DNA of 64,000 nucleotides. Source: Ohtaekwangia koreensis. Its GTDB lineage: Bacteria; Bacteroidota; Bacteroidia; Cytophagales; Cyclobacteriaceae. Location of the stretch: contig NZ_FUZU01000002.1 of assembly GCF_900167975.1 (NCBI RefSeq), forward strand, positions 875,501 through 939,500, written 5' to 3'. The position numbers and the translations under genes are program-made. The notes under the pieces were generated by a model, which was not told where the DNA came from, searched no databases, and saw only the letters and a program-made list of their open reading frames with translations. This document shows, one piece after another, positions 1 through 64,000 of this stretch (within the stretch, counting starts at the first letter, position 1; each line of letters begins with the position of its first letter).

Positions 1-81
1 ATTCGGAGTCTGCCGGCCCGATTTTTCTTACGGGTTCGATAGCTGACTATGGAAATTTTTTAGCTTATCTTTACCAGAACC

Positions 82-837
82 ATGAGTAAGCTGGCGCTTA
101 AAGACACACGTATTTCAGAGCTCGTAGATAACAACTACGTGCATGCTTACGTGCTGTTTTATTTCGGCATCCGCTTTTACGAATACTCCGAGTTAACACT
201 CGATCAGGTTTGTAAACAACGTGGCTTGAGAGTTGAACAGGTTGTGCGTGAACTGGAATCACCAACACATTTACGGGAAGCAGATTTACCACTCGTGTCG
301 TACCCGATCGATCTGATAATCGAATACCTAAAGCATTCACATTTCCTGTTTGTAAAACACAAGCTTCCCTATATCGCGCGGCTCATTGAAAGCTTCAAGG
401 CGAATCACGAAGACTATAGCGCAGTAGAGCGCGATTTGAAATTAGTATTCCCGCTTTTTGTGGAAGATTTTATCCAGCATATATATGAAGAAGAAGATAC
501 ATTCTTCCGGTTCATTCAAACGCTGGAGCGATCAGTCAAAGGAAAATTTTCTCCTACCAAGCTATACTATCTCTTAGAGAAAAATTCGGTTCAGAAATTT
601 GCAGTCGATCACGACACGCATGATGACGAGATGGAGGGTATACGCAGGATTACAAGAGACTATCTGATCACGTCAGAAACCCCGTTGCATATTAAAGTTT
701 TGTACAACGAATTGAAGGCATTCGAGAAGAGCCTCATTACGCACGCACGCATTGAAAATGAAATTCTCTTTCCCAAGGCAATGGCGCTGGAAGCTAAAGT
801 AAAGAAAGCTTTTCAGGATAAAGTGAAGTTCAATTAA
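82..837 (+). CDS. RIC-family hemerythrin-like di-iron protein
   Basis: A 251-residue protein whose C-terminal two thirds carry the histidine/glutamate spacing of hemerythrin-like four-helix bundles: histidines near residues 86 and 93 (SHFLFVKH), a HIYEEED helix near 155, DHDTHDDEM near 180 and HARIENEILFP near 222. This order resembles YtfE/ScdA (RIC) proteins, which are linked to repair of iron-sulfur clusters damaged by nitric oxide or oxidants. The first 70 residues resemble the DUF542/ScdA N-terminal segment, but I do not see its usual cysteine pair, so the redox function of that part may be missing. It ends 31 bases before ruvX on the same strand. The family call is good; the substrate and role are inferred from the family. 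Confidence 0.8.
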   Translation: MSKLALKDTRISELVDNNYVHAYVLFYFGIRFYEYSELTLDQVCKQRGLRVEQVVRELESPTHLREADLPLVSYPIDLIIEYLKHSHFLFVKHKLPYIARLIESFKANHEDYSAVERDLKLVFPLFVEDFIQHIYEEEDTFFRFIQTLERSVKGKFSPTKLYYLLEKNSVQKFAVDHDTHDDEMEGIRRITRDYLITSETPLHIKVLYNELKAFEKSLITHARIENEILFPKAMALEAKVKKAFQDKVKFN

Positions 838-868
838 TCTCCACGGTATATATAGTAATTGAATTTAT

Positions 869-1282
869 ATGGGAAGAATCCTGGCGATAGATTATGGTAC
901 AAAACGAACAGGCATTGCTGTAACCGATACCCTGAGAATTATAGCTACACCGCTTGAGACAGTGCCCAGTAATGACTTGTTAAATTTCCTAAAAGTATAT
1001 CTTCAAAAAGAAACGGTGGATGAGTTCGTTGTTGGCATGCCTAAAACGTTGAAGAACGAAGATTCTGAAATTGCTCCACTCGTTCGAAAGTTTGTCGAAG
1101 AGTTAAAGAAAACTTTTCCCGATAAACCAGTTCACCTAGCCGATGAACGCTTTACCAGCAGTATGGCCATGCGTGCCATGATCGATGGTGGTATGAAAAA
1201 GAAGGACCGCCAGGTAAAAGGCAACGTTGATAAAATTAGCGCTACCATCATTCTTCAATCTTTTCTCGACGCTGTCCGGTAG
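869..1282 (+). CDS. ruvX: RuvX/YqgF family putative Holliday junction resolvase / pre-16S rRNA nuclease
   Basis: A 137-residue RNase H-fold protein of the usual YqgF length. The N-terminus ILAIDYGTKRTGIAVTD is the family signature containing the first catalytic aspartate. VGMPKTLKN in the middle and LADERFTSS near residue 90 supply the further acidic residues. The family is implicated in 5' maturation of 16S rRNA and has been proposed as a Holliday junction resolvase. In many Bacteroidota ruvX lies directly before def; here about 5.2 kb of iron-uptake genes separate the two. Confidence 0.92.
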   Translation: MGRILAIDYGTKRTGIAVTDTLRIIATPLETVPSNDLLNFLKVYLQKETVDEFVVGMPKTLKNEDSEIAPLVRKFVEELKKTFPDKPVHLADERFTSSMAMRAMIDGGMKKKDRQVKGNVDKISATIILQSFLDAVR

Positions 1283-1702
1283 CCACACCGTTGGACTTAA
1301 TAGGTGTTGCTGCGCCAACTTTAGCTTGCTTCCCTCATCATTGCGTAACATATAGGGCACCATATATACCTTAAAGGGGTTATGGACGAATCGCCTATAG
1401 AGGGTATTTTTCAGTTCTATCCCGAAATACTCCAAATACGCTATCAAAGTTTTCCCGCTGCCATGCCATATTTGAACGTTACTTCTGAATGATGGAGTGA
1501 TTCAGTGTAACGAACTATGGGGAGGCTCCTTGTCGGGTTAAAAATCGAATACTGAATTGACAAGGAGGCTCACCCGCCAAATTGATATTGTCACTATCGA
1601 ATGGGATAGAAATAAAGGGCTCTGCATACCTCTTCATGTTCTGGTTGGTAGCAGAGTTCCTTTTCCTCACCGGCCCCTACACGCAAACACAACAACTACA
1701 AT
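1283..1702 (+). other. Gene-poor leader region with nested inverted repeats before the siderophore receptor
   Basis: This 420-base gap holds no convincing gene. A 36-codon frame at 1382-1492 is open but resembles nothing I recognise. From about 1500 to 1660 several complementary segments occur. ATTCAGT (1500-1506) can pair with ACTGAAT (1551-1557). CTCCTTGTC (1526-1534) can pair with GACAAGGAG (1559-1567), which would form a pseudoknot with the first stem. A longer hairpin pairs 1617-1630 with 1647-1659, with one bulge and two G-T pairs. The octamer GGAGGCTC is also repeated directly at 1521 and 1564. The last hairpin ends 43 bases before the receptor start codon. It may be a structured 5' leader; no known riboswitch consensus was recognised. 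Confidence 0.4.
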
Positions 1703-4114
1703 ATGAAACCTCTTTACCTGTTTTTGTTTTTATTATTTCTGAGCCCGTTGATGGTATGCGGCCAGTCAGGATCCATACGCGGTGTTGTAAAAACATCGGA
1801 TGGCAATCCGGCAGAATTTGTAAACATCGCCATTGAAGGAACTTCGAAAGGAGATATAGCGGATAAGAATGGAAAATTCGAGATCCGGAATGTTGCCCCC
1901 GGCAACTATATATTGGTTGCTTCTTTCATCGGACTTGAAAACACACAACAACCTGTAGAAGTCAAACCTGGCGAAACAGTTACCGTTGATTTTATTCTGA
2001 AGGAAAACACCAAACAGTTGGAGGAAGTAATAATCTCCGGCAGAGCAACTCTGAATAAAGAAGATAATTATGTAGCCAAGATGCCGCTGCGCAAGATGGA
2101 AAACCCGCAGGTATATAACAGTGTATCTTCTGAAATACTGAAGCAACAGGCAATTACTAGTTATGATGATGCATTTCGAAATATACCCGGTGTATTTCGT
2201 ACGTGGGAATCTACCGGAAGAGATGGTGATGGTGCATCGTATTTTGCTTTACGGGGACTGGAGGGACAACCTGCACTTGTAAATGGTTTGCCCGGTATAA
2301 CCAATGGTAATCTGGATCCTGCTAATGTTGAAGAGATTCAGGTGATGAAAGGCCCGTCTGCTACATTGTTCGGAGCCAATGCTACAGCGTATACCAGCTA
2401 TGGCGGTGTTATCAATACCATTACCAAGAAACCATACTTCACAAGTGGTGGTGAGATAGGCTATAACATCGGAAGCTTCGGACTGAATCGCATCACGGCT
2501 GATATCAATGCTCCGCTAAGCCAGCAAAACAAAGTTGCTATACGTATCAATACCGCCTACCACACCGAAGGAAGTTTTCAGGATGCAGGCTTCAAGAAAT
2601 CGTTCTTCCTGGCACCTACACTTGCCTATGAAGTAAATGACCGGTTAAAGATTTTGATCGTAACCGAAATACTTGAAGAAGAGCGTGCCGTGGCTCCTGT
2701 TTTCTTTCATTCAAATCGTGCAGAACCGCTTACATTCAAAACCATTGGTGAGTTGAACCTTGATACGAAGCTATCCTTTACCAGTAACGATCTTACTATT
2801 AAAAACCCAAGAGCAAATTTGCAGGCACAGATGGTATATAAACTGTCTGATCAGTGGAGCTCGCAAACGGTTATCTCACGTGGCTCGGCAAACTCGAACG
2901 GATACTATAGCTATATATGGGCAGATGCTGAAGGCGACAACGACTTCGGTCAATATTTCACGTATGTGAAAGAATCACGGACAACAACCGATATACAGCA
3001 AAACTTCAATGGTGATTTTAAACTTGGCAGTGTGCGCAACCGACTGCTCATAGGGCTCGACTACTTTACACAGGAAGCAGTGAACAATGGATTGGGATAT
3101 GTCTTTATCCGAAATGTTACTCCGCAAGGTGGCGAAAACTTTATAAGTCCGGATACGGGTGAAGAACTTGCCCCGGTATATCTATCCAGAGCCTCCATTG
3201 ACAATTTACTGGCAGCGACACCTGTGAACAACAGTAAGCTAACGAATAATACGTATGGCGCCTATATATCCAATGTCATGACGATTACGCCAGCGATCAC
3301 TATACTGGCAGGTGTTCGTGCTGATTACTTTGATTCCGATGCAGACGACTTTGATCAATTCGCACTCTCACCAAAGTTTGGTATAGTATATCAACCTGTG
3401 CTTGAAAAAGTATCAGTGTTTGCAAATTATCAGAATGCGTTTAACAATGTAGCACCCATGCAGGTTGCAGATGAAGACGGCAACAACCAACGGTTAAAAA
3501 CTTTTGATCCGGAACAAGCCAATCAGTGGGAGGTAGGTGTAAAAACCAACGTGCTCAAGGATAGATTATTTGCAATGGTATCGTATTATGATATACAGAT
3601 AAAAAATAAAGTGATTGGCGATGTAAACAATTTCTATAACTATATACAAAGCGGTAAAGTTGAAAGCAAAGGTTACGAACTGGAAGTAACGGCTAATCTT
3701 TTTAGCGGATTTAGTTTGATAGCCGGCTATAGCCATAATGAGACTAAGAACAAGGAAGGTTTTGCTAATGATTTTTATAGCGAAGCTGGACGTGCACCGG
3801 GAGGTCAGGGTCCCCAGGACCAAGTCAACGTATGGGCTACCTATAAATTCAGCAGCGGCAACCTGCAAGATATAGGGTTTGGTTTGGGCGGAAACTACGC
3901 GAGCAAATACAGAGTTATAGACAATAGCATTACAGGTGTATTCGATCTGCCAAGCTATACTGTGCTCAATGCCAGCGTATTTTACAATCCTGAAAGGTTT
4001 CGCTTTGCTGTGAATGTAAACAACGCGCTGGATGAAGAATATTACATCGGCTATTGGTCAGTAAATCCGCAGAAGCCACGCAATATTGTGATCAGCATGG
4101 CCTATACGTTTTAA
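1703..4114 (+). CDS. TonB-dependent siderophore receptor with N-terminal carboxypeptidase-like domain
   Basis: An 803-residue outer-membrane receptor. A signal peptide (MKPLYLFLFLLFLSPLMVCGQ) is followed by a carboxypeptidase-regulatory-like domain (about residues 22-105), the TonB-box-like QLEEVIISGR, a plug domain with the ALRGLEGQPALVNGLPG and VEEIQVMKGPSATLFG motifs, and a beta-barrel ending in an aromatic residue (ISMAYTF). The plug motifs resemble siderophore receptors of the FhuA/FoxA type. The downstream DUF3325-like, DUF3649-like and PepSY proteins form the usual partner set of ferric-siderophore receptors. It is the first gene of a tight four-gene operon. The exact ligand cannot be told from the sequence. 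Confidence 0.88.
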   Translation: MKPLYLFLFLLFLSPLMVCGQSGSIRGVVKTSDGNPAEFVNIAIEGTSKGDIADKNGKFEIRNVAPGNYILVASFIGLENTQQPVEVKPGETVTVDFILKENTKQLEEVIISGRATLNKEDNYVAKMPLRKMENPQVYNSVSSEILKQQAITSYDDAFRNIPGVFRTWESTGRDGDGASYFALRGLEGQPALVNGLPGITNGNLDPANVEEIQVMKGPSATLFGANATAYTSYGGVINTITKKPYFTSGGEIGYNIGSFGLNRITADINAPLSQQNKVAIRINTAYHTEGSFQDAGFKKSFFLAPTLAYEVNDRLKILIVTEILEEERAVAPVFFHSNRAEPLTFKTIGELNLDTKLSFTSNDLTIKNPRANLQAQMVYKLSDQWSSQTVISRGSANSNGYYSYIWADAEGDNDFGQYFTYVKESRTTTDIQQNFNGDFKLGSVRNRLLIGLDYFTQEAVNNGLGYVFIRNVTPQGGENFISPDTGEELAPVYLSRASIDNLLAATPVNNSKLTNNTYGAYISNVMTITPAITILAGVRADYFDSDADDFDQFALSPKFGIVYQPVLEKVSVFANYQNAFNNVAPMQVADEDGNNQRLKTFDPEQANQWEVGVKTNVLKDRLFAMVSYYDIQIKNKVIGDVNNFYNYIQSGKVESKGYELEVTANLFSGFSLIAGYSHNETKNKEGFANDFYSEAGRAPGGQGPQDQVNVWATYKFSSGNLQDIGFGLGGNYASKYRVIDNSITGVFDLPSYTVLNASVFYNPERFRFAVNVNNALDEEYYIGYWSVNPQKPRNIVISMAYTF

Positions 4115-4140
4115 TGTTATAGCCTCGAATCTATATATAC

Positions 4141-4422
4141 ATGTATTTGTTATTGATAGCAATCGTAGTTCTTTTGTTCGGATTCTATGCCCTGTATAAC
4201 ACTTCACAAAAAGCAGTGTTGTCGCAAAGTGTAGTGAGTAAATGGTTGCAACGAAACCGGAGCTTCACACGAGTTATAGGTATAGTTTGTTTGCTGCTCG
4301 CATTTACGCTGCTCGTGTTCGCACAAGGAGTCGGTGCTGGCACTCTCACCGGATTTATATTCTTAATGACAATTGGATGTCTGGTCATTCTTTTGTCTCC
4401 ACTAACATCGAACAAGAATTGA
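4141..4422 (+). CDS. Small membrane protein, DUF3325-like
   Basis: A 93-residue protein with about three hydrophobic segments (residues 2-20, 45-63 and 66-85) separated by a short basic stretch. Length, topology and position between a siderophore receptor and a PepSY membrane protein match the DUF3325 family of iron-uptake operons; sequence similarity is weak by eye. It starts 26 bases after the receptor stop and ends one base before the next start, so it is probably cotranscribed. Its biochemical role is unknown; a part in ferric-siderophore handling at the inner membrane is inferred from context. Confidence 0.65.
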   Translation: MYLLLIAIVVLLFGFYALYNTSQKAVLSQSVVSKWLQRNRSFTRVIGIVCLLLAFTLLVFAQGVGAGTLTGFIFLMTIGCLVILLSPLTSNKN

Positions 4423-4423
4423 T

Positions 4424-4729
4424 ATGCCGGCTAATCCAAAACATCTTACAGCATCGCCCTGGCACCGGTTTGGTAAAATATCAGCCGGAATACTGGGCGG
4501 TTATTTTGTTTCGTCAGCAGTGCACCTGGCCTTTGCATCCTGGTTCAACCACGTTAATGTCTTAATCACTTCTACTTTTACAGGATTTATACTTTGGGCT
4601 GTTTTAATGGTGCTCGCTTTTTTGAGCAAAAGTGGCTGGCGTGTATGGATGCTATATATACTGCTTACGCTGAGTTTTTTTGTTATCGCGTGGATGGGTA
4701 AGATGTACAATCCTAATTTTCTTCATTGA
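4424..4729 (+). CDS. Small membrane protein, DUF3649-like iron-uptake protein
   Basis: A 101-residue protein with three predicted membrane helices. The segment AGILGGYFVSSAVHLAF, then the central TGFILWAVLMVLAFLSKSGW, fits the DUF3649 pattern (a GGY near the first helix, a terminal helix after an alanine/phenylalanine-serine turn). DUF3649 proteins lie beside DUF3325 and PepSY genes in siderophore loci. The stop codon overlaps the next ATG by one base (TGATG), which suggests translational coupling with the PepSY gene. The function of the family is not established. Confidence 0.68.
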   Translation: MPANPKHLTASPWHRFGKISAGILGGYFVSSAVHLAFASWFNHVNVLITSTFTGFILWAVLMVLAFLSKSGWRVWMLYILLTLSFFVIAWMGKMYNPNFLH

Positions 4730-6363
4730 TGGAAAAAAGATCCTATAATATATTTTTTGATCTCCATGCCGTAAGTGGTATTGTACTAAGTGTACTATTG
4801 TTCGTAATCTTCTTTGCGGGATCCTTCTCGTTCTTCCGCGATGAGATTATAAATTGGGAAAGGAATGAACCGGTAACAGGAGAGAAAGCAATCGACATGA
4901 ATGTGGATGTAGCGCTGGATACACTTCAAAAGAAGTATACTCTTTATGGGCGCGAAGTGGCAATTCACAGAGCACACGATGAGCGCCGAGTCTCGGTAAA
5001 TGTGTCAGTCTCCAGCGACACAACGATTAAAGAAGCAGGAGGTTTCTCCTACATGGACACGAAAACGTTTCAGTCATACGACTATCCGTCATCATACTCG
5101 CTTGGAGAATTTATATACCGGCTACATTTCTTTGCGCAAATCCCGTATCCTGTAGGTTATTATTTGTCAGGGTTCACAGCATTGTTCCTGTTCTTTATAG
5201 TACTCACCGGTATATTGATTCACTGGAAAAAGATCATTTCTAATTTCTATTTGTTCAGACCGTGGGCAAAACTTAAAACAGTATGGACGGATGCTCATAC
5301 AGCGTTGGGTACAATAGGTTTGCCGTTCCAGGCAGTATACGCGATCACGGGAGCTTTCTTCATGATTAATATATTCCTGATTATACCCGATGTGTTTTTT
5401 CTATACGATGGCGACCAGGAAAAAATATACGAAGACCTGGGCTATGCACATCCGTCTTTTACTTTTACCGGGAAGAAAATAACCACGCCTGTTACAATCA
5501 ACAGCATGGTAACAGAGGTATCAAACAAGTGGGATAAATTCCATGTCACGGAAGTCCATATTATGCACTATGGAGATGAAGGTATGCATGTGATCGTCTC
5601 TGGGGAATTAGAGCACGCTGCTAAATTTACCGGTATAGGTGAAGTAATATACAAGGCATCTACTGGTGAAATCATTCACGAGAAAGATCCGTACGTGCTA
5701 ACCACCTACCTTGATGATGTAAAGAATATACTATATCGCTTGCATTATGGCGACTACGGAGGCTATGGATTGAAGATAGCGAGCTTCCTGTTAGGACTTC
5801 TTTCATGCTTCGTAATCATTTCCGGAGTGCTGATATGGTTTGAAGCACGAAACAAGAAGAGCGTGCCTGAGAAGCAAAAGCGTTTCAATAAGAAGGTCAG
5901 CAATATATACCTGGCCATCTGTCTGGCAATGTACCCGGTTACTGCGCTGTCGTTTATCGTTGTCAGGTTTTTACCAGCCGACATGGGTTCAACGCGGCAA
6001 ACCATTCTTTACAGTCTATACTTTGGTTGCTGGTTGCTGCTTTCGGTTTTCTTTTCGTGGAAGCGAAGCAACTTCTTTACGAACAAGTATACATTGCTCT
6101 CCGGAGCTATACTCGCGATACTGATTCCGGTGGCAAACGGTGTTTCAACCGGTAACTGGATCTGGTATACTGTGGCCACGCAACAGTTCGATATTTTTAT
6201 AGTGGATGTCTTGTGGATCGGACTTTCGTTGATCTCTGTCTACACACTATACCGATTGAAAAACGTGAAGCCATCTTCCGGCGAGGACGAACCGTTGAAA
6301 GAGAACACGTTCGAACTACCGGCAAAAAAGCATCCGCGGGCTGTGACTGAAACCATGCTCTAA
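4729..6363 (+). CDS. PepSY-associated TM protein (putative ferric-siderophore reductase, PiuB-like)
   Basis: A 544-residue inner-membrane protein. The start taken is the ATG at 4729, which overlaps the previous stop; a TTG one codon earlier is in frame but less likely. The first helix in FFDLHAVSGIVLSVLLFVIFFAGSF is the PepSY_TM signature. Paired helices with histidines (LHFFAQIPYPVGYY, TDAHTALG, YRLHYGDYGGYG) follow, and three or four further helices lie near the C-terminus. Members of this family are thought to reduce ferric siderophores or move electrons at the inner membrane; conserved histidines may bind haem. It closes the iron-uptake operon. Confidence 0.85.
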   Translation: MEKRSYNIFFDLHAVSGIVLSVLLFVIFFAGSFSFFRDEIINWERNEPVTGEKAIDMNVDVALDTLQKKYTLYGREVAIHRAHDERRVSVNVSVSSDTTIKEAGGFSYMDTKTFQSYDYPSSYSLGEFIYRLHFFAQIPYPVGYYLSGFTALFLFFIVLTGILIHWKKIISNFYLFRPWAKLKTVWTDAHTALGTIGLPFQAVYAITGAFFMINIFLIIPDVFFLYDGDQEKIYEDLGYAHPSFTFTGKKITTPVTINSMVTEVSNKWDKFHVTEVHIMHYGDEGMHVIVSGELEHAAKFTGIGEVIYKASTGEIIHEKDPYVLTTYLDDVKNILYRLHYGDYGGYGLKIASFLLGLLSCFVIISGVLIWFEARNKKSVPEKQKRFNKKVSNIYLAICLAMYPVTALSFIVVRFLPADMGSTRQTILYSLYFGCWLLLSVFFSWKRSNFFTNKYTLLSGAILAILIPVANGVSTGNWIWYTVATQQFDIFIVDVLWIGLSLISVYTLYRLKNVKPSSGEDEPLKENTFELPAKKHPRAVTETML

Positions 6364-6442
6364 ACAGAAACTCTTTTTATCTGGCTTTTATTTTTTCGGT
6401 TAACCGGAACCTGTTAGCAATTAACTTTTAAAGGATAACCGT

Positions 6443-6450
6443 TAACTTTG
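6443..6450 (+). promoter_or_regulatory. TAnnTTTG -7 box immediately before def
   Basis: TAACTTTG fits the Bacteroidota -7 consensus TAnnTTTG and ends only four bases before the def start codon at 6455. No clear TTG -33 element lies at the usual spacing. If this box is used, transcription would begin at or next to the ATG, giving a leaderless or nearly leaderless mRNA. Confidence 0.45.
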
Positions 6451-6454
6451 CGTC

Positions 6455-7009
6455 ATGATTTATCCGATAGTAATGTATGGCGACCCCGTGCTTCGCCAAC
6501 GCGCAAAAGATATTGAGCAGGGTACTGATTTGAAACAATTGATTGAAGACATGTTCGAAACCATGCATGCAGCGAGTGGTATCGGCCTGGCCGCACCACA
6601 GATAGGGAAAGGCATTCGTCTGTTTATTGTTGATGGAAGTGCTTTAGAAGATGAAGAGGGAATGGATAATTTCCGAAAAGCCTTTGTCAATCCGCAGATA
6701 CTGGAAGAAGATGGAACACCATGGGATTTCGAAGAAGGCTGTTTAAGCATTCCGAACATCCGCGAAAAAGTCTCACGCAAGGAGCGGCTCAAGATCCGTT
6801 ATTATGACGAGAACTGGGCACAGCACGAAGAAGTATATGATGGTATGAAGGCCCGTATCATACAGCATGAGTACGATCATATTGAAGGAAAACTTTTTGT
6901 AGACTATCTGCCCGCCTTGAAGAAGCGTTTGCTTAAAGGAAAGCTTGCCGATATTTCAAAAGGAAAAGTAGATACAGAATATAGAATTATAGCTCCGCTG
7001 AAGAAGTAA
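6455..7009 (+). CDS. def: Peptide deformylase
   Basis: A 184-residue metalloenzyme that removes the formyl group from N-terminal methionine of new proteins. All three family motifs are present: GIGLAAPQIG (residues 42-51), EGCLSIP with metal ligand Cys96, and QHEYDHIEG with His138, Glu139 and His142. Length is typical. The start codon lies just after a good -7 box, and no Shine-Dalgarno sequence is visible. The next gene begins 39 bases downstream. Confidence 0.97.
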   Translation: MIYPIVMYGDPVLRQRAKDIEQGTDLKQLIEDMFETMHAASGIGLAAPQIGKGIRLFIVDGSALEDEEGMDNFRKAFVNPQILEEDGTPWDFEEGCLSIPNIREKVSRKERLKIRYYDENWAQHEEVYDGMKARIIQHEYDHIEGKLFVDYLPALKKRLLKGKLADISKGKVDTEYRIIAPLKK

Positions 7010-7048
7010 ACGTCATTTACAAAACGGCATCATCTTACTAGGTTGTAA

Positions 7049-8191
7049 ATGAATATAGCTTCCCGCTTACCGGATATAGGTACCTCTATATTTTCGATTA
7101 TGTCGAAGATGGCGCTCGATCATGGTGCCATTAATCTCTCACAAGGCTTCCCTGATTTCAGCATTGATGAGAAGATTATCCACATGGTGCAGCGCTATAT
7201 GCTCGAAGGCAACAATCAGTATGCGCCTATGCCAGGCGCTCCTGCCCTTCGGAATATAATTGCCAAGGTAATTGAGAACACCTATACCCATACGGTAAAT
7301 CCGGAAACGGAGATCACCATTACAGCCGGAGCTACGGAAGGTATATTTGCTATTATAGCAGCTTTTATAAGTCCGGGTGATGAAGTTATTCTGTTTGATC
7401 CTTCTTACGATTCTTATAACCCGTCAATCCGATTGAATGGCGGTATACCGATTCACATCAACGTATCGCCTCCGGATTTTTCCATTGACTGGGATATAGT
7501 TCGGTCTAAAATTTCGTCACGCACAAAAATGATCATCATCAACACGCCCCATAATCCGTGCGGGTCGGTGTTACATGAAAAAGATCTGCGGGCGTTGGAG
7601 CAGATTGTACTGGAACATAACCTGCTTGTGCTAAGTGATGAAGTATACGAACGACTCATCTTTGATGGAATAAAACATCAAAGTGTACTGCGCTATAAGG
7701 CCCTTGCTTCAAGAGCCCTTGCTGTATTTTCATTTGGAAAAACATTTCATGCAACGGGATGGAAGGCTGGCTATGTAGTAGCACCCGAGTACCTTACAAA
7801 AGAAGTACGCAAGACACATCAATTTATAGTCTTCAGTGTAAATACACCGGTGCAGCTGGCGCTGGCAGAGTATATGCAGACACGTGATCATTACGAATCA
7901 CTCGGAACGTTCTACCAGAAGAAACGTGATTTTTTCCTGGAGCATATCAAAGGATCATCGTTCGAGCCGTTGCCGTGTAACGGTTCCTATTTTCAATTGG
8001 TATCCTATAAAAACATTTCCAAAAAAGGCGATGTGGAAATGGCGGAAGAGATAACCAAAAAGTTCAAGGTAGCGTCCATTCCGGTATCGGTTTTCTATCA
8101 GGATAGAACTGATAATCACCTGCTGCGTTTTTGTTTTGCCAAGATGGAGGAGACACTGGAACGTGCATGTGAGATCCTCCGGAAGATATAA
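7049..8191 (+). CDS. Class I/II aminotransferase, methionine / glutamine transaminase K type
   Basis: A 380-residue PLP-dependent enzyme of fold type I. Landmarks are INLSQGFPDF near the N-terminus, AGATEGIFA, NTPHNPCGSV, the aspartate and tyrosine in LSDEVYERL, and the PLP-binding lysine in SFGKTFHATGWKAGY. The profile resembles YbdL and the kynurenine/glutamine transaminase K group, which transfer amino groups from methionine, glutamine or aromatic amino acids to keto acids. The following nitrilase-like gene fits an omega-amidase that would hydrolyse the alpha-ketoglutaramate formed from glutamine. Substrate is inferred. Confidence 0.85.
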   Translation: MNIASRLPDIGTSIFSIMSKMALDHGAINLSQGFPDFSIDEKIIHMVQRYMLEGNNQYAPMPGAPALRNIIAKVIENTYTHTVNPETEITITAGATEGIFAIIAAFISPGDEVILFDPSYDSYNPSIRLNGGIPIHINVSPPDFSIDWDIVRSKISSRTKMIIINTPHNPCGSVLHEKDLRALEQIVLEHNLLVLSDEVYERLIFDGIKHQSVLRYKALASRALAVFSFGKTFHATGWKAGYVVAPEYLTKEVRKTHQFIVFSVNTPVQLALAEYMQTRDHYESLGTFYQKKRDFFLEHIKGSSFEPLPCNGSYFQLVSYKNISKKGDVEMAEEITKKFKVASIPVSVFYQDRTDNHLLRFCFAKMEETLERACEILRKI

Positions 8192-8278
8192 TTGACCAAC
8201 GTTTATCCCTCCGTTCACAAAAGTTTCCTTAGACAAATTCCTGCTCATTGCGTTTCTTTGCTATAGAAATCCATAAAC

Positions 8279-9100
8279 ATGCAGGACCTCAAAATCACGT
8301 TAATCCAATCCGATTTGCACTGGGAAGATATCGATGCCAACCTTTCGATGTTTGAAGAGAAGATCTGGCAAATAAGTGGTTCCACGGATGTGATCGTACT
8401 GCCTGAAATGTTTACCACTGGTTTTACCATGGCGGCCAATAAAAAAGCCGAGCACATGAACATGAAAACTTTCAAGTGGATGAAACAGATGGCAGATCAA
8501 ACGGGAGCACTAATTCTCGGAAGCTATATTGTAACTGTACACGACCGTTACTACAACCGGTTACTCTGGATGGAGCCCGGAGGAAATTTCAAGACTTACG
8601 ACAAGCGTCATCTTTTCCGAATGGATAATGAACATAAAACATATTCACCCGGAGAAAGTCTGTTGATTGCTACCTGGCGAGGATGGAAGATCTGCCCATT
8701 GATTTGTTACGATCTTCGCTTCCCGGTTTGGAGCCGTAACAAATGGGATCGTGTCAATCAAAAACTTTCGTACGATGTTGCCATCTACGTTGCCAACTGG
8801 CCGGTTACACGCATCGATACCTGGGATACATTGCTGAAAGCCCGCGCGATTGAAAACCTGAGTTTTGTTGTCGGTGTGAATCGCATTGGTCAGGATGAGC
8901 AAGGCGTTGAGTATAACGGACACTCTTCGATCATCAGCCCTAAAGGTGAAGTCATTTATACCAACGAAGGAGGAGAAGCTGTGCGGACGATGGAGCTCAG
9001 TGCAAATGCCTTGCACGCTTTCCGCGATCGCTTCCCTGCCTATATAGATTCTGATGACTTTACGATCGAGTTTGAAGAATACGAAGAATCAGAATTTTAA
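8279..9100 (+). CDS. Nitrilase-superfamily amidohydrolase, probable omega-amidase (YafV/Nit2-like)
   Basis: A 273-residue carbon-nitrogen hydrolase with the complete catalytic triad: Glu43 in LPEMFTTGF, Lys109 in YDKRHLF and Cys143 in LICYDLRFP. The sequence pattern FTTGFTM and CYDLRFP is of the YafV/Nit2 omega-amidase type, which hydrolyses alpha-ketoglutaramate or alpha-ketosuccinamate to the keto acid and ammonia. It lies 87 bases after the transaminase on the same strand, matching the known glutamine transaminase/omega-amidase couple that makes transamination of keto-methylthiobutyrate irreversible. A terminator follows at 9136. Confidence 0.85.
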   Translation: MQDLKITLIQSDLHWEDIDANLSMFEEKIWQISGSTDVIVLPEMFTTGFTMAANKKAEHMNMKTFKWMKQMADQTGALILGSYIVTVHDRYYNRLLWMEPGGNFKTYDKRHLFRMDNEHKTYSPGESLLIATWRGWKICPLICYDLRFPVWSRNKWDRVNQKLSYDVAIYVANWPVTRIDTWDTLLKARAIENLSFVVGVNRIGQDEQGVEYNGHSSIISPKGEVIYTNEGGEAVRTMELSANALHAFRDRFPAYIDSDDFTIEFEEYEESEF

Positions 9101-9135
9101 GAAGCCTGAAACGTGCGTTTATAAATATACCGGAT

Positions 9136-9160
9136 AGCCCCTTCGATGGGGCTTTTCTTT
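9136..9160 (+). terminator. Rho-independent terminator after the omega-amidase gene
   Basis: AGCCCC (9136-9141), a six-base loop and GGGGCT (9148-9153) form a six-pair GC-rich stem followed by a T-rich run to 9160. It lies 35 bases after the stop codon. Confidence 0.75.
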
Positions 9161-9258
9161 TATAAAGCGATTCTCCATACTATATATAGCCTGATAGCGG
9201 TCATGGATATTCCTTGAAAAATTCGTGGGCCACTCTTCGTAAAGGCGTATCAAAAGCC

Positions 9259-9266
9259 TACTTTTG
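9259..9266 (+). promoter_or_regulatory. TAnnTTTG -7 box upstream of purH
   Basis: TACTTTTG matches the Bacteroidota -7 consensus and lies 35 bases before the purH start codon. A -33 TTG at normal spacing is not obvious. Confidence 0.4.
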
Positions 9267-9301
9267 CACCTCATTTCAAAACCACTAAATCTACCCTGAA
9301 C

Positions 9302-10828
9302 ATGGCCAGCCAGAAAATTACAAGAGCCCTAATCTCTGTTTATTATAAAGATAATTTAGAGCCTATCGTACATGCGCTCGGCAAACAGGGAGTGGAGTTT
9401 GTCTCAACTGGTGGCACACAGGAATTTATCGAGAAGCTTGGCTATAAAGTAACTCCGGTAGAAAACCTTACGGGATATCCTTCCATTTTTGGCGGCCGCG
9501 TAAAAACGTTGCATCCGGCAATCTTCGGAGGTATTCTATACAGACGCGATGATGCCGGTGATCTTAACCAGGCAAAAGAATTCAATATAGCGCCCATCGA
9601 TCTGGTTATTGTGGATCTATACCCTTTTGAAGAAACAGTAGCGAAGGGTGGTTCAGAAGAAGATATCATTGAAAAAATTGACATCGGTGGAATCTCTTTG
9701 ATCCGGGGCGCTGCCAAGAATTTTAAAGATGTACTGATTGTTGCTTCGCGTAATCAATACAGTGAGCTTCTTGAGTTGTTGCAGGCTAAGAATTGTTCTT
9801 CCGATCTGAGCGATCGTAAAAAGTTTGCTGCGATGGCTTTTGATGTTACCTCGCATTACGACTCTGCTATATTTAATTACTTCAACAATGAGTTTCAACT
9901 TCCAAGTTACAAGAAGAGCTATCAGCACGGGCGTGTACTTCGCTACGGGGAAAATCCGCATCAGAAGGGAACATACTATGGCGACCTCGATGGATTGTTT
10001 GAGCAACTCAATGGTAAAGAGCTCTCCTATAATAATCTCGTAGATATAGATGCCGCTATAAACCTGGTAAAGGAATTTGAAGGCGAAACAGCTTTTGTTA
10101 TCATCAAACATACCAACGCCTGTGGTGTAGCCATAGCTTCATCAGTAAAAGAGGCGTACCTGAAAGCCTTCCAGGCAGACACGATCTCTGCGTTCGGTGG
10201 TGTGCTTTCAACCAACAAGACTATTGATCTCGCTGCTGCGGAAGAAATCAATAAACTCTTTTTTGAAATTCTGATCGCTCCTTCGTATACCGATAACGCA
10301 TTGGCATTGCTAAAGAGCAAGAAGAACCGAATGATCCTGCTGCAGAAGCAACAACTTACTGAAACGAAACAGAGTAAAACAATCCTCAATGGTATCATTG
10401 AGCAGGATCTTGATCTGAAAACAGATTCACAAAGCGATCTGAAAGTTGTTACCAAGCAAGCGCCAACAACTGCAGAAGTAAATGCTTTACTCTTCGCCAG
10501 CAAGATCTGCAAGCACACAAAGTCAAATACAATTATACTCGCAGTAGAAGGACAACTGTTGGCAAGTGGTGTAGGGCAGACTTCACGCGTTGATGCATTG
10601 AAGCAAGCTATTGAAAAAGCTGCTGCTTTCGGATTTAGTCTGAAAGGTGCCGTGATGGCATCCGATGCTTTCTTTCCATTTCCCGATTGTGTGGAGATTG
10701 CTAACCAACAAGGTATTCATGCAGTCATACAACCCGGTGGTTCGGTAAAAGATCAGGACTCCATCAACTATTGTGATGAGCATAGTATGGCTATGGTGTT
10801 TACAGGCATCCGTCACTTTAAGCATTAG
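9302..10828 (+). CDS. purH: Bifunctional AICAR transformylase / IMP cyclohydrolase
   Basis: A 508-residue enzyme for the last two steps of IMP synthesis. The N-terminal MGS-like cyclohydrolase domain shows VEFVSTGGT and GGRVKTLHPAIFGGIL. The transformylase domain has YGENPHQKG, the Lys-His pair in IIKHTNACGVA, AFGGVLSTN, and near the end SDAFFPFPDCVE and QPGGSVKDQDSI. Length is normal for the family. It stands alone, 235 bases before mreB. Confidence 0.97.
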   Translation: MASQKITRALISVYYKDNLEPIVHALGKQGVEFVSTGGTQEFIEKLGYKVTPVENLTGYPSIFGGRVKTLHPAIFGGILYRRDDAGDLNQAKEFNIAPIDLVIVDLYPFEETVAKGGSEEDIIEKIDIGGISLIRGAAKNFKDVLIVASRNQYSELLELLQAKNCSSDLSDRKKFAAMAFDVTSHYDSAIFNYFNNEFQLPSYKKSYQHGRVLRYGENPHQKGTYYGDLDGLFEQLNGKELSYNNLVDIDAAINLVKEFEGETAFVIIKHTNACGVAIASSVKEAYLKAFQADTISAFGGVLSTNKTIDLAAAEEINKLFFEILIAPSYTDNALALLKSKKNRMILLQKQQLTETKQSKTILNGIIEQDLDLKTDSQSDLKVVTKQAPTTAEVNALLFASKICKHTKSNTIILAVEGQLLASGVGQTSRVDALKQAIEKAAAFGFSLKGAVMASDAFFPFPDCVEIANQQGIHAVIQPGGSVKDQDSINYCDEHSMAMVFTGIRHFKH

Positions 10829-11063
10829 TACATTTTCATTACATCGAGGTGTATGATGTGTTTACTATACTCGTACGTTGAACCTGAAACAGTGAAGTTG
10901 AAACCTCCAACCACTGTCGTTCACCGATCGGAATTTTTAGGACTTGTAAAAAACTTACATTTTTAGACCGATACACATTAATTTGGTAAATTAAGTGCAA
11001 TTTTACAGGCGCTATCTTGGTTAACTTCGAGACACAATTTTTAAACATAGGGAATACAGATAC

Positions 11064-12089
11064 ATGGCATTTTTTGACTTCTTCACCAGCGACATTGCAA
11101 TTGACCTGGGAACAGCAAACACCCTTATCATTCACAAAGATAAAATCGTAGTGGATGAACCTTCTATCATCGCTATTGACAAAGTAAACAATAAGGTATT
11201 AGCCATTGGCCGTGAAGCGATGCAGATGCATGAGAAGACACATGATCATATCAAGACGATCCGCCCGTTGAAGGAAGGTGTAATAGCCGACTTCCAGGCA
11301 GCCGAAATGATGTTGCGTGGTCTTATCAAAATGGTAGACACAGGCAAGCGCCTCTTTCCACCATCCTATAGAATGGTAATCTGTATACCATCCGGTATCA
11401 CTGAAGTTGAGAAGCGTGCCGTGCGCGACTCGGCAGAACATGCCGGAGCAAAAGAAGTATATATGATCTATGAACCTATATCGGCAGCGATCGGTACAGG
11501 TATAGATATAGAACAACCCATCGGTAACATGATCGTGGATATTGGTGGTGGAACTACTGATATTGCCGTGATCGCCCTTTCGGGGATTGTTTGCGATCAG
11601 TCGATCCGTGTAGCAGGAGATACTTTCAACAGAGATATACTCGACTATATGAGACGTCAGCATAACCTGCTGATCGGTGAGCGCTCTGCAGAAAAAGTAA
11701 AGATAGAAGTAGGTTCTGCATTAACCGAGCTGGAAGACGGACCAGAGGATTATGAAATCCGGGGTCGCGATTTAATGACCGGTATACCAAAGACTATCAA
11801 GATTTCGTATTCAGAAGTTGCCTTTGCTTTAGACAAGTCTGTTTCCAAATTGGAAGAAGCTGTACTCAAGGCGTTAGAAACTTCACCTCCTGAATTGTCA
11901 GCAGACATTTATGAAAGAGGTATATATCTCACCGGTGGCGGAGCCTTGTTGAGAGGACTTGACAAACGTCTTGCCCTTAAAACAAAACTTCCGATTCACG
12001 TGGCAGACGATCCACTTCGTGCTGTTGTTCGTGGAACAGGTCAGGCATTGAAAAATATCGCGCAGTTCCGTGCTGTGTTAATGACATAG
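11064..12089 (+). CDS. mreB: Rod shape-determining protein MreB (actin-like)
   Basis: A 341-residue actin homologue that forms membrane-bound filaments and directs lateral cell-wall synthesis. The phosphate-binding loops are DLGTANTLI (phosphate 1) and DIGGGTTDIAV (phosphate 2), with the adenosine motif LTGGGALLRGLD near the C-terminus. The N-terminal FFDFFTSDIAID can supply the amphipathic membrane contact. It begins the conserved rod-shape cluster mreB-mreC-mreD-mrdA-rodA, all on the plus strand, which suggests a rod-shaped cell. Confidence 0.98.
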   Translation: MAFFDFFTSDIAIDLGTANTLIIHKDKIVVDEPSIIAIDKVNNKVLAIGREAMQMHEKTHDHIKTIRPLKEGVIADFQAAEMMLRGLIKMVDTGKRLFPPSYRMVICIPSGITEVEKRAVRDSAEHAGAKEVYMIYEPISAAIGTGIDIEQPIGNMIVDIGGGTTDIAVIALSGIVCDQSIRVAGDTFNRDILDYMRRQHNLLIGERSAEKVKIEVGSALTELEDGPEDYEIRGRDLMTGIPKTIKISYSEVAFALDKSVSKLEEAVLKALETSPPELSADIYERGIYLTGGGALLRGLDKRLALKTKLPIHVADDPLRAVVRGTGQALKNIAQFRAVLMT

Positions 12090-12159
12090 CCTTACTTTTT
12101 GCCGAAATGGGTAGGGTACGATTTTCATCGGTGATCGAACGCACCTTAACTAAAGTTTA

Positions 12160-12999
12160 ATGGAGCGTCTATTTTATTTCATCTATCAATACCGGGCTTT
12201 CTTTACGTTTGTCGTGTTGGAAGTATTTTGCTTTTGGCTTGTCGTAGAGAACAATGCATACCAGGGAGCAAAATTTTTCAACTCGTCCAATACTGTTGTT
12301 GCATCATTAAATAATTTCTCACAAAGCATTCGTGATTATTTCCTGTTGCGCGATGTCAACACCACACTCGCAGAAGAGAACGCCATCTTGCGCAGGCAGG
12401 TGGAGCAAAACAATCAGCGTGTTCAGGCATTCGATACACTGGCGCTTCGTGACTCTTCCTTAATAAAACGATTCGATTTCGTCAGTGCCAAGGTGGTGAA
12501 CAATCACGTTGATCAGTTTAAAAACTTCATCACTATTAATAAAGGAAAAGATGCCGGCATTGAAGCAGGCATGGCAGTAATAAGTCCGTTAGGAGTTGTA
12601 GGAAAAGTAAAGCTGGTTTCCAACCATTATGGTGTGGTAACTTCCCTGCTACATATAGACCTGATGGTTTCTGCCGTGTTGAAACGTACGGGACATTATG
12701 GATCTGTGCAATGGGATGGACTCGACCCCGGCATTGTAAAGTTTAAATATATTCCGCGTCACGTCAACCCCATGGTTGGCGATTCAGTCGTTACCTCAGG
12801 CTTCAATGCTATTTTTCCTGAAGGTGTCATGATTGGCACAATCATCGATAAGAAGCTTGGCAACGAAGCACTTTCATATGACTTAAGTGTCAGGCTCTCA
12901 CAAGATTTTCGTAAGCTTTCTTATGTAACGATTGTAAGAAGTGAGCTGAAACAGGAAGTTGATTCTCTGGAACAGGTCGTAAATGCAATGGAACGATGA
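12160..12999 (+). CDS. mreC: Rod shape-determining protein MreC
   Basis: A 279-residue bitopic membrane protein. One N-terminal helix (about residues 10-28, FFTFVVLEVFCFWLVV) is followed by a coiled-coil segment (about 65-90, LAEENAILRRQVEQNN) and the beta-rich periplasmic domain (NFITINKGKDAGIEAGMAVIS, VGKVKLVSNHYGVV, VVTSGFNAIFPEGV). MreC links MreB filaments with PBP2 and RodA. Its last four bases overlap the mreD start (ATGA), pointing to coupled translation. Confidence 0.95.
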   Translation: MERLFYFIYQYRAFFTFVVLEVFCFWLVVENNAYQGAKFFNSSNTVVASLNNFSQSIRDYFLLRDVNTTLAEENAILRRQVEQNNQRVQAFDTLALRDSSLIKRFDFVSAKVVNNHVDQFKNFITINKGKDAGIEAGMAVISPLGVVGKVKLVSNHYGVVTSLLHIDLMVSAVLKRTGHYGSVQWDGLDPGIVKFKYIPRHVNPMVGDSVVTSGFNAIFPEGVMIGTIIDKKLGNEALSYDLSVRLSQDFRKLSYVTIVRSELKQEVDSLEQVVNAMER

Positions 13000-13508
13000 G
13001 CAGAGGAGCCATTTTTCAAGTCATAGCATTTTTCGTTTATCTGTTTTACCAGGTATTGATACTCCAGAATGTCGTGTTGTTTCACACTGCATTTTGTTTT
13101 CTCTATATACTATATCTGCTATTGTTACCGGTAGAAACCAATCCACTTATATTAATGGGTGTTGGTTTTCTGATGGGTTTTGCCGTAGACATGTTCTACG
13201 AAAGCATCGGGTTGCATGCATTTGCATGTGTATTGATAATGTATGTACGAAACTATTGGCTCAGCTCCATGACGCCTCAAGGTGGATATGACAGCAACTC
13301 TACGCCTTCCATGGCTTTGGGTGGATTTCAGTGGTTCGTTATTTATTCTTTGCCGCTGGTGTTTTTACACCATACCATTTTATTTTTTATGGAAGCTGGT
13401 GGCTTTGGAATGTTCTGGTTTACGCTGTGGAAAATAATCACCAGCACTTTTTTTACCATGTTGGTAATTTTAATTGCTCAATTTTTGTTTCCGAGCAAGA
13501 GACGATGA
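12996..13508 (+). CDS. mreD: Rod shape-determining protein MreD
   Basis: A 170-residue polytopic inner-membrane protein with about five hydrophobic helices and few charges. MreD family members are poorly conserved; the call rests on length, topology, the motif-like GVGFLMGFAVDMFYESIGLHAFA (Asp in the third helix region) and position between mreC and PBP2. It overlaps mreC by four bases. Confidence 0.9.
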   Translation: MSRGAIFQVIAFFVYLFYQVLILQNVVLFHTAFCFLYILYLLLLPVETNPLILMGVGFLMGFAVDMFYESIGLHAFACVLIMYVRNYWLSSMTPQGGYDSNSTPSMALGGFQWFVIYSLPLVFLHHTILFFMEAGGFGMFWFTLWKIITSTFFTMLVILIAQFLFPSKRR

Positions 13509-13621
13509 TCCGCTTGTAAGGAGCGCGATTGAAACCTTACGATTTACTCAGAATTTGATCACACATTTTGCACACGTAATGTATCGGGTAGAACTCGCAT
13601 ACTATATATTTACTCATAGCT

Positions 13622-13629
13622 TAACTTTG
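13622..13629 (+). promoter_or_regulatory. TAnnTTTG -7 box before mrdA
   Basis: TAACTTTG matches the -7 consensus and ends 14 bases before the mrdA ATG, in the 135-base gap after mreD. It may give mrdA-rodA a promoter separate from mreBCD. No clear -33 TTG is present at normal spacing. Confidence 0.4.
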
Positions 13630-13643
13630 CCTTATTATATACT

Positions 13644-15467
13644 ATGAACGAAGGCCGGAAAGAAGTTTTACAAATAGTGTTTGTACTGGTAGGTCTCATC
13701 TTCCTGGTAAAACTATTCTTCATACAGATTGTTGAAGAGCGCTATAAAAACATGGCGGGTGTTAACGCTATCCGCAAGGAGGTTCAATATCCGATCAGAG
13801 GGATTATCAAAGATCGTAATGGTAAACTGATTGTATATAACAGTCCGGAATTCGACCTCATGGTTATTCTCCATGAGGTAGAATATTTTGATAGCACGCG
13901 CTTCTGCCAGGTGTTTGGCAAAACGCAGGATGAACTTCGCTTGCTGTTCAAGAATTTTTATACGGAAATAAAAAACAAGAAGGCGAATCGCTTTCAACCC
14001 TTTCCATTCTTACGTCAACTCTCCACGTATGATCTTGCCCGAATCCAGGACAACCTGGATGAATTCCCTGGATTTTTTATTCAGGACAGAACTACGCGCG
14101 CGTACGCAAGCAAGGCAGTAGCAAATGCCATAGGCTACGTAAGTGAGATCTCGAAGAATCAATTGGACAGAGACAAAACCGGAATTTATAAGCAAGGTGA
14201 TTATATAGGACAAAGCGGAATTGAATCTTTCTATGAGGAATATCTGCGCGGGCAACGTGGTATAAAACACCTGATGCGCAATAAAGATGGTGTGATCAAA
14301 GGTTCTTACGAAGGAGGAAAGTACGATACACTGTCTGTGCCCGGACAAGATCTGGTGTCCACTATAGATCTGACATTGCAAGAGTATGGTGCATTTCTGC
14401 TGAATGGAAAATCAGGAAGTATAATTGCGATCGAGCCAGCAACCGGAGAAATACTGGCTATGGTATCCGGCCCATCGTACGACCCGAATCTTCTTACCGG
14501 TAAAAATTATAGTCAGAATTTTAAGCTCATCAGTACAGATAGCCTTAAACCATTGTTCAATCGCCCGTTGATGGCGCAGTATCGCCCCGGGTCTATATTT
14601 AAGATTGCACAGGCCATGGTTGCCTTGCAGGAAGGGGTGATCACTCCGGAGACACGGATCCGTTGCGACCGCTCTATTATAAATTGTCACGGGGCACACT
14701 CGAATGAAGATCTTCGTGGTGCTATTACCAATTCATGTAACCCGTACTTTCACAACGTGCTTCGCAGAATGTTGAATCAAGGTAAAGGAGCAAATCCATT
14801 TGATGATACACGCATAGGTCTTGCTGAATGGGACAAGCACATGATGAGTTTTGGATTCGGCAGGAGATTAGGTATTGATCTTCCGAATGAAAAAAGAGGA
14901 CTGGTGCCAAGCCCTGAATATTATGACCGTGCTTACGGAGGACGCCCATGGAAATTTTCAAATATATACTCGATCGCGATCGGTGAAGGTGAGAACATGG
15001 TAGTGCCCTTGCAAATGGCAAACTTTGCAGCAACCGTAGCGAATAAAGGCTTTTACTATACACCGCATCTTGTTAAATCCATTGGTAATTCAGGCATGCC
15101 ACTACCACAGTATCTTGAAAAGCACGTGACAACCATTGACTCTGCTAATTTTAGAATTGCAAGAGATGCCATGCAGCGTGTGGTGGAAGCCGGTACAGCA
15201 CAGTATCGGGCAAAGCTGAAAGATATAGTAGTGTGTGGTAAAACCGGAACCGTGCAGAATGAACCGAATCCTGATCACTCTGTATTTATAGCTTTTGCGC
15301 CCAAGGAAAATCCCAAGATCGCTATATCTGTATATGTAGAATACTCCGGCCAGGGTGGGCGTGCAGCAGCATCTATAGCCAGCTTGATGATAGAGAAATA
15401 TTTATTGGGAGGCACGCAGCGTCCGAACATAGAAGAATACGTGCTGAAGGGTAAATTCCTTCACTAG
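13644..15467 (+). CDS. mrdA: Penicillin-binding protein 2 (elongasome transpeptidase)
   Basis: A 607-residue class B penicillin-binding protein. A single N-terminal membrane helix (residues 10-28) precedes the dimerisation domain (RGIIKDRNGKLIVYN, GYVSEIS, GQSGIESFYEEYLRG) and the transpeptidase domain. The catalytic motifs are SIFK with Ser317 and Lys320, SCN at 364-366 and KTG at 533-535. It cross-links lateral-wall peptidoglycan together with RodA, encoded next. Confidence 0.96.
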   Translation: MNEGRKEVLQIVFVLVGLIFLVKLFFIQIVEERYKNMAGVNAIRKEVQYPIRGIIKDRNGKLIVYNSPEFDLMVILHEVEYFDSTRFCQVFGKTQDELRLLFKNFYTEIKNKKANRFQPFPFLRQLSTYDLARIQDNLDEFPGFFIQDRTTRAYASKAVANAIGYVSEISKNQLDRDKTGIYKQGDYIGQSGIESFYEEYLRGQRGIKHLMRNKDGVIKGSYEGGKYDTLSVPGQDLVSTIDLTLQEYGAFLLNGKSGSIIAIEPATGEILAMVSGPSYDPNLLTGKNYSQNFKLISTDSLKPLFNRPLMAQYRPGSIFKIAQAMVALQEGVITPETRIRCDRSIINCHGAHSNEDLRGAITNSCNPYFHNVLRRMLNQGKGANPFDDTRIGLAEWDKHMMSFGFGRRLGIDLPNEKRGLVPSPEYYDRAYGGRPWKFSNIYSIAIGEGENMVVPLQMANFAATVANKGFYYTPHLVKSIGNSGMPLPQYLEKHVTTIDSANFRIARDAMQRVVEAGTAQYRAKLKDIVVCGKTGTVQNEPNPDHSVFIAFAPKENPKIAISVYVEYSGQGGRAAASIASLMIEKYLLGGTQRPNIEEYVLKGKFLH

Positions 15468-15517
15468 GATATAACTGCTCAGAAAACAAGACCTACGAAC
15501 ACATTAACACTAACGCA

Positions 15518-16789
15518 TTGAGGAGAGAAGAAATAATATCGCACAAAATAGATTGGGTAACCGTACTGATCTATGGGCTAATGGTTTTCTGGGGATGGCT
15601 CAATATATACTCTGCTACATACGATGAGACACAATCCATTTTTGACTTGTCGTTAAACTCCGGTCGCCAGATGATGTTCATCATCACATCCTCTATATTA
15701 ATCCTGGCGATTCTGATCATCGATATGCGCTTCTATGAAACGTTCGCCTATATAATCTACGGAGTAATTTTATTCTTATTGTTACTCGTTCCATTTATAG
15801 GGAAAGAAGTAGGCGGTAACCGGGCGTGGTTGGGTGTTGGTTCATTTGGTGTACAGCCTTCCGAGTTCGCGAAATTTGCTACAGCGTTGGCGGCAGCCAA
15901 GTTCATTGGTACGATCGGCTTTCGTATGGATAATATCCGTAACCAGATTGTATTGTTCGCGATTATTGCCGGTCCTATATTACTCATCCTTCTTCAGAAA
16001 GATTATGGAACCGCTATGGTATTCATGGTCTTCTTACTGGTGTTTTATCGTGAAGGTATGTCACCGTTTTTGTTGCTTGTAGGATTAGGCGTAGGTGTTA
16101 TTTTTATTCTCACACTCCTGGTAGAGAACAACTGGATTCTATTCGGAATCATTGGTGCCGCGTGGGGAATTCTGATGTATATGAATCGCAGAAAAAAAAT
16201 CAGGCGATTGGGTATCATTACAGCAGGAGCTCTGGTATTAGCATTTACCATTACCAGTGTGGAATTTATCTTCGATAATCTTCTTGAAGAACATCATCAG
16301 AAAAGAGTAATGGTGTTGATCAATCCCGAACTTGATCAGCTGGGAGCAGGGTATCACGTATACCAATCTAAAGTGGCCATTGGTAGTGGTGGTGTTATTG
16401 GAAAAGGTTTTTTAAAAGGCACTCAAACGAAACTCAAATTTGTTCCTGAACAATATACCGACTTCATCTTCTGTACGATTGGTGAAGAACACGGATGGAT
16501 TGGAAGTTTGTTGATGGTCAGTTTGTTTATGTCTTTACTCTTACGCGTAGTCTTTATAGCAGAGCGACAGAAGAACAGGTTCGCGCGGGTATATGGCTAT
16601 TCGGTAGCATGTATTTTCTTCTTTCACTTTGCCACGAATATAGCGATGACGATCGGCCTCTTTCCGGTAATTGGTATACCGCTGCCGTTCTTTAGCTATG
16701 GTGGATCATCTCTTTGGAGTTTCACTATATTATTGTTTATCCTTCTGAAACTTGATGCACACAGGATGCACGTACTCCAGCGATTGTAA
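15518..16789 (+). CDS. rodA: RodA SEDS peptidoglycan glycosyltransferase
   Basis: A 423-residue SEDS-family membrane protein with ten or so helices. Signature stretches are GGNRAWLGVGSFGVQPSEFAKFA (with the aspartate/glutamate-rich loop region), DYGTAMVF, IGSGGVIGKGFLKGTQTKLKFVPEQYTDFIF, and PLPFFSYGGSS near the end. The catalytic-loop proline, serine and glutamate around PEQYTDF are present. No in-frame ATG precedes the conserved HKIDWVTVLIYG, so translation probably begins at the TTG at 15518. It polymerises lipid II glycan strands with PBP2 as partner. A terminator follows. Confidence 0.95.
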   Translation: MRREEIISHKIDWVTVLIYGLMVFWGWLNIYSATYDETQSIFDLSLNSGRQMMFIITSSILILAILIIDMRFYETFAYIIYGVILFLLLLVPFIGKEVGGNRAWLGVGSFGVQPSEFAKFATALAAAKFIGTIGFRMDNIRNQIVLFAIIAGPILLILLQKDYGTAMVFMVFLLVFYREGMSPFLLLVGLGVGVIFILTLLVENNWILFGIIGAAWGILMYMNRRKKIRRLGIITAGALVLAFTITSVEFIFDNLLEEHHQKRVMVLINPELDQLGAGYHVYQSKVAIGSGGVIGKGFLKGTQTKLKFVPEQYTDFIFCTIGEEHGWIGSLLMVSLFMSLLLRVVFIAERQKNRFARVYGYSVACIFFFHFATNIAMTIGLFPVIGIPLPFFSYGGSSLWSFTILLFILLKLDAHRMHVLQRL

Positions 16790-16883
16790 CAGTTTAATGC
16801 TGTAAAGATATCTCCCGTAGACTACGTATAATTTCACGGTACTAACACCACCGTACGAAACGAAGTCAGCGGGAGACCAAATA

Positions 16884-16918
16884 AAAAAAGTCCTGGTTTA
16901 TGAAACCAGGACTTTTTT
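16884..16918. terminator. Bidirectional rho-independent terminator between rodA and frr
   Basis: GTCCTGGTTT (16890-16899) pairs perfectly with AAACCAGGAC (16903-16912) around a three-base loop. Six As precede and six Ts follow the stem. It can end rodA transcription on the plus strand and frr transcription on the minus strand. Confidence 0.9.
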
Positions 16919-16946
16919 GTTGCCGCTATATATAGTTAGTATATAA

Positions 16947-17501
16947 CTATACCGTCATAATTTCTGCTTCCTTCTTCTTCATCAAGGCATCCACCTTGAG
17001 TATAGAGTCGTCCGTCATCTTCTGAACTTTATCTTCAGCATTCTTAATATCATCTTCGGAAACGCCTTTGATTTTCTTCAGCTGCTCATTCGTGTCTTTA
17101 CGAATATTTCGGATGCTGATTCTGCCTTGCTCACATTCATGACCAACTTGCTTTACGAGCTGCTTGCGTCTTTCTTCTGTAAGCATCGGTATATTAATGA
17201 TCACTTGTTGACCATCGTTCTGCGGATTTAGTCCAAGATTACCGTTGATGATTGCTTTCTCAATCTCCTGGATCATACCTTTCTCCCAAGGTTTTACAAA
17301 AAGTGTTCGTGCATCAGGAGTAGTAACAGAAGCCACTTGTTGCAGCGGAGTACTTGCGCCATAATAATTTACGAGCAAGCCATCGAGCATGGATGGGTTT
17401 GCTTTACCTGCACGAATTTTGGTAAGCTCATGACTCAGGTGACTCAGAGCTTTATTCATCGAGTCGCGGGCATCATCCAGGTATAATTCAATTTCTTCCA
17501 T
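16947..17501 (-). CDS. frr: Ribosome recycling factor
   Basis: A 184-residue protein of standard length. It splits post-termination ribosomes together with EF-G. Typical segments are SHELTKIRAGKANPSMLDGLLVNYYG, PLQQVASVTTPDARTLFVKPWEK, INGNLGLNPQNDGQ and the C-terminal helix rich in lysine. It lies 51 bases downstream of pyrH on the same strand, a common pyrH-frr pairing. Confidence 0.97.
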   Translation of the reverse strand: MEEIELYLDDARDSMNKALSHLSHELTKIRAGKANPSMLDGLLVNYYGASTPLQQVASVTTPDARTLFVKPWEKGMIQEIEKAIINGNLGLNPQNDGQQVIINIPMLTEERRKQLVKQVGHECEQGRISIRNIRKDTNEQLKKIKGVSEDDIKNAEDKVQKMTDDSILKVDALMKKKEAEIMTV

Positions 17502-17552
17502 AGAAACAAAGTATAAGTATGAAGTACGTTTTACGAGTTAATTTTTCTCAGC

Positions 17553-18260
17553 TTAGCTGATCAATGTTCCTGCTTCTTCTCCAGAAGCTACTTTAAGCAA
17601 ATTGCCTTTCTTGTTCATGTCGAATACAATGATCGGCAGTTTATTTTCTTTGCAAAGAGTAAAAGCAGTCATGTCCATTATATTCAGATTTTTTTCATAA
17701 GCTTCCTGAAAGGAAAGCTTGCTATAGCGGACAGCATCCGGAAATTTTTCCGGATCTTTTGTATAAACACCATCCACACGAGTTCCTTTCAATACAACAT
17801 TCGCCTGCACTTCTATAGCGCGTAAGCTGGCCGTTGAGTCTGTTGTAAAATAAGGATTACCAATGCCGGCTCCGAAGATTACAATTCTTCCTTTTTCAAG
17901 ATGGCGAATGGCTCTGCGTCTGATAAAAGGTTCGCAGACCTGTTCCATTTTTATACCCGACATTAAACGTGTAAACATGCCATGGCGCTCAAGCGAACTT
18001 TGCAAGGCCATCGCGTTTACTACCGTAGCGAGCATTCCCATGTAATCGCCTTGTACACGATCGATACCCAGGGCTTCTGCCTGACCGCCTCTGAAGATAT
18101 TTCCTCCACCGATCACTATAGCAATTTCAACACCCTGATCTTTAATGGTTCTGATTTCTTCACAGTACTGTTCCAGCACACTCGGGTCGATGTTCGTGTT
18201 TTTCGAAGACCCTTGTAATGCTTCACCACTGAGTTTGAGGAGGATACGCTTGTACTTCAT
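17553..18260 (-). CDS. pyrH: UMP kinase
   Basis: A 235-residue amino-acid-kinase-fold enzyme that phosphorylates UMP to UDP. Motifs include KLSGEALQG at the N-terminus, [48 protein letters not shown] and FDMNKKGNL. All are typical of bacterial hexameric PyrH. It precedes frr in the same operon. Confidence 0.97.
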
Positions 18261-18468
18261 TCGTAGTTTGGATTGGTTTTGCAGCGAAATTGGCGCAATA
18301 TATTCAAAGCACAGGGCTTTGTAAAATTCCAGATGAAGTACAGGCCTTTATTTCATTCCGAAATCCTCTGCCATAAAATAAAAAAGGAGAGGTGCATCCG
18401 TTTTTCTATGAGCCGTTACCCTATATCTACACGCAGAAAATGACTGGAAGCGGACCGATGTCTATAGT

Positions 18469-18966
18469 TTATTGAAACTCGATCAGTACCTGATTCTTCT
18501 CAACGCTATCGCCCTTCTTGATTTTCACAGTCTTCACGATTCCTTCTCCGGGCGACTTGATGATGTTCTCCATCTTCATAGCCTCCAGGATCAGCAGCGG
18601 ATCATTTTGTTTAACGGCATCACCAGGTTTTACTTTCAGATCGATGATGAGTCCCGGCATTGGCGCTTTCAGCGAATTGATTTTTCCTGAAGCGACATTA
18701 TTCATCCCCATCTTTTCCAGGAGCAGATCGAATCTGTCTCTCAACGCTACGGTATACATTGTGCCATTGATCTTTAACGTGAATGTTTTTGTAGCGGCAT
18801 CGGTCTTCACTACTTCGGCTCTGTAACTTTTCTGATTGTGCAGAATATGAAAATAACCATCGGCAACTTTCACCAGGTCCCATGTCAACGGTTCTCCGTT
18901 CACCGTAAATCCATCATCGGAAGAAGTGATTTCAAAAGATTTTTTGTTCACGATGGCTTTATACAT
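18469..18966 (-). CDS. Biotin carboxyl carrier domain protein (acyl-CoA/pyruvate carboxylase type)
   Basis: A 165-residue protein with a C-terminal biotinyl domain. The biotin site is EAMKMEN with Lys131, preceded by the APMPG turn near residue 101 and followed by VKTVKIKKGDSV. The first 95 residues fit the short domain found before the biotinyl domain in carboxylase alpha chains. No biotin carboxylase or carboxyltransferase gene is adjacent in this window, so the partner enzyme must be encoded elsewhere. It could serve a propionyl-CoA, acetyl-CoA or pyruvate carboxylase; sequence alone does not decide. Confidence 0.85.
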   Translation of the reverse strand: MYKAIVNKKSFEITSSDDGFTVNGEPLTWDLVKVADGYFHILHNQKSYRAEVVKTDAATKTFTLKINGTMYTVALRDRFDLLLEKMGMNNVASGKINSLKAPMPGLIIDLKVKPGDAVKQNDPLLILEAMKMENIIKSPGEGIVKTVKIKKGDSVEKNQVLIEFQ

Positions 18967-19073
18967 ACTCTGAAAATTTGTTCCCTGTAAATGTGCAAAT
19001 TATTCCGGACACTCAATATAGTGCAAGTCAAGCGCTTGTTTTGACGGGTTAAAAACAGGCCACCAAAATTCTT

Positions 19074-19106
19074 TTTGCAAAATCGACTTTTATACATTTA
19101 CCTTTG
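19074..19106 (+). promoter_or_regulatory. Bacteroidota promoter driving the TPP riboswitch
   Basis: TTTG at 19074-19077 and TACCTTTG at 19099-19106 are separated by 21 bases, matching the Bacteroidota sigma-ABfr pattern (TTTG, 17-23 bases, TAnnTTTG). Transcription would start a few bases on, just before the riboswitch aptamer, which supports both calls. Confidence 0.75.
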
Positions 19107-19109
19107 TGC

Positions 19110-19205
19110 TGTCGAAAGATAAGGGGTGCCTTAAATATAACGGGCTGAGATTATACCCAATGAACCTGATGCCGGTAATGCGGTCGAAGGGAGGCAAGGT
19201 TAAAC
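19110..19205 (+). promoter_or_regulatory. TPP (THI-box) riboswitch
   Basis: The conserved THI-box elements appear in order: GGGGTGCC (19123-19130), CTGAGA (19145-19150), ACCC followed by TGAACCTGAT (about 19155-19170), and GGTAATGCGGTCGAAGGGA (19173-19191). Together they form the thiamine pyrophosphate aptamer. It lies about 55 bases before the TonB receptor start at 19258, so high TPP should repress the receptor. No strong terminator stem is visible between aptamer and start, which favours control of translation, but this was not folded computationally. Confidence 0.93.
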
Positions 19206-19257
19206 ATACGCAGAGCATTCCCCTGTGCCTGTTAGTTTAAACCACATTATATAAACC

Positions 19258-21714
19258 ATGTACAAAGTATTTTTTGTGGCAGCGGCTATGCTGTTGTCAG
19301 CGCATGTTTACGCGCAAGAGTTTTTTATCGCAGGAAGTATACGCGATGCAAAGAACAATCAGTTATTAACCGGAGCATCGTTGCAACTGGAAGGCACAAA
19401 TCGTGTTGCCGTCAGTGATGCATTCGGAAGATTCAAATTTGAAAAAGTAGCGGCTGGTGAATATACACTCGTTGCTAAATTCATCGGGTACTCTGACAAA
19501 TCTGAAAAAGTTACAGCGTCTTCCAATGTTGAAGTAACTATACATCTGGATGAATCATTTGTGATGACAGATGAAGTTGTTGTACTCTCCACGCGTGCTG
19601 ATGAAAAAACTCCGGCTACATTTACCAACCTCGGGAAAGAAGCCATCCAGAAACAAAACTTTGGACAGGATTTACCCTTTCTTCTGAACTGGACTCCTTC
19701 TGCAGTCACCACATCGGACGCAGGCACGGGCGTTGGCTATACCGGCATTCGCATCCGCGGAAGCGATGCTACGCGAATCAATGTTACGGTGAATGGTATA
19801 CCCTACAACGATGCCGAATCGCTCGGTACATTTTGGGTTGATGTACCAGATATAGCAGCCTCTTCGCAAAGCATACAGATCCAGCGCGGGGTCGGTACAT
19901 CTACAAATGGTGGCGGTGCATTTGGTGCTACTATAAATCTGCAAACCAACACACGCAACGATGATCCCTATGCTACACTGATGTCGTCTGCAGGTTCGTT
20001 CGGTACATTCAGAAACAGTTTGAGCTTTGGTACGGGTCTGTTAAAAGATCATTGGGTAATTGATGGCCGCGTATCAAAAATTAATTCCGATGGATTTATA
20101 GATCGCGCTTCTGCCGACCTTCAATCTTATTATTTCTCTGCCGGGTTTTATGCAGGCAATACGATGATCAAAGCAATCACGTTCGGAGGAAAAGAGCGTA
20201 CGTATCAGGCTTGGTATGGTGTTCCGCAATCACGCTTACAGAATGATACTGAAGCGATGCTAACGACAGCTTCGAATGAAGGATGGAACGAAGAGCAAAC
20301 CAACAACCTGTTGAATTCAGGTAGCCGTACATTCAATCCCTATACCTATAAGAACCAGGTTGACGACTATAAGCAGGATCATTACCAACTACATTTTTCA
20401 CAACGCATAAGCGATGCGTTTACTGCGAATGCATCATTACACTATACACCGGGTAAAGGATATTATGAAGAGTACCGCTATAACAATAAGTTTTCTGATT
20501 ATGGTATAGCTCCCGTTACCATTGGTGATTCGGTGGTAACATCTTCGGATCTTATTCGCAGACGCTGGCTTGATAATGATTTTTATGGATTCACATATTC
20601 TTTCAATTATGAAAAGAATAAACTGAATGCTGTTTTAGGAGGAGGATGGAACCGTTATGATGGCGATCACTATGGACAAATAACCTGGGCACAGGTATCT
20701 GCTGTTCCATCGGAGTATCAATATTATTTTAATAATGGTGATAAACGCGACTTTAATATTTTTGGGAAAGCAACCTATAATTTTACGGAGCGCTTCAATG
20801 CATATGTTGACCTGCAATATCGCAAGGTAACGTATACTGCTACGGGTATAGAGAACAAACAAAATCTGTTGAATGTTAATGAATCGTTTAATTTCTTTAA
20901 CCCGAAGGCAGGTGTAACGTTTGCCGTTAGCGACAACCAAGTGGTATATGCCTCCTATAGCGTTGCAAACCGTGAACCTGTTCGTGATGATTTTGTAGAT
21001 GCATTGCCAGGTAAAAAACCCAAGCATGAGAATTTGCAAAACGTAGAGGCAGGGTATAAACTCATTGGCAAGACTTATATGATTAAGGCGAATTATTACC
21101 TGATGAATTATAACAACCAACTTGTATTGACAGGTCAGGTAAATGATGTGGGAGCTTCGATCCGTACCAACGTGGACAAAAGTTATCGCATGGGTATTGA
21201 GTTAGAGGGAGCGCTTAAAATTTCAGAACGCTTTTCTTGGAATGCGAATGTTACACTAAGTAAAAATAAGATCAAGGATTTCACGGAAGTGATGTATGAT
21301 TACGGCACAAACTTCGATGAGTATAATGAAGTGAAGACAACGTATCATAATACGGATATTTCATTTTCACCAAATGTGATTGCCGGATCAGGATTAAACT
21401 ACAAGCCTGTGAAAAACTTTGAGGCAACGTTGCTCACAAAATATGTTGGTCAGCAATACCTCGATAACACCTCCGACAGTCAACGAAGTATAGATGCGTA
21501 CGTAGTGAACGATGTGCGCCTCACGTATACTGTACAGCCTTCGTTTATGAAAGAACTTGCACTGAGTTTTCTGGTGAATAACATTTTTGAAGAGGAGTAT
21601 GAGTCGAACGGTTACACCTGGGGGTATGCAGGTGGTGGCCAGCAGTATCGTGAGAACTATTATTACCCACAGGCTGGCCGGAATTTTATGGCCATGCTCA
21701 CCTTGAAATTTTAA
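19258..21714 (+). CDS. TonB-dependent receptor, probable thiamine (or thiamine precursor) transporter
   Basis: An 818-residue outer-membrane receptor. A signal peptide ending in VYAQ is followed by a carboxypeptidase-regulatory-like domain (about residues 23-105), a plug with GVGYTGIRIRGSDATRINVTVNGIPYND and IQIQRGVGTSTNGGGAFGATI, and a barrel ending NFMAMLTLKF. The ligand is inferred from the TPP riboswitch directly upstream. TPP-controlled outer-membrane receptors in Bacteroidota are known and assigned to thiamine uptake. No inner-membrane thiamine transporter or thi gene is adjacent. A strong terminator follows the stop codon. Confidence 0.88.
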   Translation: MYKVFFVAAAMLLSAHVYAQEFFIAGSIRDAKNNQLLTGASLQLEGTNRVAVSDAFGRFKFEKVAAGEYTLVAKFIGYSDKSEKVTASSNVEVTIHLDESFVMTDEVVVLSTRADEKTPATFTNLGKEAIQKQNFGQDLPFLLNWTPSAVTTSDAGTGVGYTGIRIRGSDATRINVTVNGIPYNDAESLGTFWVDVPDIAASSQSIQIQRGVGTSTNGGGAFGATINLQTNTRNDDPYATLMSSAGSFGTFRNSLSFGTGLLKDHWVIDGRVSKINSDGFIDRASADLQSYYFSAGFYAGNTMIKAITFGGKERTYQAWYGVPQSRLQNDTEAMLTTASNEGWNEEQTNNLLNSGSRTFNPYTYKNQVDDYKQDHYQLHFSQRISDAFTANASLHYTPGKGYYEEYRYNNKFSDYGIAPVTIGDSVVTSSDLIRRRWLDNDFYGFTYSFNYEKNKLNAVLGGGWNRYDGDHYGQITWAQVSAVPSEYQYYFNNGDKRDFNIFGKATYNFTERFNAYVDLQYRKVTYTATGIENKQNLLNVNESFNFFNPKAGVTFAVSDNQVVYASYSVANREPVRDDFVDALPGKKPKHENLQNVEAGYKLIGKTYMIKANYYLMNYNNQLVLTGQVNDVGASIRTNVDKSYRMGIELEGALKISERFSWNANVTLSKNKIKDFTEVMYDYGTNFDEYNEVKTTYHNTDISFSPNVIAGSGLNYKPVKNFEATLLTKYVGQQYLDNTSDSQRSIDAYVVNDVRLTYTVQPSFMKELALSFLVNNIFEEEYESNGYTWGYAGGGQQYRENYYYPQAGRNFMAMLTLKF

Positions 21715-21725
21715 ATCTTCTTTAA

Positions 21726-21759
21726 TAAACCCTCCGGGACTTTAAACCCGGAGGGTTTA
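21726..21759 (+). terminator. Rho-independent terminator after the thiamine receptor
   Basis: TAAACCCTCCGGG (21726-21738) pairs perfectly with CCCGGAGGGTTTA (21747-21759) around an eight-base loop. It lies 11 bases after the stop codon. Confidence 0.85.
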
Positions 21760-21786
21760 TGCTTTAATTTGCCATGAGGGGTAATC

Positions 21787-22644
21787 ATGGCTACATTCAA
21801 TCGAACGCGAACTTTTATTGAGTCATTGCTGAAACTGACACGTTTTGGCAACCTGGTTATTATTGGCATAACACAATATTTTGCAGCAGGCTTCCTGATC
21901 GACAAATCTGCTGTGCTGGATGTGAAGCTTTTTCTTTTATCCGTTTCAACCATTCTGATCGCTGCAGCCGGGTATACTATCAACGATTATTATGATGTAA
22001 AGATTGACTATATCAATAAGCCCGAACGTGTGGTGATCGGGAAAAGTATACCACGCAGGCATGCCATTCTTTTTCATGGTATACTTTCCGGTATCGGAAT
22101 TCTTCTGGGATTTTTCTTGTCTTGGAAATTGGCCGCACTTAATGTCTTCTCCGTTTTTTTACTCTGGCTATATTCCAACAACCTGAAGCGACTTCCCTTC
22201 ATCGGAAATTTTTCAGTGGCATTATTAACGGGACTGTCGGTATGGATCGTTGACCCGCTATATCGTCACGGAAGTGCGTTGATCGTGATCTATGCGAGCT
22301 TCGCTTTTTTTATGACGCTCGTGCGCGAGATCATTAAAGACATGGAGGATCTGAAAGGAGACAATACGTTTGGATGCCGGACACTTCCCATAGTATGGGG
22401 ATTAAGGCGAACGAAGTTTGCAATCTATTTTATACTTGCTTTTTTTGCCCTCACCGTTGTACTCATTAATCAGTTCTACAAGGCATTGCCTTTGGACTAC
22501 TATATTATATTTCTTTTTATCCCGTTGCTTTGGCTTCTTTATCGATTGATTCGTGCCGATACTACCAAAGACTTCGCCACACTGAGTGCCTTTTGCAAAG
22601 TAATTATGTTGCTGGGAATTATCAGCATGGCTTTCGTAAAGTGA
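21787..22644 (+). CDS. UbiA-family prenyltransferase (geranylgeranylglycerol-phosphate geranylgeranyltransferase-like)
   Basis: A 285-residue polytopic membrane enzyme. The two aspartate-rich sites are NDYYDVKIDYINKPER (about residues 61-76) and DMEDLKGDNTFGCRTLP (about 181-197), which bind Mg2+ and the prenyl diphosphate. The NKPER variant and overall length resemble the geranylgeranylglycerol-phosphate transferase-like group widespread in Bacteroidota, whose true substrate in these bacteria is uncertain. Quinone prenylation cannot be excluded. The gene begins just after the thiamine receptor terminator and stands alone. Confidence 0.82.
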   Translation: MATFNRTRTFIESLLKLTRFGNLVIIGITQYFAAGFLIDKSAVLDVKLFLLSVSTILIAAAGYTINDYYDVKIDYINKPERVVIGKSIPRRHAILFHGILSGIGILLGFFLSWKLAALNVFSVFLLWLYSNNLKRLPFIGNFSVALLTGLSVWIVDPLYRHGSALIVIYASFAFFMTLVREIIKDMEDLKGDNTFGCRTLPIVWGLRRTKFAIYFILAFFALTVVLINQFYKALPLDYYIIFLFIPLLWLLYRLIRADTTKDFATLSAFCKVIMLLGIISMAFVK

Positions 22645-22671
22645 TCTATAGCCAGGTATATTTGGTATAGA

Positions 22672-23703
22672 TCACTTCACTTCAATTACGTTTGCCTCTT
22701 TGTTTGTTAATCTTCCGAAAGGCTTCAAAGTATAATCGTGCGATTGCATTTCCTTTTCAAATTCCTCTTGCTTTTCTTCATCTACAACAATGAGTAAGCC
22801 ACCACTTGTTTGAGGATCGGAGAGTATTACTTTTTGTTTTTCGGATAGCGGAGAAATTTTAGAACCATAACTTTCCCAGTTACGCGTTGTACCACCCGGC
22901 ATACTCTTTTGCTGGATATACTCTTCCAGAAAATCAAACACAGGCACTTTGTTGAATTCAATTTCAGCACTGAGTCCACTTCCTTCACACACCTCACATA
23001 AGTGGCCCAGCAACCCAAAGCCGGTAACATCCGTCATGGCACTTACATATTTGAGCTTACCCACTTCTGCACCAAGCCAGTTAAGTGTAAGCATGCTGTC
23101 AACCGCGCGTTGGTAATGCGCTTGCTGAACAATTCCTTTTTTCTGTGCTGTAGTAATAATACCAATCCCCAATGATTTTGTTAGATATAGGAGTGAATTT
23201 GCTCTAGCCGTATCGTTACGCTTCAGGTTTTCCTTCTTGAGTTTCCCGGTAACGGCTAATCCAAATACCGGTTCAGGGCAGTCTATACTATGGCCACCGG
23301 CAAGAGGAATCTCAGCTTCAAGACATACCTTGCGGCTTCCTTCTAACACACCTTTGGCAACTTCTGCAGGAATTTTATTGATTGGCCAGCCAAGTATAGC
23401 AATCGCCATAAAAGGTTCGCCACCCATAGCATATATATCGCTGATAGCATTTACGGAAGCAATGGCTCCAAAAGTAGCGGGGTCATCTACGATCGGCATA
23501 AAAAAATCAGTAGTGCTCACGATACACATGCCATCACCAATGTCGTATACCGCAGCATCGTCTTTTGATTCATTGCCAACGAGCAGCTCCGGGAAGATCG
23601 CTTTGGGAGCATCGGAGTGAAGAATAGTCTCCAGTACAGCAGGAGAAATTTTACATCCGCATCCTGCACCGTGGCTATATTGTGTCAACTTGATTGGTTC
23701 CAT
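22672..23703 (-). CDS. selD: Selenide, water dikinase (selenophosphate synthetase)
   Basis: A 343-residue enzyme that makes selenophosphate from selenide and ATP. The N-terminus [14 protein letters not shown] is nearly the same as that of E. coli SelD. Cys15 takes the place of the catalytic cysteine (not a selenocysteine) and Lys18 that of the essential lysine. Further motifs are [44 protein letters not shown] and [11 protein letters not shown]. It lies 97 bases downstream of mnmH on the same strand, so the two probably work together. Confidence 0.97.
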
Positions 23704-23800
23704 TTTGTAAAGTTAGCGATCTGATGACCGTATTGAAATTATTTATAAAAAGCAAAGTGTGGTTGTAAATGAATTCTATACTATAGCAATTGAAACGTAA

Positions 23801-24814
23801 CTAATCTATTGCCTGAATTAAGCTTGCAGCAAAAGCATCGATCGTTTCACCGTCCCACGGAACGGAATTTTTTACGCGTTGTTTCTTTTTGGCAAGTCCG
23901 TTCAAATACGCCTTGTCATAATAGGTGAGAAGTATATCTATTACAGAGGCCATGTCATTTTGCAATAATTTTTCTTTGGCGGCATTGAAGTGTTGCCCAC
24001 CGAGTTTGCGAGTGATGTTGACCATCGCTTGCAAAAAGAGTTCTTTGTCAGCGCTGCCATATTCATGAACGAGGCGTTCAATTCTGGTTTCTTTGTTTAC
24101 CGTAATCTCAACTATAGGGCTATTGTTCATTTGCGTCCATAGTCCATGTGGTAAAAAGATTTTTCCAACGGCTATAGATTCATCTTCTATCCAGATTCGC
24201 TTCGAGCGATCGAACGTGATGATCTCTTCGAAAAGATTATTCTGAAATTGTTCTGTTGTTGGTTGAGGCGGCATCATCAATCCACCGAATGCCGATCCTT
24301 TATGTAATGCGAGTTGCTCAAGGTCTATCACTTGCTCACCCTGAGCTTTCAGTGCCCGAAGAATTTCGCTCTTGCCGCTTCCGGTACAACCTCCGATTAC
24401 GATAAGCTTCAGCGGCCATGTATAGGACTCAACGGCTTTCGTTCGGTATGCTTTATAGCCACCGGCAAGTTGATGGCTTTGGACACGTGCCATGCCGACG
24501 AATTGACAAAAATTGGAAGAGCGCATTCCTCCACGCCAGCAATGAACCAGAATTTCCTTTCCGATCTCTTCTGTTTTATTGACAATGTCGAGTAGTCTCG
24601 GACCGACTAATCGGAAACCTGTTTTAATAGCTTCTTGTTGCCCACGTTGTTTATAGTCTGTACCAACCGCTATACGTTCAGCATTATTTAATATAGGTAT
24701 ATTTACGGCAGACGGAATGTGCCCTTCGTGATACTCTCCTTCAGACCGCACATCTACAATGGGTAACTGCGATCGGAGTTTCAGGAAATCATCTATTGAG
24801 AGCTGCATCGCCAT
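23801..24814 (-). CDS. mnmH: tRNA 2-selenouridine synthase
   Basis: A 337-residue enzyme that replaces sulfur in 2-thiouridine at the tRNA wobble position with selenium, using selenophosphate and a geranylated intermediate. The N-terminal rhodanese domain holds Cys92 in HCWRGGMRSS. The C-terminal half has a P-loop, GGCTGSGKSE (141-150). Length and order of domains match SelU/MnmH. Together with selD it forms a complete route from selenide to selenouridine; no selA or selB is present in the window. Confidence 0.96.
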   Translation of the reverse strand: MAMQLSIDDFLKLRSQLPIVDVRSEGEYHEGHIPSAVNIPILNNAERIAVGTDYKQRGQQEAIKTGFRLVGPRLLDIVNKTEEIGKEILVHCWRGGMRSSNFCQFVGMARVQSHQLAGGYKAYRTKAVESYTWPLKLIVIGGCTGSGKSEILRALKAQGEQVIDLEQLALHKGSAFGGLMMPPQPTTEQFQNNLFEEIITFDRSKRIWIEDESIAVGKIFLPHGLWTQMNNSPIVEITVNKETRIERLVHEYGSADKELFLQAMVNITRKLGGQHFNAAKEKLLQNDMASVIDILLTYYDKAYLNGLAKKKQRVKNSVPWDGETIDAFAASLIQAID

Positions 24815-24883
24815 GTGTATAGTAGTTTGTTCACTACAAGTATAAAACTACTCAAGTCAATGGCGATTGACAAAATCTATTGA

Positions 24884-27565
24884 CTAGTTATCGGAGAAAT
24901 TAATCGCGAAGGATGTGTTGATGCCGATACGGAAACCATAATCCTGGTACTTGCCATCCTGGAATGAAGCAATTGCTTCAAGGCGGAAGAGGCGCAGAAT
25001 TCCATCGATGGAATAACCTACCTCGGTATAATTTTTAGAACCCGGTGTTGCGAGGTAGTTAACGAAAACATTTTCACTTACGCCCGCCATGCGCGCAAGC
25101 GGAAAGCTTGTCACCAAAAATCTTCTGAAGTGGTAGTGAACATTGCCGGCAAAATATTTGTCATCCGTGCTATAGGTGTAGTAATCCAGTAAGCGAAAAC
25201 TTCCCACAGGATCAGTGGTGGCAAAAGGTGTTTTGTTTCCAAGGAAATGTTTATAGTCCATGAAATACATATTGCTTGAATTTGTAAATGCACCAGCTCG
25301 CAACGCTACGTCTACATGTCCGCGCACTCCTATATTAAATTCGTGTTTTATACCCAACTCAATTTGGTCGAAATCCACATCGCTGCCCAAAGCATCGTGG
25401 ATACCTTTGTTATAGTCAAGGGTAATAGTAGGAGATGAATTGTTGATCTCCTGCTTATGTCCATTACGAATCTGGTATTTCAACCAGGGGCGAGCTGCCA
25501 CCCGTACTGAGCCAATGAGCGCTTCGTGATCCGGGAATGCTGTGTTTGTTAACTCAACATTCACAGGTCTGTTCTCCGTATAGCCTTCAATTTTTTTCCG
25601 ATCTACCCATTTATAGTTGGATGTGTTCAAGAGCTCGTGTCGTTTGTTCCACGAAAGTGTACCACTCACGGTTACGAACTGACTGAGTTTTCTGCGATAC
25701 ATTAAATCTATATACCTGCGCTCATAAAGTTTCATGAGATTCTTTTCCAGCAACAGCGTTGTGAAGCTGTTAACAATAGGAAGGATTGGCTCGTCAGCAT
25801 TGTATTGTTTTATATAGCGCCCGCCCTCCACTTCAAATCTATATTTGTTGTTTCGCAGCGCGAATTTCAAATTACCAGAGGCAACCTTGCGTGAGAATGC
25901 ATAACGGAAAGCCGGAGTTATAGTGAGGCGTGTTTTGTTTGTATCCTGAAGTATACTTCCAAAAGAAACTTTATATACGAGGTTCCATCCTTCCACGGTA
26001 TTAAAGTTGGGCATCGGGAAATGAATTTTAAAATTCGAGTGCTTTGATACTTTGTAGCTATCACCAATTAAAAGATCCCACGGTTGAAAACCTTTGTGCT
26101 TCGATGATTTTAATGTATCGCCTTCTTCTATTCTGCGTGATACAACTGCCATGCTATCCGACTTCTGATAACCTTTTACTTCCTCTTGTGTTAATGGAAC
26201 CGGTCGCACGGTTGCCCAATACGTTGAGTCCTTTTTATAGGCGCCACTATCAACCTTAAAGGTATTGTCTGAAATTACGAGCGGTTCTTTTTGCTGTTTG
26301 CGTTCTTCCTTCTCATAGTCCTTCATCATCTTGTTCAATTCCTTGCGGGTAATTTCCTTGCCGGACTCCAATCGTTCCTGCAGAAGTTTAGCATTGTCGG
26401 GTTGTTTGGATTTTTTTGCAGGAGCTGGTTTATTCGCGGCAATCTTTTTGGCTTCCTCTTTCTGCACTTTCTCATCGATCACTTCCATCTTGTCATTATC
26501 TACATACAATTTTGGATTGAGCTTGATCTTGTAATCACTTACGGTAGCCAGGTATTTAAATTCAGCTTCAAAGCCAAATGCTTTTCCTTCAACTCTGAAC
26601 TGGTGAGAAACCGGCATCCACGCCTTATCATCAATGGGAGCATATATAGCTTTGATATAGATCTGTATGCCCATCTTCGTTGTATGTATATCGAGGCTAT
26701 GTATACTCCACCATCCTTCCACTATATTAATAACACCTTCTACTACGTTATCGCCTTTTAAGCGTGGTGTTACTTTTATCTTGCTCACCTCGTAATCACG
26801 GTCTTGAAAAGTGCCGAGATATTCATATTTATAGTATGAGAAAGCTTTCGGTGCAAGCGGTGAAATGGTTCCCTGGATCTCAGGTTCATAAAAACTCCCG
26901 AATATATATTGGTTCGGAGACGTGTTGTTATCCTTACCGTCACTGCGTATTGAAATTACTTTTTCCTCAAACTTATTGGGCCGCGTATACTTTACTTCGC
27001 TGACGGACTCAGAAATATATACCCGGTTTTTCTCGATGCCTTCTTTTTGCAGCGCGCGCTTGGCAAGCCATGGATAATCTTTAAGCTTACCCGCCCCCTT
27101 TATATATACCCGTGCCGTATAACTGTCGAGTTGCTGTGTGTGATATTTCGCCTTGGCGATAGCCTTTCTCATAATGGTATAGGCTGGATCTTCGTTACCA
27201 TCCTGAACGACTACGGTTGGCAAAACTGTTGCCTGCGGTTTAAGTGTAACGTTTACCTGGACAAAGTCATTGTCTACTTCGATGATGCGTACTTGTGTTT
27301 CATAACCGAGGTACTGGTATATAATTTCATAGCGGCCGGAGTCGAGCGTTACTTCGTAGAATCCATTCTCATTGGCAGTAGTACCCGTTCCGCTTTGCTT
27401 TACAAAAATGGAAGCGAATGCGAGTGGTTTGCCGGCTTCATCGGTGATGGTTCCACGTATTCCTTTGGCATAGAGCAATGCCGGGAACAAGAAAAGAAAT
27501 AAAAAAAGTATTGAAGCGCGCAGCGTACGCATGGCGGCTTGAGACAACATTTTTTTTGCTCGCAT
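24884..27565 (-). CDS. DUF5686 outer-membrane protein with carboxypeptidase-like regulatory domain
   Basis: An 893-residue protein. A basic start and hydrophobic stretch (SILFLFLFLFPALLYA) form the signal peptide; the start could also be at internal methionines Met6 or Met12. Residues about 34-115 are a carboxypeptidase-regulatory-like beta-sandwich (GIRGTITDEAGKPLAFASIFV, NENGFYEV). The rest fits the DUF5686 family: a region like IMRKAIAKAKYHTQQLDSYTARVYIKGAGK, a charged lysine-rich middle (about 375-430) and a C-terminal part with alternating aromatic strands that suggests a barrel, ending INFSDN. Function of the family is unknown. It lies just downstream of nadD. Confidence 0.82.
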   Translation of the reverse strand: MRAKKMLSQAAMRTLRASILFLFLFLFPALLYAKGIRGTITDEAGKPLAFASIFVKQSGTGTTANENGFYEVTLDSGRYEIIYQYLGYETQVRIIEVDNDFVQVNVTLKPQATVLPTVVVQDGNEDPAYTIMRKAIAKAKYHTQQLDSYTARVYIKGAGKLKDYPWLAKRALQKEGIEKNRVYISESVSEVKYTRPNKFEEKVISIRSDGKDNNTSPNQYIFGSFYEPEIQGTISPLAPKAFSYYKYEYLGTFQDRDYEVSKIKVTPRLKGDNVVEGVINIVEGWWSIHSLDIHTTKMGIQIYIKAIYAPIDDKAWMPVSHQFRVEGKAFGFEAEFKYLATVSDYKIKLNPKLYVDNDKMEVIDEKVQKEEAKKIAANKPAPAKKSKQPDNAKLLQERLESGKEITRKELNKMMKDYEKEERKQQKEPLVISDNTFKVDSGAYKKDSTYWATVRPVPLTQEEVKGYQKSDSMAVVSRRIEEGDTLKSSKHKGFQPWDLLIGDSYKVSKHSNFKIHFPMPNFNTVEGWNLVYKVSFGSILQDTNKTRLTITPAFRYAFSRKVASGNLKFALRNNKYRFEVEGGRYIKQYNADEPILPIVNSFTTLLLEKNLMKLYERRYIDLMYRRKLSQFVTVSGTLSWNKRHELLNTSNYKWVDRKKIEGYTENRPVNVELTNTAFPDHEALIGSVRVAARPWLKYQIRNGHKQEINNSSPTITLDYNKGIHDALGSDVDFDQIELGIKHEFNIGVRGHVDVALRAGAFTNSSNMYFMDYKHFLGNKTPFATTDPVGSFRLLDYYTYSTDDKYFAGNVHYHFRRFLVTSFPLARMAGVSENVFVNYLATPGSKNYTEVGYSIDGILRLFRLEAIASFQDGKYQDYGFRIGINTSFAINFSDN

Positions 27566-27582
27566 GTAAATATAGTAGGGGG

Positions 27583-28158
27583 TTAATCCTTGTAAAAACC
27601 TTTCGCGCGAATCGTCTCCTCCACAACATCCGGAACAAGATAACGTACAGAATGTTTATTTCTGATGCAGCTCCGGATAAATGTAGCCGAAATGTCAAGC
27701 AAAGGCGCTTCTACAAACGTAACGTTAGGATGCGTTTTGAGTTCGGAAAGTTGCACGTTAGGTCTTCGGTAAACATAAAGTCCGTAATCTTCCAGGATAC
27801 GTTCGTGGTTTTTCCATTTGGTGAACGAGGCCAGGTTATCTTCACCTATAATTACTTTAAACTCTTTGTCCGGGAATTTTTCACGAAGATGAACAAGGGT
27901 ATGAATGGTATAGCTCGGCTTCGGAAGGTGGAACTCAACATCGGATACCTCCAGATTATAGTTATCATATATAGCGGCCCGCACCATGTCGTACCGGTCG
28001 AATTCGTGGAGTAAACCTTTGCTGGGTTTAAAAGGATTTTGAGGAGAGACTACGAACCAAACCTTTTTGAGATCGGTGGTTTCCGCCATGAGGTTGGCAA
28101 TCATGAGATGCCCCATGTGAATGGGATTGAACGAGCCGAAGAAGAGTCCGATTTTCAT
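27583..28158 (-). CDS. nadD: Nicotinate-nucleotide adenylyltransferase
   Basis: A 191-residue enzyme of NAD synthesis that converts nicotinate mononucleotide to its adenine dinucleotide. The nucleotidyltransferase motif GSFNPIHMGH lies at residues 8-17, IIGEDNLASFTKW near the middle, and the C-terminal ISATFIRSCIRN holds the ISSTxxR-type motif. It follows gmk on the same strand after an 81-base gap. Confidence 0.95.
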   Translation of the reverse strand: MKIGLFFGSFNPIHMGHLMIANLMAETTDLKKVWFVVSPQNPFKPSKGLLHEFDRYDMVRAAIYDNYNLEVSDVEFHLPKPSYTIHTLVHLREKFPDKEFKVIIGEDNLASFTKWKNHERILEDYGLYVYRRPNVQLSELKTHPNVTFVEAPLLDISATFIRSCIRNKHSVRYLVPDVVEETIRAKGFYKD

Positions 28159-28239
28159 GAATTGATTTCGCAGTTTATGCTCCTATAGTTCAGGATATAT
28201 ATTCCTAAAACTACTAAAATCAAACACAAAGAAAGAATG

Positions 28240-28809
28240 CTATGTATTCTTGAAGTTGTCGTAAAGGCTTTGCGCTTCGGCTAATGAATGCTCTAACGTT
28301 TCATTCACCAATACAACATCAAATTTATCCTGGAAGGACATTTCGAAATTTGCTTTGAACAATCTCCTCGAAAGACTCTCCTGAGATTCTGTACCGCGAT
28401 CATTCAAGCGCGCTTTGAGTACCTCCAGTGAAGGCACCTTTACAAATATAGCCAATGCTTTATCGCCAAAGTATTTCTTGAGATTGAGACCACCCTTTAC
28501 GTCTACATCGAAGATTACATCGTGGCCTTCGCTCCAGATGCGATCAATTTCGGATTTCAATGTGCCGTAGAAATTACCGGCATATACTTCTTCCCACTCG
28601 ATGAAGGCATCTTCATCAATTTTTTTTTTGAATTCTTCAGGTGAGAGAAAATAATAGTCTTTGCCATGTTGTTCTGTACGTCCACGTTTATCGCGTGTGG
28701 ATGCAGAAATTGAAAACCCCAGACTGGGGTTTGTGGCGAGAAGATGTCTAACGATCGTGGTTTTTCCGGAACCTGATGGCGCTGAAAAAATAATTGCCTT
28801 ACCAGCCAT
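28240..28809 (-). CDS. gmk: Guanylate kinase
   Basis: A 189-residue kinase that makes GDP from GMP. Features are the P-loop [12 protein letters not shown] near residue 9, [20 protein letters not shown] for GMP binding, [12 protein letters not shown], and the lid [13 protein letters not shown]. The start overlaps the stop of the anti-sigma gene by one base (TGATG), so it is translated as part of the sigma/anti-sigma operon. Confidence 0.97.
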
Positions 28810-29081
28810 CAGCTCGCCAGATTTTTGATCACTTTAGTTTTAATGTCATCCACTAATTCCTGTGGAGCATCTTTACAGCATTTCGTTTTCAGGAGTTGAC
28901 GAATCGCTACTTCCAAATGATAATTCTTGTAGCAAGGCATGCATTCCTCTAAATGATTTTTTAGGAAATTTTCCTTTTGTTCTGAATTTGCTTCACCATC
29001 TAAAATGAGTTGAAGCATCTTGAGGCACTCATTCTTTTCAGGACAATCTTGCTTCATCTTGCTCGGATCGGGATTGCTCAT
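28809..29081 (-). CDS. Zinc-binding anti-sigma factor (ZAS type)
   Basis: A 90-residue soluble protein with the anti-sigma zinc motif HLEECMPC (His-x3-Cys-x2-Cys) near residue 46 and an upstream cysteine-containing segment ([11 protein letters not shown]). It also has a CC pair near residue 73. The protein lacks a membrane segment, so it is probably a cytoplasmic, perhaps redox-responsive, anti-sigma factor. It begins three bases after the ECF sigma stop and overlaps gmk by one base. The partner is inferred from position. Confidence 0.85.
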
Positions 29082-29084
29082 GGT

Positions 29085-29678
29085 CTATGCGGTTTTATAA
29101 CCCATTTGTTTAGCGTATTCACTTAGTTTCTCTTTCAGCAGGTTACGTGCCCGGTGAAGACGGCTTCGAACAGTTCCGATAGGTATATCTAGAATCTTTG
29201 CCATTTCTTCATATTTAAATCCTTCCAGGTCGCACAAAATTATTACGGTTCTGAAGTCTACATCAAGAGCATTGAGCGCATTTGATATCTCGTCACCGAT
29301 CATATCTTTCAACGCCTCCACACGCAGATCGGGTGTTATTTGCCTGTCAACCTCCTCCGAGTTGTAATAGCTTTCTACTTCTTGATAATCTACTTTCGAA
29401 GGCTCCTTGCTCTTCTTTCGATAATCATTTATGAAGCTGTTTTTTAAAATTCGAAACAGCCATGCTTTAGCATTAGTTCCTTTCTGAAAAGATTCAATAA
29501 ATCGATACGCTTTTAAATAGGTATCCTGCAACAGATCCTTGGCGTCATCTGAGTCAAGTGTAAGCCTATAGGCAAAGTTGTACATGGAGTTAATGTGTGG
29601 CATAAACTCTCCATGAAAAATGTTTTGCTTTTCAGCCTCTGTATAATTTTGTTTTGGACTGTTTTCTTCTAATTCCAT
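29085..29678 (-). CDS. ECF RNA polymerase sigma factor
   Basis: A 197-residue sigma-70 family factor with region 2 (FAYRLTLDSDDAKDLLQDTYLKAYRFIESF, then NAKAWLFRILKNSFINDYRKK) and region 4 (DFRTVIILCDLEGFKYEEMAKILDIPIGTVRSRLHRARNLLKE). The GTVRSRLHRAR helix is the -35 recognition helix typical of the RpoE/SigH-like group. It heads an operon sigma, anti-sigma, gmk, nadD. Its regulon is unknown; linkage to gmk and nadD could tie nucleotide supply to a stress response. Confidence 0.93.
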   Translation of the reverse strand: MELEENSPKQNYTEAEKQNIFHGEFMPHINSMYNFAYRLTLDSDDAKDLLQDTYLKAYRFIESFQKGTNAKAWLFRILKNSFINDYRKKSKEPSKVDYQEVESYYNSEEVDRQITPDLRVEALKDMIGDEISNALNALDVDFRTVIILCDLEGFKYEEMAKILDIPIGTVRSRLHRARNLLKEKLSEYAKQMGYKTA

Positions 29679-29791
29679 GCGGTCCTAAAAATAAGCAAAA
29701 AACATATTCCCTAATACTTAAAGTTGAATCGTGGAATAAACTCCCTAAAATACAATATAGTAAACCAACTGCGGATGCCATAATGAAAGTA

Positions 29792-29820
29792 AAGAGCCGC
29801 CTTCAATGAAGGTGGCTCTT
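29792..29820 (-). terminator. Terminator downstream of the VWA gene
   Basis: A 13-pair stem (29792-29804 with 29808-29820, one G-T pair) closes a three-base loop. It lies 31 bases beyond the stop codon of the minus-strand VWA gene and is followed on that strand by a T-rich stretch. It can form on either strand. Confidence 0.8.
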
Positions 29821-29850
29821 AAAATTATCTTGAAAAATATATTATGAAAT

Positions 29851-31713
29851 TTATCGGCTTGCTACCATTCCGAAAGATTTTACCATGTTGATAAACTCAA
29901 TACGGTATCCTTCTTTATCCTCGCCCCGCGATCCTTGTGCTAACCGGGCAACGTCATCGTACGTGAAGTCTTTACTATACTCAGATTCCCGTAACAGCAT
30001 TCCGAAACCAGCGACTGCTGCAGACCAACGGAAGTTGTCAGAAGTTTTAGATAGCATGATGTTAGTATCTTTCAACGGATGTACAATAAGCTTGCTGCTA
30101 TCTTCATCTGGTTTTTTGTAGCGAAGTTTAATCGTCATCAATTCATCCGATCGTTTAGCAGCCGGGTCAATCTTCGAGGTTTGATATTTCAGTTCATCAA
30201 TTTTGAAGAACTCACTCTCTACACCAACGGGAATGATCTCGTACAACGCAGTGACTGTATGTCCTGAGCCAAGTTCGCCAGCATCTTTCTTATCGTTGTT
30301 AAAGTCTTCGCTTTTCAGCATTCTGTTTTCATAGCCGATGAGGCGGTATGCTTTTACATGCGATGGGTTAAATTCGATTTGCAGCTTCACATCTTTTGCA
30401 ATGGTGAACAATGTTCCACCAAATTCATTTACAAGAACTTTACGTGCTTCTGTGATATTATCGATATAGGCATAATTACCATTTCCTTTATCTGCCAGTA
30501 TTTCCATTTTAGAATCTTTATAGTTGCCCATGCCATAACCCAATACGGTTAAGAAGATTCCATCCTTACGCTTGCTTTCTATTAAGCGTTCCATGGATGC
30601 ATCGCTGGATTCGCCAATGTTAAAGTCACCATCGGTTGCCAGTATCACACGATTATTTCCGCCTTGCTTAAAGTGTTCCAACGCAGTTGCATAAGCGAGA
30701 TTTATACCGGCACCACCCGCAGTAGAACCACCCGCTTCAAGTCTGTCGAGTGCTTCTATAATTTTCTTTTTATCAGAGCCTGCTGTAGGTTCGAGTACAA
30801 GGCCGGCAGCACCAGCATATACCACGATGGCAACATGATCCTGTGGGCGAAGTTCTTCCACCAACATCTTCAAAGATGATTTCAATAAAGGAAGTTTATT
30901 CTGTTCATCCATTGAGCCGGACACATCAATGAGGAAAACTAAATTGGAGGAAGGAAGATTTTCGGTAGGGATTCTTTTACCCTGCAAGCCTATATGTACC
31001 AGTTTATGTTTTGAATTCCACGGAGCAGTAGAGATCTCTGTAATTACTGCAAAGGGATCTTTACCCTCGGGTTGATCATAGTCATAGTCAAAGTAATTTA
31101 CCATCTCTTCAATGCGCACAGCATCTTTCGGAGGACGACTGCCATTGTTTATAAACCTGCGAATGTTACTATAGGAAGCTGCATCCACGTCGATGGAAAA
31201 AGTTGACAGTGGATTCTTTATAGCGTCATGAAAGATATTTTCATGTATAGCATCATACTCTTCTGTGTTCCACTCAGATTCCTGATAATCATCGCGCTTA
31301 GCATATATAGCTTCGGGCATACTTGTTTTGGAATCTATAACCGAAACAGACCCTGTAACAGATTTCCTGGATTGCACTGCATAACCAACCACTACAACTT
31401 CGCTCAACTCGTGTACATCCTCTTCCAGGGCAACGTTTAGGGTATTAGCGCTACCAATCTTTATCTCTTTCGATTTTAATCCTATAAATGAAAATATAAG
31501 TATACCACCTGAGGAAGGAACTGTAATTTTATATGCGCCCGCATAATCCGTTGATGTTGCTGTGGTTGTTCCTTTCAGTATAACGGTAACACCTGGCAAC
31601 GCGCTGCCATCGCTCGCAGAAGTAACAATACCCGTAATTGTACGAGGCTCGGGAGCTATAAATCCGCTGCTGAATATGATCAGTGCGGCCAGAATCCAAA
31701 TAGTTTTTTTCAT
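29851..31713 (-). CDS. von Willebrand factor A (YfbK-like) protein with carboxypeptidase-like / VVVVGY N-terminus
   Basis: A 620-residue exported protein. Residues 1-20 are a signal peptide. Residues about 25-100 are a carboxypeptidase-like domain followed by LSEVVVVGYA (103-112), the same junction found before the plug of SusC receptors. The YfbK-type N-terminal region is seen at NPLSTFSIDVDAASYSNIRRF. The VWA domain has an intact MIDAS, DVSGS at 263-267, with later LATDGDFN. A C-terminal DUF3520-like region closes it (YDDVARLAQ). Such proteins bind divalent metal and partner proteins. It is divergent from an ECF sigma gene across about 90 bases, so the pair probably shares control. Confidence 0.88.
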   Translation of the reverse strand: MKKTIWILAALIIFSSGFIAPEPRTITGIVTSASDGSALPGVTVILKGTTTATSTDYAGAYKITVPSSGGILIFSFIGLKSKEIKIGSANTLNVALEEDVHELSEVVVVGYAVQSRKSVTGSVSVIDSKTSMPEAIYAKRDDYQESEWNTEEYDAIHENIFHDAIKNPLSTFSIDVDAASYSNIRRFINNGSRPPKDAVRIEEMVNYFDYDYDQPEGKDPFAVITEISTAPWNSKHKLVHIGLQGKRIPTENLPSSNLVFLIDVSGSMDEQNKLPLLKSSLKMLVEELRPQDHVAIVVYAGAAGLVLEPTAGSDKKKIIEALDRLEAGGSTAGGAGINLAYATALEHFKQGGNNRVILATDGDFNIGESSDASMERLIESKRKDGIFLTVLGYGMGNYKDSKMEILADKGNGNYAYIDNITEARKVLVNEFGGTLFTIAKDVKLQIEFNPSHVKAYRLIGYENRMLKSEDFNNDKKDAGELGSGHTVTALYEIIPVGVESEFFKIDELKYQTSKIDPAAKRSDELMTIKLRYKKPDEDSSKLIVHPLKDTNIMLSKTSDNFRWSAAVAGFGMLLRESEYSKDFTYDDVARLAQGSRGEDKEGYRIEFINMVKSFGMVASR

Positions 31714-31801
31714 AATCAGGATGATTTGATTTGCCTATGAGATGCAGGCGGGAAAAAGATTCCATAACGGTGAAGAAATTTTTTTCTATTTTTCAACGCG
31801 C

Positions 31802-32365
31802 ATGTCTTCTTCCAAAGTCCATAAGTCATTAACCGATGCCGATCTCTTATTAGAGTATAGGCGTTATGGTGAGCTTGCTGTGCTGGGAGAACTGTACGAC
31901 AGGTATATGACACTGGTATACGGTGTCTGTATGAAATACCTGAAAGACCGTGAAGAAAGCCGTGATGCTGTGATGCAGATTTTCGAAAAACTGATCGTTA
32001 CCCTGCGGGAACATGAAGTGGCACATTTTAAAAGCTGGCTTTTTGTTACATCGCGTAATCATTGCCTGATGCAGCTTCGTGCAGGCAAGGGTAAAAAGTT
32101 TGAAGAATTTTCTTCATTGCGTATGGAAAACGATACTGTTTTTCATCTGGATGATGAGCCTGAAATGGAAGCAAATCTTACTAAATTGGAGAAGTGCATG
32201 GAAACACTGGTGGTGGAACAGAAACAATGTGTTCAGTTGTTCTACCTGCAACAGAAATGCTATAAAGAAATCGTTCAGCTTACGGGCTTTGATGATAACA
32301 AGGTGAAGAGTTATATACAAAACGGAAAACGTAACCTCAAGATTTGCATGGATCAACATGGCTGA
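31802..32365 (+). CDS. ECF RNA polymerase sigma factor
   Basis: Start chosen at the ATG at 31802 (MSSSKVHKSLTDADLL), since sigma homology begins there; an earlier in-frame ATG at 31742 would add 20 unlike residues. The 187-residue protein shows region 2 (LYDRYMTLVYGVCMKYLKDREESRDAVMQIFEKL, FKSWLFVTSRNHCLMQLR) and region 4 (QKQCVQLFYLQQKCYKEIVQLTGFDDNKVKSYIQNGKRNLK). Its stop overlaps the next gene by eight bases. It is divergent from the VWA gene. The protein downstream may be its regulator. Confidence 0.9.
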   Translation: MSSSKVHKSLTDADLLLEYRRYGELAVLGELYDRYMTLVYGVCMKYLKDREESRDAVMQIFEKLIVTLREHEVAHFKSWLFVTSRNHCLMQLRAGKGKKFEEFSSLRMENDTVFHLDDEPEMEANLTKLEKCMETLVVEQKQCVQLFYLQQKCYKEIVQLTGFDDNKVKSYIQNGKRNLKICMDQHG

Positions 32366-33758
32366 CCTGCAACACGATATCGAAAAGTATATACGGGGCG
32401 AACTGACGCCAGCCGAAATGCATGCGCTTGAACGCAGGGCTTTGAACGACCCTTTTCTGGCGGAAGCATTGGAAGGTGCTATAGATATACCTGCCGATGA
32501 TTTTAATGCTGACCTTAAACAGCTTCAGGCGGCATTGGAGGAACGTGTTCAATCACGGCGTGCTAAGGTTGTGCCGATGTGGATCTGGCCCGCACGTATC
32601 GCAGCCGGTTTTCTACTGTTGGTTATATCGGGGTTCATTATCTATAGCCTGCTCACAAATCATTCATCCAAACAACTCGCACAGAATAAGGCAGCAATAG
32701 AACCACTGTCGGAAAAAGTATCTCCAACAGATGCCACTTCTTCTGCTAGTGATTCAATAACTATAAGGGACTCAAAGACGAATAACAATTTATTAAGCCT
32801 CAACAAACCGGAAGAAACGAAGATTGTAGAAGGCGATCAGTTTTTCGCAGATCAACCTGCAGGTAATGTTGAAACAGCTCCTGCAACGGAACCGGCAGAA
32901 CAAGAAGCTGCATCTTATAGATTACAATTTGATTCAACGCAATCACTGGTAATGGACGAGCAACAAATACAGGAAGATATACTCGCGAGCGAAAAGGTAG
33001 CGTCTGCTCCTATAGAAGTACCTGCTGCTACAGAGTTAAAAAAAGCTGATGGTCGTGCAAAGTACAGAGCGTTGGATAAAGCGGATGATGAAGTGCGGAA
33101 ATCTGAAGTGTCTGCTCAACCTTCCGTGAGCAGCGGATATATAGCGACTCCGATCGTGATCCGCGGACAAGTTACTTCTGCTGAAGACGGTGTAGGACTG
33201 CCCGGAGTAAACGTAATGATCAAAGATACAAATGTCGGCACCGTAACAGACATGCAAGGTAACTACCAGGTAACAACAACGGATACCAATAAAGATCTTG
33301 TCTTTTCATTTATAGGGATGGAAAGTAAGGAAGTAGTTGCTACAACGGATAAGGTAGACGTTGCCCTGGAACAGGATGTTTCACAGTTAAGTGAAGTAGT
33401 GGTGGTGGGATACGGTGCTGAAAAAGTTTCTGAAGAAGAAGAGCGGCCTGTAATAGAATTTGCAACTCCCAAAGGAGGAAGGGTTGCCTATAAACAATAC
33501 CTGGAGAAAAGTTTGAAGTATCCGGAACAGGCACTTGCCAATGAAGTTGAAGGACGAGTTACCATTCAATTCACAGTAGAAGCATCGGGCAAGCTTAGCG
33601 ATTTCAAAGTATTGAAAGGGTTGGGATATGGATGCGATGAAGAAGTGATCAGGCTTATCAAGAGTGGTCCGAAGTGGGCGCCTTCGAAACGCAACGAAGA
33701 AGTTGTAAATGACAAAGTGAAAGTAAGGCTGCGATTCCGGCTCCCGAAGAAAAAGTAG
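32358..33758 (+). CDS. Membrane protein fusing anti-sigma-like N-terminus, carboxypeptidase-like domain and TonB C-terminus
   Basis: A 466-residue protein. Residues 1-65 are helical (IEKYIRGELTPAEMHALERRALNDPFLAEALEG), like the cytoplasmic part of membrane anti-sigma factors. A membrane helix at about 76-98 follows. Then come a low-complexity periplasmic linker (105-260), a carboxypeptidase-like domain (266-340), the SusC-type junction LSEVVVVGYG (344-353) and a TonB C-terminal domain (372-466) with YPEQALANEVEGRVTIQFTVEASG. Overlap with the sigma gene by eight bases suggests coupled translation and direct partnership. The anti-sigma role is inferred; TonB-like binding to outer-membrane receptors is the other possible function. 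Confidence 0.82.
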   Translation: MADLQHDIEKYIRGELTPAEMHALERRALNDPFLAEALEGAIDIPADDFNADLKQLQAALEERVQSRRAKVVPMWIWPARIAAGFLLLVISGFIIYSLLTNHSSKQLAQNKAAIEPLSEKVSPTDATSSASDSITIRDSKTNNNLLSLNKPEETKIVEGDQFFADQPAGNVETAPATEPAEQEAASYRLQFDSTQSLVMDEQQIQEDILASEKVASAPIEVPAATELKKADGRAKYRALDKADDEVRKSEVSAQPSVSSGYIATPIVIRGQVTSAEDGVGLPGVNVMIKDTNVGTVTDMQGNYQVTTTDTNKDLVFSFIGMESKEVVATTDKVDVALEQDVSQLSEVVVVGYGAEKVSEEEERPVIEFATPKGGRVAYKQYLEKSLKYPEQALANEVEGRVTIQFTVEASGKLSDFKVLKGLGYGCDEEVIRLIKSGPKWAPSKRNEEVVNDKVKVRLRFRLPKKK

Positions 33759-33786
33759 ATATATACCTTCAATATATACTTCCTTA

Positions 33787-33830
33787 AATTCAAAATAATA
33801 AGCCATCCTGGCGGCTTACTATTTTGAATT
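33787..33830. terminator. Bidirectional terminator between the TonB-fusion gene and the copper-type bundle gene
   Basis: An 18-base arm (33787-33804) is complementary to 33813-33830 with a single mismatch, around an eight-base loop. It sits between two convergent genes and has A/T-rich outer stems. Confidence 0.8.
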
Positions 33831-33844
33831 CGTATTCACTACGC

Positions 33845-34222
33845 TTATTTCAATTCAATGCTTCCGTCAAACTCGTGACAAGCTTCGGCACAATGCTCGC
33901 AAGCGTCCGCGCACTGCTGGCAATGATCATGATCATGCTTCCGGCATTCTTCGGCACACATGCGACAAGCTTCTTCACATACGCGTATGAAGCTTGGTAA
34001 AATTTCCGAATCACGCTGCATCAGTCTTGCTCCCTGTATACAAAGCTCAGCACATTCACGGTTCAGCTCTATACATCGCGTCATAATATTTACATCGCGT
34101 TCTTGTAAACATACTGTTGCACAAGTCTCACAGGCAATGGCGCAGTCCAGCAATTCACGAACCATTGGATTGTTGGATTCAGGCGAATGCGGACGAAAGG
34201 TCGTTTTCTTATTGTCTTTCAT
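33845..34222 (-). CDS. Cysteine-rich four-helix bundle copper-binding protein (DUF326)
   Basis: A 125-residue protein with about 14 cysteines spaced along helices (CAIACETCATVC, CIELNRECAELC, CEEACRMCAEEC, HCQQCADACEHCAEAC) and a histidine run HDHDH. This is the pattern of DUF326/Csp-type copper-storage bundles, in which cysteines line the core and bind many Cu(I) ions. No signal peptide is visible, so it would be cytosolic, as in Csp3. No copper pump or regulator gene is next to it. Confidence 0.88.
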   Translation of the reverse strand: MKDNKKTTFRPHSPESNNPMVRELLDCAIACETCATVCLQERDVNIMTRCIELNRECAELCIQGARLMQRDSEILPSFIRVCEEACRMCAEECRKHDHDHCQQCADACEHCAEACHEFDGSIELK

Positions 34223-34354
34223 AATGCTATGTTTTTTGGTTAGTAAATATTGTATTGAGAAAGCAGGGGGGAAGCTTAAAAAACTATTCCATAAAAATGA
34301 TTTTCTCCCTTGGCACGGAATTTTGACACAGAGAAATAAAAAATAAACATTGCT

Positions 34355-34519
34355 ATGGAAAAGATAAAAAATGGTGATTCTATTATGTATAGAAACAGGG
34401 AGGGTATTGTTTATGGTCGCCCCAGAGAAATTAAGGCTAAAGGATTAGTCTATACAATTCGCATCGGAGATGAATATGTGAAGGCACTTCCGAGCGAGAT
34501 ATCATTGGCAAAACACTAA
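34355..34519 (+). CDS. Small conserved-looking protein of 54 residues
   Basis: An open frame starting ATGGAAAAGATA and ending TAA encodes a compact, charged, beta-rich 54-residue product. It contains GDSIMYRNREGIVYG and KGLVYTIRIGDEYVKALPSEI, which look like the strands of a small SH3/KOW-type barrel. Composition is coding-like and the frame lies in an otherwise empty stretch. It is divergent from the copper-type bundle gene. Function is unknown. Confidence 0.55.
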   Translation: MEKIKNGDSIMYRNREGIVYGRPREIKAKGLVYTIRIGDEYVKALPSEISLAKH

Positions 34520-34528
34520 ATGCATTTC

Positions 34529-34546
34529 AGTACTATCGATAGTGCT
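34529..34546. repeat. 18-base palindrome
   Basis: AGTACTATCGATAGTGCT is self-complementary across all nine pairs with one G-T. It starts nine bases after the stop of the 54-residue frame and about 130 bases before the SemiSWEET gene. There is no T-tract, so an operator is as likely as a terminator. Confidence 0.45.
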
Positions 34547-34676
34547 AGGTAAATCTCTATGGCGTAGCGCACGCCCGAATAAATAATAATCAATATATAG
34601 TATAATCCGTAACCGCATCGAGTCGACTATGTGGGTAAGGGTTAATCGTGTTGTTATGTGAGTAACTGTAAAAGAG

Positions 34677-34940
34677 ATGTCAACCGAAATTATAGGTATT
34701 GCTGCCGGGGTTTGTACCGCGATATCATTATTGCCGCAGTTAATAAAAATTATCCGCGAAAAGGAAGCGCGTGATATTTCACTTTTCTATCTCCTGATAC
34801 TATTTGCCGGTTTAGCCCTTTGGATCTGGTATGGTGTGCTTCGTGACGATATACCAATCATTGGAACGAACATAGTTTCTATCATCCTCAACATTGCGAT
34901 AATCATCTTCGGTATTCGATATAAACGGAAATCCAGTTGA
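34677..34940 (+). CDS. SemiSWEET (PQ-loop / MtN3) small sugar transporter
   Basis: An 87-residue protein with three membrane helices, the size of bacterial SemiSWEETs, which work as dimers. Helix 1 holds the PQ motif in CTAISLLPQLIKI, followed by KEARDISLFYLLILFAGLALWIWYG (the conserved SxxFxxxxxxxxxxWxxYG pattern), and helix 3 starts with the conserved asparagine in GTNIVSIILNIAII. Sugar specificity cannot be read from the sequence. It stands alone. Confidence 0.9.
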   Translation: MSTEIIGIAAGVCTAISLLPQLIKIIREKEARDISLFYLLILFAGLALWIWYGVLRDDIPIIGTNIVSIILNIAIIIFGIRYKRKSS

Positions 34941-35442
34941 GGTATACGGAATTTGTTAGGGAGTGATCTATCCCAACTATACTTTTGATGAAGTACTATA
35001 TGTAATTGCCTGCTGATCTTTACAAGGTAGGGGCGTAACCCGTTGTGAGTCCATTCGAAGTATATACATGATCCCTGTGCTGCACTGCAAAGTTTATACA
35101 TCTGCAACGATTATGTATAACGATGTACTATTTCAGGAAGTCAAATATTATATTTAATGTGACTTTACAGGATACACTAGCATCACAAAATCGATTTGGC
35201 TATCTTTCATAGAAAGGTTTTCAAAAAAATAAACTATTGAAAAATCTGTTTTTGCGGAATGAAATTTCATCGGATTGGATTCTCCCGAAAATACTCGGTT
35301 TCATTTTGCCCGAACACCACCTTTTGTTCTGAAACGAAAATGCAAGCGATGAATTTATCTATCTTTGCAACCGTTTTCGGATCGTTTTTTTAGTATTTAT
35401 GGTTTGGACACATATCATTAACTGATTTCTAAATTTTATTCT
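34941..35442. other. Non-coding interval before gdhA
   Basis: About 500 bases with no credible gene. It is AT-rich, with stops in all frames. The only recognisable element is the -7 box at 35360-35367. The length suggests a regulated promoter or a small RNA, but I see no specific structure. Confidence 0.5.
35360..35367 (+). promoter_or_regulatory. TAnnTTTG -7 box upstream of gdhA
   Basis: TATCTTTG matches the Bacteroidota -7 consensus and lies 75 bases before the gdhA start. A TTTG at 35323 is too far away for normal spacing. Confidence 0.45.
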
Positions 35443-36717
35443 ATGGCTTATATTGAACCGGCCCCGCTTAAGGACAAAGAGAATCCCTTCGAGGCTATGA
35501 TGTCGCGTTTTAAAGTGGCTTCTGAAATTCTTGGATTGGAAGAAGAGATTTACAACGTGTTAAAGAATCCTGCACGTCAGGTGATCGTCTCGTTGCCGGT
35601 TACGATGGATGATGGCAGCATCAAAGTATTTGAAGGATATCGTGTGATCCACTCAACCATTCTTGGTCCTTCAAAAGGAGGAATCCGTTTTGATCCGCAT
35701 GTAAACCTGGATGAAGTTAAAGCACTCGCTGCCTGGATGACATGGAAATGTGCCGTTGTAGATATACCGTACGGTGGAGCAAAAGGTGGTGTAACGTGTA
35801 ACCCACGCGAAATGTCTGCCGGTGAAATAGAGCGACTGATGCGTGCCTATACTCAAGCGATGGCCGATGTGTTTGGTCCGGATAAAGATATACCTGCACC
35901 GGATATGGGAACAGGACCTCGCGAAATGGCCTGGTTGATGGACCAGTATTCACGTAATCATGGAATGACTACCCATGCCGTTGTAACGGGTAAGCCTCTT
36001 GTAATGGGAGGTTCATTGGGAAGAACTGAAGCCACGGGCCGTGGTGTTATGGTTTCTGCCATGGCAGCTATGGAAAAATTAAAGATCAATCCTTATAAAG
36101 CTACTTGTGCCGTACAAGGTTTTGGAAACGTAGGTTCATGGGCGTCACGTTTGATGCATGAACGCGGACTGATTGTGCAGGCTGTGAGTGACCTTTCGGG
36201 TGCATACTACAACGAGAAAGGTATGGATATCGAATTAGCTATGAAGTATAGGGATGCTAATAAGGGATCACTTGATGGCTTTGAAGGAGCTGAGAAAATA
36301 ACCAATGAGGAATTACTCACACTTCCGGTAGATCTGCTCGTGCCTGCTGCAACGGAAGATGTGATCACCAGTTCGAATGCATCGAGCATTAAAGCGAAGC
36401 TCATTGTAGAAGGTGCGAACGGTCCTACATCTTCACGGGCCGATGGTATCATAAACGAAAAAGGAATTATGGTTGTGCCTGACATCCTGGCGAATGCAGG
36501 TGGTGTTACGGTATCTTATTTTGAATGGGTGCAAAATCGCCTGGGCTATAAATGGACGGCAGATCGTGTGAATCGCAGAAGCGACCGGATCATGAAAGAT
36601 GCTTTCAACAACGTGTATAAAACAGCACAAGAATATAAAGTGCCTATGCGTATTGCCGCATATATGGTAGCGATCGACAAAGTTTCGAAGACCTATAAAT
36701 TCCGTGGAGGATACTAA
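35443..36717 (+). CDS. gdhA: Glutamate dehydrogenase (Glu/Leu/Phe/Val dehydrogenase family)
   Basis: A 424-residue enzyme of the hexameric family that deaminates glutamate to 2-oxoglutarate. The substrate site is seen in GGIRFDPHVNLDEVKALAAWMTWKCAVVDIPYGGAKGG, with the catalytic lysine region, and in PAPDMGTGPREM. The NAD(P) Rossmann motif is CAVQGFGNVGSWASR. Length is typical of the short bacterial/archaeal form. Coenzyme preference was not determined. Confidence 0.95.
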   Translation: MAYIEPAPLKDKENPFEAMMSRFKVASEILGLEEEIYNVLKNPARQVIVSLPVTMDDGSIKVFEGYRVIHSTILGPSKGGIRFDPHVNLDEVKALAAWMTWKCAVVDIPYGGAKGGVTCNPREMSAGEIERLMRAYTQAMADVFGPDKDIPAPDMGTGPREMAWLMDQYSRNHGMTTHAVVTGKPLVMGGSLGRTEATGRGVMVSAMAAMEKLKINPYKATCAVQGFGNVGSWASRLMHERGLIVQAVSDLSGAYYNEKGMDIELAMKYRDANKGSLDGFEGAEKITNEELLTLPVDLLVPAATEDVITSSNASSIKAKLIVEGANGPTSSRADGIINEKGIMVVPDILANAGGVTVSYFEWVQNRLGYKWTADRVNRRSDRIMKDAFNNVYKTAQEYKVPMRIAAYMVAIDKVSKTYKFRGGY

Positions 36718-36782
36718 TCAAAATCGGGTGATGTAAGGTTCTATTTTCTGAATTTTAGTAAGCTCGATCCCGGATTTCACAT

Positions 36783-36790
36783 TAAATTTG
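36783..36790 (+). promoter_or_regulatory. TAnnTTTG -7 box upstream of psd
   Basis: TAAATTTG matches the -7 consensus and lies directly before a hairpin at 36793-36816. If used, the psd transcript would begin inside or beside that hairpin. No matching -33 TTG was found. Confidence 0.35.
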
Positions 36791-36792
36791 CA

Positions 36793-36816
36793 CAGCAAGT
36801 CTGAAAAGACTTGCTG
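36793..36816 (+). terminator. Perfect hairpin with GAAA loop between gdhA and psd
   Basis: CAGCAAGTCT (36793-36802) pairs with AGACTTGCTG (36807-36816) around the stable tetraloop GAAA, followed by a T-rich stretch. It lies 76 bases past the gdhA stop and is most simply a gdhA terminator. Because a -7 box lies immediately upstream it might also be the 5' stem of the psd mRNA. Confidence 0.6.
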
Positions 36817-36858
36817 TATTTCTTTATAACATAGAGTCCCTGATTAAATAATTTAAAC

Positions 36859-37518
36859 ATGACCATTCATCGCGAAGGCCGCATACTACTGTTTGTTTTA
36901 CTTCTTGTTCTTTTTGGATTGAACTGGGCTATACTGTACTTCTTTCCTCAGAGTGCGCTGGTACAAAACAGTGTTATACTCGCCAGCGTAATATTTTACC
37001 TGTTAATTCTTCAGTTCTTCAGAAACCCGATCTTTTCCATATCGAAAGATGAAAAGCAGGTACTTGCTCCTGCGGATGGTAAAGTAGTAGTAATCGAAGA
37101 GACCGAAGAGACCGAATACCTCAATGGTAAAAGAAAACAGATCTCGATTTTTATGTCACCCGTGAACGTGCATGTTAATCGTATGCCGGTGGGTGGTATC
37201 ATCAGTTTCTTTCGCTATCATCCGGGTAAATATCTGGTGGCATGGCATCCTAAATCCAGTACTGAGAACGAAAGAACAACGGTAGTGGTGAAGACTAAAA
37301 ACGGAGTTGAGATTTTATTCCGTCAGATTGCCGGAGCGTTGGCGCGAAGAATAAAATGCTATGTAAAGGAAGGACAAGTGTTAGACCAAGGCGAAGAGTT
37401 TGGATTTATAAAGTTCGGATCACGCGTAGATATATTTCTTCCCCTTGATGCGAAAGTAACATGCAAGATTGGTGACATCACAAAAGGTGGTAGAACGGTT
37501 ATAGCAGAATTAAATTAA
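36859..37518 (+). CDS. psd: Phosphatidylserine decarboxylase family protein
   Basis: A 219-residue enzyme of the short bacterial form, making phosphatidylethanolamine. Two N-terminal hydrophobic helices are followed by the core with VLAPADGKVVVIEE, FMSPVNVHVNRMPVGG and ENERTTVVVKTKNG. The self-cleavage site is in FIKFGSRVDIFLP, where the Gly-Ser bond gives the pyruvoyl group. The gene stands alone here; a phosphatidylserine synthase gene is not adjacent. Confidence 0.93.
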   Translation: MTIHREGRILLFVLLLVLFGLNWAILYFFPQSALVQNSVILASVIFYLLILQFFRNPIFSISKDEKQVLAPADGKVVVIEETEETEYLNGKRKQISIFMSPVNVHVNRMPVGGIISFFRYHPGKYLVAWHPKSSTENERTTVVVKTKNGVEILFRQIAGALARRIKCYVKEGQVLDQGEEFGFIKFGSRVDIFLPLDAKVTCKIGDITKGGRTVIAELN

Positions 37519-37529
37519 TCATCAATAAA

Positions 37530-37571
37530 ATGTTACATGCTCTCATATCGCCATACGGGAACATGTAACAT
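37530..37571. repeat. Inverted repeat ATGTTACATG / CATGTAACAT
   Basis: Two perfect ten-base arms (37530-37539 and 37562-37571) flank a 22-base spacer, 11 bases after the psd stop and about 190 bases before the desaturase gene. The long loop and weak T-tract make a normal terminator less likely; a dimeric-regulator operator is possible. Confidence 0.45.
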
Positions 37572-37758
37572 AAATTTCTTAGTGGCAAGATGTGGCTTTG
37601 CCCGGATATACCCGGTTTTTTATTTCAAATGGTACATTATTATAGTTTTCCCATTATAAAATACGACACCGCTAACACTCGTTACTAGGTGTATTATACT
37701 TAACTTTCAGAAACATTTCCGGTTATAGGTGGAGATGTTCCAGCCAAAATATTAGTCA

Positions 37759-38877
37759 ATGAACGTATCAGCCAACTCCATTAAATTCTCCCCTTTACGT
37801 GGCGATTTTTTCTCAACATTAAATCAACGGGTGAATGAGTACTTCAAGAGCAACAATATATCCCGATATGCAAATTCGGAGATGAAGGTCAAGACAGCGT
37901 TTATGTACTTGCTGTACTTTGCTCCCTATATATTGATGATCACTGGTACAATAAGCAACGGATGGCTTATGCTGCTTCTTTGTTTTATTATGGGGTGTGG
38001 CCTTGCAGGAATTGGACTGTCGGTAATGCATGATGCAAACCACGGCGCATATTCCAATAAGAAATGGGTAAATCAATTGCTCGGATATTCTTTAAATGTA
38101 GTAGGCGGAAATGCCTTTAACTGGAAGGTTCAACATAACGTACTGCATCATACCTATACCAATATACATGATGTAGATGAAGACATCAGCCCGCGTGGTG
38201 TTTTGCGCATGACACCCTATAGCGACTGGAAAATTATACACAAGTTCCAGCATATATATGCCTGGTTCCTGTACGGGTTAATGACTTTTGTGTGGGTGTT
38301 TATAAAAGATTTCGTACGCCTCATCCGCTACCAGAAAGATGGTTTGGTAAAAAATCAGAAAGCAGATATTCGTGAAGAGTGGACAATCCTGATTGTAACG
38401 AAAGTGGTATATCTTATATATATGGTGGCGATTCCTCTATGGATTCTGCCTGTTAATGGTTGGCAATGGTTTGCTGGATTTTTCCTGATGCATTATATAG
38501 CTGGTTTTATACTGGCTGTTATCTTTCAACCGGCTCACGTTATTGATGGAACAGAATATCCGTTACCAAACGAAGAAGGAAGAATGGAAAACAGCTGGGC
38601 GATCCATCAGTTACATACTACCACTAATTTTGCAAACAAAAACAAAATACTTTCGTGGTATGTAGGTGGATTGAACTACCAGGTAGAACATCATTTGTTC
38701 CCGAATGTTTGCCACGTACATTACCGACATATCTCGAAGATCGTAGAGCAAACTGCGAAAGAGTTCGGGCTTCCCTATAAATCAGAACCAACGTTTATAG
38801 GTGCACTGGTAGGACATGGAAAGTTGTTGAAAGAATTAGGAAGAAATCCGAAGACGCAACTTACTCCGGCACTATAG
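37759..38877 (+). CDS. Membrane fatty-acid desaturase (acyl-CoA / linoleoyl-CoA desaturase type)
   Basis: A 372-residue membrane enzyme with four or so helices and all three histidine boxes that hold the di-iron centre: HDANH at 91-95, HNVLHH at 126-131 and QVEHH at 308-312. The glutamine in the third box is usual for front-end desaturases and relatives. There is no cytochrome b5 domain. It introduces a double bond in fatty acyl chains; position is unknown. Its 3' end overlaps the convergent STN-repeat gene by six bases. Confidence 0.92.
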   Translation: MNVSANSIKFSPLRGDFFSTLNQRVNEYFKSNNISRYANSEMKVKTAFMYLLYFAPYILMITGTISNGWLMLLLCFIMGCGLAGIGLSVMHDANHGAYSNKKWVNQLLGYSLNVVGGNAFNWKVQHNVLHHTYTNIHDVDEDISPRGVLRMTPYSDWKIIHKFQHIYAWFLYGLMTFVWVFIKDFVRLIRYQKDGLVKNQKADIREEWTILIVTKVVYLIYMVAIPLWILPVNGWQWFAGFFLMHYIAGFILAVIFQPAHVIDGTEYPLPNEEGRMENSWAIHQLHTTTNFANKNKILSWYVGGLNYQVEHHLFPNVCHVHYRHISKIVEQTAKEFGLPYKSEPTFIGALVGHGKLLKELGRNPKTQLTPAL

Positions 38878-40779
38878 GAATCGAATACCGATTTTTCCTC
38901 CCCACCACATTTTCGAATTGATGTCGTTGCTGTAGGTGTGTTCAGAGAAAAAATGAGGTTTGTAGTCTGTGAACAATTCAGGATAATCCTGGTAGGTCAC
39001 ATCTGTAAGATGGACATTTAAGGTAACGCCAGCGGTGACCGACATCTTTTTTGCAAACTGATAATCAACACCTACATATAGTTTGTTGATCATGTTGATG
39101 GCGTCTGTCCAATTGCCTTTTACAACCTGGTTCGCGGTGAGATCTATATTCATAAAAAGCTTACGCGAAAGCTTGGGTGCTGTACCGAGACCGTAGCCAA
39201 ATGTCCAGATAGTTTCCTCGTCTCCAAACGTCTCAGGTTTGGCTCCAGCCGTAAGAATGTTATAGAACTGCCGTACTCCCGTGCGGAAAGCCACGTTAGT
39301 ATAAAACACTTCATCAGCAGACACTTCAATTTTATGATACCCGCCTCTGCTGGTAATACTTAAAAATCCGACAGGTACTCCTTGTATACTATCGGATATA
39401 TTCAGCAATCCGATTTGTGTGCCTCTTACTTTTGTAGCATAATTTACAACACCAAGCTGTACACCGCGTATGCGCTTACCCACTACGTTGAGAAGGCCTG
39501 ATACCTGAGCGCCATCTATATTTCCCCCCACAAAATTTACCAGCCCGCTAACCTGCGCTCCGTCTGTAAAAGATCTCCCCGTGAAATTAAGCATACCTGC
39601 AACCTGCGTTGTACTTGCATTGTCAGTTGAAAAATTAAAAAGTCCGGCTAAGCTCGGACCTTCCTGTTTCCCTAATGTAGCATTACCCCAGCCGGCAGCC
39701 CGCCATCCACGAGAGTCTCGAAGACCGAGATTGAGAAAGCCGGCTAGCGCTACTGTTCGTGAAGTATCAGCGTTGAAATTTAAAAATCCTGCAGCCTGCA
39801 CGCCCTCCACATAATCGAAGTTAGAATTGAGCATGCCTGCCAGTTGCACACCTCTTGTCTTACCAGCCACACCATTGAAGAGTCCTGCAATCTGTACACC
39901 ATGAACATCGCCACGCACCGTGTTGAACAAGCCACCGATTTCAAGTTTTTCTACACCCAGTGAATATCCACCGAGCATGTTCAATGAATAATCATTGGTG
40001 ATATTACCGCTGAGTTTGTGATTGGTACCAATAAACGGAATCAGTGAAAACTGAAAATGACGATGTAGAGTATCGTCAATGTTGATCATGTTTATAGCTT
40101 GAATGGTGGCGCTCTTGGTCACTATCCAAAATCGTTTTAGTTTCTTTCCGACACTGTCTGCGATGACGTTGAACTTTTCTTTATCGATCCTGATCGGGAC
40201 GTTGAGCAATCCTCTTCCATCGCCCGGAACCATCACAACCGTGTCGCTATAGTTTAGCTTTTGAACTGTGAGGCTGATCTCTTCATTGGAAGGTTTTTCA
40301 ATTTCGATCTGAAAAAAACCATATGCATCCGTAACTGCAGACGACAGAGATATAGGATCATATATACTTACGTTTTTCAATCGCTCGCCAGTGGCTTCAT
40401 CAATGATATAACCACTTAGCTTCCGTGTATCTTTTGAAATGTCTTTGGCTTTTGTAAGAATGATGTGTTTTCTCCGCTCTTTATATTGAATCGATCCTTT
40501 GAAAATATGATCGAGTATTTCGCGCACGGGCTTGTTTACAGCATTATAGGAAACAAGTTTATTCGATGCGAGTATATCTGAATTGTAAGAAAAGGTAAAG
40601 CCAGCCTGCTCACCAATCTTTTTCAACGCAGAGGCTATTGTTTCTTGCTCCAGGTTAATGGTGATAACACGTTCCAGTAAAGGTGTTTTGGGATCTTCAG
40701 CGGCCTTTCCCGGAGTGAGCAATGTCAGCAAGAGAACGACCAGGAACAAAAGTGTTCTATTGGTTTTCACAACCCTCAC
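38872..40779 (-). CDS. STN-domain outer-membrane protein with carboxypeptidase-like domain and about twelve LA_2272-like repeats
   Basis: A 635-residue exported protein, the last gene of an ECF sigma-FecR-STN operon. A signal peptide (1-27) precedes an STN domain (about 38-110, ASALKKIGEQAGFTFSYNSDIL) and a carboxypeptidase-like domain (120-200). Residues 268-480 hold about twelve units of 15-17 residues of the form GVQxAGLxN (HGVQIAGLFNG, RGVQLAGMLNS, DGAQVSGLLNV and others), like LA_2272 surface repeats and probably a solenoid. The last 130 residues look beta-stranded. There is no TonB plug or receptor signature. A signal-receiving role through FecR is inferred; what it binds is unknown. 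Confidence 0.78.
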   Translation of the reverse strand: MRVVKTNRTLLFLVVLLLTLLTPGKAAEDPKTPLLERVITINLEQETIASALKKIGEQAGFTFSYNSDILASNKLVSYNAVNKPVREILDHIFKGSIQYKERRKHIILTKAKDISKDTRKLSGYIIDEATGERLKNVSIYDPISLSSAVTDAYGFFQIEIEKPSNEEISLTVQKLNYSDTVVMVPGDGRGLLNVPIRIDKEKFNVIADSVGKKLKRFWIVTKSATIQAINMINIDDTLHRHFQFSLIPFIGTNHKLSGNITNDYSLNMLGGYSLGVEKLEIGGLFNTVRGDVHGVQIAGLFNGVAGKTRGVQLAGMLNSNFDYVEGVQAAGFLNFNADTSRTVALAGFLNLGLRDSRGWRAAGWGNATLGKQEGPSLAGLFNFSTDNASTTQVAGMLNFTGRSFTDGAQVSGLVNFVGGNIDGAQVSGLLNVVGKRIRGVQLGVVNYATKVRGTQIGLLNISDSIQGVPVGFLSITSRGGYHKIEVSADEVFYTNVAFRTGVRQFYNILTAGAKPETFGDEETIWTFGYGLGTAPKLSRKLFMNIDLTANQVVKGNWTDAINMINKLYVGVDYQFAKKMSVTAGVTLNVHLTDVTYQDYPELFTDYKPHFFSEHTYSNDINSKMWWGGKIGIRFL

Positions 40780-41764
40780 CCTCCAGAATAATTTCGGTTG
40801 AAGTTTCTCTTACCTTGAGATTTAATGTCTCAGCAATTACTTGCGCGATCTCATGAATGTCTTCGTCATTAAAAGATACTGTGAGATGACAATTCTGCAG
40901 GTTCTTTCCAATAACAATCTTAGTGTCGTAAACATGATTCAATGCTTCCACAACAGAGATCAGATCGGCATTGCTGAAACTAAAGAACTTCGTTTTATAG
41001 GAGAGTACATTGCTCTCTGGCTGTTCTATTGAAAACGTTTTGTTCTTTTTATCATAAACACCTTTGCCGCCAGCTTTCAAATGTATACCTGCATTATCTT
41101 CTGTGAAGAATTGTACTTCACCTTCCTCTACAAGAACTTCAACTGTATTGGATTCAGGGTATGCTGTTACATTGAAAGAGGTTCCTATATCACGAATGAA
41201 AACACCTTCAGCATCTACCAGAAATTTTTTGTCATCCTGGTGATTGATATTGAAGTAGGCTTCACCTTTCAGTTTTACGATATGACTTTTTTTCTTTTTG
41301 TTGTAAGAGTATGTGAGCTTCGTTTTCTTATTCAAAAATACACCACTGCCATCCGGAAGGGTATCTCCTATAGTCTGCTTTTCGGCAACAACCTCAATGG
41401 ACTTTATGGGCGCGTTCATTCCGCGGTATATAAAGAAGCTTATACTACATACAATCAATATACTTGCTGCAATCTTCAGGTATAAAAAACGTTGTGGTTG
41501 TTGTGTTGGAGGCATCGATACCTCACGTCCCTTTGGGCTGTGCAGTTTGGATCGAAGTTTACCCCATGCAGCATCGGTATCAAACTCCTGCCATTCTTTT
41601 ACTGCAGATGCTTTGACGAAAATCGTTCTGAACTGATCGACATACTTTCGATTAGTATCATTTTGTGATTGCCAGTTTTCTATATAAGCAGACTCCTCCG
41701 GTGTAGCTTCACCCGCGAGGTACTTACCAATCAGTTCGTCAATATCGTTATCGGTGTGTTGCAA
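40757..41764 (-). CDS. FecR-family anti-sigma / sigma regulator
   Basis: A 335-residue single-pass membrane protein. The cytoplasmic N-terminus (IDELIGKYLAGEATPEESAYIENW) contacts the sigma factor. A membrane helix at about residues 95-115 (YLKIAASILIVCSISFFIY) follows, then the periplasmic FecR domain (VEVLVEEGEVQFF) and a C-terminal DUF4974-like STN-related region (FSFSNADLISVVEALNHVYD). Its 3' end overlaps the STN protein gene by 23 bases. In the known systems FecR receives its signal from the STN domain of an outer-membrane transducer. Confidence 0.93.
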   Translation of the reverse strand: MQHTDNDIDELIGKYLAGEATPEESAYIENWQSQNDTNRKYVDQFRTIFVKASAVKEWQEFDTDAAWGKLRSKLHSPKGREVSMPPTQQPQRFLYLKIAASILIVCSISFFIYRGMNAPIKSIEVVAEKQTIGDTLPDGSGVFLNKKTKLTYSYNKKKKSHIVKLKGEAYFNINHQDDKKFLVDAEGVFIRDIGTSFNVTAYPESNTVEVLVEEGEVQFFTEDNAGIHLKAGGKGVYDKKNKTFSIEQPESNVLSYKTKFFSFSNADLISVVEALNHVYDTKIVIGKNLQNCHLTVSFNDEDIHEIAQVIAETLNLKVRETSTEIILEGEGCENQ

Positions 41765-41769
41765 TGCTC

Positions 41770-42348
41770 TTAGTTAAGAAACCCGTTCATCAATACAATC
41801 AATAAAGGCAGATAATCTTTCAACTGCTCGCGCATGATTTTGAGTGCTTTACCCATTTGGTTCTCTACCGTTTTTATGGAAAGATCCAGTTGGTCTGCTA
41901 TCTCTGAATATTTTAGTTCTTCGAATCTGCTGAGTTTAAAGATCAGACGGCATTGCTGCGGAAGTTTCTCCATGGCGTCATAAATACGTGTCTCCAGTTC
42001 GGAAGCTATCACAGTACGTGTGACTGACTCAACACTTTTTTCTGCGACAGCCATCTCTACTGCGGCATGTTGCTGCTTTACCTTTTCATGTTTTAACACA
42101 TTGAGACAAGCATTGCGCACCATGGCGTATAAATATGGTTTTACTGCCGTGCGTATTTCCAGATTCTCACGCTTTTCCCACACGGAAAGAAATGTAGACT
42201 GCACGATCTCTTCCGCTTCGTCACGATCCTGTACGAAGGTATATGCGTAATTACAAAGAGGTTGATAATGGGTTCTGAATAACATCTCAAAAGCAGTTAT
42301 ATCGCCAGTTCGTAGCGAGGTCAATGTTAGTTGTTCCGTGAATTCCAC
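41770..42348 (-). CDS. ECF sigma factor (FecI-like, Bacteroidota expansion family)
   Basis: A 192-residue sigma-70 family factor. Region 2 is seen in FEMLFRTHYQPLCNYAYTFVQDRDEAEEIVQSTFLSVWEKRENL and VKPYLYAMVRNACLNVLKHEK; region 4 in QQCRLIFKLSRFEELKYSEIADQLDLSIKTVENQMGKALKIMRE. The C-terminus is hydrophobic (YLPLLIVLMNGFL), common in this family. It lies five bases before the fecR gene. Confidence 0.94.
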   Translation of the reverse strand: MEFTEQLTLTSLRTGDITAFEMLFRTHYQPLCNYAYTFVQDRDEAEEIVQSTFLSVWEKRENLEIRTAVKPYLYAMVRNACLNVLKHEKVKQQHAAVEMAVAEKSVESVTRTVIASELETRIYDAMEKLPQQCRLIFKLSRFEELKYSEIADQLDLSIKTVENQMGKALKIMREQLKDYLPLLIVLMNGFLN

Positions 42349-42448
42349 TGCTTTTTGGTCTTCTTTTAACAGCGAAATTTACGTTTTTAAGCGTCTGAGG
42401 TTATGACAATCTGGAAAAGATTTACCCCTATCGGGGGAAAAAGATTTT

Positions 42449-43039
42449 TTAAAAGGATTCACCGATCCAAAAAACATCTTCAGAATATACCGTGATAATG
42501 CCATCGTGTATTGCTTTAAAGCGGTCACCATCAGCTGTTAAGCCATTTAATTTAAAATTTTGACCTGCGCTATTTTTATGGATGTATAGGCATGAATCAG
42601 CTGCGATCCATTTTTCAAAATATTTTTTATGAAGTGACCATTTATAGTCATGATTCATCAGTACGATCTGAACCTGTGGATATTCTAAAGCAAAATGAAA
42701 TCTGTTTTCAACATGTTCGGTAATGACAGTAACAGCTAAATTTTTTGAAGTAATTAAAAATGAAAAAGCATGCGTCAACGGATCTTCATCCACAGGATAA
42801 GAAAGTATCTTAACCGGATATTGGTCTATTAACTTTTCACGCAACGTAGGCGCTGTACGCGCATCCGCCAGTACAACATCTATTTTAATTCCCCATAACA
42901 GTACTTCATCCAATGCAGTATCAATGACTATCACCAGGGGAGCCCACTCCAATAAAGGTTGCACAAGCTCCAACGACAATGCATCGGCAATGAGCAATGC
43001 AGGTTCCTGGCCTTCTTTTACGAAATGATGTGATGACAC
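42449..43039 (-). CDS. Thiamine pyrophosphokinase-like protein with degenerate active site
   Basis: A 196-residue protein whose layout follows thiamine pyrophosphokinases: a Rossmann-like half (ALLIADALSLELV, LVIVIDTALDEVLLWGIKIDVVLADARTA) and a beta half with NRFHFALE and a C-terminal IHDGIITVYSEDVFWIGE. The usual signature residues are changed: the DGG after the first strand reads DTA, GDfDS reads ADARTA, and GGRxDH reads VENRFHF. It may have lost kinase activity or changed substrate. It lies 100 bases upstream of the ECF sigma gene on the same strand and divergent from the DUF4254 gene. Fold assignment is moderate. Confidence 0.5.
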   Translation of the reverse strand: MSSHHFVKEGQEPALLIADALSLELVQPLLEWAPLVIVIDTALDEVLLWGIKIDVVLADARTAPTLREKLIDQYPVKILSYPVDEDPLTHAFSFLITSKNLAVTVITEHVENRFHFALEYPQVQIVLMNHDYKWSLHKKYFEKWIAADSCLYIHKNSAGQNFKLNGLTADGDRFKAIHDGIITVYSEDVFWIGESF

Positions 43040-43142
43040 TTGCTGGATTTTAAATTTGACTTAAAAATAACGGATAGCAGGCTAACGATAACTGGTAACG
43101 ATTCACGGATAACGGTTAAATTGCGATCTAATTATTTCGATT

Positions 43143-43751
43143 ATGCTATCTGCAATTCAATGCTATAATGTTTTTGAACAGAGTATTCAGGATTATCACG
43201 TTCACGATCATGTGGACACTCCCATCAAAAATAATTATCCGTCAGAGAGTTTTGAGTTTTTATTGTATGCTAAGAACTGGATCGATACCGTGCAGTGGCA
43301 TCTCGAGGATATTATCCGGTTGCCCGAAATAAATCCTGCAGAAGGCATTCAGCTGAAGCGAAGAATAGATAAGTCCAATCAGGATCGAACAGACATGGTG
43401 GAGAAGGTTGATGATTATTTTCTCGATCAATTTAAAAATGTAGTTCCAAAACCCGGTGCGCGTATAAATTCAGAAACGCCAGCGTGGTTACTCGATCGCA
43501 TGAGCATTTTGATGCTGAAGATTTATCACATGAAAGAACAGACTGAGCGGAAAGATGCGAGTGCTGAACATATAGCGAAGTGCCAGGCTAAACTTTCAAT
43601 ATTACTGGAACAGAAAACAGACATGCAACTTGCGTTTGATGAACTGATTGAAGATATAGGCCAGGGTAATCGCAGATTCAAAGTATATCGCCAGATGAAG
43701 ATGTACAATGATGCTTCATTGAATCCGATGTTATACGGTCAGAAAAAATAA
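43143..43751 (+). CDS. DUF4254 protein
   Basis: A 202-residue soluble protein, largely helical (QCYNVFEQSIQDYHVHDHV, WHLEDIIRLPEINPAEGIQLKRRIDKSNQDRTDMVEKVDD). It matches the DUF4254 family, which in Bacteroidota often precedes a family 9 glycosyltransferase, as here, with only seven bases between them. The function is unknown; an accessory role in envelope polysaccharide synthesis is inferred from that conserved neighbour. Confidence 0.82.
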   Translation: MLSAIQCYNVFEQSIQDYHVHDHVDTPIKNNYPSESFEFLLYAKNWIDTVQWHLEDIIRLPEINPAEGIQLKRRIDKSNQDRTDMVEKVDDYFLDQFKNVVPKPGARINSETPAWLLDRMSILMLKIYHMKEQTERKDASAEHIAKCQAKLSILLEQKTDMQLAFDELIEDIGQGNRRFKVYRQMKMYNDASLNPMLYGQKK

Positions 43752-43757
43752 TAAGTT

Positions 43758-44810
43758 TTGAAGAAGATACTTATACTTCGGTTTTCAGCAATGGGTGACG
43801 TTGCGTTGCTTGTACCGGTTGTCAAGTCACTGACGGCTGCTTATCCGGATGTTGAGGTGACTGTAGTGACAAGACCGAAATTCGGTCCTATGTTTTTCGA
43901 TATAGAACGTGTCACAGTTTTTCCTGCAGATGTTGACTATACATATACCGGTATATTTGGTCTGCGCGATCTCTTTCGGAAACTCATGCGCAAAGGGCCG
44001 TATGATCTGGTGATGGATCTGCACGATCACATTCGCACCAAGATTCTGCGATCGCTTTTCAAACTCTTTGGTTCACGTGTAGTCGTGTTTGAAAAAGGAC
44101 GTGCAGAGAAAAAAGCATTCAGTCGTAAAGAGAATAAAATAACGACACCCCTACCGCATACAGTAGAGCGGTATTATAAGGCGTTTGAAAAGGCGGGCTA
44201 TCCTTTTAAAATGCTCGAAGCTCCATACCTCTCGTTGAGTGAATCCATCCAAAGTGCTTCGGGATGGTTCGGGTATAAAAAATCGATGGAGGTCACCAAG
44301 TGGATTGGCATAGCGCCTTTCGCTATGCACAAATCAAAAATATGGCCGCTTGAAAACTATCCGCTCCTTATTGAATCTATACTACAGAAGACTCCTGCTA
44401 AATTTTTCTTATTCGGAGGAGGTGAAAAAGAGGTCAAATTTTTTGAATCACTAAAGCAAAAATTTCCGAAGAACTGTGAGGTTATAGCAGGGCAACTAAA
44501 ACTTCGTCAGGAGATCGCCTTGATGCAACACTTGGATCTGATGCTTTGTGTAGATTCTTCCAATATGCACCTCGCAGCCTTATCAGGAACACCGTTGCTT
44601 TCTATTTGGGGAGGTACACATCCGGATGTTGGATTTGGCCCCTATAACTATACTTATGAAACGAATATAGTGCAGATCAGCCGCGAAGAATTGTCTTGCA
44701 GACCCTGCTCTGTTTATGGAAGAGAAAAATGTTTTCGCGGAGATTTTGCATGTCTGAACCGGATCACTCCGGAAATGGTTTCAGAAAGAGTATTGCAACG
44801 CTTTCAATAG
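43758..44810 (+). CDS. Glycosyltransferase family 9 (heptosyltransferase-like)
   Basis: A 350-residue GT-B enzyme. The start is TTG at 43758, which places the conserved KKILILRFSAMGDVALLVPVV at the N-terminus, seven bases after DUF4254. Later signature parts are IGIAPFAMHKSKIWPLENYP and LMLCVDSSNMHLAALSGTPLLSIWGGTHPDVGFGPY, the nucleotide-sugar site. Near the end SCRPCSVYGREKCFRGDFACL has a cysteine cluster common in this family. It probably adds a heptose or related sugar to lipopolysaccharide core. It is followed closely by a HAD gene. Confidence 0.9.
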   Translation: MKKILILRFSAMGDVALLVPVVKSLTAAYPDVEVTVVTRPKFGPMFFDIERVTVFPADVDYTYTGIFGLRDLFRKLMRKGPYDLVMDLHDHIRTKILRSLFKLFGSRVVVFEKGRAEKKAFSRKENKITTPLPHTVERYYKAFEKAGYPFKMLEAPYLSLSESIQSASGWFGYKKSMEVTKWIGIAPFAMHKSKIWPLENYPLLIESILQKTPAKFFLFGGGEKEVKFFESLKQKFPKNCEVIAGQLKLRQEIALMQHLDLMLCVDSSNMHLAALSGTPLLSIWGGTHPDVGFGPYNYTYETNIVQISREELSCRPCSVYGREKCFRGDFACLNRITPEMVSERVLQRFQ

Positions 44811-44848
44811 ACGACTACAACATTCAACGCCAAGCACTATATATTTTC

Positions 44849-45466
44849 ATGAATACTATCAATACGATTATTTTCGATTTGGGTGGAGTTTTAATTGACT
44901 GGAACCCGCGTTATCTATATCGCAAAATATTTAAGACAGAAGAAGAAGTTTCGTGGTTCCTCGAAAATATATGTACCAATGAATGGAATGATGCACAGGA
45001 TGCCGGCCGCTCATTTGAAGAAGCAACATTCGAACTCATCACAAAACATCCGGAGTGGGAGCAACCTATACGCGCGTGGTACGATCGGTGGCAAGAGACA
45101 ATTCCAGGGCCGCTTCACGAGACTGTAGAGATTTTAAAGTACTTTAAAAACAATTCGCCTCACAGACTATATGCGCTCACCAATTGGTCGGCAGAAACTT
45201 TTCCATGGGCACTTGATAACTTTGAATTTCTGCATTGGTTTGAAGGTATAGTAGTATCGGGTGTTGAGAAGACAAGAAAACCGTTTCCTGATTTCTACAA
45301 CATTCTTTTCGACCGATATAAAGTCAATCCTTTACAATCACTTTTTATTGATGACAACATCAAGAATATAGAAGGTGCGAAAGCTGTAGGCTTGCACACC
45401 ATTCATTTTCAATCGCCTGCACAAGTGAAGACGGAACTACAGCAGTTGCAATTGATACCGCTATAA
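44849..45466 (+). CDS. HAD-superfamily hydrolase (phosphatase type)
   Basis: Start chosen at the ATG at 44849, directly before the conserved IIFDLGGVLIDWNP; a longer frame upstream overlaps the glycosyltransferase gene and lacks homology. The 205-residue protein has motif I (FDLGGVL), motif II in ALTNWS, motif III lysine in EKTRKPFPDFY and motif IV in FIDDNIKNIEGA. The tryptophan-rich insert (EWNDAQDAGRSFEEA, WYDRWQETI) resembles YihX/GPH-like sugar phosphatases. Substrate is unknown. Confidence 0.9.
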   Translation: MNTINTIIFDLGGVLIDWNPRYLYRKIFKTEEEVSWFLENICTNEWNDAQDAGRSFEEATFELITKHPEWEQPIRAWYDRWQETIPGPLHETVEILKYFKNNSPHRLYALTNWSAETFPWALDNFEFLHWFEGIVVSGVEKTRKPFPDFYNILFDRYKVNPLQSLFIDDNIKNIEGAKAVGLHTIHFQSPAQVKTELQQLQLIPL

Positions 45467-45544
45467 AAAAATCTTTCGGCAAAGACACACAGATAGCATT
45501 TAATGCAAACCTGCGAGGAAAAATTATTGAAGCACGTTTTGCGT

Positions 45545-45552
45545 TACCTTTG
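45545..45552 (+). promoter_or_regulatory. TAnnTTTG -7 box immediately before queG
   Basis: TACCTTTG matches the -7 consensus and ends five bases before the queG ATG. A TTG at 45527-45529 lies 15 bases upstream of the box, slightly short. Transcription would begin at or near the start codon. Confidence 0.5.
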
Positions 45553-45557
45553 CAACC

Positions 45558-46484
45558 ATGCAACCGGCACAGTATACTCATCTTGTAAAACATATAGCGG
45601 CAGAGCTGGGCTTTAGTTTTTGTGGAATTTCCAAAGCGGAATTTTTGCATGAGGAAGCTCCGCGTCTGGAGGCATGGTTGAAGCGAAGCTATCAAGGGAA
45701 GATGAGCTATCTGGAGAATCACTTCGATAAAAGGCTTGACCCTACATTACTGGTACCGGGCGCTAAATCTGTTGTCAGTCTGATCTATAATTACTTTCCC
45801 AAAGAAGATCTGGCAAAAGAAGGACAACTTAAAATTGCCAAGTACGCCTATGGAGAAGATTATCACTTTGTAGTCAAAGACAAGTTGAAGCTTTTTATGG
45901 AGCGTTTGCAACAACAGGTTGGTGAAGTGAACGGTCGCGCGTTTGTAGATTCTGCTCCGGTGATGGAACGGACATGGGCGAAGAAAAGTGGGCTAGGGTG
46001 GATCGGCAAAAATAGCTTGCTGCTCAACAGGCAGATGGGAAGCTTTTTCTTTCTCGCGGAATTGATCATCGATCTTGAACTGGAATACGATGGACCTGTA
46101 AAAGATTATTGTGGAACCTGTACTGCCTGTATAGATGCTTGTCCTACCGATGCTATAGCAGAACCTTATGTTGTTGATGGGAGCAAGTGTATATCTTACT
46201 TTACCATAGAGCTAAAGGAAGAGATACCCAATGATGTAAAGGGTAAATTTGAGAATTGGATTTTTGGATGTGATATATGCCAAGATGTTTGTCCGTGGAA
46301 TAGTTTTTCAAAACCACATCACGAGCCCAGGTTTATGCCCGATGGCGATCTTGAAAAAATGTCGTTGAAGGATTGGAAAGAAATAACCGATGAAGTCTTT
46401 CAAAAGATCTTTCGTCACTCCCCAGTAAAGCGTACCAAGCTGGAAGGTTTAAAAAGAAATATACAGTTTATCAGGGAAGAATAG
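45558..46484 (+). CDS. queG: Epoxyqueuosine reductase
   Basis: A 308-residue cobalamin- and iron-sulfur-dependent enzyme for the last step of queuosine synthesis in tRNA. Two 4Fe-4S clusters are shown by [16 protein letters not shown] and [13 protein letters not shown]. The cobalamin domain features [29 protein letters not shown], with the conserved Asp and a family-typical GWIGKN. Length is a little short because the C-terminal HEAT extension of some homologues is missing. Confidence 0.96.
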
Positions 46485-46527
46485 TCTTTGGAGATATATA
46501 TGTATACTTGCTGGTCTTCAAAAAATA

Positions 46528-46551
46528 ACCCCCGATTTTTAGGTCGGGGGT
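46528..46551 (-). terminator. GC-rich hairpin terminator between queG and the 61-residue gene
   Basis: ACCCCCGA (46528-46535) pairs perfectly with TCGGGGGT (46544-46551). On the minus strand it is followed by a T-rich stretch (TTATTTTTT), so it mainly ends the 61-residue gene; it may also stop queG transcripts. Confidence 0.75.
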
Positions 46552-46580
46552 CAAAAGTTTTTGGTTAATGAGTTCTAATT

Positions 46581-46766
46581 CTAGGCAACCACAAAGCAAC
46601 GGTTTAAAATAGCTTCATGTTCTGTCCCAAAGCTGGTATAGCACCAACGTTTGAGTTCATTTACTTCATCTGCTATCAACAGCTTGATAGCTTTTCGCAG
46701 CTCCTTCTCGAACAGAAGGGCATCGAAACTCACTTTTGTAAGAACAGTTTTCGCGTAATGCAGCAT
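46581..46766 (-). CDS. Conserved-looking small protein of 61 residues
   Basis: A 61-residue charged, helical protein (FEKELRKAIKLLIADEVNELKRWCYTSFG) with two cysteines and a terminal ILNRCF. Similar short proteins are, as I recall, common in Cytophagales, but none has a known function. It has its own terminator and is divergent from batD across a region holding two similar palindromes. Confidence 0.65.
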   Translation of the reverse strand: MLHYAKTVLTKVSFDALLFEKELRKAIKLLIADEVNELKRWCYTSFGTEHEAILNRCFVVA

Positions 46767-46797
46767 GGCAAAATTTGATAGTTAAAAAAATAGGTTT

Positions 46798-46865
46798 CCC
46801 TAACATATGTTAAGGTAAAAAATTATCTGAATATCCAAAAGAACAGGCCTTAACTTTTATTAAGG
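46798..46865. repeat. Pair of related 18-base palindromes, centres 50 bases apart
   Basis: CCCTAACATATGTTAAGG (46798-46815) and CCTTAACTTTTATTAAGG (46848-46865) agree at 14 of 18 positions and both have CCTTAA/TTAAGG-like halves. Their centres are exactly 50 bases apart, about five helical turns. They lie between the divergent 61-residue gene and batD and look like operator sites for one dimeric regulator. Confidence 0.5.
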
Positions 46866-46961
46866 TGCCTAAAAGAAGGGTAGTTTTAAGGGCAGGTAAG
46901 CAGAAAAAATAAGCTTTTTACCGATTAACGTCCTCTTCTTAGATGCCATTTGATGTTTCAG

Positions 46962-46969
46962 TATTTTTG
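46962..46969 (+). promoter_or_regulatory. TAnnTTTG -7 box upstream of batD
   Basis: TATTTTTG matches the -7 consensus and ends 28 bases before the batD start. No -33 TTG at normal spacing was found. Confidence 0.4.
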
Positions 46970-46997
46970 TAACGTTTAATTAGGATAAGGTTTTCAT

Positions 46998-48443
46998 ATG
47001 CGTATAAATATTTCGATAAAGGCGAGTTTAGGACTTTTAACAGGGTTTCTTTTATCAGCAACTGTATATGCACAATCGGTGCAGATTACACTGGGGCCTG
47101 ACGAAGTGGGGGAGAACCAGGCTTGGACGATCACCATTACGGCACAGAATGATCGGCTAAAAAGCTATGATAATTTCCCGGAGATCAGTGGATTTAGAAA
47201 ACGAGGTACATCTACGCAGTCGAGCACAAACATTATCAATGGACAAATCTCTTCATCACAAAGTGTGATCACAACGTACTTGCCAGTCAAGCAAGGAATT
47301 ATTACAGTGCCCTCTTTTACAATGAAGGTAAATGACAAACCGATTAATGTACCTGGAAAAAAAGTAAAGGTTGGCCCTCCAGTGCAACAACAACGTGATC
47401 CTCTTCGCGACTTCTTTGATCGTCCGGATGATTTTTTTGGTAAAGGCGAACCGGAGTTTGTGGATATAAAAGAAGATGCCTTTCTCGCACTCACGACCAG
47501 TAAAGATGAAGTATATGTAGGAGAAGGATTCAATACTACGATCTCATTCTTTGTGGCAACAGAAAATCGCGCCCCTTTACAATTTTATGAACTCGGAAAG
47601 CAGATCACAGATATCCTTAAAAAAGTAAAACCTGTAAACTGCTGGGAAGAAAATTTCAACATTGAAAATATCGAGGGGGAGAGTATAACGATTAACGGGA
47701 AGGATTACACACAGTATAAAATTTATCAGGCAACACTATATCCTCTCAACACAGAGCCCGTTGTGTTCCCTGCTTTTGATATGCAGATGATCAAGTATAA
47801 GGTTGCAAAGAATCCTTCCTTCTTTGGTCAGAACAGAAAAGAAGACTTTAAAACATTCAGGAGTAAACCGAAACGTGTGAATGTAAAACCACTTCCCCCA
47901 CACCCGTTAAAAGATGTTGTAGCAGTAGGTGATTATCATCTTGAGGAACGCATGCGTAACGTAGATATTGAGACTGGCAACAGTGCTCCGTATGAATTCA
48001 ATATATATGGTGAAGGGAATATCTCTGCAATTGAGAAACCGTTGCTTAAGCGCGATGGGAATTTTGAGTTCTATGAACCCAACGTTCAGCAAAACATTAC
48101 GCATCAAAAAAATCGCGTGACGGGTACGAAATCATTCAACTACTTTATGATTCCCAAAGAGCCGGGCCAGTATAAACTTGGAGATTACTTTCAATGGGTA
48201 TACTTCAATCCCGCCAAGGCAAAATACGATACGTTGAAATCGAAGCTTACAGTATATGTTACAGGGGAGAGCAAGAAAAATGAAGCAATACAATCCAACG
48301 ACCTTGGTAGCTTTTATGATAAGATCGACAATGCCGACAATACACTTCAGCCGGTAACAAATAACCAGTGGCAGAAATGGATCTTCAATGGATTCATTGT
48401 TGTAATGGTAGGCGCTGCTGTATTCCTGGTATTTAAGAAATGA
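46998..48443 (+). CDS. BatD-family protein
   Basis: A 481-residue exported protein. A signal peptide (to VYAQ near residue 26) is followed by beta-rich repeats, including the BatD start VQITLGPDEVGENQAWTITITA and IINGQISSSQSVITTYLPVKQG. A C-terminal membrane helix lies at about 460-478 (WIFNGFIVVMVGAAVFLVF). BatD usually lies with VWA proteins BatA/BatB and BatC/E in aerotolerance or gliding-related loci. Here it is single, with no bat neighbour, so its partners must be elsewhere. Confidence 0.85.
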   Translation: MRINISIKASLGLLTGFLLSATVYAQSVQITLGPDEVGENQAWTITITAQNDRLKSYDNFPEISGFRKRGTSTQSSTNIINGQISSSQSVITTYLPVKQGIITVPSFTMKVNDKPINVPGKKVKVGPPVQQQRDPLRDFFDRPDDFFGKGEPEFVDIKEDAFLALTTSKDEVYVGEGFNTTISFFVATENRAPLQFYELGKQITDILKKVKPVNCWEENFNIENIEGESITINGKDYTQYKIYQATLYPLNTEPVVFPAFDMQMIKYKVAKNPSFFGQNRKEDFKTFRSKPKRVNVKPLPPHPLKDVVAVGDYHLEERMRNVDIETGNSAPYEFNIYGEGNISAIEKPLLKRDGNFEFYEPNVQQNITHQKNRVTGTKSFNYFMIPKEPGQYKLGDYFQWVYFNPAKAKYDTLKSKLTVYVTGESKKNEAIQSNDLGSFYDKIDNADNTLQPVTNNQWQKWIFNGFIVVMVGAAVFLVFKK

Positions 48444-48507
48444 CATTGTCATAAAAAGAAGACGACCCTTACTTTAATTCACATCCATCTCCTATCTTCG
48501 ACCCCGC

Positions 48508-49581
48508 ATGAGCAATTCGTACGGAACCCTATTTAAGATTTCAACCTTCGGAGAATCACATGGCCCGGCTATCGGTGTCATTATCGATGGATGTCCTGCA
48601 GGTTTGTTGATTGATGAAACGTATATTCAATCAGAGCTTGATCGCAGAAAGCCAGGTCAATCCAAAATAACAACGCAACGTAAAGAAGATGATACGTTCA
48701 AAATACTCAGTGGTGTTTTCGAAGGTAAATCCACAGGAACTCCGATTGCAATCGTAATTGAAAATCAAGATCAGCGCAGTAAAGATTATAGCCATATAGC
48801 AGAAACATTTCGTCCATCGCATGCAGACTATACTTACGAAACCAAGTATGGTATACGTGATTATCGCGGTGGAGGAAGAAGCTCTGCACGGGAAACTGCG
48901 GCACGTGTTGCAGCCGGTGCTATAGCGAAGTTGCTGCTGAAGGAATATAGTATAGATATCCATGCGTATGTATCGGAAGTTGGTGAAATTAAAACGCCGC
49001 ACTATACAACGCTTGACCTAAGCAAAACAGAAGATAATATAGTGCGTTGTCCGGATAGCGCTATAGCCGAGAAGATGATTGAGTTGATTGATGCTGTGCG
49101 GCTGGATCGCGATACCATCGGAGGAACCGTCACCTGTGTTGTAAAGAATACACCTGTAGGACTTGGTGAACCTGTATTTGATAAACTCCATGCAGAGCTC
49201 GGAAAGGCCATGCTAAGTATAAATGCAGTGAAGGGGTTTGAATACGGAAGTGGCTTTGAAGGTACAAAGCTGCGTGGCTCACAACACAACGATGAGTTTT
49301 ACAACGAGGGCGGGAAGATTAAAACAAAAACAAATTTTTCCGGAGGTATTCAGGGTGGCATTTCCAATGGCGAGGATATTTACTTTAATGTTGCCTTCAA
49401 GCCCGTGGCCACTATTATGCAGGATCAGCCCAGTGTAGATAAACATGGTAACGAAACAACAGTAAGTGGTAAGGGAAGACATGATCCTTGTGTCGTTCCC
49501 CGTGCAGTTCCTATAGTGGAGGCTATGGCTGCGCTTGTGCTTGCAGATTTCCTGTTGCGTGCAAAAACCTCAAAGCTTTAA
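48508..49581 (+). CDS. aroC: Chorismate synthase
   Basis: A 357-residue enzyme that makes chorismate from EPSP using reduced FMN. The signatures are [52 protein letters not shown] and [13 protein letters not shown]. Length is standard. It begins 64 bases after batD. A TATCTTCG sequence (one mismatch to the -7 consensus) lies seven bases before the ATG. Confidence 0.97.
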
Positions 49582-49736
49582 GATCTCAACGGCGGCATAA
49601 CGTTTTTTATCAAACCGCTGTCCATCGGGATAAGAACAATTCGGACCGAAATCTTTTTCAAGTATATTGCGTCAACGTATGACCGTTAGCCTGTCATAGG
49701 CTTAAACCTACTTACTAATTTCGTTAAGAACGTATT

Positions 49737-51134
49737 ATGGCTGAAATCAAACCTGAAAAGAAAAGCAAGCTCACACTATATATAATCATTGCTCTCTTCA
49801 TTGGAATTGCCCTGGGCTTTATACTGAATAAAAGTTATGTGAACCAGGAAAATGAAGCCATTCAGGCTGCGGATGTAAAGATTGAAAGCTTCAATACGCA
49901 ATTACAAAAAGCTACCGATAGCAGTGTATATAAAACACTCGCACAAGAAAAGAAACTGATAGCCAAACAACGAAGTGAAGTTCTGTCGGCACGAGATAAA
50001 AAGATGGAGCCCTTCTCACTTTTTGCAGATATTTTTCTGCGGCTGATTAAGATGATCGTTGCGCCGTTGGTACTCTGTACACTCATTGTTGGCGTTGCAA
50101 AATTAGGTGACATAAATTCAGTTGGTCGTATTGGAGGGAAGACGATGCTATGGTTTATCAGCGCATCACTCTTAAGCCTTCTGTTAGGGTTGATACTCGT
50201 AAATATATTTAAGCCAGGCATCGCGATGCATCTGCCCCTGCCTGACAGTAATGAGAGTGTAGTAGCACGCGTAGGATTTTCTGTAAAGGACTTTTTATAT
50301 CACATGTTCCCTACCTCCATCATTGATGCCATGGCAAAAAATGAAATCCTTCAGATTGTAATTTTTGCATTGTTCTTTGGTGTTGCAACGGCAGCCATAG
50401 GCGAACAAGGTAAAATTGTGATTAAAGCGTTTGATGCCGCAGCACATGTTATACTGAAAGTTACCGGCTATGTTATGAACTTTGCACCACTCGCAGTTTT
50501 CGGAGCAATGACTGCTGTAGTTGCCAAGCAAGGATTAAGTATACTCAAGACGTACTCTCTTTTCATTGGTGAGTTTTATATAGGCCTATCGTTGTTATGG
50601 TTGTTATTAGGTGTTGCCGGTTTCCTGATCATAGGCAAACGTATCATAAATCTGATCAGACGCGTTAAGGAACCTGTGTTGTTGGCGTTCAGTACATCGA
50701 GCAGCGAAGCCGCGTTCCCAAAGACGATGGAGGAGTTGCAGAAGTTTGGTTGTAAAGATAAGATCGTAAGTTTTGTGCTCCCGCTGGGCTACTCTTTCAA
50801 CCTGGACGGAAGCATGATGTATATGACATTCGCCTCGCTTTTTATAGCGCAGTCTTACAATATAGATTTACCTATAGGCACTCAGTTGAGTATGCTGTTG
50901 GTGTTGATGGTGACCAGCAAAGGTATTGCTGGCGTACCTCGCGCATCACTGGTTGTAATTGCAGGCACACTGGCTACATTCAATATTCCCGAAGCAGGTC
51001 TTGCATTATTGATAGGTATTGATCCGCTGCTTGATATGGGGCGTAGCGCCACAAATGTGATTGGAAACAGCATTGCTACTGCCGTTGTAAGCAAGTGGGA
51101 GAACGCGCTGGAAGCAGAGTCTCCCATTCCATAG
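49737..51134 (+). CDS. Dicarboxylate/amino-acid:cation symporter (DAACS family)
   Basis: A 465-residue membrane transporter. Helix 1 (13-29) is followed by a hydrophilic, probably coiled-coil insert (about 30-90) that most GltP/DctA proteins lack. Then come the usual helices (FLRLIKMIVAPLVLCTLIVGVAKL, GGKTMLWF). The transport site is seen at the serine-rich FSTSSSEAAFPKTMEEL and GYSFNLDGSMMYMTFA, with later NVIGNSIATAVVSKW. It would take up glutamate, aspartate or C4-dicarboxylates with H+ or Na+. Substrate is not determined. Confidence 0.93.
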   Translation: MAEIKPEKKSKLTLYIIIALFIGIALGFILNKSYVNQENEAIQAADVKIESFNTQLQKATDSSVYKTLAQEKKLIAKQRSEVLSARDKKMEPFSLFADIFLRLIKMIVAPLVLCTLIVGVAKLGDINSVGRIGGKTMLWFISASLLSLLLGLILVNIFKPGIAMHLPLPDSNESVVARVGFSVKDFLYHMFPTSIIDAMAKNEILQIVIFALFFGVATAAIGEQGKIVIKAFDAAAHVILKVTGYVMNFAPLAVFGAMTAVVAKQGLSILKTYSLFIGEFYIGLSLLWLLLGVAGFLIIGKRIINLIRRVKEPVLLAFSTSSSEAAFPKTMEELQKFGCKDKIVSFVLPLGYSFNLDGSMMYMTFASLFIAQSYNIDLPIGTQLSMLLVLMVTSKGIAGVPRASLVVIAGTLATFNIPEAGLALLIGIDPLLDMGRSATNVIGNSIATAVVSKWENALEAESPIP

Positions 51135-51142
51135 GCAAACTC

Positions 51143-51163
51143 TTATCAATAGTATTGATAAGT
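51143..51163. repeat. Perfect 21-base palindrome upstream of the nfu gene
   Basis: CTTATCAATA (51143-51152) and TATTGATAAG (51154-51163) are perfect complements around one base. It begins nine bases past the symporter stop but has no T-tract. It lies about 25 bases upstream of the nfu -7 box at 51189, so it may be an operator. Confidence 0.45.
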
Positions 51164-51188
51164 CAGTACGTCATGAACTAAAAACCTG

Positions 51189-51196
51189 TAATTTTG
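51189..51196 (+). promoter_or_regulatory. TAnnTTTG -7 box upstream of nfu
   Basis: TAATTTTG matches the -7 consensus and ends 22 bases before the nfu start. The 21-base palindrome just upstream overlaps the expected -33 region and beyond. Confidence 0.4.
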
Positions 51197-51218
51197 TTGG
51201 CATAATAAACCAAAAATC

Positions 51219-51797
51219 ATGTTACAGGCCGTTCCGAAAAATGTCCATATCTACCTGGAATCAAATCCAAATCCAAATTCTTTGAAGTTTGTGGTGAACG
51301 AGATGCTCGTGCCTGAGGCGATGAGCTTTGATTTCCCGGATGTAGAAAGCGCTGGTATTTCTCCGCTTGCGAAAGAACTGTTTTCATATCCGTTTGTAGA
51401 TCGCGTTTTCTTCGCCAGTAATTTTGTTACCGTTACAAAGAAAGAAGATGTTGAGTGGCTTGAGATTCAGGGCACGTTAAAAGAGCATATTAAAAAATAC
51501 CTCGAAGGCGGTAACTTCATCATTGAAGTAAAAGAAAATGATGGTGCTGCTCAAGAAGAAGAAACGGATACCATCAAAAAAATAAAAACCATTCTTGATG
51601 AATATATCCGCCCTGCGGTAGAACAAGATGGTGGTGCTATCACATATCATTCATTCAACGATGGCATTGTTAAAGTAAGATTACAAGGCTCCTGCAGCGG
51701 ATGTCCTTCATCGATGGTAACATTAAAAGCAGGAATTGAAAACCTGTTTACGAGAATGATGCCTGGAGAAGTGAAATCTGTAGAGGCGTTGGGGTAG
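51219..51797 (+). CDS. Nfu-type iron-sulfur cluster scaffold/carrier protein
   Basis: A 192-residue protein. The N-terminal Nfu_N domain (about residues 8-100, LESNPNPNSLKFVVNEMLVP and FASNFVTVTKKEDVEW) is joined to a C-terminal NifU-like domain with the cluster ligand CxxC in LQGSCSGCPSSMVTLKAGIE. Such proteins carry 4Fe-4S clusters to client enzymes. Two-domain length is typical. It is followed by a strong bidirectional terminator. Confidence 0.95.
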   Translation: MLQAVPKNVHIYLESNPNPNSLKFVVNEMLVPEAMSFDFPDVESAGISPLAKELFSYPFVDRVFFASNFVTVTKKEDVEWLEIQGTLKEHIKKYLEGGNFIIEVKENDGAAQEEETDTIKKIKTILDEYIRPAVEQDGGAITYHSFNDGIVKVRLQGSCSGCPSSMVTLKAGIENLFTRMMPGEVKSVEALG

Positions 51798-51821
51798 TAT
51801 TACCCGAAGACGTTATAAATG

Positions 51822-51854
51822 AAATCCCGTCTGATAAATTATCAGACGGGATTT
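51822..51854. terminator. Bidirectional terminator between nfu and susD
   Basis: AAATCCCGTCTGAT (51822-51835) pairs perfectly with ATCAGACGGGATTT (51841-51854), with Ts following. It separates the converging nfu and SusD-like genes. Confidence 0.9.
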
Positions 51855-51876
51855 TTCATTCAATACTATTGTCCTA

Positions 51877-53400
51877 TTAGTTCTTTTCTAAATCTTGATT
51901 CACAAATAACTCTGAAGATGGCATTGGCCATACATAGTTAGGATCACTTGGATTCACAGCAGAGATTGTGGATTTACCCGGAATAGGTGCGTTTAACCGC
52001 ATGCAATCAATTGATCGCAATCCTTCACCTAAAAATTCAGCTCTTCTCTCTTTCAAAATCGCATTGATGAATTCAACGTAATCAGCAAAATCAGCGGCAT
52101 CATAAGCTACACCTTTTGATCTTGTTCTTACTGCGTTCAGAAGTTCGAGTGCACGAGCATCAACAGACTCTGTTGATCTTACTCTTGCTTCAGCAAGGTT
52201 TAATAACACTTCAGCATAACGCATGATCGGCGAGCTATCTGTATAAGGTGATGCAGATGAGAACTTCGTCAGATAATATGTACTATCTGTAATAACCTGA
52301 GAAGAATTTCTGATATATACCTTAGTCGTTTGTTTTCTGCGATCATCAGCAAGGCTTAACGTAGCAGTGTCTCCTAAAATACCTTTGCGATTTAGATAGT
52401 ACTCGCCATTTCCAGTGTTAGTAGAAGGCGTACCTGCAGACGCAGGTAGATAATAATATCCTAATTGATTTTGTGTTCCGGGAGGATCAAGCGTTGAAAA
52501 AGGAAGGGAAAATATACTTTCAGCACTTTGATATGGTGTAGCAAACACAGCGGCAAAAGTAGAAGACAACTGATGCGCTACACCGGTAGGTGCTTTAAAA
52601 GGCGCTGAAGCAGAGACAATTTTATCAGCTTCTGTAATTACATTGTCCCATTGATGCATAGTAAGATATACTCTTGTCTTGAAAGCAATGGCTGTATTCT
52701 TATGAGCACGATTAGGAGCGATAGCTCCAGTTCTGGTGGCTGGAAGTTTTTGCTCAGCAAAATCAAGATCTGCTAATATTTGAGTATATACTTCTGCAAC
52801 GGTACTTCGTTTTAGGTTATTATTCTCAAAGTTAGCCTCAGCTTGTAAGCGTAAAGGCACACCAAGATCGCTGCCGTTAGAATTTACATACGGGCGTGCA
52901 TACAATTGAAGCAAGCTATAGTATGAAACAGCTCTGAGAAACCTTGCTTCCGCACGATATTCATCAGCGGTTGTAGCAAATGTCGCAGGAAATATAGGAG
53001 GAACAAGTGTAGCAGCATTGTCATCTAATCCTTTCAGAAAAACGTTTATCTGATTAATGGCCTGATAAGCGGCAATCCATAAGTTATTAACCTCATTGGT
53101 CGATTCAACTAATGTGTGATTATATGTTTGAAGGCCTGTAACACCATTTGTTAGTCGGTTTATAAATTCTTCAGCACGAATATCGTTGTAAACGAGGTAG
53201 CGTGATCCCAGGAAGTTACCGTCTTTTACAAAATCATATAACCCGTTTACCTGTTGATCGATTCGAACAGGAGTATCAAAAACATCTTCTGATGGATAGC
53301 TGGTTTCAGGAGCCAGATCGAGCAAGTCAGTCTGGCAAGAAAAAAGTCCGCTGAAGGATATAGCTAAAAAGGTAAGTATAGATAATTTGTTCTTTTTCAT
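51877..53400 (-). CDS. SusD/RagB-family nutrient-binding outer-membrane lipoprotein
   Basis: A 507-residue lipoprotein. The signal peptide ends in a lipobox (SGLFSC), giving Cys22. The SusD-type TPR-like helical fold is shown by FDTPVRIDQQVNGLYDFVKDGN, EARFLRAVSYYSLLQLYARPYV and RYAEVLLNLAEARVRS, with the C-terminal RRAEFLGEGLRSIDCMRL typical of RagB/SusD. It caps the SusC barrel encoded just upstream on the same strand, 17 bases away. Ligand is unknown; no glycoside hydrolase or protease gene is adjacent. Confidence 0.95.
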   Translation of the reverse strand: MKKNKLSILTFLAISFSGLFSCQTDLLDLAPETSYPSEDVFDTPVRIDQQVNGLYDFVKDGNFLGSRYLVYNDIRAEEFINRLTNGVTGLQTYNHTLVESTNEVNNLWIAAYQAINQINVFLKGLDDNAATLVPPIFPATFATTADEYRAEARFLRAVSYYSLLQLYARPYVNSNGSDLGVPLRLQAEANFENNNLKRSTVAEVYTQILADLDFAEQKLPATRTGAIAPNRAHKNTAIAFKTRVYLTMHQWDNVITEADKIVSASAPFKAPTGVAHQLSSTFAAVFATPYQSAESIFSLPFSTLDPPGTQNQLGYYYLPASAGTPSTNTGNGEYYLNRKGILGDTATLSLADDRRKQTTKVYIRNSSQVITDSTYYLTKFSSASPYTDSSPIMRYAEVLLNLAEARVRSTESVDARALELLNAVRTRSKGVAYDAADFADYVEFINAILKERRAEFLGEGLRSIDCMRLNAPIPGKSTISAVNPSDPNYVWPMPSSELFVNQDLEKN

Positions 53401-53417
53401 AGTCGTAAAAATTATGG

Positions 53418-56400
53418 TTAGAAACCAATATTTAATCCCACGGTAAATGTTCTAGCCTGACCCACTGAGTTTCTATCTATACCAGGAGTAAGGTTAGCTT
53501 GACCGTTGGTAGAGATTTCCGGATCAATACCATCGTAACCTGTCAGCAGGAATGCATTTTGTACTTGTGCGTATACTCTTGCGTTGGCAATTTTTAATCT
53601 ATCAAGAATGATCTTATTGAAAGAGTACCCAAGCGCGATATTACGAACTCGTAAAAAGTCACCCTTCTCTACATTTTCAGAAATAGGGAAAGAAGATCCA
53701 TTTGATACGTTATCGGTATATACCAAGCGCGGAATTGTTCCACTTGTATTTTCAGGAGTCCAACGATTAAGAACATCAGTATGATTATTCCAGAAACGCA
53801 TATCTCTTAAACCAGCCTTCGTTCCGTTATATATATAGTTGCCTCCGGAGAACTGAATGAAAATACCTAAATCAAAACTCTTGTATTTGAATGTATTGTC
53901 AAATCCACCGTACCAAGTAGGAATAGTAGGACCATATACTACACCATCGGTTCCTTGACTAGGCGCAGTAGTTATTGATCCGTCCGATACTTTAGTCCAA
54001 CGTGAAGACGATGGAGCAGCATGATTGTATTGAACTTGCGTGCCGTCTTTCTTAACAAAGATACGTTGACCATTTACAGGGTTAACACCTGCTGTAGGGA
54101 CAGCAAGTATACTTCCTATGGATTCTCCTACCTGCGTAACGTTTGCTGTTTCAAGACTTGATGTTGCCGATATAATTCTGGATTCATCTGAATCGAGTGC
54201 TGTAACTTCGTTTCTCTGAGTGGTGAGGTTGGCATTAATAACCCAGCTGAAAGTACCGTTGTTATAAGCAGTTGTTTTTAAACTGAGCTCAATTCCTTTA
54301 TTTCTCATAGACCCGATGTTAGCCAGAAGTGTGTTTCTGTCTGCTGCGGTTGGGTTCGGAATTCCTTTCGATGGTGATTGAGGAACTTTTAAAATCAAGC
54401 CATCAACGGCATTGTTATACCATACAAATTCTCCTTGAATTCTATCCTGAAATAATCCGAAATTAACTCCTATATCTGTTTTCTTACTGGTTTCCCATGA
54501 TAGGTTAAGTGCACCCACTTGCGAGTAAGAAATGGTATATGCAGATCCATAAAGAGCAGAATTATATAGATTGAGAGAAGCGTAGTCATCTATACCTTGA
54601 TTGTTACCTACAGAGCCGTAGCTACCTTTGATCTTAAAGAAATTAAAGACAGATGAGAATGTTGATGCATTTTTCCAGAAGGATTCTTCAGATAGATTAT
54701 AGCTTACAGACCCTCCGTAAAAGTTACCGTACTTGTTCCCTTTCGCAAAAGCTGAATAACCGTCTCTCCGGAAATTGAATGTTGCAAAATATTTCTTTTT
54801 GAAATCATAATTCAATCTTCCAAAATATGAAAGAAGATAGTTTTCACTCTGTAAGTTATTAGTAGGTATAATGTTTGCAAAATTTCCCTGGAATGTATCA
54901 AAGAAGTTATCAGAGGATGTAGTACGGTTGCTACCCCATCGATCTATTTTAGTATACTGTTGTTCTCCACCAACTAATAAAGAAAAGAAATGGCTGTCTG
55001 ATAAATCGAAGTCATACTGTGCAGTGTTCTGCCAGTTCCAGCGTTTGTTTGTACGGTTTGTATTTGTAGCAGAACCTTTTGGTGTAAAGCCATCTCCGTT
55101 GAGCGGAGATTGGTAGCCCTTATCTTCAATTGTAAGGCGATCTATACCATATGTAGTACGCAAATTAAGTCCTTTAATCACTTCCCAGTTAGCATATACA
55201 CTTCCTTGAATTTGACCTCCATCGGAAATGAAGTAATCGTTATCAAGTATAATCATTGGGTTATAAAAACCTGACTGTTCTGTGTTACTCATTTTACCAA
55301 TGTTACCCCCATCTATACTATAGGTTCCATCAGCTAAATAGGGACCAACATTGGGTGCAGTTACTAACGGCAAACGTCCAAGACCACCAGTATTAAACGC
55401 CTGACCTGGCAACGAGCCTGTATTCGGAGCTTCATTTATACTGTTAGAATAATTCATGTTTACTCCAATACGAAAATTCTCATATACTTTATGGTCAACA
55501 TTTAATCTCGCAACTGTTCTCTCAAATGAATTGTTTTTGATCATACCTTCCTGCGAAGTATAGCCTACAGACATATAGTATGACGTGAGATCTGTACCGC
55601 CAGAGAAATTTACGTTATGTGAATGCGAAACGCCTGTCCTATAAATAACATCATACCAATCAGTATCAATCAATTTACCATTCGCGTCATTAGTAGGAAA
55701 AAATGCAGCAGCCTGATTATTGTTTGCTCTTGCTTCATTTTTTATAGTCATGTACTGCTCAGCATTCAGCAAGTCAAACAGCTGAACGGGTTTTGACCAA
55801 CCCACCCAGCCTTCGTAGTTTATTTTTGATTTTCCTTTAGTACCTCTCTTCGTGGTGATCAGAATTACACCGGCACTTGCTCTTGAACCGTAGATCGCAC
55901 TGGCAGAAGCATCTTTAAGAATTTCGATACTTTCAATGTCACTGGGATTTAAGTTACCCAGAGGGTTGTTTGCAGCTGAGTTCGTGGAGTTGTCACCCGT
56001 AAAAGTTGGAATTCCATCAATGACTATTAACGGATATGAGCTAAGGTTAATTGAATTGACACCTCTGATGCGAATTACAGGAGCGTTATTCAAAACGCCA
56101 TTTGGTGTTGTAATGTTTACACCAGCTGCTCTTCCTTGTAAGGCTTGATCGAAGCTTTGAACAGGCGCTGTTGAAATTTCAGCCCCATTAATCGAAGCAA
56201 TTGACCCTGAGATTTCTTTTCTGGATTGAGTTCCATAACCAACTACAACAACTTCGCTTAATTGTGTAACATCAGATGAAAGCGGGACATCAATTACACT
56301 GCGATCGCCAATCTCTACTTCTTTTGTTTCTATCCCGATGAAGGTAAAAACTAAAGTGCCACCAGAAGCGGGTACTTCGATGGAGTATTTTCCATCTGCA

Positions 56401-56561
56401 TCAGTAGCGACACCAGTAGAGGTGCCCTTTAAAATAACATTTACTCCCGGAAGGGTGGTTCCGTCTTCAGCAGAAGTAACTTTTCCAGTAACGGTCCTCT
56501 CTTGTGCCATCAATTGAAACGATAGGGCACACGAGAAGATAACGAGTAGAATCTTCCTCAT
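53418..56561 (-). CDS. SusC/RagA-family TonB-linked outer-membrane receptor
   Basis: A 1047-residue receptor. A signal peptide (1-19) precedes a carboxypeptidase-like domain (23-95), the junction LSEVVVVGYG (101-110), the plug (AGVNITTPNGVLNNAPVIRIRGVNS, SIEILKDASASAIYGSRASAGVILITTKRG) and a large barrel ending TFTVGLNIGF. The RGxxS and DASAxAIYGSRAxxGVI motifs are SusC signatures. Together with SusD it imports oligosaccharides, peptides or similar. No downstream enzymes or dedicated regulator are seen, so the substrate is open. Confidence 0.96.
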   Translation of the reverse strand: MRKILLVIFSCALSFQLMAQERTVTGKVTSAEDGTTLPGVNVILKGTSTGVATDADGKYSIEVPASGGTLVFTFIGIETKEVEIGDRSVIDVPLSSDVTQLSEVVVVGYGTQSRKEISGSIASINGAEISTAPVQSFDQALQGRAAGVNITTPNGVLNNAPVIRIRGVNSINLSSYPLIVIDGIPTFTGDNSTNSAANNPLGNLNPSDIESIEILKDASASAIYGSRASAGVILITTKRGTKGKSKINYEGWVGWSKPVQLFDLLNAEQYMTIKNEARANNNQAAAFFPTNDANGKLIDTDWYDVIYRTGVSHSHNVNFSGGTDLTSYYMSVGYTSQEGMIKNNSFERTVARLNVDHKVYENFRIGVNMNYSNSINEAPNTGSLPGQAFNTGGLGRLPLVTAPNVGPYLADGTYSIDGGNIGKMSNTEQSGFYNPMIILDNDYFISDGGQIQGSVYANWEVIKGLNLRTTYGIDRLTIEDKGYQSPLNGDGFTPKGSATNTNRTNKRWNWQNTAQYDFDLSDSHFFSLLVGGEQQYTKIDRWGSNRTTSSDNFFDTFQGNFANIIPTNNLQSENYLLSYFGRLNYDFKKKYFATFNFRRDGYSAFAKGNKYGNFYGGSVSYNLSEESFWKNASTFSSVFNFFKIKGSYGSVGNNQGIDDYASLNLYNSALYGSAYTISYSQVGALNLSWETSKKTDIGVNFGLFQDRIQGEFVWYNNAVDGLILKVPQSPSKGIPNPTAADRNTLLANIGSMRNKGIELSLKTTAYNNGTFSWVINANLTTQRNEVTALDSDESRIISATSSLETANVTQVGESIGSILAVPTAGVNPVNGQRIFVKKDGTQVQYNHAAPSSSRWTKVSDGSITTAPSQGTDGVVYGPTIPTWYGGFDNTFKYKSFDLGIFIQFSGGNYIYNGTKAGLRDMRFWNNHTDVLNRWTPENTSGTIPRLVYTDNVSNGSSFPISENVEKGDFLRVRNIALGYSFNKIILDRLKIANARVYAQVQNAFLLTGYDGIDPEISTNGQANLTPGIDRNSVGQARTFTVGLNIGF

Positions 56562-56907
56562 AGTTTTAAGTTTAGGTTAATACGCCCTAAAATAAGGTAT
56601 GAGGTATTGAAATAAAATAACTCTTTATTCGGTAGTTATAATTGATTCAACGGTTTGCGTTAAAAAACACAGAATAAAATTCTAAAAACAGTTTAAAAAC
56701 AAGAGGAAAAAAAATAAAAGAGTAGTTTATCTGGCAAAACCATGTCTTAAATTTTTTTCTAATTTCTTAAAAGAGAGTGAGGATGAGCGGTTAATTATCG
56801 TGTATGATGTTGCAAAAAAAGAGTGATGCAACCCTAGGACTATGCGACAAATAAAAAACGCTTTCTCCCTATAGGAAGAAAGCGCTCTGAAATTTTTAAG
56901 TATCCGA
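56562..56907. other. Non-coding interval between susC and rpmA
   Basis: About 346 bases without a gene; AT-rich, with poly-A runs near 56700-56760. It must hold the susC promoter on the minus strand, though no clear TAnnTTTG box was found. The terminator of rplU-rpmA lies at its far end (56853-56884). Confidence 0.5.
56853..56884 (-). terminator. Terminator after rpmA
   Basis: CGCTTTCTCCCT (56859-56870) pairs with AGGAAGAAAGCG (56873-56884) with one mismatch; on the minus strand the stem is followed by a run of Ts. It ends the rplU-rpmA transcript. Confidence 0.75.
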
Positions 56908-57177
56908 TTAAGCTTGTGCTATAACCGCAGGCTCTACTGATACAAAAGACTTATCAGCTTTACCTTTCTTGAAAACCACAACACCGTTTGTCAAAGCAAA
57001 CAATGTGTGATCTTTTCCAATACCTACGTTTTTACCAGGATGGTGTTTTGTTCCACGCTGACGAACGATGATGTTTCCAGAAATTACTTTTTGACCACCG
57101 AATACCTTAATGCCAAGTCGTTTGCTTTCTGATTCGCGGCCGTTCTTTACTTTACCTTCGCCTTTTTTATGTGCCAT
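56908..57177 (-). CDS. rpmA: 50S ribosomal protein L27
   Basis: An 89-residue ribosomal protein near the peptidyl-transferase centre. The N-terminus [22 protein letters not shown] and the motif [26 protein letters not shown] are diagnostic. It lies 28 bases after rplU, the usual pair. Confidence 0.98.
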
Positions 57178-57205
57178 GGTTCTGTGTCGTTAAAGGGTTT
57201 TTGAA

Positions 57206-57514
57206 TTAACCAATGCTTTCGATTTGCACTTTGGTGTACTGCTGACGGTGGCCGTTCTTTACCACGTAGCCTTTTCTTCTTTTCTTTTTAAAGACAATCA
57301 CTTTGTTGCCTTTTACGTGTTCAAGTATCTTACCAGATACTGTTAAACCACTTACAGTAGGGGCGCCAATTTGAATATCTCCACCGTTATCAACAAGAAG
57401 GATTTTGTCGAAGCTTACAGAAGCTCCTACTTCGCCTTCCATCTTTGGGGCATAGATATATTGGTCTTTAGCCACTTTGAACTGTTTGCCTGCAATGTCT
57501 ACAATCGCGTACAT
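57206..57514 (-). CDS. rplU: 50S ribosomal protein L21
   Basis: A 102-residue ribosomal protein: MYAIVDIAGKQFKVAKDQYIY at the start and the C-terminal basic GNKVIVFKKKRRKGYVVKNGHRQQYTKVQIESI that contacts 23S rRNA. A promoter lies just upstream on the minus strand. Confidence 0.98.
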   Translation of the reverse strand: MYAIVDIAGKQFKVAKDQYIYAPKMEGEVGASVSFDKILLVDNGGDIQIGAPTVSGLTVSGKILEHVKGNKVIVFKKKRRKGYVVKNGHRQQYTKVQIESIG

Positions 57515-57932
57515 AGCTTTTTAAAATTGGATTGCAAAGGTAGAAAAAGAATCTGGATATCAATCTGGTTGCTCCAATAATTTTCCAACTTCTACTTCCT
57601 TGCGTTGGTCGAAAATTTTTGAAAATTTTTAATTGATCGAAATTAACTCAAATCATACACGAAAATGGGCTTACTAACGGTTTATTTTACAGGAACTTAT
57701 GTATCCACAATGCATCAACAAGTTATCCACATTTGTTGAAATCAGCTTAAAAATGGCGTTTTGTTTTTTAGAATGGTTCTACTTCTTTTGTACACTTAGT
57801 GCTGACCAAAGAACAGGTGTTCAGTCTGTGTCGTAAAGCAAAAAGAATTTATTAGAAAATGTAACAGGTGTTGGTATAAATACTGACGCCTCTTATGATA
57901 TTTAGTTTAAACCCTAAAACCCCATTTATGCC
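57515..57932. other. AT-rich divergent interval with tandem repeat and DnaA-box-like sites
   Basis: About 418 bases between rplU (minus) and nrdB (plus). It holds a perfect tandem pair of GAAAATTTTT (57611-57620 and 57621-57630). Two DnaA-box-like sequences follow in the same orientation: GTATCCACA at 57701-57709 (one mismatch to TTATCCACA) and TTATCCACA at 57723-57731 (perfect), starting 22 bases apart. This may be a DnaA-controlled nrd promoter or part of a replication origin; it cannot be decided from the window. Confidence 0.55.
57535..57563 (-). promoter_or_regulatory. Promoter of rplU-rpmA
   Basis: On the minus strand a TTG (57561-57563) and TACCTTTG (57535-57542) are separated by 18 bases, matching the Bacteroidota promoter pattern. 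The box ends 20 bases before the rplU start. Confidence 0.65.
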
Positions 57933-58916
57933 ATGAGCCAGCAGGAAGAGCCCATATTGAAAGAGAACAAAGATCGCTTTGTACTCTTTCCGATCAGACA
58001 ACATGATATCTGGAGATTCTATAAACAGGCGGAAGCCAGTTTCTGGACAGCAGAGGAAATAGATCTGAGTCAAGACTTACGCGACTGGGCTGGCTTAAAT
58101 GATGGTGAGAGACATTTTATAACGCACGTGCTTGCATTCTTTGCTGCCAGCGATGGCATTGTAAATGAAAATCTTGCAGAGCACTTTGTATCAGAGGTTC
58201 AATATACTGAGGCAAAATTTTTCTATGGCTTCCAAATCGCCATTGAGAATATTCACTCTGAAACATATTCTCTTTTGATAGACACGTATGTAAAGGATGC
58301 AAAAGAAAAAGATAAGCTCTTCAACGCCATTGAGACAATGGATTGCGTAAAGAAGAAAGCTGACTGGGCACTTCGTTGGATTGACAAAGGAAATTTTCAG
58401 GAAAGACTGATTGCTTTTGCTGCCGTGGAAGGAATTTTCTTCTCTGGTTCTTTCTGCTCTATCTTCTGGCTCAAGAAGCGCGGCCTTATGCCTGGACTTA
58501 GTTTTTCAAATGAGTTGATTTCACGTGATGAAGGATTGCACTGCGATTTTGCATGTCATCTATATACACAACACGTGGTGAACAAACTTCCAGAACAAAC
58601 GATTATTGATATCATTAAAGATGCCGTTGAAATCGAAAAGGAATTTGTTACCGATGCTATACCTGTTAACCTGATCGGAATGAATGCCGAGCAGATGCGT
58701 CAGTATATAGAATTCGTTGCTGATCGTTTATTGAATGAACTTGTTGGCAAGAAAATTTACAATGCTACTAATCCTTTTGACTTTATGGAGATGATCTCGC
58801 TACGAGGAAAAACTAATTTCTTCGAGAAGCGTGTGGCGGAGTACCAGAAAGCAGGAGTGATGAAGAGTACTGAAAAAGAAAGCGCTCCGAAGTTTTCCCT
58901 TAACGAGGATTTTTAA
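57933..58916 (+). CDS. nrdB: Ribonucleotide reductase class I, small (R2) subunit
   Basis: A 327-residue di-iron/tyrosyl-radical protein. Landmarks are [16 protein letters not shown], the helix [27 protein letters not shown] with metal ligands and the radical tyrosine, and [14 protein letters not shown] with further ligands. Its wording resembles the eukaryotic R2 type. The C-terminal tail SLNEDF binds NrdA, encoded 54 bases downstream. Confidence 0.97.
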
Positions 58917-58970
58917 TTACATTCAAACACTTTTTTAACTTCTCCCACAAAAACAACCCTATATTCTGAG

Positions 58971-61442
58971 ATGCTTGTATTAAAACGTGATGGACACAGA
59001 GAGTCAGTTAAGTTTGACAAAATCACCGCTCGTATTGAGAAACTCTGTTACGGATTAGATCCGAAGTTCGTCAATCCTGTAGAGCTGGCCATGAAGGTGA
59101 TCAATGGCCTCTATGATGGTGTATCTACACAGGAGCTTGATAATCTGGCCGCAGAGATTGCTGCTACGATGACTACCAAACATCCTGACTTTGCAAAATT
59201 GGCAGCACGTATTGCTGTATCCAATTTACACAAGGTGACAAGCAAGTCGTTTTCAAATACTATGAAGCGACTGTATACATATGTGGATTCTAAGACTGGC
59301 CAGAATGCTCCGCTTATTTCAAAGGAAACCTATAAAGTAATAAAAGAACACGCTGCCGAACTGGATGAAGCCATCCTGTACGATCGCGATTTCAGTTACG
59401 ATTACTTCGGTTTTAAAACATTAGAGCGTTCGTACCTGATGAAGGTGGAAGGCAAAACTGTGGAACGCCCGCAGCATATGTTAATGCGTGTGGCAGTAGG
59501 TATACACGGCGAAGATATTCCGGCTGCTATCGAAACGTATAATTTACTTTCCGAAAAGTGGTTCACACATGCTACGCCTACATTGTTTAATGCTGGTACA
59601 CCGAAGCCTCAATTGTCTTCGTGCTTCCTGCTTACGATGAAGGACGACAGCATCGATGGTATATATGACACATTGAAGCAGTGCGCAAAAATTTCTCAGT
59701 CCGCGGGAGGTATAGGTCTGAGCATTCACAACGTACGTGCAAAAGGATCCTATATTAAAGGAACCGGTGGAACTTCAAATGGTGTTGTTCCAATGCTAAG
59801 AAATTTCGACATGACTGCACGTTATGTTGATCAGGGTGGTGGAAAACGTAAAGGAAGCTTTGCAATCTATCTTGAACCATGGCATGCTGATGTTTTCGAA
59901 TTCCTTGATCTGAAAAAGAATCATGGTAAAGAGGAGATGCGCGCACGCGATCTTTTCTACGCAATGTGGATTCCGGATCTGTTCATGCAACGTGTAGAGA
60001 ACAACGAGATGTGGTCTCTCTTCTGTCCAAACGAAGCGCCAGGGTTGGCTGAAGTTTGGGGTGAAGATTTCGAGCGTCTCTATGATAAATATGAAAAAGA
60101 AGGCAAGTTTCGCAAGCAGATAAAAGCTCAGGATCTGTGGTTCGAAATTCTTGAATCACAAATTGAAACAGGAACCCCATATATACTATATAAAGATGCT
60201 GCCAACAAAAAATCCAACCAGAAGAACCTGGGTACGATTAAGTCCAGCAACTTATGTACAGAAATTATACAGTATACATCTCCGGATGAAGTAGCGGTTT
60301 GTAATCTGGCATCTATAGCATTGCCAAAATTTGTTACAGAAGATGGCAAGTTCGATCATCAAAAACTTTATGAGATCACAAAAGTTGCTACGCGCAACCT
60401 CAATAAAGTAATTGATGTAAACTATTATCCGGTAGCAGAAGCGAAGACTTCAAACATGCGTCACAGACCAATCGGTTTGGGGGTGCAAGGTTTGGCGGAT
60501 GCGTTTATCATGCTACGTATGCCATTTGACTCTGACGAAGCCCGCAAGCTGAACGCAGATATATTTGAGACCATCTACTTCGGTGCGATGGAAGCTTCCA
60601 TGGAACTTTCAAAAGTTCTGGGTCCTTATGAAACGTTCAAGGGATCGCCAGTATCAAAAGGAATTTTCCAATTTGATATGTGGGGTGTTACCCCTGACAG
60701 CGGTCGCTGGAATTGGGAACAACTTAAACAAGATGTGAAGAAGCATGGTGTACGCAACTCATTGCTTGTTGCTCCAATGCCAACCGCTTCTACATCGCAG
60801 ATACTTGGTAACAACGAATGTTTCGAACCTTATACTTCGAATATATATACCCGTAGAACATTGTCAGGAGAATTCATTATTGCAAACAAGCATTTAATGA
60901 GAGATCTGATGAGCCTTGGCTTATGGAGTGAATCCATGAGACAGAAACTCATCGCAGCAAACGGATCGGTTCAAAATATACCTGAAGTTCCGCAGAACAT
61001 TAAAGACCTGTATAAGACCGTTTGGGAAATTTCACAGAAGTCAATCATTGACATGTCTGCTGATCGTGGTGCCTATATCTGCCAGTCACAGAGTCTTAAC
61101 ATTCACCTTACCAATCCGAACTTTGGTAAGCTTACTTCGATGCATTTCTATGCGTGGAAGAAAGGTCTTAAGACCGGTATGTACTACTTGCGTACAAACG
61201 CTGCTGCGGATGCAATTAAATTTACGCTTGACAAATCAGCGATTCAACAGGCAAATGCAGCTGAAGCAGCAGCGGCCATTGAACAAGGTGCTGTTACAAC
61301 AGCAGATCCTGTTGGAGTAGTGGCAGCTGTGACATCTGATGCGCAACAGACTTCACTACAGTACGTGCAGTACGAACAGAAAATGTCTGATATGATGTGC
61401 TCACTGGATAATCCAGATGCATGTGAAGCTTGCGGAAGCTAA
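58971..61442 (+). CDS. nrdA: Ribonucleotide reductase class I, large (R1) subunit
   Basis: An 823-residue catalytic subunit that reduces ribonucleoside diphosphates to deoxyribonucleotides. The N-terminal ATP-cone (about 1-90) gives activity control by ATP/dATP. The active site has the cysteine in QLSSCFLL, the NLCTEI motif, and the cysteine in [13 protein letters not shown]-terminal CEACGS supplies the redox cysteines that reload the site. The sequence is close to the eukaryotic R1 type. A terminator follows. Confidence 0.97.
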
Positions 61443-61472
61443 ACAACAGTGACGTTTAAACTCTAAATAAAG

Positions 61473-61505
61473 AAGCCCGGTCAAATTGATCGGGCTTTGT
61501 TTTTA
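61473..61505 (+). terminator. Terminator after nrdA
   Basis: AAGCCCGGTC (61473-61482) pairs with GATCGGGCTT (61488-61497), with one G-T, around a five-base loop; a T-rich tract (TTGTTTTTA) follows. Confidence 0.85.
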
Positions 61506-61551
61506 TATACTATAAGGTTGAAATCTTTGAAGTTGTGCTCTAGCCCAACCG

Positions 61552-63510
61552 TTATTTTTCAAGGAAAGTAAATTCAACTCTTCTGTTCAACGCTTTTCCT
61601 TCTGCCGTTTTATTTGAGGTAACAGGCTTCGATGAACCGTAACCACGCGAAGTGATTCTGTTTTTTGCAATTCCTTTAGACGTAAGATAATTTACTACAG
61701 CCTTCGCCTGGTTTGCCGTTGAAATTTTTGTAGATGGATCGGTGTGAGCGCTGACCTCGATCTTTACAGTCGGGTTTGCTTCCAGGTAAGCCACCAATCT
61801 GTCAAGTTCAGGGAATGAAGACGGACTTAATGTAATTTTCTTAGGGTCGAAAAATACATTCTTCAACAGCACAGATTGTCCGCGCTCGACAGGAACCAAC
61901 GTCAGATCACGGTTAATCCGAACTTCGTTGGTTTCATTCATAACGTCAATCGATTCATACACTGGGTAATAATTACTAGCAATGGCGCTTAATATATATC
62001 GGTCTTTCAACGGAAACCTTAATTCATATTCACCCTTTAATGAATCTACGGCAGCAGCGACAGAGGAAACTCCTTCCACTTTAACATCAACTTTTATTTC
62101 AGGAGAGAGTAAAGTGCCTGTTTTTTTATCGATAAGTTTTCCTGTTACGATAGCCATCTTCTCGGCATCAGCCTGCAAATCAAAGTTAATCTCCTCGTAA
62201 CCATCAATATTTTTCAAGTCTATTATGTCTGGAAGAGATTCAAAACGTTGTGCACTCACCTGAATATAGTATATCGTGCCGTGATTTAATCGTATCGAAT
62301 AAGTACCTTTCGCATGATCAATTGTTGCAGACTCCATTTCTTCTCCATCTACTACAATTTTTGCCTTAGCCGATGCAGGGATAGTCTGGTCCGTGTTCTT
62401 GATCAGAAGTTTTCCCTTCAGTAAAGCGAACATTGTGGGCTCTTCTTCCAAATCAGTTTTAACTTCACGGTATTCCTTATCTGTAGTAGCATCGATGGTA
62501 TAATCCTTCGCTCCGTATTGATGAACCTGTGCAGATATAGTATATTTTTTTCCGAAAGGAAGCTTTACTGAATATGTAGCTGAATCGCGATGCACCGCGT
62601 TATCAACTTGCTTGCCATCCACCATGATTTGAATGTCTTTGCCTTTCAGTGCACGTTTGGAAGTAGCATTTATTATTTTGCCAGAAACTAAAATATAGGG
62701 ACGATCTTCAAATAACTTCACTTCAAAGATGTCACCTTTGCCACTAGAGTTTTTTGTAGAAGAATAATAGCCCCAGGCGCCATTCGCATTTGTTGTCAGA
62801 GAAGTTTCATTTCCATCTGTATTTATAGTATCATTTAGATGAGTGGGAGCAGACCATACATTCCAATCATCACTTAATCTTTTTATACTGAACAGATCTT
62901 TGCCTTTACCTTTTTGTGTAGTGCTATAATATAAAGTTTTGTTGTCGATCAACAGAAAAGGAGTTTGTATCTTCCCTTTTATACCTTCTGCAGTTACAGC
63001 ATCTTTCCATCCACCACCAACATCATTCTTTTCAAGAATATAGAGTTTACTTTTCTTTTTATATAAAAGATATTTGCCATCAGCACTGAGTGTCGCATCG
63101 CTCGATCCCTTGATGTTTAGCTTTTGTGGAGCAGACCATATTTCATTTTGTTTTGTGGATATCGATAACCCTTCGTCTGTATATAGCAACAATGTATTGC
63201 CATCTACTGTAAGGGACAATGCATAATTGTGCTGACCAAGATTGAGAGATGTTGAACGTTGTGCTTCCGACCACAAGCCTGTAGGTTGTAATGTACTGAA
63301 CCATATATCAGCACTGTTCTTCGCACCGTATCCGTTTTGAGGATGATCTTTCCGGCTAAAGAAAATAACTTTTCGGTCAGCAGAAATTACTGGACTCACT
63401 TCGTCATAGGCTGTATTTATTTCGCTCCCCAGATTCTTCGGAAGAAAAGTTGATTGGGCTTGTGCAGAGAAAACAAATAGCAATGCACAAATAAATGCCG
63501 TGAATTTCAT
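61552..63510 (-). CDS. OmpA-family outer-membrane protein with PD40 repeats
   Basis: A 652-residue exported protein; start chosen at 63510 (MKFTAFICALLFVFSAQAQ, a clean signal peptide), as the 21 codons upstream are unlike coding sequence. The first third has WD40-like PD40 strands (YDEVSPVISADRKVIFFSRKDHP, SADGKYLLYKK). The middle has three or so carboxypeptidase-like beta units. The C-terminal 110 residues are an OmpA domain with HTDPS and NRRVEFTF, the peptidoglycan contact. It probably tethers the outer membrane to the wall. Relatives occur in gliding and type IX secretion loci, but no such genes are seen here. Confidence 0.9.
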   Translation of the reverse strand: MKFTAFICALLFVFSAQAQSTFLPKNLGSEINTAYDEVSPVISADRKVIFFSRKDHPQNGYGAKNSADIWFSTLQPTGLWSEAQRSTSLNLGQHNYALSLTVDGNTLLLYTDEGLSISTKQNEIWSAPQKLNIKGSSDATLSADGKYLLYKKKSKLYILEKNDVGGGWKDAVTAEGIKGKIQTPFLLIDNKTLYYSTTQKGKGKDLFSIKRLSDDWNVWSAPTHLNDTINTDGNETSLTTNANGAWGYYSSTKNSSGKGDIFEVKLFEDRPYILVSGKIINATSKRALKGKDIQIMVDGKQVDNAVHRDSATYSVKLPFGKKYTISAQVHQYGAKDYTIDATTDKEYREVKTDLEEEPTMFALLKGKLLIKNTDQTIPASAKAKIVVDGEEMESATIDHAKGTYSIRLNHGTIYYIQVSAQRFESLPDIIDLKNIDGYEEINFDLQADAEKMAIVTGKLIDKKTGTLLSPEIKVDVKVEGVSSVAAAVDSLKGEYELRFPLKDRYILSAIASNYYPVYESIDVMNETNEVRINRDLTLVPVERGQSVLLKNVFFDPKKITLSPSSFPELDRLVAYLEANPTVKIEVSAHTDPSTKISTANQAKAVVNYLTSKGIAKNRITSRGYGSSKPVTSNKTAEGKALNRRVEFTFLEK

Positions 63511-63647
63511 GAAAGTAAGGATTTTTGGAACAGAGAGTCTATAATTGTGATAAAAATAGACTACTACGGTCACTCCCGAAAATACATGTAATAAAAAGTA
63601 ACCTTTTTACCCGAAAGCATCTGAGTGTCCACGTCATGATCACGTCA

Positions 63648-64000
63648 TCAAGTTTTCTTCCCTTTGGCTGCCGCGATTTTTCGCTTGCCTGTTTCGCTCA
63701 ATGCAGAAGAGCGTGTCATTGTTTTAATGTGCTCTGCTTTCCGAAAACGTAAGGCACTCCAGTCCTCATCAATGGCCACCATTCGCACGGGCTCCCAATC
63801 AAGTTTGCCCAACGCTATCCATCCGGTGTCACGATTAAATTCGCAGGTATACTTTTTCGATGATCCTTTCGGATATGCAAACCACAATAAGCCATCTTCC
63901 TCCATCAACGGCGATATTTTTTTTGCGAGGTCATCTACTTCTTTTTGTTTAGTAACGAACGCGAGAACAAATTCAATTTTTTTGGATCCTGCAAGAGTTG
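63648..64000 (-). CDS. DUF3052-like protein, 5' end beyond the window
   Basis: The frame is open from the stop at 63648 to the window end with no need of an internal start, so only the C-terminal ~117 residues are visible. It contains KKIEFVLAFVTKQKEVDD, LLWFAYPKGSSKKY and VRMVAIDEDWSALRFR, which match the pattern of DUF3052-like proteins (LWVxYPK and AVDExWSGLK). The tail is basic (TGKRKIAAAKGKKT). Function is unknown. Confidence 0.7.
   Translation of the reverse strand, partial: TLAGSKKIEFVLAFVTKQKEVDDLAKKISPLMEEDGLLWFAYPKGSSKKYTCEFNRDTGWIALGKLDWEPVRMVAIDEDWSALRFRKAEHIKTMTRSSALSETGKRKIAAAKGKKT

Follow-up and report, generated by a model that had tools for sequence, protein, structure and literature searches.

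A candidate cell-surface signalling unit of Ohtaekwangia koreensis pairs an ECF sigma factor and FecR with an STN/LA_2272-repeat protein

Most of what is known of FecIR signalling concerns TonB receptors, which signal as a sideline to importing ligands. A stretch of 64,000 nucleotides from Ohtaekwangia koreensis, the whole of the DNA analysed and called the window below, raises the question of what such signalling may serve when the STN-bearing neighbour of FecR is not a receptor of that kind. ORF calling in the window places three genes head to tail, coding for an ECF sigma factor, a FecR and a protein that combines an STN domain, a carboxypeptidase-like domain and LA_2272 repeats (Table 1); ORFs and domain matches together confirm this system as an earlier note on the same DNA had described it, with the three parts of the last protein in that order. 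As in FecIR systems, a FecI-like ECF sigma factor adjoins a FecR with a periplasmic FecR_C domain, and an exported STN-bearing partner (STN match, N-terminal hydrophobic segment) adjoins FecR here and in most relatives, while the third usual element, a TonB-dependent receptor with a plug and a large barrel, is not found in this partner. We consider it probable, on the sequence evidence presented here, that the locus encodes a cell-surface signalling unit which senses through a non-TonB outer-membrane protein and controls a set of surface-protein genes.

Table 1. Features of the sigma/FecR/STN-LA_2272 locus, in window positions
Feature	Position	Strand	Details
Predicted sigma promoter, TAGGGGTA-N14-TGTCATA	42402..42430	-	54 bases ahead of sigma start codon
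ECF sigma factor, FecI-like Bacteroidetes group	41770..42348	-	192 aa; clear TIGR02985 match
FecR-type sigma regulator, FecR and FecR_C domains, one hydrophobic helix	40757..41764	-	335 aa; TTG start; clear FecR and FecR_C matches
STN / carboxypeptidase-like / LA_2272-repeat protein, whole gene	38872..40779	-	635 aa
STN domain, residues 61-110	40450..40599	-	Pfam STN, E 3.7e-7, 30.3 bits (cut-off 28.4)
Carboxypeptidase-like regulatory domain, residues 121-194	40198..40419	-	CarbopepD_reg_2, E 1.9e-6, 28.2 bits (under Pfam cut-off of 32.2)
Two possible membrane beta strands ahead of repeats, residues 242-272	39964..40056	-	hydrophobicity pattern, by eye
13 repeat units of LA_2272 type, residues 279-480	39340..39945	-	counted by eye
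C-terminal barrel-like region, residues 481-635, ending GGKIGIRFL	38875..39339	-	alternation and C-terminal signal

The firm linkage of these genes had been argued from a 23-base overlap between the FecR and STN genes. This overlap presupposes the GTG at 40779 as start codon and shrinks to 14 bases with the alternative in-frame GTG at 40770, but the corresponding gap ranges from -143 to +178 bases among relatives (median 18), so that adjacency is conserved and overlap is not, and we discarded the latter as evidence of linkage. The linkage itself is nevertheless borne out by gene order. When two samples are pooled, 80 of 85 STN-bearing LA_2272 proteins have a FecR gene immediately ahead of them, as against none of the 37 STN-less ones, which argues against a chance neighbourhood; a survey of the STN plus LA_2272 architecture, as the earlier note had suggested, thus reveals that the presence of STN tracks a FecR neighbour. 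In the first sample (78 regions and two further ones, leaving out matches on the short contigs G141:C18, G129:C98 and G061:C179), a same-strand FecR gene no more than 400 bases upstream was found for 60/65 STN-bearing versus 0/29 STN-less proteins; without the three nearest kin (L009-L011), the figures are 57/62 versus 0/29 (Fisher 6e-19), in 17 of 19 families. The second sample, made of 20 regions of the class picked from the best matches of a search, gave 20/20 versus 0/8. The five STN-bearing proteins without an adjoining FecR are those of L073, L103 and L119, the second copy in L125, and L139, which lies at a contig end; the region L149 contains no LA_2272 protein. The window's own operon is left out of these counts, which do not represent independent events since several genomes are close kin.

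The domains of the third protein recur in its relatives (alignment A3 joins it to 59 of the 94 LA_2272 proteins of the first sample). CarbopepD_reg_2 is matched by 26 of 60 family members at E<=0.1 and LA_2272_repeat (NF047436) by 50 of 60 at E<=0.01, and the window protein belongs to the latter family (E 5.6e-10, 38.8 bits, cut-off 25). About twelve 16-residue repeats had been claimed at 39340-39978: repeats are indeed present, but we count 13, over a shorter span and in units of unequal length (nine of 16 residues, one of 15, one of 17, the last three of 14). A scoring matrix detects eight units against a mean of 0.1 in shuffled copies, and DNA repeat finders returned nothing convincing over the region, the repeats being visible at the protein level only. 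Neither Plug nor TonB_dep_Rec nor a receptor barrel matches the window protein at E<=1, and none of the 60 members matches the Plug or TonB_dep_Rec model at E<=0.1, so that the absence of a plug noted earlier holds in both scopes and an ordinary SusC-type receptor can be rejected; one of the 60 members matches the SusC model (7.6e-5) somewhere along its length. By contrast, the earlier view that a solenoid stands instead of a receptor is unsupported as stated, since STN-less TonB receptors occur near some loci and the C-terminus looks like an outer-membrane barrel. Its last ~155 residues, absent from that account, resemble outer-membrane beta strands with an assembly signal. In a test of hydrophobicity alternation, to be taken as a rough guide, residues 470-635 reach z 3.6, and the two possible strands ahead of the repeats show weak alternation (z 0.9). 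Should no more than these two strands come first, counting strands up and down would place the repeats in the periplasm. The OMP_b-brl model is matched by only two of 60 members at E<=0.1 (best 3.8e-4), and the VC2662 model (NF047437) gives the window protein 23.5 bits, far under its cut-off of 140.

What follows, on a promoter, its predicted regulon and fusions to an anti-sigma domain, goes beyond the earlier note. The top gapped pair of words is common to 22 of 69 sigma upstream regions (at most five in five shuffles), and 57 of 80 operons carry the motif consensus TAGGGGTA-N14-TGTCNTA upstream of sigma or FecR, 23 having no site; the 22 sigma sites used to train the promoter matrix also enter this operon count. 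The site in the window is the sole exact match there (mean of 0.02 in shuffles) and scores 31.8 bits by the family matrix. Scanning 1.39 Mb yielded 113 sites versus 4 in shuffled DNA. The exact motif was found in 18 of 43 genomes with an STN/LA_2272 protein (25 sites, none in the reversed control; the FecR check covered all but eight of these genomes) and in none of 27 genomes without it (one site in the reversed control). Within the O. koreensis genome, a relaxed search allowing up to two mismatches gave 41 matches, below the 86 of the reversed control. The own-genome sites used were five with at most one mismatch, plus one with two (L208), which is weak evidence because it was selected for the DUF2807 gene that comes after it; L204, with one mismatch, lies 350 bases ahead of the next start and was not counted as a target. 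One of seven own-genome loci with FecR and a TonB receptor carries a weak motif variant (L004, 12.2 bits), and related sigma factors may therefore read similar promoters.

Which genes could this promoter serve? Among sites outside the matrix training, the motif lies upstream of 17 of 37 STN-less LA_2272 genes, 7 of 30 DUF2807 (GIN) genes and 14 of 30 proteins matched by an STN-less TonB-receptor profile, a set that includes at least one other protein (L138, DUF5686); it also precedes small barrel-like proteins. With TonB receptors among the predicted targets, a role in uptake is conceivable. In five other loci, an LA_2272 protein is fused to a Dma-like anti-sigma N-terminus directly behind a sigma gene, which overlaps the fused gene by 8-17 bases. 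The fused N-termini can be aligned with each other, and their profile recovers sigma-adjacent proteins with other C-termini (L158, E 7e-6; L159, E 0.006); its match to de novo designed TIM barrels we took as a composition artefact. The best 19 residues of the fused proteins have a mean hydropathy of 1.49 to 2.41 (under 1.6 in two of the five), and their linker, judged by eye, looks long and polar; the promoter motif was found at none of the five loci.

Our reading draws on the parts and their conserved order, the STN-FecR association, the anti-sigma fusions, and the common motif with the genes behind it. The STN/LA_2272 protein would be exported and probably resides in the outer membrane, anchored by its barrel-like C-terminal part. 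Its periplasmic STN domain is likely to dock onto the periplasmic end of FecR, by analogy with the FecA, FoxA and PupB systems, and FecR would span the inner membrane and hold the sigma factor. The STN-FecR contact could then shift when something changes at the outer membrane or in the repeats, upon which FecR, presumably by proteolysis if the signal runs in this direction, would be cleaved or reset and the sigma factor released. The freed sigma factor, which we infer to read the TAGGGGTA-N14-TGTCNTA promoter, would transcribe its own operon and, in trans, STN-less LA_2272 paralogues, DUF2807 (GIN) proteins, small barrel-like proteins and some TonB receptors.

Concerning the structure of the sensor, the repeats might be strands of one large porin-like barrel and form no solenoid. 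The resemblance of the protein end to an outer-membrane barrel would fit this, and searches of solved structures gave no deciding relative of the repeats or the C-terminus: the window protein had one chance-level match (E 0.4), and the family profile retrieved only PilQ and the PupA signalling domain (E 0.51), via its STN part. However, the repeats show no alternation of hydrophobicity (z -2.1, compared with 3.6 in the C-terminal region), and the family varies in length in steps of about one 16-residue unit, a change that in an antiparallel barrel would reverse the direction of the strands; moreover, 7 of 60 members match a lipoprotein family of this repeat type in NCBIfam (NF047435) at E<=0.01. 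We therefore regard a single large barrel as unlikely.

Two further explanations concern function, and we give them less credence still. The STN/LA_2272 protein could be a surface protein that is an output of the sigma factor, the signal entering by another route. The STN-less LA_2272 genes that carry the promoter do resemble plain targets, and elsewhere in the O. koreensis genome the N-terminal part has 13 more matches at E<=1e-3, which mostly fall in open frames of ~800-1240 residues, as in TonB receptors. Yet STN is kept where FecR adjoins (80/85) and absent elsewhere (0/37), and the fusions join the LA_2272 module to an anti-sigma domain, making this explanation quite improbable. Slightly less probable again is a helper of TonB receptors, its STN split from a receptor encoded nearby or elsewhere, with ligand uptake as the controlled process. 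An STN-less TonB receptor does lie within 600 bases downstream of the STN/LA_2272 gene in 9 of 65 cases of the first sample and 6 of 20 of the class sample, and the motif precedes nearly half of the proteins of the receptor profile; but none was seen at that distance in 56/65 and 14/20, including the three nearest kin, none adjoins the operon in the window, and the predicted regulon consists mostly of non-uptake genes.

The proposed signalling unit with a non-TonB sensor attaches STN-FecR wiring to an outer-membrane-like protein that lacks import machinery. Its operon is conserved in many families of a single class within the Bacteroidota, and its predicted promoter and target genes are directly testable. 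If it is correct, LA_2272 repeats gain a regulatory role, DUF2807 proteins, a small barrel-like family and one TonB receptor family are grouped as likely co-regulated, and FecIR signalling is joined with the one-piece Dma anti-sigma factors. More tentatively, and with doubt prevailing, LA_2272 outer-membrane proteins might be exchangeable sensors of a class-wide surface-surveillance response, coupled via STN and FecR or via anti-sigma fusion, the FecR version driving the surface-protein regulon from TAGGGGTA-N14-TGTCNTA. What such a sensor perceives may be whether, or in what state, it sits in the outer membrane, and not a ligand brought into the cell; if the anchor were lost or displaced, FecR would be exposed and the regulon turned on.

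With FecI-FecR-FecA, as outlined in PMC9249621 and, for FoxA/FoxR, in PMC11637429, the window system shares a FecI-like ECF sigma factor, a FecR with FecR_C, an exported protein with an N-terminal STN domain, adjacent genes and predicted sigma self-control. It differs from the system sketched in PMC9249621 in that its STN protein lacks the TonB plug and receptor barrel and has repeats and a small barrel-like C-terminus instead, and in that surface proteins make up most of its predicted targets. PUMA3 (VreA-VreI-VreR) of Pseudomonas aeruginosa likewise combines a barrel-less STN protein with a FecR-like regulator and an ECF sigma factor, although VreA, in the features given for it in PMC2729926, is small and mostly soluble, with a TolA/TonB-like C-terminal domain and no repeats. 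The five fused relatives resemble Dma anti-sigma factors, as far as these are characterized in their description, by an anti-sigma-like N-terminus, a putative helix, a linker that looks long, a barrel-like C-terminus and a sigma neighbour, and differ from them by the LA_2272 repeats; the window system is divided over three proteins, uses STN and FecR, and its sigma factor falls in group TIGR02985, whereas the Dma partners are reported there as ECF21. Finally, the LA_2272 repeat and VC2662 families (NF047436 and NF047437), the first of which includes the window protein, bear model names that imply no signalling role.

The 635-residue STN/LA_2272 protein of Ohtaekwangia koreensis begins with a hydrophobic segment and an STN domain (E 3.7e-7), followed by a carboxypeptidase-like domain, which in the window copy scores below the cut-off, LA_2272-type repeats (E 5.6e-10; 13 units counted by eye, residues 279-480) and a closing C-terminal region of ~155 residues. 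As the earlier note had claimed from the sequence alone, the protein lacks a plug: the domain search found neither a plug nor a TonB-receptor barrel in it. The convergent gene that follows (37759-38877) is presumably fatty-acid desaturase-like, judging from its histidine motifs.

Coordinates of the operon, its predicted promoter and related genes (positions without a locus number are those of the window; L, locus fetched from a genome)
Feature	Position	Strand	Remark
ECF sigma gene	41770-42348	-	TIGR02985, FecI-like Bacteroidetes group, E 2e-54
FecR gene	40757-41764	-	FecR and FecR_C domains, one strong hydrophobic helix
STN/LA_2272 gene	38872-40779	-	ORF and domain matches
Predicted promoter site	42402-42430	-	54 bases ahead of sigma start
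LA_2272 protein with anti-sigma-like N-terminus	L095:6732-9038		Directly behind sigma gene
Same	L127:6131-7636		Same
Same	L143:5027-7129		Same
Same	L144:5241-7190		Same
Same	L147:382-2115		Same
STN-less TonB receptor family	L088:3810-6188		Example among others
Same	L166:3660-6050		Same
Same	L074:8087-10432		Same
Exported barrel-like family	L205:1557-2204
Same	L191:1552-2172
Same	L097:5383-6066
Same	L098:3372-4028
Same	L181:5098-5790

Relatives of this protein (E<=1e-12) occur in 65 of the 148 Cytophagales genomes and, class-wide, in 63 of 247, a count that includes some genomes matched only through STN-less paralogues or through the N-terminal portion of a TonB receptor. The firm link proposed between the FecR and STN genes holds well beyond the window: among the loci examined, 60 of 65 STN-bearing LA_2272 proteins have a co-directional FecR gene no more than 400 bases upstream, as against 0 of 29 STN-less ones (57/62 versus 0/29 with the three nearest kin left out, Fisher 6e-19). 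An STN/FecR pair occurs at least once in 17 of 19 families, and a second sample, comprising 20 loci independent of profile building, gave 20/20 versus 0/8. The five STN-bearing proteins without an adjoining FecR are those of L073, L103, L119, L139 (at a contig end) and the second tandem copy in L125. In L076, L077, L078, L079, L080 and L105, as well as in 7 of the 20 second-sample loci, the STN-bearing gene is followed in the same orientation by another LA_2272 gene that lacks STN.

The earlier description of a solenoid in place of a receptor may suit the repeats but would not cover the C-terminal region. Across 60 family members, strand-like alternation is absent from the repeats (z -2.1), and the length of the repeat region as a whole clusters in ~16-residue steps (phase coherence 0.71 for period 16, 0.55 for 15 and 0.60 for 17); alternation is strong at residues 470-635 (z 3.6) and reaches z 0.9-1.2 in the STN domain, the carboxypeptidase-like domain and the stretch preceding the repeats. 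A barrel-like assembly signal ends 81 of 94 family proteins under a loose pattern (47 under a strict one), versus 37 (strict, 4) of 684 other mechanical ORFs of at least 200 residues. Pfam barrel models matched only 2 of the 60 members, weakly. We read the protein as a probable repeat stack borne on a small outer-membrane barrel.

Regions upstream of operon sigma genes share a gapped motif, AGGGG-N16-TGTC, found at one exact spacing in 22 of 69; in five shuffled sets every gapped pair occurred in at most 5 sequences. The longer pattern TAGGGGTA-N13..17-TTGTC has a single match within the window. A matrix built from the 22 sites detected, at a threshold of 16 bits, 113 sites in 1.39 Mb of fetched loci versus 4 in shuffled DNA, and placed a site ahead of sigma (29) or FecR (28) in 57 of 80 operons, the remaining 23 having none. 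A second match in the window (7262-7295, minus strand; 14.1 bits) falls under this threshold and is probably due to chance. Genome-wide, exact TAGGGGTA-N14-TGTCNTA has 25 sites over 43 relative-bearing genomes, 18 of which are hit (reversed pattern, 0), versus none in 27 genomes without a relative (reversed pattern, 1). Counting against the promoter reading are the 23 operons and the five fused loci (below) that have no site, and a weak variant at one of seven FecR/TonB-receptor loci of the O. koreensis genome.

By our assignment from coordinates and the accompanying scans, the 25 sites precede an operon sigma or FecR gene (12), LA_2272 genes (5, L240 less certain as its site lies within a called ORF), DUF2807 or DUF4097 genes (4), small exported barrel-like proteins (2) and a TonB receptor (1); for the last (L235), no gene begins in the next 250 bases. 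Allowing one mismatch, the O. koreensis genome holds five sites: ahead of the operon, a DUF2807 gene (L203, the same place as L185), a 185-residue exported protein (L202) and barrel-like L205, 53% identical to L191, a target in another genus; the target of the fifth (L204) is doubtful. The matrix scan placed sites upstream of 17/37 STN-less LA_2272 genes, five of them located on a different contig or well away from the operon (genomes G118, G143, G034, G090 and G131), 14/30 proteins matched by the TonB-receptor profile and 7/30 DUF2807 genes. DUF2807 genes occur at 28 of 84 loci with an STN-bearing LA_2272 protein versus 0 of 18 with STN-less ones only. A TonB receptor family with carboxypeptidase-like domain and plug but no STN often lies downstream of the operon, often with the same promoter. 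The exported barrel-like proteins (~200-230 residues), each with the motif upstream, mostly lack a Pfam match: L205 and L191 have none at E<=0.01, and the related L098 has an OMP_b-brl match at 3.1e-5, below the cut-off. The exported protein L202 likewise gave no Pfam match at E<=0.01.

In the five loci with an anti-sigma-like N-terminus, the STN-less LA_2272 gene overlaps the sigma gene by 8-17 bases, and neither FecR nor, in the matrix scan, a promoter site was found. These N-termini carry a conserved block of a few residues (F-x ... E/D ... D-W ... L) together with a hydrophobic segment and an extended polar linker, and we infer that they bind sigma; their profile also picks up proteins next to sigma genes whose C-termini are beta-rich but of other kinds (L158, L159). 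At L157 in the O. koreensis genome (contig position C6:2005742), the frame immediately behind a sigma gene is long and has a Dma-like N-terminus (E 1.2e-5). The Dma anti-sigma factors of Bacteroides thetaiotaomicron are reported to comprise an anti-sigma domain, helix, disordered tether and C-terminal barrel (PMC13088901), a layout like that of the fused proteins, whose C-terminus is new. In our view, the strongest indication that LA_2272 proteins can serve as sensors is that sigma control is coupled to this one module by two different routes.

STN domains bind FecR-type proteins at their periplasmic end and, in FoxA, this contact shields FoxR from proteolysis in the absence of signal (PMC11637429, PMC9249621). 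By analogy, an outer-membrane-anchored STN domain would restrain FecR, and with it the sigma factor, for as long as the surface part stays present and unaltered. The predicted surface-protein regulon is more in keeping with a surface or envelope response than with a single import route, yet TonB receptors are among the predicted targets. No description of this architecture was found in titles and abstract openings of a mainly open-access literature, subscription journals and preprints lying largely outside that scope. We rate the window system as FecIR signalling in a new variant form; its nearest precedent for an STN domain without a receptor barrel is PUMA3/VreA (PMC2729926).
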